DNA of 64,000 bases. Origin: Hydra vulgaris (taxonomy: Eukaryota; Cnidaria; Hydrozoa; Anthoathecata; Hydridae). Made by a program: the position numbers and the translations under genes. The stretch spans positions 37,237,501 through 37,301,500 of the forward strand of contig NC_088927.1 in NCBI RefSeq assembly GCF_038396675.1, given 5' to 3'. Shown here in pieces: positions 1 through 64,000 of the stretch. Every line of letters begins with the position of its first letter. The stretch's first letter is position 1. Under the pieces are notes generated by a model. That model was not told the DNA's origin. It worked only from the letters and a program-made list of their open reading frames with translations, and did not search any database.

Positions 1-145
1 TTCGACGATGGCTCTAACCCAACAAGTGACATTGGTATGGAAGTAGGCGTGAACTTCCAATTAAATGCATTCATGTAGTGCTTTGTGATAAGACCGTAAG
101 GACTTTTGGGAGCACCTAAATAACTACATTAAAAAAAAGAAGAAA
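1..145 (+). mobile_element. tRNA-derived SINE, 3' part, cut by window edge
   Basis: The stretch shares the 3' body of the SINEs at 1781 and 32232: a GGCGTGAACTTCC-like block, TTAAATGCATTC, GGTGCTTTGTGATAAGACCGTAAGG-type text and the end GGAGCACCTAAATAA, then an A-rich tail (AAAAAAAAGAAGAAAAAG). The tRNA-like head lies outside the window. Confidence 0.75.
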
Positions 146-800
146 AAGAAAAAGATGAGTAGAAAAATGCCAAACATTATAATTTTTATTGAGACACCAT
201 CTCTAGTTTTGACCCGACCAAGAACTCTAAAGCACTATTTTAGATCAGAGTTAACTTTTTGAAGTAACTTTATATATATTTATTTTATTACCAAAGGAAA
301 TTAATTTATTTGCCTTATTTAAGATTGGTTTTTTTAAAAGTTACTTATTGCATATACTTGAAGTATATATGAGGTAGTTATATTAGGTACTCAGTTATAA
401 AGTTATTCAGATTTAGTAGGTTTATCTGCATCTGCTCATAATTGATAAAATACATGACGTAAAAGTTAGTTTGCAGTAGCAGATCTGATATATTAAATTG
501 TTCTTTAAGGTTAATCTTGTTGTTTTTTCTGAAACCTTGCTGTTTATTGAAGTCATTTTTTTAAGTTTTGAAAATGAATATTTTGACAACATATTTTTTT
601 ATCCTATGTATAAAAAAATCTTCATAGTTTACAGCTGTGTTGTTTAAATTTTTCTTGGCAAATTCTTTTTATAAATTAGTATTACTATAATTTGGATCAG
701 GCATAGACTTGTATTATGTTTTAGTAAATTTAGCAATAAGTCACTTATTTTACGAGTGACTTACTGCTAAAAATTATATATGTGTAGTTGTATATTGATA
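146..800. other. AT-rich stretch, nothing recognised
   Basis: No coding potential, splice-flanked homology or repeat structure was seen beyond AT-rich low complexity. Confidence 0.5.
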
Positions 801-885
801 AATACTATTTTTGTAATTGTTTATTGTTTTTCACAAATGAATGAAAACTCAGAGTATAAAAATACTATGATCTTGATATTGTTAG

Positions 886-951
<66 letters not shown>

Positions 952-1056
952 CTAACATATATCATAGTACTTTTATACTCTGAGTTTTCATTCATTTGTA
1001 AAAAACAATAAGCAATTACAAAAATAGTATATATTTATATATACTATTTTTGTAAT
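801..1056. repeat. Inverted repeat with (TA)n in the loop
   Basis: The left arm (about 801-890) and right arm (about 948-1038) are near-perfect reverse complements, each carrying CAAATGAATGAAAACTCAGA and AATTGTTTATTG-like text. The loop is a (TA)n tract at 893-947. The right edge adds a second short palindrome (about 1013-1056) around AATAGTATATATTTATATAT. No coding sequence; a MITE or foldback element is the simplest reading. Confidence 0.8.
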
Positions 1057-1541
1057 TGATTAATAAAAATATTTTGGAAAAATTTGTAGTATGCAAGCGC
1101 TGTTTTATTTCCAATATTTTCAAAAAATGCATGCTATGCCTACAAGAAAAATTTGAAATAATTACGCATGCAAACCAAGGATGCTTATTAAACAAAAAAT
1201 TGGAATTAATTTCTAAATGTAGGCACGCAAATAAGTTTCTCCTAAAAAACTATAAAAATGAATGAGCTCAAAAAATATTTACATCAAATTCCCCTTTTTT
1301 AAAGAACATTGTTTTAAAAAAGCATAAGTAATCATTTCTAAAGAATTCTTTTTATAATAGTGTCAGCAAATTGCACAAATGTGTGAAAATTTACAGTAGT
1401 TAAGACATTTGCAACTTCCTGTAATTTAATTTTTGGTATAAATTAAAGTTTTATTAATTTGATAATTCATTTTTGATGAGTCTTTATTTATGAAACACAG
1501 TGTAAAATAAAATAAAAATTTTTAAAGTGATTTTCTACTAA
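1057..1541. other. AT-rich stretch, nothing recognised
   Basis: A 69-codon open frame at 1056-1265 has no recognisable domain or codon signal. Nothing else is seen. Confidence 0.45.
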
Positions 1542-1752
<211 letters not shown>

Positions 1753-1780
1753 GTTAGAAAAGTGCGAGTGGTTTTGGTAT

Positions 1781-1970
1781 TGCCACGTGGCGCAGTGGTA
1801 GCCCCCTTTCCTCAGAAACAAAGGATCCGTGGTTCAATCCCACCTCTGAGTAAGTTTTGCTACTTCAGTTAAGATGGTGGCGTGACCTTTCTATTAAATG
1901 CTTTTCAGCGGTGCTTTGTGAAAAGACTTTAAGGACTTCTTAGGGCACCTAAATAAAATTAAAAATAAAA
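1781..1970 (+). mobile_element. tRNA-derived SINE, near full length
   Basis: The head has RNA polymerase III promoter motifs: A box TGGCGCAGTGGTAG and B box GGTTCAATCCC. The body follows with GTGGCGTGACC, ATTAAATGC and GCGGTGCTTTGTGAAAAGAC, ending GGGCACCTAAATAAA plus an A-rich tail. It is the same family as the copies at 1, 32232 and 53640. Confidence 0.85.
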
Positions 1971-3401
1971 TAAAAATAGTAAATCTGGTTGTTAGCCTGT
2001 GTCATACTCCAACAAAAATCAATATCCAGGAACATTATGCTTGAAAATATTTGTCTTATAAATCAAAATGATCTTGTTTAAATTTTTAGTTTTTAAGGTC
2101 ATGTAATTTTTTTCATGCTTGTGGAAAATGGTATTTATTTAAAAAAATTAATACTGGCAGCAAATAAATATAAATAAAGCGATTATTTCTATATTTGTTA
2201 CCTGCATGTTTTTCACAAACTGAAAAAATTCATGTAGCTTTCCAAATCATTCATGTAACCAGAATCTCCTTTGACCCATTCATTAAAATCTTTCTTGAAC
2301 TACTAATTAACATCTTCCTTGACCCATTCATTAACACCATCCTTGACTCATTCATTAACATTTTTCTTAACAATACCAACAATGTCAAAAAAGATCAGCT
2401 TTATAGTGTAGTAAGGTCAGGATAAATTGTTACATTAGCATTGTTACATTTTATACATAACAGTAGTGAAGAAACATTGTTACGCTTTTCCTTTTTTCCA
2501 CTGTTAGTATCATGTATCTTGATAATCTGAATTGTTAAAATATATAACTCATCTGCCTTGAATCTTGCCTTATCCTTTGCACCAGGTTGTGGTAATCTAA
2601 AGTTCATAATAACTGCCAAGAAAGAATAGACTTAGTTTGACTAACTTGAGTAATCACCATTTGCAAATGTTTTTTTATAGTGCATAAGTTATGTAAGCTG
2701 GAGCTTCTTATGTTTTTACATAAAATATTGAATTTTTACATCATCTGAAAACTAATTTTCAGGAGATTTAATTATGAAAATAAACATGAATTTTTCAAGT
2801 GATAAACATATTATAGAAATAAAAATTTTTTTTAATAAAAATACCGAAAAATAACCTTATGACCTTATGACTTGTACCACCAAATCTAGCCAACTTCCAA
2901 CACTCTGAACTTCCTTCACCACACATTCGCTTCTGTCCTCTCTGTCTTGGTAAACAATATGTTTAAGTGGGGAGAAAAAAACATAACCTTAAACTGTTTT
3001 CAATGGTAGAAAGCTCTTGATCTGGTCGATCATTGAAAAGATTCAATTCAAGATGTAGCATGTTCTCCTTGAAGAAAAACTTTGGCAGAGTAACTATAAC
3101 TCTTTCTACTTGCCGATTTTAATTAATATTTTATTGTTCTTAAAAAACAACAATTTGTGAGCAAAAAGAGTTTTATTCCTACTATGTCCCTTTTAACACT
3201 TAATTGTTTCTTTGGCAACCTTATTTGTTAAGGTTTGTGTTTTAGAAGAGGTGAATACAGTTTAAAAATAAAGGTTGTGTAACTTTTGTTAAATAAGGAT
3301 ATTAACATTTTTAAGCTGTAATAAGTTAGACTAAGTTAGATCTTTTTTAATAGTTAAATATCTTTTAATTTGTTGTTTTGAATAATTTACTATTGATTCA
3401 G
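1971..3401. other. Intron or upstream sequence of CCDC40
   Basis: No CCDC40 exon was found here, so this is probably intron. At about 2268-2375 a degenerate repeat of roughly 33 bp built on CATTCATTAAnATCnTnCTTGA occurs about four times and makes a spurious open frame. Otherwise nothing is seen. Confidence 0.5.
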
Positions 3402-28097
<24,696 letters not shown>

Positions 28098-29599
28098 TCT
28101 GTTGCTATATTTTTTTAATCCGTTTATTTATAATATCAGGTTTGAATATTCAATTTTCGAACTGTAATTCGGCGTTAAAATAACATTTTTTGTTTAAGTA
28201 GTTTATTAAAAAAAGGTAATTTATCAAGAATTTAAAAATATATATTTATTTAAAAAAGGAATTCTGCTTCCTGTATCTGATCTTAATTTAAAGAATGGGA
28301 CTGGACCCTTCTCCCTGTATCCGATCTTGATTTTATTTTTTGATGTTTTCTTCTAAAGATTTGATTAACGAAATTTTTTGTTATCACTTTGATTCACTAA
28401 AATCTTTAACGAAATTTTTTTTAATTGCTTTGATTAACTAAAATCTGTTATAAAATATGGTATCAACTGTCACCTATCGACATTGCGTCGATGGGTGACA
28501 GTTGATACCATATTTTATAATAGATTTTAATGTTTATGAAGTTTTTCATGATTACGTTAAATTGTTAATCATTTTTTCATAAACTACACGAAATACAACA
28601 TGGTAAAAAAATTTTGTAATGAATATAAAGGAAAGACAAAGTAGAGAAAAGTTTAATTCCGTATATGCCAGATATGACAAATGGTTGATCCAAATCAATA
28701 TTCAACTATATATAAAATAGAATGTACTATATATAATATATAAAATGTTTTAATAATTTTTTTAACCTGTGTGTAAAATAATACTTATTGTTGAAATTTT
28801 GTGCGTAAATGTTGTGCTCGTTATTTTTATAAAACGTTTTTTTAACCCTTTAACTGTGGCGTTGATTTAAAAATGACATTCTCTATTACGGCAAATTTTA
28901 TTTGTTTAAGATTATTCAAGTCGTTAACTTTTTTTTAGTATAGTGCGCTGTAAATTGTAATGGTTTTATTGAAAAAAAAAATTTCATTAAGCGAAATAAT
29001 CCGTCAGCCACAAAGAGAGCTATACCTTGCAGTGATGGATATGTCCGCCAGACACATTTATGGGGTTAAACGTTTATTTATTGCAATGGGCATTATTAAA
29101 AGCAGAGCAAAACTAAACTGCAACATAATAGCGTATGTTTTGGTGACGTCAAATTGTTTATTTGTCCAAATATCAATCCCACAACCACTAGCGTTTTTAA
29201 GAAATTCTTTCGTTTCTGTGCAATGTTTGTCCAAAAATCAATCCCAAAATGCTTTACGTTTTTTAAAATTATATTTTTAGACCCAGAGCGTACTCTATTG
29301 ATTTTATTAATACCGTCTTATAATGACCTTTATTATACCTCTTCCGCCCCGGGAGAGGCTAATAACACTGTACAACAATTTTAAACTTTTTGAAAAGTTT
29401 AAGAACCAAATTAGATTATCTTTATTAATTCAGACGTGCTGATTCCAAATATGTAATCAGTTATGCTGTAGCACGTCACAATTTTTTGTAATAACGATTT
29501 AAAGATGTAACGTAAGATGCATTTTTCTATACATATGAATAAGTGTATGAACATGTTTATTATCACTTTTAACACAAATTGTTTACTTGTATTTAATTG
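28098..29599. other. CCDC40 downstream region
   Basis: Presumed 3' UTR, then intergenic. An open frame at 28960-29280 (+, 106 codons) has no recognised domain. ATTTTTGGACAAACATTGC-like text is partly repeated around 29165 and 29230. The hairpin at 28440-28528 is listed separately. Confidence 0.5.
28440..28528. repeat. Long near-perfect hairpin 340 bp after the CCDC40 stop
   Basis: Arms of about 41 bp (AAAATCTGTTATAAAATATG, GTATCAACTGTCACC, and the complement) pair with one mismatch around a short CATTGC loop. It may be a MITE remnant. If transcribed it would form a strong stem. No coding. Confidence 0.85.
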
Positions 29600-31145
29600 T
29601 ATTTAGCCTGGCGTTTGAATGCTGCATCGGGTTCATCCCGCTGCAAATTCCAGCAGTAATCTGCAAGCATGGCAGGGCTCCACTTTCCCTTGTATTTGCT
29701 TTCCATTGTATACTATGATGAAAGCGCTCGCCATTTTCATCATATACATCTCCATTGACAGAGAAGAAGGAAAGATTGGAATGAAGAAAGTGGAGCTTCG
29801 GCGACATGTTACAACCCAGTTGTTAATAGGATGCAATTAATTTGTCTACCAAATCAGCGTAATTTGGTGCAATATGTTTTCCAAGAAATCCCTGGCACAC
29901 CCGTTTGAATGCATCCCATGCTGCAAGTTCATACTGATCCATCGTTCCCAAAAACGTTTCATCCAGCATCAGTTTTCGTATTTGGGGCCCCACGAAAATT
30001 CCCTTTTTAATTTTTGCGTCACTGATTTTAGGAAATTTGGTCTGCAAATACTGAAATGCTGGTTTGTCGTGATCTAACGTCTTTACAAACTGTTTCATGA
30101 TTCCAAGCTTGATGTGAAGATTGGGCAAGATGATCTTCTCTTTATCCACAAGGGTTCATGAATGACGTTAAGAGAACCAACCTCAAATGTTTCTCGTCGT
30201 GGCCAACATTTCCTCATATAATGTTCTGATTTCATTCCTGCTATCCCATTTTCTGTGATCTCTGTATTTAATTCTGTCCAGAATAAGTAATATATTCACA
30301 TAGCTTTCCCTCAGGGTTACCGAATGTGCTATGGGAATGGAAGGCAGCACATTTCCAGTATGCAGTAATACTGCCTTAATACTATAAAGTGATGCGTCAA
30401 TAAACAAATTTCTCATAGATGAATCGTATTGTATTCCTAGATCATCAAACAATCCACTGATGTCATTACAGAAGCAAAGTTCTTCATCCATAGAGAAGTA
30501 TTGCTGCAGTTCCCGTGATCGCTATCTAAATGACGACACTCTTGCATCACCAGCCAACAGATGCCACTCCTGGAGACGTGAAGCCAACAATTCGCTTTGT
30601 TGTTTTGTTAAATACAAATCTCGAACGAGATCGTTCAGGTCAGATCCTGTTATGAAGTGGGGTTTACGCTCTGTATCTTCTGGCAACTCGTAACTATCAT
30701 CGCCATCAGTATCCTCGTCTGAATCAGAACTGTTCGTGTTTGGGATTTCCGATGGAGGATCAGGAACAGGGAGTTCAGCCGAATGAGGAACAGGACGAAT
30801 AGCTGAAGGTAGATTTGGGTACACTATAGCTTTCTTACCCTTAGAATTGCGACCTGATATATTAACAGAACAGAAATAGCAATCTGAGCAATGATTTTGG
30901 GGTTCACGCCACACCATTGGCACCCTGTTCGCCCTCGACGATAGTGAACTAGCGCACCTCACACAGCATGCATGAGGCGCCCAGTTCTTATCCTGGTCGC
31001 CGACTTTGCAACCAAAGTATAGTTCATATAGTTTTTTCACATGTGGTGTCAATCTTCGTCTGCATCTCTTTAAAGTCACTTCGCCACAAATGTAGCAAAA
31101 GTTGTCGGCTTGATTTTTACAAGTCCTGGGCATTTCTTGTTTCAA
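29600..31145 (-). pseudogene. Cys-rich multicopy family protein, broken copy; family not recognised by name
   Basis: The minus-strand reading starts near 31133 with MPRTCKNQADNFCYICGEVT. Cys pairs CYICGE, CCVRC and CSDCYFC suggest zinc binding in the first 130 residues. An acidic Ser/Asp linker (NTNSSDSDEDTDGDDSYELP) follows, then DLNDLVRDLYLTKQQSELLA. An in-frame TAG at 30519-30521 interrupts VSSFR*RSRELQQYF. CFCNDISGLFDDLGIQYDSS, then LFIDASLYSIKAVLLHTGN follow. Near 30230-30260 a block is missing and the frame shifts. ILPNLHIKLGIMKQFVK, GIFVGPQIRKLMLDE, VCQGFLGKHIAPNYADLV and a C-terminal GERFHH block come next. The order matches a protein type I recall as widespread in hydrozoan and insect gene sets, probably transposon-derived. 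A second fragment is at 22900. Confidence 0.72.
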
Positions 31146-32231
31146 TATACACTGTATTATATCTATATATTACTTGGCTAACTGTAGCTTATCTAAAATA
31201 AAACAGACTTACATTTAGTCTAATACAAGGTTAAACAAATGCAAATAGGTATATGATAAAGAAATGCTAATAAATAAATCATAAACAACTGCTAATAAAT
31301 ATATTAAAAATCACATCGACAACTTTCATAGTGAAAATCGAAAATTTGAAAATGTGAATTTAACCAGAATTGGTGGGTCACACAACAAAACGGACATCAT
31401 TTTCGTAATCTCCAAATCAAAATACATAAGGTAGTGTCAATGGCATTTCCGTTTTTTTTTTCGTTGTTGTACAGTGTAATCAAACGCAAATATCAATTAA
31501 TAATATTTGAAATAATTATAATATATAATTTATGAATTAAACTTGTTATTTATTACTTAAATACTTTTATTGGATATTATTTACGAAGTCAGCATGGGCA
31601 ATTAGTACAATTTTTTATATAAAACACTTTTATCAGGAAAGAAAAAGAACTCTAATAAAAATTTATATGTTTTTGATGAGACGAAACAAATATATGATTA
31701 GTATTGCAATACAATATATTATTATTGTAAAAATTACAAAATTCTATAAGTTGTCTGTACAATAGTTTAAATAAATTTGTGACTATCTACTTTAATATCT
31801 TATATAATGACTATATTACCACCATACTTATTAATTTTAGTTTATAGTAATAATAATATAACAGGATTTATAAAACATCTTATAAAACAACACTTACAAA
31901 ATTTGAAAAAAATAAATCATAAATTAGTTTTTTGTGAAAAATATGACCACAAAACCCTTTTGAAACTAATTAAGCAACGAATTCCTAATTATGCATTTAA
32001 ATTATTTTATTAAAAATTGCTTTTAAAATTCAAGAATTTAGCAACATTACAAATGATGAGGAAATGAATAGCAGCGGTAGCCTGAATAAAATCTCTGAAG
32101 GAATTGAGTATGAATCATTGGAAATCAAATCACGGTCGTTCAAACTTACTTAATAAGTGGAAAGTTATTATACGCAAGCGCAGTAAAATTTAAAATTTCC
32201 CAAAAAAATCTTAAATAATGCAGTAATATAA
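31146..32231. other. Intergenic AT-rich stretch, nothing recognised
   Basis: A 68-codon open frame at 31807-32013 (+) has no motif. No repeats noticed. Confidence 0.45.
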
Positions 32232-32412
32232 CTGCGGGCGTGGCACAGTGGTTAGAGCGCTTGCATTATAAGCAAGAAATCCAGGTTGGGAACGAACTCT
32301 GAGCATATTTTCGCGTCACGGTAAGGAAGGAGGCGAGAACTTCCTGGTTAAATGCAGTTCCGCGGTGCTCTGTGACAAGACCGTTAGGTCTTCTTGGAGC
32401 ACCTAAAAAATA
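32232..32412 (+). mobile_element. tRNA-derived SINE, full length
   Basis: The head has A box TGGCACAGTGGTTAGAGCGC and a B-box-like GTTGGGAACGAACTC. The body has GGAGGCGAGAACTTCC, GGTTAAATGCAGTTCC and GCGGTGCTCTGTGACAAGAC, ending CTTGGAGCACCTAAAAAATA. It matches the copies at 1, 1781 and 53640. Confidence 0.87.
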
Positions 32413-32517
32413 ATAATAGTAATTTTTTTATAATATAGCTGATATTTTTGAAATTTTTATATAATTTGGCTTCTTTTGAGACCCAACTATATAAAACTTT
32501 TTTTTAAACTCATTTTT

Positions 32518-32975
32518 GACTATGCAAACTTTTTAAAATTACTATATTTCTTATTTATTAGTGGTGTAAAATTTCCGGTAAAATTTGATTCAAATTTTGC
32601 CGGTAAATTTTTACTCGAAGAGGGTAAATTTTCCTTTAAAAAACATTTTTTTTTTAAGAATAATAAAAATAAGTAAAAAAAAATTTCAAAATTTTCCTGG
32701 CGGTAAATTTTCAAAACTTTCGGGTAAATTGACCGGAAAATTTTACCTTCGCAACACTAGTATTTAGAATGACGAGAGGCATTAAGTCGTACTTTGAAGT
32801 TAAAGATCATTTTTATTTATGCAAAACGTGCAAAGTCACTTTACGTGAAAAAAAACTCTGGCACAACATCACATCAGAAGAAAGCATATTCAACTATATA
32901 AAACTTATTTTTTATAATATTAGGGACTCGGTAAGTGTTCAAGGGTCTTGTGCTTCCCCTAAATCCAAATGGTAA
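32518..32975 (+). pseudogene. hAT element 5' fragment with BED-like finger, split by a MITE
   Basis: After the inserted MITE it reads MTRGIKSYFEVKDHFYLCKT, CKVTLREKKLWHNITS. A Tyr/Phe-rich start plus C-x-x-C fits the first half of a BED zinc finger. The same non-coding leader and first residues recur at 34260-34400, so the two are duplicates. The frame runs out of homology soon after. Confidence 0.6.
32559..32759. mobile_element. 201-bp hAT-type MITE
   Basis: The left end TAGTGGTGTAAAATTTCCGG and the right end (reverse complement TAGTGTTGCGAAGGTAAAAT) are inverted repeats; CCGGTAAA motifs recur inside. Flanks TTATTTAT and GTATTTAG look like a decayed 8-bp duplication. The paralogous sequence at about 34280 (TTTCTTATTTATGGAATGGC) is the empty site. 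Confidence 0.75.
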
Positions 32976-33207
32976 AAGGGAAAAACAGAGAATGTCAGTT
33001 TTTGAAAATATTGAGTTATTTTTATTAACATGTTGTGCAAATCATAAACTACCTTCAGTGTTAAATTTGAAGCAAATAAATAAAAATTAATGGTCTATTT
33101 TAGTGATAAGGAAAGGAAAAAAATAACGTACGGAAAGACTTTAAAAACTAAATTTAATTTATCTCAGTTTGCGAAAAACTGACATCCCCTGTTCTTACCT
33201 TGCACCC

Positions 33208-33590
<383 letters not shown>

Positions 33591-34284
33591 TTAGGGCCTT
33601 GCGAAGTTTCGAAATTTCAAATTGAATCAATTAAAGTGATTCGAGATCCGATTCGAAAGATCTCTATATATTCAAGTCAAGGTTTTTTTAATAAACTTAC
33701 GAAAATTATGGGGTCTCATACAATATTAAATATTTTTTTATGACATAGTTCTAAAACAGGTTGCTATAATTAAACAGCTTTTCTTATAGGTTGTTTGTTT
33801 TTTAGTGGTTCGTCCTTAAAGTATGTAGCGTATTTAATGTAGGAAGGAGATCATTTGCTCTTCTGCACGGAGATTTTCGTTGAACATAATGCGCCATATT
33901 ACTTAAAGATCTCAGCGCTAAAGAACCAGTAATCTTTTACTTCTATTTATTAGGAAATTTAGCATTACACTTTATGAATGACTTCTAAAATAAAAAATAA
34001 CTTGTCAATTATAAGGTAAAAGTTGGGGCAATTATTCTTTTTAACGATTTTAAAACTTCATCGTGCTATAAAATAAATTTACAATTGCAGTTTTGATTTA
34101 TGTACATTTATTTCATAGAGAGCAATCAAATTTAAGAAACATTCTTTCATAAGTTGATGTTATAAAGAAAAACGAATCAAAAAACATCTGTTACACGATT
34201 ATTACTTGGAAGACAATTATTTTAGAAAACGTTCTTTTTAAAATTCATGTTTGATTTTGCAAACACTTTAAAATTACTATATTT

Positions 34285-35790
34285 CTTATTTATGGAATGG
34301 CGGGAGTCATTAAGTTCTACATTGAAGTAAAAGATCATTTTTATTTATGTAAAACGTGCAAAGCCACTTAACGTTTACAAATCTCTGGCACAGCATCACA
34401 TCTCTGTAAAAGAAAGCATATTCAAGCAGAAGCAGGTTGAACAAAAAAACGTAAATTGTCAAAGCCAGATGTTTCAGAAGGCATTTGTTTAAAAAAAATC
34501 TAAGCATAGCGTCATGTCCAATTTTCTTAACAAGTCTATCTCGATTGAACACTGGAAAATATTTGACAAAGCTGTATTGGAGTTTATTGTTGCAGGTGGA
34601 CGTTCTTTTGAGACTTCGGTTGGTAAGGGTTTTATAAAATTGTGTTAAACTTTTACTAATAAAAATTATAAACCGCCCTATCCATTTACGCTTTGCCGTA
34701 AGATAAATGACTTAAATGTTGGAAAGTAATTTAAAACTGTAATACTTGCGGAAATGTCAGGTTGTAAATGTTCCATCACCTTTGATCATTGGAAAGCTAC
34801 AAATAATAGCAACTATTTAGTTTTAACGGAACATTATATAACTCTAACAGAATGGAACCTAAAATTGCGTTGCTTATCTGTGGCAAATCTTGAAGATATC
34901 AATGCAGATCATACTTCTTAAAAAACAAAAGTGGTTATTATTAATTAACTGCAAAGTTCAAATATTGAAATAGAAAATGTTCTATGTGCAACCACAGACA
35001 CAACAAACGCAACGCCTGCTACTGCTAGTCTTTTAGGAATTACACGGCAGCAATGTGCTGCACATGTTCTTCAGCTACGCATCAAGAATATGTGCAGCAC
35101 ATGGCAGCCATGTGCTGCACATGTTCTTCAGCTATGCATCAAGAGTGCTTTGAATGTTCAACAGCAAGTTAAAAACCTTATAAGTACACAAAACTGCAGG
35201 TTTTTTCAACAGCTCTTCTATAGATCTAAAATGTTTAAAGAAACATCAACTTGAAAAAGGACTTCGAGAACCCTGTCCACCACTTGATATTGTAACCAGG
35301 TTCAACAGTATATTTAAACTTCTGAATTGGTCATGTGAAAGTTGTACGGCAATAACAATGGCTCTTACGGATGCAACAACGCTACTTAATACCAATACCA
35401 CTGTTTCTATCATTGTTGCTATCACTGTCTCTACCACTGTCGCTACCACTGTTGCTATCACTGTCTCTATGACTGTCGCTATTACTGTTGTCATCACTGT
35501 CGCTATCGCTGTCTCTACCACTGTCGTTATCAGTTTGGTTAAACCTTGCATTTATACTTTAAAAGTTCAATTAGATTCGTAAAGTTGTTTATGAGCAGCT
35601 TTAAAAGCTACTTTCGCAACCACATGCACGTTTTAATTTAGCAAATGCTACGCTACTTATCTCAACATATTTAGATCCTAAATTTAAAGCCGTAATGCAC
35701 ACTAAAAACAAGCTTTCAATTGTGAATAACTATCTAATTGAAATGTCAGTTGATTTTAAGCTACGCAAAATCACTCCTTGTGTAAATTCT
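34285..35790 (+). pseudogene. hAT transposase pseudogene
   Basis: In order: BED-like start MAGVIKFYIEVKDHFYLCKT with a second Cys pair position; KPPYPFTLCRKINDLNVGK; ITFDHWKATNNSNYLVLTEH (the hAT T-x-D-x-W...Y-L-x-L-T-x-H block, partly degraded); SVANLEDINADHTS; CATTDTTN; LLGITRQQCAAHVLQL (the C-x-x-H-x-L motif); LEKGLREPCPPLDIVTRFNS; and after a minisatellite, LLISTYLDPKFKAVM (the L-D-P-R-F-K motif). Numerous stops. About 60 bp containing ATGTGCTGCACATGTTCTTC is duplicated at 35053-35148. Confidence 0.82.
35391..35540. repeat. ACTGT(C/T)-based minisatellite inside the hAT pseudogene
   Basis: About twelve imperfect 12-bp units of ACTGTCGCTATC type, reading Thr-Val-Ala-Ile/Ser-Thr in frame. 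It has expanded between the PCPPLDIVTRFNS and LDPKFK blocks and is not part of normal hAT transposases. Confidence 0.8.
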
Positions 35791-36629
35791 ATAAATAATA
35801 GCAATAATGAAAACTTACCTAGAATCTGAAAAACAGCAAAATTCTACACAAAAAATGCATTGAAGATTGCATAGTTACAGAAATCCTCATTTATTCACAA
35901 ACCAGAAGCAGTGACAATTACCCTCTAGAATACTGGGGAAAAAAACGAATATATTTTTCCTGTCCTTTCGCAGGCGGCTTAATCTGTATTAGCTGTACAA
36001 ACAACAACTTGTTTTTCTGAATGAGTCAACCTAATTGTTTGTCATGTAATAAATTATTCACGTCATTTTCTATCTAAAAATATGTGCGGAAACATTAATT
36101 TGGGCACAAAAAAAAAAGACGTCTTATTTTAACCCTTCTCTTTTTTATTTTACCAAGAAACGATGTTTTATTTCTTTTTTATTTTTAACTTGAAGTCGAA
36201 TGCAATGTAAATGTTGAGTGTCTTTAAATAACTTCAAGCCATTGTAAGGAAATAGAATGGGAGAATAGGAACTTTTATTTTTTTGAAATATATACTAAAA
36301 AAAAGGGTCAGGGTAACAACATCAGGACATTGGACTTGGAGAAAAATTACCTGATGTAGTTACATCTTTCTAAAGATGTTGTTAGGGGTCGTTAAATTTT
36401 TAGATGGTATTGGACAGATGTTATTAGAGTAAAAGAAAAATACAGATGATCTTGGACTACTCCACAAATGTTGTTGGATAGATGTAGTAATCTTTTACCA
36501 AAAAAAATGATTAAATTTAGATTTCCTTAAAATGTTGATTCGATTCGTGATTTGATTTGATTTGCAAATCAAGGTCTGGTTCGGTTTAAGATTCGATTCG
36601 AAACCAAAAATGCTGATTCGCAGGGCCCA

Positions 36630-37226
36630 AACACAGGACCCACACTCCCTTAAAACAGTTTATGCGAGTAATTTACGGCTCTTGCAAAAGTATAACTTTA
36701 TCTCTCAAAAATATAATTATCATTGTAACTAAAATGAAAAACACAAAGTCATATTTGTAAAAAATAAAAAAAATTAATTGCATAATAAACGGCAATGCTT
36801 TTAAAAGCCACGGTTGTTGATTTAAATACAAATTTTTTTGAATAAATTGGACTGTTTGATAAATGTAAAATTATTACACTCTAAATTATATTAATAAAAT
36901 ATAAAATTATTTAAATGATAAAAAATAAAGTTAATACACTCTAAATTATTGCATAACTTTTTTTGTTTTATGTAATAAATTATATATTTTATATTTAATA
37001 ATTACATAGACGTTTTAATTGTTGTAACAATTCTTAAAATGTCTGCATTCTATTGCAATAAGAAAATATAAAAATTTTTTAAAGGCAGTAAAAACTTTTT
37101 TAGCTCTTTATCAAATTTTTTATCAAATAAGTAATGTTGTTAATAAATAAGTGGATAGCTAGAATGAAAACCTATAGACAACGCTCGTCTTAAGAATTTA
37201 ATCATGGCGCATTAAATGACGCTTGT

Positions 37227-37230
<4 letters not shown>
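36630..37230. other. Intergenic AT-rich stretch, nothing recognised
   Basis: AT-rich. No coding homology or clear repeat. Confidence 0.45.
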
Positions 37231-37325
<95 letters not shown>

Positions 37326-38296
37326 ATTAGGGTAATATGCTCATATTACCCTAATCTACCTTGGTAATATGAACATACTTAAAGATTTCTTAGATGTAAG
37401 CAATGAAGTTAAAGTTGCTATGTATTTTTTGAATCGATTTTATGTGGTAATTACAGGAATTAGTACAATTAGCGTAAATCTATATGCAGTAATTAGTGGG
37501 TATCATTTGCAGTAATTAGCGGGTATCATTATCAATTAAAAAGGCTGTTAAATTTTTTGCGTTTTAAAAATAATATCATCACGCATGAATAAATCTGTGG
37601 CGCGAAATTTTGGTGCTAAAATAATGAAATTAATTTTTTCATAAAGAAAAATATGTTAGCTAAAAATCCAATCCTTTTTAGCTTGAAAAACAATGCATAG
37701 AAACATTTAGTTTTGACTTTATTTAAAGGTGCCATTTTTATGTAATATGAGCATGCTCAAATTACCCAGTGATTTTTATTGAAATTACCTAGTTTAAAGT
37801 CCTAAAAAAGCAGTGGTTTTAATTGGTTTTTTGAATAAAAATAAAATATAGTAAAACTTTTTAATATTTTAATAATACTGAAAATTTTTCTGTAATTTAA
37901 ATTCAATAAAATGGAATTTTTATCGTTCAAATGTTTGAATTGATAAAATTGAAAAAATAACGAACTGATTTTTTTGTTTTTTTTCTTTCGGAAAACATAG
38001 GTTGGTATTTTTTTTACAAAATTAATGTTTTTTTGTGAGCTAATTTAAAGTGCTCATATTACCAAGTGGTCTGGGTAATATGAGCATTTTTGTGATTTTT
38101 TTTTAAAACCTCTGTGTTTTTAAGAAAAAATTTCGGGTGCCCAAATATCTATGTGGATCATGAGAAGGGATCCCTAAATATTGTTTATTTGCAAAAATTT
38201 TGGATCCAGCTTAATTATTTTTGAAATTATTCCAATTTTTGTTTAAGGTACTCATATTACCCTAATATATATATAGGGTAGATATATATATATATA

Positions 38297-38378
<82 letters not shown>

Positions 38379-38380
38379 TT
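37231..38380. mobile_element. Inverted-repeat element with GGTAATATGAGCA motifs, bracketed by (TA)n
   Basis: A perfect hairpin lies at 37319-37360 (arms GGTAGATTAGGGTAATATG). GGTAATATGAGCA-type motifs recur in both orientations near 37365, 37740, 38050, 38080 and 38250; the last ends CTCATATTACCCTAAT. (TA)n tracts lie at 37231-37318 and 38290-38374. No coding. A MITE-like element of about 950 bp is the best reading. Confidence 0.6.
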
Positions 38381-39180
38381 GGTTCAAAAAAGACTTTTTT
38401 TTTTATGTTTTTTGAAATTTCTGAGACAGTTACAGTTATTAGAGTAACAACATTCTAAAGATGTTATTACTATAAAGTTTGTGAAAATGAAATTACCTTG
38501 AGCTAATTTCATTATAAAATATTAATAAATAGTTTATAATGAATTTATAGAGAGCTAGTTTATATTATAAAAATTAGAGTAGAGCTAGAAGATTATAATG
38601 AAATTTAAGAAGAATTTATTTTTTGTTTATTTTATAATGCGCTTTTAACTTAATGTAAATGTTTTTTTGTTTTTTTATTTCTAGCGTTGTTTTCTGTATT
38701 TTTCATTAATTTTTTCTTTTTTATTTATTGTTTACTGTTATATATATTTATTATTATATATTCATATAGATTGTTAAATTAGTTACTTGAGTTTTACTTA
38801 TTAACTTATATGACTAAGTAAAAACCTAATAATTTATTATTATATATTTTCACTTATTATAACTATAATATTTTACTTATTGTTATTCATAATCTTTTAT
38901 TATTTTAATATAATTTATTTTCTTTTAATTTATTTTTAATATATATTTACGTTCCCTAACTTCATTAATAGTTTTTTTTTTCATTATTTATTTTAATTGT
39001 TAAATAAATATTATTTTTATTTTATCATTTTAATAATTGAATTATATTTATATTAATAATGTATACTATTATTATTTTTAGTATTATTACCTATATTGCT
39101 GTTCATATTATTGTTTATTTCCTTATTTCACTTCATTCGATCAATCACTTCATTTTATAAACTATACTACTTAAATAATG
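38381..39180. other. AT-rich stretch before the PHD LINE
   Basis: Extremely AT-rich, with TTATTATT and TTTTCTTTT runs. It may include the 5' untranslated region of the LINE that starts at 39181. No other signal. Confidence 0.45.
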
Positions 39181-39275
39181 TCTACTTACTGCAAAGATTG
39201 TCTCAAGAAAATTTATACAAAACATTACTACCTTCAATGTAATCATTGCCTAAACATTTTTCATAAAAGTTGCTA
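39181..39275 (+). pseudogene. LINE with PHD-type finger, first segment
   Basis: Starts ATG and reads STYCKDCLKKIYTKHYYLQC, NHCLNIFHKSC and the first two bases of a Tyr codon. The spacing C-x2-C...C-x2-C-x4-H-x2-C is the first part of a PHD-type zinc finger, as found at the N-terminus of some CR1/L2-like LINE proteins. The finger is cut by the DNA transposon at 39276 and resumes in frame at 46339. Confidence 0.78.
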
Positions 39276-39535
39276 CCCGGTGGGAAATCGGCTAGCGATA
39301 TTCGTAACGATTAAGACAGCGATTTGGCCACGAGGATCGATAGCTTTTTAAGCTAGCGGATCGCTAGCTACAAGTCGTTACGATAAAGATAGCGATTTGG
39401 CCACGAGGATCGCTAGCTTGATAAGCTAGCGAATTGCTAGCTAAATAAGCTAGCGACCCGCTAGCTAATTAAGGTAGAGAATAGCTAGTGAAAACTCGTA
39501 ACAATAACTACACTTCTAGGCTAGAAAATATCGGT
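39276..39535. repeat. Left subterminal repeat cluster of the 7-kb transposon
   Basis: Repeated GCTAGCGATxxG, CGTAACGATtAAGACAGCGA, TTTGGCCACGAGGATCG (twice) and GCTAGCG(A/G) motifs occur in both orientations within 260 bp. The composition contrasts sharply with the surrounding AT-rich DNA. Confidence 0.85.
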
Positions 39536-39865
39536 TAGGCTAGAAGATATTCCTGAAAAAATCGCATGCTATATTTTTCAGGGGAATGAATTATAACCAT
39601 TGAAATAAGATTGCATTTATAACAAATTAAAAACAAAATGTTAAAACTGGTTTCAATAAAAAATTATAAATGTTAAAGTCATTATAAAATGTTAAAAGAA
39701 AATGTATGAATTATTTTTAAAAAATAAAAAAAGCCATTAACAACTAAATGTTTTTGCTTAAATTAAATTAATAATATTAAAAGTTATTTAAAAATATATA
39801 TGAAGAATAAAATAACTAAAAAAAAAAAAAGATGAATAAATAATAAAACAAATTTAAAAAATAAT

Positions 39866-41652
39866 TTAACTGGAATCACTACACGAGTCAGTGTTTAATT
39901 TTCGAATTTTTCTAACAGGACTGTTTAAATCATTTGTTAAAGAAGAATTTCTCTTTCTTGTTGCAAAATATCGATCTTTAGATTTTTTCAAGTGTTTCGC
40001 AATTAAGGTAGTCATACTGGATTCAGTGGCAGTTGGAAATAAACAGTAAGCTGCATCAAAAAAAAAAAATTTCGACTGGTCCTATAAACCTACGCTTTTT
40101 ATCTGCACCAGTTCGATTGATGCTGCAACATAGCTTGTCTGTTATGCAAGTTTTCAAAGCATTTTTTAAAAAGTCACTTACATTTTTCCCACCAATTTGC
40201 TTCATCTTTCTGCAAATGATATCTTTATCATTAGAGTGAATTATTTTTTTTTCTAGTGAATCAAACTCTTCAACTGAATTTGCTGGTAAATAATCTATAT
40301 TTATATTTTCGTTATTACCATGGTTAGTGTCTAAAAGTGAACGTATGGTACGCATTTCGGTTTCCAACCCGCAAACTTTTCTGTACATGGCATTCACTAT
40401 AAATTGAATGCCTTCAACAGTATTGGGTTCAACGTTTGCTTTCAGAATAAAGTTATTTATTTGGTCTATCCCATTTTTTTGAGATGGCAAAGAAAAGGAA
40501 GAAGATGAATGCAATAGTGGTTGAATTTGTGAAACAGACTGCAACTCTGATGGAGACACTGTCTGTGTAACTGGCGAGTCATCTACTTGATCCATTGAGG
40601 CAGAGACAGACAAAAGGTTCTAAAACAAGATTAACAATGATTATAAATACTCTTAAATGATATAAAAACTCTATCACTATATTCTAATTATTTTATACTG
40701 ATTCTTTCATTTAAAAATGGTAACTAAAAAAACAACAAACAAACCATTCAAATGAAACCAAATAAAAATTCTTATTTTCACAAATGGGATAAAAAATTGT
40801 TAAAAATGTATACTGAATTGGAATTGGAGAGCTTTGGTGGCTCCCACAACGGCCATGATGGTAAAGACGGTTCTTCAGAAAGGCTTTTTCTTTTCTCTTT
40901 CCGTTTTGTAGATTTATAGGAGTTCTCTTGTTTTTTTGATGTATTAAATTCAATTTCTACTTCTGATTCTGCAGTGAGAATATGCTACAAAACAAATAAC
41001 TTTTTTAGTATTTGTACAATCATAGTTTTATATGTACAATAAACGTATACAAAAATCTATATTATCAAGAAAGCCCACCAGAAATCAAAATAAATTTAGA
41101 TCATAAAAATTAAAGTACCTAAATTAAATATTCCACACATTTTCTGCAATACTTAGTATATTGATTACAATATAAATAATTTATTAAATTGGTTTAAAAA
41201 CACTCACATTCAATGGTGGAATGCTCTGCCTTTTGGTTTGACCCACACGATCAATAAGTCTAAGGACTCCGTTTTTAGGAGTAAAATTTTTGTTTACTAC
41301 AAGTTTTTGAATTTTTTGAATAAGCAATTTCGTATCAATTCCAACTGAAACGTATAAAATAAATAAAAAATACAATTTTGTAAGATTAATTTACTTTTAA
41401 AAAATGTTACTACTGAAACACTTTTTATTTTTTAATTTCAACAGGGTATAAAATACTTATCTGTAATATGCATGCCGCATTTATACCATCCTTATGCATT
41501 GCCTTTATTTGAAGGTCATCTTCCGTTAATGTTTGACCACGAGATCTCCAATCATCCATAGACCAATTTTTTAGTTTCTCTGACATTATTATGTCACAGT
41601 TTTTTAATTCCAGAACTTCACTGTCACAATACAAATATACAATATAATTCAT
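39866..41652 (-). CDS. DUF4806-domain-like protein carried by the transposon, four exons
   Basis: Exons, reading down: 41652-41457, 41344-41208, 40984-40814, 40619-39866. Acceptors TTTCAG, GTTTCAG, TTTGTAG, TTTTAG and donors GTATTT, GTGAGT, GTATAC; every phase agrees. Exon 1 opens ATG and reads MNYIVYLYCDSEVLELKNCD, then KLKNWSMDDWRSRGQ. Exon 3 is basic (KSTKRKEKRKSL). The last exon has a Ser/Gln-rich stretch, then YLPANSVEEFDSLEKKI, IICRKMKQIGGKNVSDFLKN and DKLCCSINRTGADKKRRF. The L-P-x-x...E-x-L-E-x-K...IGG-x-N-V-x-D...RRF pattern fits DUF4806. About 418 residues, probably nuclear (basic tracts). A 12-T run at 40064 puts the last 66 codons out of frame by one base; with 11 T the frame continues DAAYCLFPTATESS to TAA at 39866. 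Role in transposition unknown. Confidence 0.72.
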
Positions 41653-41849
41653 CTGAAATAAAACATTTGCAAAATGTAACATAAAAATTATACATTTATT
41701 ATTTAGAAAATACACAGTTAAAATAGTATAAAGACTTCAAATGAATTGATATATTTTTAAATCAACACAAAATTTTTTAAAAAATTAAAAAAAAACTAAT
41801 CAAGTTCTGTAAATAAATTAAAATTATAACCCATAGAAACTTTAAAACT

Positions 41850-43146
41850 TTAGTTTAATTTGCAGACCAATGGGATAATTAGAAAGTAGTTTTCCCTACA
41901 AATAATCATGATACATTTTCGAATGGGTCTAACATTATAAGCATGTGTGCGACTTTTCTGATAATATCCAATTCTAAGGACTTTTGATGAGTACGGAAAT
42001 GTATAAAGTGGCTTCACATAAGATAAAAGAATTCCAGATATATGTAAACAGTCAAGACTTGTACTAGTGCATAAAACAATGGAACCATCATCAATAACAA
42101 AAGCACAATCCGGCAGATCAGTAGAAATCTTTACAGTGTTCAAGTGATTATTAGTTACTGATCGAAGATCATTCAAGCAAACAATTGCGTGTTGAAAAAT
42201 GTTTCTACCTGTTTTAATTCGTCTTTTTAATAAACCCAACATATTTTCGAATTGAAATGCAGAAAATGAGTCCAAAGGTCCATATTTTACTACAAAAAAA
42301 GCTAGATGAATTAACACATGCACATTATAGACCATAGATCTTTTGCTAAATAATATAGGCATAAATTCAACAAATTTTTTAACACACTCAGATGCAATAA
42401 CATGATAAGCAACATATTCATCAGAAGCCAAAACATACATGCTGAAGTGCAACATAATAAAATGGTCATAATACCGATCTGGCAATTTATCATGTAAGAG
42501 AAATGGTCCAAGATATAAAACAAACTGTCGAAATTCAGAGGCTTTCCAGTTTTTAAAATTAACCAAAGAACTAAGTTTTCTGTGGAATTCTGATGGTAAA
42601 TACTTCCTTATATCATCGATTTCAGCGGATAATTTACTCAGTAAATGTTGTGAAAGTCTACAAAATAAATGCAGAAAAGGTACTTTAGTGAAATAATATG
42701 TGCATAACTTTTTCACCACACCTTGGAGTACCAGATGCATATATTCTGGAGGACATGACGATTGCAGTCCACTTAATTGAGGAATATTCAAAAGAGGTGA
42801 AGGGCCATGCTGATTATTTTCTGATATACTTTTGTAACTTTCATCAGAACGTGGTGTACAATTCTGATCTGTAAAAATAATACGATTGTAACAATACTCA
42901 CCTTTGATATTACAGTACCCACATCCGTAGTATGCATTGTGATTAAAAATATTTTGGGCAAATGAACGTGCAGGGGTATCACAGATAAAATCAACATTAG
43001 AAATAACCATTTGTTGTCCTTTCAAATCAAAAGGAACACTTAAAATTTGCAATTCATCAACCAGTTGTTCAAGATAAAAATTCAAATTTGGTTTTTCTAC
43101 ACCACAGTGCAATGATACAGGAAGTGCACCAATATGATTATAATCC
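41850..43146 (-). CDS. Tnp2-like transposase, terminal exon (N-terminal part not found)
   Basis: The open frame extends to 43235, but a good acceptor (AATGTCATTTAG) suggests the exon starts at 43146 with DYNHIGALPVSLHCGVEKPN. Then FICDTPARSF (second catalytic Asp), YYGCGYCNIKGEYCYNRIIF (zinc-knuckle-like Cys pair in an RNase-H-fold insertion), SSCPPEYMHLVLQGVVKKL (the D/E-x-M-H-x-V-L-x-G-V block), WKASEFRQFVLYLGPFLL, VHVLIHLAFFVVKYGPLD and FSAFQFENMLGLLKRRI (catalytic Glu). It ends LVCKLN and TAA 41850. About 432 residues against about 900-1000 for full proteins. The upstream exon with the first catalytic Asp (usually ADG) is absent from the rest of the element as far as I can see. Same strand as the DUF4806 gene 200 bp downstream. 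Confidence 0.85.
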
Positions 43147-43244
43147 CTAAATGACATTAGAATTTGATATGCATTTGATAATGCTTTACATATATGTAAA
43201 GCAATATCAAAAGAATAGACTACACACACACTCACACATATATC

Positions 43245-43690
<446 letters not shown>

Positions 43691-44209
43691 AAATATCCTA
43701 TGAGATATAGAGTAAAATGGGTTAAAACTGAATAGCAAGGAAAACACTTATGGAATGGTAATTAATTTTCATTAAAAATGAAAGCGTTTTGAAAAAAAAT
43801 GGCGAATATTAGGGTTTTTAATGGGATTTTTTACAACATTGACTTCGAATTAGAGCACTTTCCGTTTATTTTCAGGTCTACGTTTTTATATTTTTCTGAA
43901 TCAGCATAAAATTCTCTATCATAATCAATCATAAAAAAAAAAAGGGGGGGGGGTGGGAAAAACTGCAGTAGCGCCACACTTATGAAAATCTTTTAACTTT
44001 GATTACATTAGGTTTTAAACAAAAATATTTCAAAATTATTTTAGTTCTTTATTATAAAGAATTTTGTGCTGTTTCTAATGACATAAAATAAACAAAAATC
44101 AATTGTCAATAGTAAACTGACTGCGCTTATCTATCTTACCAACATCTTTTTCCACAAGTCTGGAACAGTGCGCCGAAACTACAACTGTATTAAAACATTT
44201 CGACTTAAA

Positions 44210-44480
44210 GGCCGGGTGAATAAAAATGAGCAATTTTTATCAAGTTTTTATTAAAGTAAAATTGACCAATTACTAAGTATACTGCTTACCCTTACGTAAA
44301 CAAAAATATAACAAAAGCTCCTAAAGTTTTTATTCACGTAAAACTGACCAATTACTGATTAAAAGCAATTTGTGTAGCTGGCTACAAGATAGCCACAAAT
44401 CAATAGCTAGTTGATAGCTACATATCGCAGTTTTTAATAAAGAGATTGTATTATAATTGCTCATCTTTATTCACCCGGCC
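44210..44480. mobile_element. 271-bp MITE nested in the 7-kb transposon
   Basis: Inverted ends GGCCGGGTGAATAAAAATGA and (reverse complement) GGCCGGGTGAATAAAGATGA. Flanked on both sides by TAAA (44206-44209; 44481-44484), a likely 4-bp duplication. The interior has ACTGACCAATTACT twice. No coding. Confidence 0.82.
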
Positions 44481-45014
44481 TAAAATCAGTAGCTAAAAAG
44501 CTGCGATATGTCGCAATCAAATCGATTATTAGAGTCCTATTTACAGTAGCAACCAGACAATCTCTAATGGCCTTATTATAAAAGGACAAAAATAGACTTC
44601 GACAAAGCACTAATTGCAACAATTTTAATTACAACTATCAAAAATGAATTGTCTATAAAAAATGTTTGTCTTTCTAGACAATCATTTTAAAAACGGACAC
44701 TAAATGAACAATCTCGATTTTTTAATGAGGTATAGAAGATCTATTTAATATATAATTTGGACTTATAACGAGTAATTAAATTTTCACTGCAGCATCGTTT
44801 CAAAAACTGAAAACGAGCACAAAATTAAAAATACAATTTTTCTAACAGAAGTTCATTTTTTAATTTTTTGTCCAGCGTGTGCTGTTGATTAAAAAGTTAA
44901 TGTCTATTTAAAAACCTCAAAATGGACTATTTTGTGCTCAATTGAAGTTCATTAATTACTCAGTTCAGTTGTTTTTCAATTCTCAGTGAATGTGCGTGAA
45001 AATTTATTTTTAAA

Positions 45015-45144
45015 ATGCCCTCTCCAGTTTGGGATTACTTCAAAAAAGTTGAAGGTAAGTTTATCATTTAAAAAATCTAATCAATCCTGATTTTCTTAAC
45101 ATTCTATCCTCAGACTGTGAATCTGACTATGATTGGATCTAAAT
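45015..45144 (+). other. Short spliced-looking frame, possible BED-finger-like first exon
   Basis: ATG at 45015 reads MPSPVWDYFKKVE, with consensus donor AAG|GTAAGT at 45055. A pyrimidine-rich acceptor CTATCCTCAG ends at 45113, and the joined frame adds DCESDYDWI and stops. V-W-x-Y-F-x-K is a common beginning of BED zinc fingers in hAT and other transposases, but the Cys pairs are absent. It is divergent from the two minus-strand genes. It may be a relic of an accessory gene. Confidence 0.35.
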
Positions 45145-45479
45145 TTTGGAAAATCAACTATTTGTGTAAACATTATTGTCATATTCCGTCCTAAAATTTG
45201 TCACCACTTTAAATTTGTCACCATAAAAGTCATTTTTACCATGAAATAAAATTCAAATATAATGTATCGTATATTTTCTTTTTTGTTTCTAAGGGATTTT
45301 TTGGATAATTTAGATTTTATTGGCAAAAATCAATATTTCTGGTTTTATGAAATCGAGTAGATTTAGACAAAATCATAGACACCAAATAGACAAAAAATTA
45401 TGCTTTGTAGACTTATGAAGTGAAAATTATTTTTTAACTGAGCAATTTTAGGACACCATCAAAAATTTGATGGTGTCCC

Positions 45480-46150
45480 AACTAGCTATCGATTTGCGGC
45501 TATCATGTAGCTAGCTATACAAATACGATATGTAGCTAGCGATAAATCGTTATTAAATCGATAGCTTAAAAGCTGCGATACGTAACAATCGAATAGCTAT
45601 TGATTTATCGCTATCTAGTAACCAGCTACACCAATACGATATGTAGCTAGCGTCTTTTCGTAATAAAATTGCTTTCTTAAAAACTGCGATATGAAGCTAT
45701 CAACTAGCTATAGAGTTGTGGATATCATGTAGCTAGCTACAAAGCTACGATATGTAACTAGCGATAAATCGTTATTAAATCGATAGCTTAAAAGCTGCGA
45801 TACGCAACAATCGAATAACTATTGATTTATCGCTATCTAGTAACCAGCTACACCAATACGATATGTAGCTAGCGTCTTTTCGTAATAAAATCGCTTTCTT
45901 AAAAACTGCGATATGAAGCTATCAACTAGCTATCGAGTTGTGGCTATCATGTAGCTAGCTACAAAGCTACGATATGTAACTAGCGATAAATCGTTATTAA
46001 ATCGATAGCTTAAAAGCTGCGATACGTAACAATCGAATAACTATTGATTTATCGCTATCTAGTAACCAGCTACACCAATACGATATGTAGCTAGCGTCTT
46101 TTCGTAATAAAATCGCTTTCTTAAAAACTGCGATATGTAGCTAGCGACAT
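45480..46150. repeat. 222-bp subterminal tandem array, about three copies
   Basis: The phrase GCGATACGTAACAATCGAAT recurs at 45575, 45797 and 46019, exactly 222 bp apart. Each unit carries several GTAGCTAGC, CGATATGTAGC and TAGCTATC(G/A) motifs. It ends about 190 bp before the right terminus; the remaining bases add GCTAGCTAGTCGCTCGCTAG. Confidence 0.93.
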
Positions 46151-46340
46151 ATCGTTACAAAATCGACATGTTTAAAGTTCAATTATTTTCATAATTATAA
46201 TAGATCCAACACTAAAAATCGAATTATTGAAGATGTTAAAGACATTACGAAAGAATAAAATAAGAAAAGAAAAATCGCTAGAAAATCGCTATAAAGCTAG
46301 CTAGTCGCTCGCTAGTCGTTAGCTCATTTCCCACCGGGTA

Positions 46341-47136
46341 TCAACTGAATGATGTTGAATTTAGGATATTGAAAAACTTTAAAACATCTTGGTTCTGTAT
46401 TTCATATAGAAAATGTATTTTTCCATTTAGTTCTTTATCTGATAAGGAACTGTGTGTTCAAATAACAGATGGTAAAGTGATCACATTAGTGAACTCTCTA
46501 ACAAAATTTTATCTTTTCCAAACACCATAGAGTCTTATCTTTATAATGAACTAAATAACTTCATTTCTCATTAACTTAATAACAACAATGACAATGACGT
46601 AAACCTAGAAGAAAACATTATAAAAAATTTAAATACCCTTATTAAAAATTTTAACGAATTAATCTCTTATTAACCATGAGTTTAGTATTATAGTTATAAC
46701 TGAAACTAAACTAAAAAATGACACAAAAAATGACCAACTATCCCATTAAATCTTACCAGTTATGTTTATGAACACGCACCAACAAAATTTCATTTTACAG
46801 AAGCTTTACTTTATATATCTAATACATTAATTTACAAACCTAGAAACGATCTTAATATGCTTAAACTAAAGTTTTGAGAATCTGTGTTTGTAGAAATCAT
46901 CATTCCTAAAAAATCAAACATCATTATTAGCTGTATTTATCGCCATCCTAATAGGAACATTCCATAACTTATTAAATCATATTTAATTTCACTTTTGAAA
47001 TAACTATCTATGGAAGAAAAAAAAACTATATTTTTAATACGTGATTTTAATGTAAATCTTTTATTAGCAAACTCAAATTATTCTGTCTCTAAATTTTTAG
47101 ACAACATTACTTTATATTAGCTTATTTAGAAATAAC
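46341..47136 (+). pseudogene. PHD-finger LINE, second segment (finger end and endonuclease)
   Basis: Continues in frame from 39275: QLNDVEFRILKNFKTSWFCI completes the PHD finger (W-x-C; the last Cys is degraded to Tyr, SYRKC). Further on come ITETKLKNDTKND, then ALLYISNTLIYKPRNDLN, FVEIIIPKKSNIIISCIYRH and a degraded F(G)DFNVN block. The order E-T-K...IYRHP...GDFN fits the apurinic-type endonuclease of LINEs. Many stops. Confidence 0.75.
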
Positions 47137-49067
47137 TAGAGACCGCCGATCCATTACTGTTTATCGGATTGTCAGATTGTGCACCGAACTATCTATGCTG
47201 AACGGTTCAAATTACTTACTGATTGATTTGATCCGAAAGTAATGTATCGGAAAAAAATTCGTTAAAATTTTTTCTGATTATTTTTTTGGACTGCAATCCG
47301 ATTCGATGCTTTCAAATCGGATTGCAATTCGAAAATTTTTTTTCGAATTGGAATCCGAACCGATATTATTTTTACGGATTTATACGGATTCAGAATAAAG
47401 AATTCTTTTAAAATAAGATTCATTTTTATTTATTTACAATATTCAAATATACAATGAAACGAAATGATTTTCATGTTAAGAAAAAAAAAAAAAGTCAAAA
47501 TCACACTGAAAATGAATTATTTTCCAAATTCATTTCCTGGCCACTCAATGTCTTGAATTTTGCTGAGTTGCTTAGTGTTTTCTTTCATATATACCAACAT
47601 CTCAATCTTTGAGATTGAAAGATTGGTTCTTCTCGAGCTGTATATATTCCCTGCTTTATTTTTTTTAATTAAATTAGTTAAAACTTATATGAATTCAATG
47701 TTAGAAAAGTTTGTTTTATAAAATTACGAAAACTTATTTCATTTAAAAAAAAATCAACTTGATTGTTTTTTGCGTAAGTTCAGCGCAACTCATGCGCAAC
47801 CCTAACTTTACGGAAATGCTGCAAAACATCGGTGAATACCAAATTGTAACATGAACTTACGATTTCCATAACCTTAGTTGAGCTGTGCAAAAGTTACGAA
47901 AGTTTTGCGAATACGCACCCTGAATATTAATACGGATTACTCTTCGGATTAAAAATTCAAAAACACGGATCAAATTACATGTTCGCTTTACGGACTTTTT
48001 ATTGAAATATCTGCCTCAATATTTCGGAAATATTGAGGGAGTATTATTAAAAATATTAAGCAAATATTATTTCTTTAATATTTGTCTTAATAAAACGTGA
48101 TGCATGCAAAAAGTTTCCGAAAAAGAACTAACTATTAAGTTTTTGATGCATGCAAACAGTTTCCGAAAAAGAACTTTAAAATTTAAAATTTAAAAGAAAT
48201 TTAAAAGTTATTTGAAAATTTTCCTTAATATTTGTCTTAACAATAAATGATATTTTAGAGGCATGCATAATGTTTTCAACAAAAGAACTAACTGTTTTCC
48301 TTAATTGTTGAAATGAACGTAACAATTTTTCAAACTAGTTTTTATCTCTATTGCTATTTTTATTTCTTTTTCTATTTAAGTAGAAGAAATATAACTATAT
48401 AAATTTTATCGGACCAATCCACTAATTGAAACAATCTGCAAAGCGAATTAATTCGCCAAAGAATTTGATCCATTAAAAAAAAAAAAACCCGCAAAATCTG
48501 AGTTTGAAAAATTCTAAACTTTTCAATCAAAATAATATAATAATGGCTTACCGTAATAAATGTAAGTGAAGTTAGACTTGTTGATCTGTTGAACGAATTG
48601 TTGTAAGATTTCCAAATAGAAATGATTAAAAATAAAAAAAGAAATCCACTATTTGCGCGCGCACAATAATAATGTATTTCATTTAAACCACACCATTGAT
48701 TAATGACGCGCACAATAAAAATGTAATTTATTTGGACCACACCATTTAATGATGACGTGAACGGAACGCGATTCCTATAATTCGCTAAGCGAATTAAAGT
48801 TAAATTGATTCGTAAAAGTTTTTCGGATTAATAATCCAAACATCAAAAAAAATCTGCAAAATAAAAATCCGCAAGCAGTTCGTAAAAATTTTTCGGATTA
48901 ATAGTCCGAACAGCAAATAGAATCCGAAAAAAAAAAATTCGCTATTAGTTCGTAAATTATTTTTCGGATTATGGTTTGTATAATATTTAACGATCTGACT
49001 GTTTTAATCCGCAAAATAAGTTGGTCTGACTTTTTGCAGACTTTACGAACCGAATCAGCGGTGCCTA
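47137..49067 (-). mobile_element. hAT transposon, 1.93 kb, inserted in the LINE
   Basis: The ends TAGAGACCGCCGATCC and (reverse complement) TAGGCACCGCTGATTC are inverted. A perfect 8-bp duplication GAAATAAC lies on both sides (47129-47136; 49068-49075). CGGATT/AATCCG motifs are repeated subterminally on both sides. A tandem duplication of about 52 bp with GCGCACAATA and GGACCACACCATT sits at 48652-48757. It carries a transposase remnant at 47517-47663. Confidence 0.9.
47517..47663 (-). pseudogene. hAT transposase C-terminal remnant
   Basis: Minus-strand frame NKAGNIYSSRRTNLSISKIE, MLVYMKENTKQLSKIQDIEW, PGNEFGK, stop at 47517-47519. A-G-N-I-x-S-x-R-R...L...I-E-M-L-x-x-x-K-E-N is the end of the hAT dimerisation domain. 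Nothing upstream is recognised as catalytic domain, so the copy is internally deleted. Confidence 0.85.
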
Positions 49068-50930
49068 GAAATAACTTTGTTCCCTTTATTTCATTGCCGA
49101 CAAGAGTCACGAATCACTCAAAAACTCTAATTGATAACATATTTTGTAATGCAACTTCTACAAATATTTTTTCTGGTAATTTTCTAAGGTATTATATCAT
49201 TCATTTCAATTTTTAATACATGCATCCAAGAACCAAAATTATTCCTCGTAAAAGCTGCATTTTTTGTCGGAATTTAATAAAAACAAATTGCGAAAAATTA
49301 TGTAGTGATTTTTCAAAAATTAGCTGGAGTAATGTAATCAACGTCGACAAAGACTAATAAGTAATTTTAAGAGCTTTTCACAAGTTTCAACTTTTAGATA
49401 AACCTATTACAAAATAGTCATCAATTGTTGCTTATCTAGGGGTGTCAAACCTTGGATAACACGAGGAATCCTGACTTCAATTCAAATACGGAATAAAATA
49501 GTAAACAAATTTCTTAAAGCAAAGAATCCTAATAACAAACTCAGTCTAGAAAAATCTTATAAAACATATTAAAACTTACTTGTTGCTCTCACCCGTTGTA
49601 GTAAGTGCTTTTTACTTCTTTTTACGTTCCTCTAAGTTCTTCTCTGATAATGCTAAAATTTGAAATCATGATGGGACGGTATTAGGAATCTTTTAAACAT
49701 TAGTTTGAGAGGTAACTCATATCCTTCCTGATTATCTTCTAACAACTCCATGTTATACAAACCAATTTCAGAATCTTTTAATTCATTCTTTATTTTAGTT
49801 CCAGAAGAGTTACAGAAAAATATTCATTCATCCAATACTGACTTTAATATCTTAAAGATCCTAATCTTAAATCAATATTCATAAAATCTACAAACAAAAA
49901 CGAAGTATTATCTATTATTTTTTCTTTTAATGATAGCAAGGCTTCAGAACTTAACTTCATTCCTATTTTTTAAGCTCTTGCAAATGACATCTCTTCTGTT
50001 CTTTCTGAACTATTTAATTATTTTTAAAATATTCCCTTATATTTTAAAAACCGCTTCTGTTATTCCTAATTCATAAAAAAGACTCAATACTTGAATGTAA
50101 TAACTACAGACCAATTTCATTATTATCAAATGTCATCAAACTTTTAGAAAAACTTATGCATTCTTGTATTCACAACTTATTGAATAATTCTGCTTGTTTT
50201 CATCTTTGACAGTTTAGTTTTGCTCAAATCATTCCACTTCTAATGCTCTTATAAGCATTCTGAAATGATTCGTGGTACAATTGACAAAGGTTCCTTTGCT
50301 TTTGGTGTATTCATAGATCTTCAAAAAACTTTTGATAAGGTTGATCACAACATTTTAATAAATAAGTTAAACTACTACGGAATTCGCGGTATTGCTAATC
50401 ATTGGTTTTATTCATACATTTGGGATCGCACACTGTTTGTTTCAACTAATGGATTTGAATCCACTCATAAAGTAATTAAGTATGGCGTATTTCACAAGGT
50501 TTCAATCTTGGGCCTTTATTGTTTTGATTATATATAAATAATTTATCTTGTTCATTAAAAAATTCTATGGTACACCATTATGCTGGCGATACCAATCTTT
50601 TATATATCAACAAACCACTTACGACTCTTTGTAAAAAAGTTAATCAAGATCTTCATCGCTTATGTAACTGGTTTAATAGTAATCTTATTTCATTGAATGT
50701 CAATAAAATTGAATACATTATTTTTCATTCCCCTCAAAAAAACTATTGATAACATTAAAATTAAAATTAACGGAAAAAAATATCTTCTGTCAAAATATAT
50801 AAGGTATCTTGAAGTATATCTTGATGAAAGCTAATTTTGGTAAAAACAATTGTATTATCTTACTTGAGCTAACAGTATGCTCTCTCTAACCCGTTATTAT
50901 GTTCATATCCAAACACTTTTTAAATGAGAG
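49068..50930 (+). pseudogene. PHD-finger LINE, third segment (endonuclease end and reverse transcriptase)
   Basis: Resumes RNNFVPFISLPTRVTNHSKT, LIDNIFCN (the end of the endonuclease), then RKSCIFCRNLNKTN. A degraded linker follows (LEKSYKTY). The reverse transcriptase has LIHKKDS..ECNNYRPISLLSNVIKLLEKL with stops, GVFIDLQKTFDKVDHNILIN, KLNYYGIRGIANHWFYSY, KYGVFHKVSILGL, HHYAGDTNLLYINKPLTTL (the FADD box degraded to YAGD), LCNWFNSNLISLNVNKIEYI. It ends near SMLSLTRYYVHIQTL. A dead copy, family distinct from the Jockey-like LINEs here; its 3' end is missing where the next LINE begins. Confidence 0.83.
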
Positions 50931-51034
50931 TTTTTCAAATCAAAAAGAAAAGTAATAACTGTAATAAATTGTTCATAGATCACGCAAGAAATAAAAAAAT
51001 TCTAAAAACAAATATTTTACTTAAAATATCCAAA

Positions 51035-52981
51035 AAATTACCTACAACTACCTTAAAGCTCACTATGACTCTTTCTGTGATTTCCTTTGTGATGGCCCTT
51101 AGGTGGAAATATTTCGTCTTCCTGCTGAAAAATGTACCTCTTACATAACTTCATGGATTTTTGGCTTGCATAGTATCTTTTATTCCCTCTTGACGATTCC
51201 AGGTCAAGCCTCACTCGTCGCTATGGTTTTACTCAAATTGTGCTGCTGCAATTTCCAATCGAAACCGTTACTTCCATATCTATCAGCAAAACAATTCTCC
51301 AGAAAACAGACGTCTGTTTATTTATTTTGTGATGAAATACGAGATTTCATGACCTAAGAATAGCGGGTTCAAAATCCCGCTATTCTCAGGTCATGAAATC
51401 TCGTATTCCATCACAAAAATTAGACTCTCATGATTTCAGGAGAATCTTTAATAGTATCAATAATAATGGCAAACTTGTTATGCCACCTTTCTTGTATGGT
51501 TTTGACTTTGTCACCTCACCTAAAGACAAAGCTGAATTGTTTGCTAAGAACTTTTCATTGATATCATCTCTTGGTTCCACTAGTTATGTTCTATCTGAGT
51601 TAGTCGTCAAACAGGTTGATCCATTGCTTGACATTTCCATCACTCCAGCTTCAGTATCTAAGTGATTTTCTGCTTAGATTCTTCTACAGCTTGTGGTTCG
51701 GAAAACATGCCTGTTATAGTCTTGCAGATGTGTTCTCCGAGGCTATCGTCTATACTTTCAAAACTATTAAACAAGTGCTTATCAGAGTCTTGTTTTCCAG
51801 CCAGATGGAAAGCAGCATCTGTTATCCCTACTTTCAAAATTTCTGGAGAGCGATCTGATTCGTCTAACTACCGCCCTATTAGTCTTCTACCTATCATAAG
51901 CAAGGTTTTTGAATCTTCAGTTAACAAACACTTAACCTCTAATCTTGAATCTAATAACTTACTATCTGATCATCAATATGGATTTTGATCTTGTTGTTCT
52001 ACAGCTGATTTGCTAACAGTAATAAGCGATAGGTTTTATTGTGCATTAGATAAAGGTGGAGAGGTTAAGGCCATCGCTCTTGACATTTCTAAAGCTTTTT
52101 ATATAGTTTGACATGCTGGTCTTTTCCATAAGCTTTCTTCTTACAGTGTATCAGGTGACATCTTTAAGATTATTAAATTCTTCCTTTCCAATCGTAGTAT
52201 AACAGTTGTCCTCGATGGACAGCACTCTTCTTCATTTTCTGTAATTTCAGGGGTTCCTCAAATTCGATCCTTGGCCTTATACTCTTTTTAGTTTACATTA
52301 ACGATCTTCTAGATATTCTCATATCTAAGGTAGGCATTGTTTGCTGATGATATAACCATTTCTTCTTGTCATGATAAGAAGCCAACACTCTCTGATTGCT
52401 TGGAGGGGGTATTTGAGCTTGAAAAAGATCTCACTTCTGCTACGGCATGGGGCTCAAAGTGGCTGGTGAACTTTAGTTTAGATAAAACTCAATTTTTTTC
52501 TGCCAATCGTTATTGCAATAATTTAGATTTTCCTATATTTATGAACAATAATGTACTCAATGAGTCATCTACCCTTCATTTTCTTGGGTTAACTCTTACT
52601 TTCTTGGAAAACCATTATCACTTGTAATATTGCTTTCTTTCTCTTTTCTGCAAATACTATAATGGTCACTGCGCTTAAGAGCTAGCGACTCTTGTGCCAT
52701 TACTAAAATTCATTCTCGTGTTACTTGTCATTCTATTAAGTCTCATCCTTTTTCTGTGACTGTTCCTAAGTGCTCCAAAAACGCTTATTCGTCTAGTTTT
52801 TTTGCTCGAATATCAGTTCTTTGGAATTTGCTTCCTTCATCTTGTTTTTCTGATTCATATAATTTGCAATCTTTTAAGTCGTCTGTCAATCGTTATCTTG
52901 CTCTCTAAACTTCATCTTTTCTCTTCCAGTTACTTCCAACTCTAATAGTGGTTGCTTGCAGCCTGGTTGGAAGCAAAGATG

Positions 52982-52985
<4 letters not shown>
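51035..52985 (+). pseudogene. Jockey-like LINE copy, 5'-truncated
   Basis: Begins in the linker (LPTTTLKLTMTLSVISF region; WVEIFRLPAEKCTSYITSWI with a frameshift), then KSRIPSQKLDSHDFRRIFNS, DFVTSPKDKAELFAKNFSL, CLDSSTACGSENMPVIVLQM, LSKLLNKCLSESCFPARWKA, NYRPISLLPIISKVFESSVN, DHQYGF, ALDISKAF, GVPQIRSLALYSF, ALFADDITISSCHDKKPTLS (FADD box intact), WGSKWLVNFSLDKTQFFSAN, LHFLGLTLTFLEN. A deletion removes about 100 codons before FSANTIMVTALKS-type text. The end AAGCAAAGATGTTAA is followed directly by (TA)n. An inverted duplication at 51331-51416 breaks the frame. Confidence 0.88.
51331..51416. repeat. Inverted duplication within the LINE
   Basis: Arms of about 39 bp (TTTGTGATGAAATACGAGAT... 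and its complement) flank GGGTTCAAAATCCC. The right arm is normal LINE coding sequence (VMKSRIPSQK); the left arm replaces the expected upstream coding text. Confidence 0.88.

Positions 52986-53076
<91 letters not shown>
52986..53076. repeat. (TA)n at the LINE 3' end
   Basis: About 45 TA units start immediately after the LINE end GATGT; other family copies have an A-rich tail at that point. Confidence 0.92.
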
Positions 53077-53080
<4 letters not shown>

Positions 53081-53639
53081 CCAGCCAACTACAAGAATTA
53101 AATGGACATTTTTAAAAAAATATGATAAAAAAACATTATGAAGGAAATAATTGGTAAAAAGTTAATTCTAACAAAATTTCTTCTAGGATAACGAATAAAA
53201 AAAAAGAATTATGTGAATAGAGTGATATCTCTAAAGCGGTTCAACAATTACTTTTCCAACATTGGTGCTGGTATTGCATCTAGAATTCATTGCCCAAAAA
53301 CTTCATTTGAAAGTTTCTTAACGACCTTTCACTGTTCCTAAAACCGCTTGAAAACCCCAAGGCTCCGTACTTGCTCAATTTTTTTTCTAATTTATATAAA
53401 CAACCTTCTAAATAGCTTCTAAACAGCTTTAAAACTATGATGTTTGATGACAAATACTTGTTCTGCTTCTTAACGACAATTGAAAACCTTTTGTCAAATG
53501 CAAATACTGAGCTGAAAAAAAACTAACATATGGTTTAAGATAAATATATATATTATTTCACTCTAATTAACAAAAAAATAAGGTACCTTAATTCTACCAA
53601 CATCTAGTTTTATGCAGCCGTAGTTTAACTAATATTATG
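53077..53639. other. Intergenic stretch, nothing recognised
   Basis: AT-rich. Text such as TTGGTGCTGGTATTGC and TTAACGACCTTTCACTGTTC hints at decayed coding, but I cannot name it. Confidence 0.4.
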
Positions 53640-54234
<595 letters not shown>

Positions 54235-55553
54235 CAGTGGTGTGAAAAATTTAAGAATCACAACGATTTTTTTCTTATTTGACGGTTATCATAATATATT
54301 TAATTTATTTAATAGAGTAACTCTGATTTGATTTCCTTTTTAATTTCAGTTACTATAAAAAAATGCTATCGGGGAACAATTTGATTTATTTAGAGAATAC
54401 TTTCATATAAAGTTGGTAAGTAACGTATTGTTGTTACGTTTATACCTATAAAAAACAGAGCCGCCGTCATGCCGCCTGGAACAACAACTTTGCTTGGCGC
54501 TCTTATTTATCAAAATTTTGGCTATATTATAGAGAAAACATAAACATTGCATAGATAAACCAAGAAACAGTTCCAGGATGTGATTAAACAACCTTTCAAG
54601 AAAGCTTCTGTGCGCTGCATTTGACACCACCTTATCTAGACTGGCTACACTGCTTGCTGACGTTGCAAGATATTTGCCCAATGAGAAGCAGAAGACTCGC
54701 CGTTTACAGTAGGCAGTCCTGCAAAAGGGTTGGAGTAAAGAAGGCTGGAAAAAGATAACTAAGTAATTTTGGATGGATTAAAACTCTTTTAAATTTAAAA
54801 CTATCTTATAGAGTTTAACTATTTAATTTAAGATGAACAGACATTCAGTACGTTGTTCTATAAACATTCGGCAAATGATTTATGTGTGTGTTTTAGTGAT
54901 AAGTCAATATTTTAGTTCTTTGACAACAAGAGCCAGTACGTTCGATGTTATTCTGGTTAGGAATACTTTCCCGACTGTCTGGTAAAAACTGTGAAGCATA
55001 CAGCATTTATGATCCCAGTCCATAATGTAGACTGTATATAGAAGACTGTTATAGCACAATAAGACAGCAATAGTATATCAAGGTGTTGCTAAAAAAACTG
55101 CTACCAGAGCTTTTAAATTGTTTTCTAACTGGGTAGCAATATTCCAACAAGGCGGTTCACCTTGTCAAACAGCCCGTTTCATCAAGCAGTATCTACAGCG
55201 AAACAACGTCGCAGTGTTGGATTGTCTGCCTCATCGCCTGACATGAATCCTATTAAAATTTTTTGGATGATTGTTAAGCGCAGAATTGCAGCCAGAAAAC
55301 CAATAACAAGAGTAGCTCTGATCAATGCACTAATAGACGGGTACAGAGATGCAGGAAATCTGCCAAATATTGATTTCTGGAATGCCAAAGAGGTTTGAGA
55401 ACGACTTGTTAAGGCAAAAGGGGGTTTTACTAAATACTGATGGATTTTGTTTCTAACATAGAAAAAAAAAAGTGATTTGTGTCTAATATAATGATTAAAA
55501 ATGTAAACTTGGGTTAATTTTTTGCTTTGATTCTAATACTTTTCACACCACAG
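54235..55553 (+). mobile_element. Tc1-like transposon, 1.3 kb
   Basis: The ends CAGTGGTGTGAAAAATTTAA and (reverse complement) CTGTGGTGTGAAAAGTATTA are inverted repeats, both followed by GAATCA. TA precedes the left end; TT follows the right, so the duplication is decayed. Length fits a Tc1 element. Confidence 0.85.
54585..55440 (+). pseudogene. Tc1 transposase pseudogene
   Basis: Pieces: a helix-turn-helix-like TTLSRLATLLADVARYLPNE, then KGWSKEGWKKI (the W-x-x-x-D/G-W-K-x-x block before the second domain), a gap, FQQGGSPCQTARFIKQYLQR (the P-x-H-x-A block with His changed to Gln), NNVAV, SSPDMNPIKIFWMIVKRRIA (S-P-D-x-N-P-I-E with Glu changed to Lys), LINALIDGYRDAGN. The first catalytic Asp region is unrecognisable. 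Stops and frameshifts make it non-functional. Confidence 0.82.
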
Positions 55554-56535
55554 TTCAGACGAATGCCAGTGTTTTTTTTTCGTTTTATCAACATCGGCAA
55601 CAACAACGGCATCTACCACTTCAATCACGTCAAAAGGGTTCTTTTACACACGTTTTAACCTTAGTCCTCATTGAGTTTTTCACAACACTAAAACTCCACT
55701 TTACACAAAAGAAGAATACTCAAAGAAGAAAAGAAAAAAATGATTATTGATGATGAATTAGGTAATTTAATTTTAAAATCATTGTTTTCTTGATATATTT
55801 GATTATAAACTGATAACATTTGATGATTTATTAAAAATATTTTGTCCGACGCGAATTAGTTTTCATCTTTGATTCACAGATTTTTAATATGGTTAGTAAT
55901 TAGGTGCTTTTTAAAATTATTTGCTAATAAATTTATTTAATTGATAATCAATTTTGTTAATTTACCATATCAATACTATTTAATGTATAATTTAATATAT
56001 TTAATATATTCAATATATAAAATATACTGTTTAAAACTCAAAAAATTATAACCTAGATATTTCAATTTCACATAGTTTAAATGCCAAATCATTCAATCTA
56101 TGTTCAGGTTAGGAAAAACTTAGGTTAATTGTATTTTTATTTATTTATTTAGATAATTTAATAAGCATTGAAATTAACTTACTTGCCTTTAACATAAGAC
56201 CATTTTGACTAAACCACTCTTAAGGCTTCTCCAACATTTTGAAATTTTATTTTTAATTTGACACAAAATTCTTTTCAGACAACACCTCAGTGTTGTCTGC
56301 AAACAAATGAGTGTCAAATTAATGTTATTCAATTAAAATCATTAAAGTGTAAGGACCTAAGCTAGGTATGTGATGTATAATTTTTTAAATGATTCAATAT
56401 TTTTTTTAATGATTAAATATTGTATTAATTGTTATATAACATTGGAAAGAGCATTAATGCAATAATTAAAAAGTTGAAAAAATTATCAAAATCGGACAAT
56501 TCAAAAAAAAGTTATGAGGTTTTAAGTAACAATTT
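55554..56535. other. Intergenic AT-rich stretch
   Basis: A short inverted repeat TGACACAAAATTC/GTTGTCTG-type text lies near 56260-56320 (AGACAACACCTCAGTGTTGTCT hairpin). No genes recognised. Confidence 0.5.
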
Positions 56536-57440
56536 TTAAATATATGAATTTGTTGAAGAAACTGTGGTCAAAAATATGTTTATCTTAACGCAAATTTTTA
56601 TATCTGGCAACAGGGCATGCTGGGTCTTTTTTTTTTTTATTTCATAGTCAGCTGCTTCATTATATGTTTCATCCTTTTCCCAGTAAGATATAGTGTTATT
56701 ATAGGCAGCTTTTTCTCTAACTTTTTTTCTTTTCATCCATTTTTTGAAAGTCTTTTCGAAATCTCAGCTCTAATTTAAGCATGCTGTAAGCAATTTCTTT
56801 TTTACATGTCCTTTCCCAAGACCACTTAACTAACTTTTCTTATTAGAATTTATCAAGACTTTCCAGATAATCAACAGTCCCATTCTTTTTTGATCTTATT
56901 TTGTAATGATTTATATTTATAGAATATATTTCTGCATCAGGGGATCTACCTTTGGCATCATTAAACATTCCCATTAGATCATCACTATTTATATTATGTA
57001 ATCTTGTATATTCTGTCTCTAGGATAAGTGTGTTATTTATTGCTGATTTAAGACATTTTTTTTTGTTAATTCACCTCCCCAAGGCCCAGAAGGCCTCTAC
57101 AGACAAAGAGGCTACTTAATTGTGGTTATAACCCTCTCTCAACTCTATAACTCTGAAACATGAACCCTGACAAACAAGGCCGCTGCGCAGAAAAACAAGT
57201 TGAGCACGGTACTACCAGGGACATGGTGGGGATTGAACTCGGAACCTTTTGCTTATGAAGCAAGCGCTCTACCACTACACCACTATCACATTTTCTTCTG
57301 CATTAAGTCAAGCAGTATTTATGTTGGTAAGCTGGTCAACAATGAAGCATAGTTTTGTAACTGGTTCTAAAATATTTGTTAAAAGTGGATAACCCAAAAA
57401 ATCTGTTGTTCTAGAAAATAATGCAGTGGATTAGATTTAC
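56536..57440 (-). pseudogene. Unrecognised protein-coding remnant, split by a SINE
   Basis: Reading minus from about 57420: TTDFLGYPLLTNILEPVTKL, CFIVDQLTNINTA, stop, LNAEENV; then across the SINE CLKSAINNTLILETEYTRLH, NINSDDLMGMFNDAKGRSPD, AEIYSININHYKIRSKKNGT, VDYLESLDKF, two stops, EKLVKWSWERTCKKEIAYSM, LKLELRFRKDFQKMDEKKK, a frameshift, REKAAYNNTISYWEKDETYN, EAADYEIKKK. Over 200 codons of plausible, non-repetitive protein with three stops and one frameshift. A possible acceptor (TTATTTTCTAG) precedes the first block. No domain I can name; either a host pseudogene or a transposon gene. Confidence 0.6.
57060..57287 (-). mobile_element. tRNA-derived SINE with a different 3' body
   Basis: Minus-strand head: GTGGTGTAGTGGTAGAGCGC (A box), GCTTCATAAGCAAAAGGTTC, CGAGTTCAATCCC (B box), then GTTTCAGAGTTATAGAGTTG-type body, GGCCTTCTGGGCCTTGGGG and a poly(A). 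A 7-bp duplication ACATTTT flanks it (57053-57059; 57288-57294). The 3' body differs from the GGAGCACCTAAA family. Confidence 0.85.
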
Positions 57441-60994
<3,554 letters not shown>

Positions 60995-61325
60995 CATATA
61001 CCTTTCAGCAAGATTCTCTCCTTGCAACATATAGCAAAAACCATTCAAGTATGGTGAGAAAAATTTCACTTGTATCATTCAGGTGTCAGAATGGCCCGCC
61101 AGCATTCCAGATTTAAATCTTTTGGATTTCTTTGCATCTTTCATTACATTTTGTAAGAACTGAAAAATGTGAAATGCAGTAATTTTAATGATTTCAAAGG
61201 TTCTTTTAGTCAAAATTTGGAATGAAATTCCTGACATGCCAGTCCTCCATGCCAGCTGTGATTACTTTTCCAAGAGAATTTAGATCAAAGAAAAAGGAGA
61301 AAGATTTGAAATCAATTAGTTTTTG
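60995..61325 (+). pseudogene. mariner-type transposase C-terminal fragment
   Basis: Reads SEWPASIPDLNLLDFFASF (the W-P-A-x-S-P-D-L-N-P-x-D-F block, with the catalytic Asp-x-N kept), then a stop, NAVILMISKVLLVKIWNEIP, DMPVLHASCDYFSKRI, and in another frame KKEKDLKSI. Fits the C-terminal quarter of mariner/maT-type transposases (DDD rather than DDE). No ends found; it abuts the pogo-like element. Confidence 0.72.
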
Positions 61326-61332
61326 CATTATA

Positions 61333-63717
61333 CAGAGTAAAACCAGGTCAAACCGCACACTTATCAATAAAAATTAAATAATTTTTTTATTTTTCATTTT
61401 TTTTTATTAGATAGGTAATAAAAAACTACATAAGATAATATAAATATATGTTAAAAAAAAAATTATAAAATTATCGAAAATATTAAATGTAAAAAAAAAA
61501 GTTGTGTGGCTTAACGCAAAGCATAAAGAGTTTACGCTTTGCGTTAAGTTTAGCAACTTTAACAGCTTCCTTTGTTGCTTTCACCTTTTGTTTGACGAAC
61601 TCGATTACATTTTCTTCTGTAATACATTTTCCACCAAGTTTTAACATGTTGCACTGCTTTGATATCTTAACATGCAATTGATTTCTGGCTTGAAAAAACT
61701 GCTTCAACTCTATCTAGATCCGGTTTTGCATCGCTCAACACATGCTTGATACCTATCAAAACTTGAAGCTGGTGTAGTTGAGAAAGATGGTCATCGGTGT
61801 GTAGTTGGAGTAGGTGCTGCGGCGGCTGTTGAAGATAATGAAGCTGTGTCTGAGCAAGATGGTGTAGGTGCTGTGTAAACTTTTAAAGTTAATTAAGGTG
61901 GATTAAACGTTTGTGTGATTGCTAATGCCTTATGATTTATGTTGTTTTTATCAAGTGGAAATAAGCCAGTGTACTGGAAACCAGCAATTGCATGCAAGCA
62001 TGTAAGACATTAACCACTCTCGTTCAGCAGTGCGAGCAATGGTGGAAAATTTTGTTTATCTTAATTCTTACATTTTGAGTCTTTGTAATACTTTTTAAGA
62101 ATTTCTTTCTATGCTTGTTTGACATGACAATAGACACCTCTATCTGATGGTTGTAGAATATGTGAAGAATTCTCTGGTAGACAAATCAAGATTGTATTAT
62201 GTTTTACCGCTTATATTATATATACCGCTTCCAAAGTTATGTATAATACTGCTTCCAAAGTTATGTGAGTTGTATGCTCATCTAATACTAAAATATGAAT
62301 ACTACCAATTTGCTCAGTTTCAGGTATAAATACTTCTTTCAGCCATTTAATAAACGTATCATGCTCCATCCAACCTGATTTTGAAATTGAATATTTGGTG
62401 CCAATTAAACCATCTCTTGCCCTGTTAGGACAAAAGTTTCTTTTGGCTTTGTATGTCATAAATGGTGGTGAAAAATACCTATCAACGTTACAGCAATTGT
62501 TTGCAGTATAATGAATTTTTTAATTGTTACCAGTAAGTTTAAATGCACGTCTTGTCCCTTTTCGACACACTATGGTTGCTTTGCATTGATCACCTGAAAA
62601 ACCTGTTTCATCATAATTCCAAATATGCAACCCAAAAGTTTGCCAGTCTGTTGATGTTGGCTACCCATTCAAAATAATGATCAATTGTTTCTGGCGTACA
62701 AGAAGTGGCTCTTTTAGATGCTAAGTTATCCATTTTTCTTGTTGAAATTTCTTTTGACCATCTCTTCATAAAGGCATAAAACCAGTCTTTACCAGGCTTG
62801 CCATTTTTGAATAAATGCAATTGATCTTCGTGTTTAAGTTAGCATACAAATTCTAGGATTTCATTTCAGGTTAAACCATAACCCCAGTCACCAAGTTAGA
62901 GCGCATGCACCATCAATCTTTCTGTTTTATTTGAGAGTACCGTTGTTGTACCTGAGCCATGGAAGCCTTTGTTGTTATTTTTGTGATCTTTGAGGGTTGA
63001 GACTGGAATGCCATGTTTTGAATGCAGCTTTTCTCATGATGTTTTATTTTCTTTCATATCAGTTAATGCAGCTAGTATATTATCGTCCTTGTATGCTTTT
63101 GTTTTTTTAGTTCACATGTTAAAGTAAGTGAGTTAAATTGAATTGAGTGAGTGATGATTATATTGAGGAATAATATAATAATTGGTTTTTAATGAGTAAA
63201 AGATGATTATATGAACAAATAACATTATAGTTCATTTTTAATTAAACCGGAATTAGCATTTAGTTAATTAGATAAAGATAGGCGCTTATTCACTTGCAAA
63301 AAACTAAACTAAGTAATTAATCGAGTGTGCGGTTTTCTCAGAAAAAATAGTTTTTTTTACTTTTTCGATTTTTTATTTAACTTTTTGTTCTAACTGCATA
63401 AAAATTATACTATAAGAATAAAAATTAAATTTCCAACAAGATAGTGCTAAAATTTTATGTCAGTTTCGGTTCAAGCGCTATTTTGTTTGCAACAATAAAA
63501 AGTATTTAAAAAATTTTATCTCCCCATTAAAGTTTTATTTTTAAAAAAAATGGAGTTGAATTGGCATATAATTTTATCAATTCGAATAGAGGAGATAGTT
63601 ATGTGTTTGAAACTATTTTATTTTTCTCATAGCCATATCCGTTTAGTTTTTACTTGATAATTTTGATCAGTGTGCTGAATGATGATATGGTGTGCGGTTT
63701 GACCTGGTTTTACTCTA
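61333..63717 (-). mobile_element. pogo-like transposon, 2.4 kb
   Basis: The ends (C/T)AGAGTAAAACCAGGTCAAA and the inner CCGCACAC are near-perfect inverted repeats of 27 bp. TA precedes the left end; TT follows the right. It carries a minus-strand transposase pseudogene. Confidence 0.88.
61520..63117 (-). pseudogene. pogo-like transposase pseudogene
   Basis: ATG at 63115-63117 is followed at once by TGA. Then TKKTKAYKDDNILAALTDMK and SKHGIPVSTLKDHK (pipsqueak-type helix-turn-helix), NGKPGKDWFYAFMKRW and NLASKRATSCTPETIDHYFE (CENP-B-type second DNA-binding helix set), a damaged catalytic region with FSGDQCKAT-type text, KRNFCPNRARDGLIGTKYSI, SKSGWMEHDTFIKWLKEVFI, IHILVLDEHTTHITLEA (the D-x-H-x-S-H block, Gly changed to Glu), a gap, and the basic C-terminus CITEENVIEFVKQKVKATKE. 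At least three stops and a deletion near 61900-62200. Confidence 0.8.
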
Positions 63718-64000
63718 TTAATGTAGCTTTCAGAAAAATATGATTTTTTTATAAATCAAAACAGTCCTCTAGTTTTTCTACACAAAAACTATCGGACATT
63801 TATAAGTCCTTACCCTGTAATTTCAATAATAAATTTATATTACCTGGTTACCTATTGTTCAGTTACTTAATCTTATAAAATTATTTTTCGACACAAAATG
63901 TTGTCTTAATACTAACCATAGCACGATAAGAATTATTCATTGAAATTTTTACATTTCTAAAGACAATCCATTGATTTTTCTACGTTTTCCTTAACACTTG
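63718..64000. other. Window end, nothing recognised
   Basis: AT-rich. No feature recognised. Confidence 0.4.

Follow-up and report, generated by a model that had tools for sequence, protein, structure and literature searches.

The analysed window, a 64,000-nucleotide stretch of Hydra vulgaris DNA (72% A+T by base counts), contains a transposon inserted in a PHD-type reading frame. Between its ends lie subterminal repeats, a truncated transposase exon, the exons of a second gene of the DUF4806 type, and two points at which DNA present in fuller copies has been lost (Table 1).

Table 1 Features of the element in the window.
Feature	Position	Strand	Basis or remark
Element in PHD-type reading frame; internally deleted copy	39276..46338	.	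7,063 bp; ends and flanks, comparison with other copies
Left terminal inverted repeat, CCCGGTGGGAAAT	39276..39288	+	Same end in other copies
Right terminal inverted repeat	46326..46338	-	One T replaced by C in other right ends (see text)
Left copy of 2-bp target duplication (TA)	39274..39275	.	Flank comparison and frame test
Right copy of 2-bp target duplication (TA)	46339..46340	.	Flank comparison and frame test
GCTAGC-rich direct repeats of the left subterminal region, units of 73 bp and 24 bp	39302..39488	.	Other copies have additional units
Right subterminal array with units of 111/222 bp	45483..46139	.	Array also in other copies
DUF4806-type gene, last exon; its first part matches the domain	39866..40619	-	Frame broken at 12-T run near 40060
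DUF4806-type gene, exon C	40814..40984	-	Hand model
DUF4806-type gene, exon B	41208..41344	-	Hand model
DUF4806-type gene, exon A; ATG directly after splice acceptor	41457..41652	-	Hand model
Transposase exon, truncated; retains the second Asp (DTPAR), C(2)C, H(3)H, and Glu but not the first Asp	41850..43164	-	Identity with fuller copies stops at 43164
Deletion point; ~600 bp of transposase coding DNA gone, including LDGLPVFKSS..FWPI with the first Asp	43164..43173	.	Comparison with fuller copies
Deletion point; ~0.8 kb gone, including the probable start exon MASKISSDDSEC...	45471..45479	.	Comparison with fuller copies; exon status is a reading

Termini, target duplications and empty sites

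The earlier note had described perfect 13-bp ends with TA on both sides, and these were found exactly, at 39276 and 46338. Across the whole window, CCCGGTGGGAAAT had only two exact occurrences, those of the terminal pair on opposite strands, against a chance expectation of 1e-4 from base composition. Five matches were obtained when up to three mismatches were allowed, and the three besides the terminal pair all carried three mismatches. With mismatches allowed, 20 of the first 23 bases of the two ends matched. The perfect 13-bp match is private to the window copy: at one position of the right end this copy has a T, and the ten other right ends found all have a C, leaving 11 bp as the usual length of the perfect match. 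In short form, the ends of the element are CCCGGTGGGAA.

Further copies are present in the genome. Fourteen copies were inspected (the window copy and 13 others), and eight of them, 5,986–8,903 bp in length, had both ends within the sequence inspected. The CCCG end was common to most copies with a recognizable left end, the exception being L035 with GCCG. Identical 2-bp flanks were present in six of the eight copies with both ends (TA, TA, AT, GT, AT, and AA), and identical 3-bp flanks in none. The other two, L024 and L025, had no matching 2-bp flanks as they stand, and their flanks matched, as TG and AC, only on the assumption that the left end carries two additional bases; on this assumption, the joined L024 flanks continued the frame of an uninterrupted relative.

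Ends and duplications were compared in two Hydra families, the window family and family A, and families B and C were used for the proteins and the gene pair. The transposase of family A is 36–41% alike to that of the window family, and its ends begin CCCGCC (CCCGCCTTAAAA). All three family A copies had identical 2-bp flanks (AA once and TA twice, one TA lying in a run of TA) and none had identical 3-bp flanks, which brings the pooled counts to 9 of 11 copies for 2 bp and 0 of 11 for 3 bp. The target duplication is therefore 2 bp long and shows no TA specificity.

The empty sites gave the same length. When the window flanks were joined with one TA, an open frame MSTYCKDCLKKIYTKHYYLQCNHCLNIFHKSCYQLNDVEFRILKNFKTSWFC... 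resulted, and the frame broke with two TAs. On removal of 0 to 4 bp from this join, the longest open stretch was obtained at exactly 2 bp (83 aa, compared with 0, 44, 62, and 43 aa for the other removals), in agreement with the earlier observation that the interrupted PHD frame continues exactly across the element. Removal of 2 bp likewise gave the longest frame in all four insertions into recognizable coding frames, namely the window copy (83 aa), L031 (100 aa), L032 (100 aa), and A39 of family A (95 aa). Five of ten copies (L024, L025, L028, L029, and A37) showed no preference for 2 bp, which we read as insertion outside recognizable coding frames or, for L024, as the effect of the two extra bases. 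The joined L031 flanks minus 2 bp had junction-spanning matches elsewhere in all 40 of the scored places (405 candidates), 34 of them without net length change.

The transposase and the deletions in the window copy

Among at least 104 transposase matches in the genome, at least 12 covered the whole query at 92–100% identity, the window copy included. In an alignment of four full Hydra transposases, the residues D, D, C(2)C, H(3)H, and E were conserved over four families, the window copy lacking the first D, which supports the Tnp2-like transposase claimed in the earlier note. In the available part of PMC12730594, CMC transposases (EnSpm, Mirage, Chapaev, and relatives) are characterized by C(2)C and H(3–4)H lying between the second D and the E of the catalytic triad, an arrangement shown by all four full proteins. 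The window copy is defective, as the region of the first catalytic Asp is deleted, and it has probably lost the start exon too. A splice model placing an acceptor at 43147 was rejected because fuller copies read through this position and the window has a deletion at 43164/43173. An inversion of 43200–45480 was ruled out by same-strand alignment in other copies.

Pfam gave no match for the window exon at E values up to 10 or for the 631-aa transposase of the window family at E values up to 1, and the family A transposase had a weak DUF4218 match (6.7e-4), which was under the curated cut-off. There were also no useful family matches for the window exon in NCBIfam, PHROGs (one at 0.13), or PDB sequences (best 0.1). 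The motifs, the weak DUF4218 match of family A, and the literature criteria together point to a putative CMC transposase in the window family. A strict CMC pattern, chosen post hoc, was matched by 0 of 5000 shuffled sequences, and a loose CMC spacing pattern was uninformative, being matched by 418 of 5000. With a mean pLDDT of 44.8, the AlphaFold model was of too low a quality to support a fold search. No transposase relatives were found when viral and prokaryote contigs were scanned by pattern, nor were any found in phage records. A match of the four-family profile to a phage nozzle protein (8e-4) was regarded as chance, as was the occurrence of the 15-mer TACCCGGTGGGAAAT once each in 15 viral contigs.

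Placement among CACTA-like elements

We interpret the element as a non-autonomous, internally deleted Hydra transposon of the TRC kind (Transposon Related to CACTA; "EnSpm" in Repbase) within the CMC group, with a probability of about 0.86. In 2006, a CCC core of the terminal inverted repeats (TIRs) together with 2-bp direct repeats was proposed to distinguish the animal TRC elements within the CACTA superfamily (DeMarco et al., PMC1636069, available part). The Hydra element has the 2-bp duplication and, apart from the GCC at the left end of L035, the CCC start. As described in that part, SmTRC1 and other animal TRC elements share with it the CCC core (Schistosoma, Aedes CCCAGTCAAC, Tribolium CCCTAGTAG...), the 2-bp repeats, and tandem repeats; their Tnp2-type transposase has a putative counterpart in Hydra, and their spliced transcripts are paralleled by several exons there. 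Their D to D spacing (80) is close to the 76–77 of the three Hydra proteins measured. Their TIRs differ from the Hydra TIR after CCC. A motif [LVI]-D-x-[LM]-H-x3-L-G, noted there for eumetazoan TRC proteins and not as a requirement, was absent in its strict form from all four full Hydra proteins, each of which has the relaxed form [DE]-x-[LM]-H-x4-G. Within Hydra, Spongebob_HMa (Repbase EnSpm-4N1_HM) has been assigned to TRC; by its description in the available part of PMC4298943, our sole basis of comparison, its TIR starts with CCC (CCCAGCCAACATTGAC) and it has a 2-bp duplication, but its TIR sequence is otherwise different, its length is 5.8 kb, and its coding was not resolved there. The earlier idea of unusual ends with a motif of their own holds insofar as the ends are not CACT and CCCG recurs in a second family; the motif is not new, since the combination of CCC ends and a 2-bp duplication has already been published as characteristic of animal TRC elements.

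Canonical CACTA/EnSpm elements, including those of plants, have CACT(A/G) ends and usually a 3-bp duplication, and Chapaev elements duplicate 4 bp. The Chapaev length disagrees with flanks identical over 2 bp in 9 of 11 copies and over 3 bp in none. An ordinary CACTA element with ends drifted by mutation would explain the CMC-group motifs and the CACTA-like subterminal repeats, and animal CACTA elements with CAC ends and 2-bp duplications are described in the available part of PMC6004678. We nevertheless consider drift improbable, since CCCG is common to most recognizable left ends (L035 with GCCG excepted) and to a family 36–41% alike, no CACT(A/G) ends were present, and 3-bp duplications were found in 0 of 11 copies, a count that alone is not decisive.

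One alternative is that the element belongs with ESTA or CNEST, CMC elements specific for TA, and that its ends are a Hydra variant of theirs; this would fit the TA on both sides of the window copy and the TA of two of three family A copies, one of them inside a TA run. In the available part of PMC12810828, CNEST of Cryptococcus is 7.2 kb long, encodes a CMC transposase, and groups with unclassified animal transposases. It resembles the Hydra element in its length of ~7 kb, its 2-bp duplication, and CGG at end positions 3–5 (CACGG, compared with CCCGG), and differs in a duplication reported as TA and in a 33-bp TIR starting with CACGG. The available part of PMC12730594 describes ESTA as EnSpm-like with TA duplications; ESTA, PlavakaA/B, and Lanisha likewise combine CMC-like transposases carrying C(2)C and H(3–4)H with short duplications (2 bp in PlavakaA), but PlavakaA has TGT termini, PlavakaB has CATCA, and the hosts of ESTA and Plavaka are fungi. 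TA specificity is largely refuted by AT, GT, AT, and AA in four other copies of the window family and AA in family A, the GT case being backed by the frame and by all 40 scored uninterrupted places; TA is moreover frequent in DNA of 72% A+T, and we judge this explanation very improbable. The TA emphasized earlier was thus a sample of one, a single case of an unspecific 2-bp duplication (AT, GT, and AA elsewhere, as well as TG and AC on the assumption of two additional bases), and the earlier interpretation as a whole is partly supported.

The DUF4806-type gene and a possible two-protein mechanism

The main new feature is the DUF4806-type gene beside the transposase. In fuller copies, the Tnp2-like DDE transposase is followed downstream on the same strand by this gene, whose last exon reads through without a break in L027 and L032 and is split at other points in L024 and L026. 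Beyond the window family, a blind search found a DUF4806-like gene after the transposase in two further families, and more weakly in a fourth. The DUF4806 Pfam model matched only one place in the whole genome and thus misses these split exons, so the pairing rests on the blind search. Separate pieces from families A, B, and C had no DUF4806 match in one Pfam search and only one at E = 0.035, for C, in another. The gene order also bears on the least probable alternative, in which the Tnp2-like gene would be cargo captured by an element with the ends of an unrelated superfamily: it has no direct support, two separate families share CCCG ends, transposase, and DUF4806-like gene in the same order, and no other transposase-like frame was seen among the reading frames listed for the window element.

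Plant CACTA/EnSpm elements encode a transposase and a second protein (TnpD and TnpA) and have subterminal repeats, both of which recall the Hydra element; TnpA is not known to be of the DUF4806 type. No paper linking DUF4806 to a transposon appeared in the literature searched, and the available part of PMC1636069 makes no mention of a DUF4806-type second gene for animal TRC elements.

We infer that the Hydra element moves by cut and paste. The DUF4806 protein may bind the GCTAGC-rich subterminal repeats and assist the transposase, which would pair both CCCG ends and excise the element. If the two strands of the target are cut 2 bp apart, joining of the element would leave a duplication of that length whose sequence is not fixed. 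Having lost the transposase region that carries the first catalytic Asp, and probably also the start exon, the window copy would be movable only in trans, by protein from fuller copies. If the pairing is confirmed, a function could be assigned to this domain of unknown function, and animal CACTA relatives would gain a two-protein model that lends itself to testing. If the DUF4806-type gene is indeed a partner gene, a tentative reading, the DUF4806 expansion of Hydra, and perhaps others elsewhere, would be transposon-borne. According to PMC7642931, Hydra has 69 and 54 DUF4806 genes, and five other cnidarians have between 0 and 6.

Ends and target duplications

The element in the window is real and well delimited. 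As the earlier note had described, it has 13-bp perfect ends with a TA on either side; the window held no other exact match to CCCGGTGGGAAAT, for which 1e-4 were expected from composition. When the flanks were joined with one TA, a PHD-type frame was open, and with two TAs it was not, confirming that the frame runs on across the insertion.

Searching the genome (911.5 Mb, 15 contigs, window on contig 8) with the transposase exon gave at least 104 matches, at least 12 of which (window included) spanned the whole query at 92–100% identity, and many further matches at 30–41% identity. Twenty stretches were examined: L024-L036 (13) belong to the window family and L037-L043 (seven) to other families, and N runs occur inside L024, L042, and L043. 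Among the 14 window-family copies, including the window, both ends lay within the examined stretch for eight and one end for six: the left in L026 (2 mismatches), L027 and L034 (1 mismatch), and the right in L030, L033, and L036. Identical 2-bp flanks were found in six of the eight: TA in the window and L028 (a TA-rich site), AT in L029 and L032, GT in L031, and AA in L035, whose left end had 2 mismatches. The TA duplication claimed earlier therefore stands for the window copy, but the target duplication is not TA-specific. The alignment of ends and flanks across copies, which the earlier note had proposed, gave identical 3-bp flanks in none of the eight window-family copies and none of three family A copies.

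The 2-bp flanks directly mismatched in L024 (CA/TG) and L025 (AA/AC), and matched as TG and AC, respectively, once the left duplication was set two bases further out. The L025 match sits in a CA-repeat flank and is a weak case; the shifted L024 join, ...NNRLNQNSSNENVFNSSKQIFEDALRKSGFQN..., keeps the register of ...NIRLNQNSSNENIFNSSKRFYEDALKKSGFQN..., an uninterrupted relative found in L037. The two left ends look as if cut 2 bp outside, perhaps with an old donor duplication carried along (n = 2, L025 in the CA repeat).

As an independent check on duplication length, 0 to 4 bp were removed at the joined flanks of ten copies. Removing exactly 2 bp gave the longest frame in four copies in recognisable coding frames (window, 83 aa; L031, 100 aa; L032, 100 aa; family A copy A39, 95 aa) and in L035 (73 aa, without recognisable protein). 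The A39 join restored a reverse-transcriptase frame containing NYRPISLL. Two base pairs were not favoured in the other five. The L024 result (88 aa at 1 bp, 72 at 2) is expected from its two extra left bases. We read L025 (65 aa at 0 bp, 61 at 2), L028 (61 at 0 bp, 58 at 2), A37 (83 at 0, 1, 3, and 4 bp, 75 at 2), and L029 (100 at 1 and 4 bp, 79 at 2) as insertions that lie outside any usable frame; the long L029 frame at 1 bp was on the opposite strand from the more protein-like right flank. For the L031 joined flanks (300 bp), other genome places matched across the junction in all 40 scored of 405 candidates, with zero net length change in 34 of the 40.

Transposase and relation to known elements

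The earlier note had regarded the ends and the short duplication as unusual and proposed a terminal motif of the element's own. In the cited passages, a CCC core together with direct repeats of 2 bp is described for animal elements of the TRC (Transposon Related to CACTA) branch (DeMarco et al. 2006, PMC1636069), SmTRC1 has such repeats in 7 of 14 copies (PMC1636069), and an element from Hydra that has CCC ends and duplicates 2 bp was assigned to TRC (PMC4298943). The window element likewise has both features. Going by these descriptions, both surprises are the already known TRC signature; the motif is not new, and the element belongs to a kind already known. Passages on CNEST (PMC12810828) and ESTA (PMC12730594) describe CMC elements that duplicate TA, from which the window element differs in not being TA-specific.

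A 631-aa open frame, with no stop in the match, was found at four or more genome places in the transposase exon search. Identities to the first of the four aligned families (window family, A, B, and C) were 36, 30, and 28%. Kept across them were D1 (xDG; GIDG in L037), D2 (D.PAR), C..C, H...H, and E (FEN; AES in L041, family C), the CMC signature as given in the cited part of PMC12730594. Against Pfam, the window family had no match; family A matched DUF4218 (6.7e-4) and family C DUF1258 (0.0037), both below cut-off, and family B matched nothing of this kind. The AlphaFold model was poor (pLDDT 44.8, pTM 0.35); in our reading, its strand and helix order around D1, D2, and E nevertheless resembles an RNase H core.

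Family A (L037, L038, and L039, with L044-L046) shared 36% identity with the window family over the full transposase (L037) and 39–41% over the exon. Its ends were CCCGCCTTAAAA...TTTTAAGGCGGG, its lengths 6.56–6.78 kb, and its 2-bp flanks identical in 3/3 copies (AA, TA, and TA, the last within a TA run). CCCGACAAGAAA was found on the downstream side of family B, and an end search in family C (L041) gave nothing convincing. The L048 palindrome has the look of a family B-like element whose two ends are joined directly, with no interior sequence.

Deletions and internal features

Relative to fuller copies, the window copy has two deletions and is thus defective. About 600 bp are extra at the first point in fuller copies (e.g. 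L029-L033); the transposase part that this piece encodes contains NLDGLPVFKSS..FWPI, and with it the first catalytic Asp. At the second point, L025 and L030-L033 are longer by about 0.8 kb or more; in our reading, that piece probably holds the start exon MASKISSDDSEC... followed by a splice donor (L025, L031, L032).

L031 aligned through the small inverted-repeat element at 98.5%, indicating that this element is older than at least some copies. No further exon was found after the BED-finger-like start. In L026, the alignment blocks around the nested frame overlap, a pattern compatible with a short target duplication of a nested THAP/P-element-like insertion.

Coordinates of features in the window and in related stretches
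Feature	Position	Strand	Remarks
Element end	39276-39288		CCCGGTGGGAAAT
Element end	46326-46338		CCCGGTGGGAAAT, reversed
Transposase exon (query)	41853-43157		
First deletion point	43164/43173		
Second deletion point	45471/45479		
Hairpin	45448-45481		TTAGGACACCATCAAA/TTTGATGGTGTCCCAA; 16-bp arms, 94% complementary; at second deletion point
Small inverted-repeat element	44209-44481		AGGCCGGGTGAATAAA ends; 32-bp arms, 91% complementary; inside transposon
Inverted copy of subterminal unit	44373-44453		81 bp; within small inverted-repeat element
Short BED-finger-like start	45015-45056	+	MPSPVWDYFKKVEG, then GTAAGT donor-like site; opposite to transposase
Overlap of L026 blocks	44131-44139		9 bp of window sequence
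Nested THAP/P-element-like transposase frame	L026 1196-3754 (6247-8805 window orientation)		853 aa; by eye
Putative extra bases before CCCGG left end, L024	end at 251 (window orientation)		CA, next to duplication
Putative extra bases before CCCGG left end, L025	end at 266 (window orientation)		AA, next to duplication
Palindrome	L048 4340-4386 (window orientation)		47 bp; starts CCCGACAAGAAAGG, finishes CCTTTCTTGTCGGG
Cysteine-rich open frame	30522-31169	-	215 aa; outside element

A DUF4806-type second gene

What deserves following up is the DUF4806 partner. Downstream of the transposase on the same strand, a spliced frame (hand model) matched DUF4806 at 7.1e-5, scoring 23.5 bits where the cut-off is 25. 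The frame ends at a run of 12 T in the window, is unbroken in L027 and L032, and breaks at a different point in L024 and L026. The Pfam DUF4806 model itself found one place in the whole genome.

When the window DUF4806 domain was compared by phmmer with 4025 frames from 22 sources, the matches directly behind the window's own frames were from family A (3/3 copies, E 0.0018) and family B (2/2, E 0.0036 and 0.0041), in the same relative place; the next match had E 0.34. On this evidence, obtained blind, the window family, A, and B each have the transposase and DUF4806-type pair, making three out of four families in all. The family C frame was missed in this round and was added by eye, as a frame resembling the DUF4806 N-terminus and a domain-like one downstream of the transposase; with E=0.035 at best against Pfam DUF4806, it hints at the pair in family C as well. 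A profile of the window family and C found A at 7e-9 and B at 1.4e-6.

Our literature search found no tie of DUF4806 to a transposon in the passages retrieved. In the cited part of PMC7642931, DUF4806 is one of the domains for which Hydra shows enrichment (69 and 54 versus 6, 0, 1, 0, and 0).
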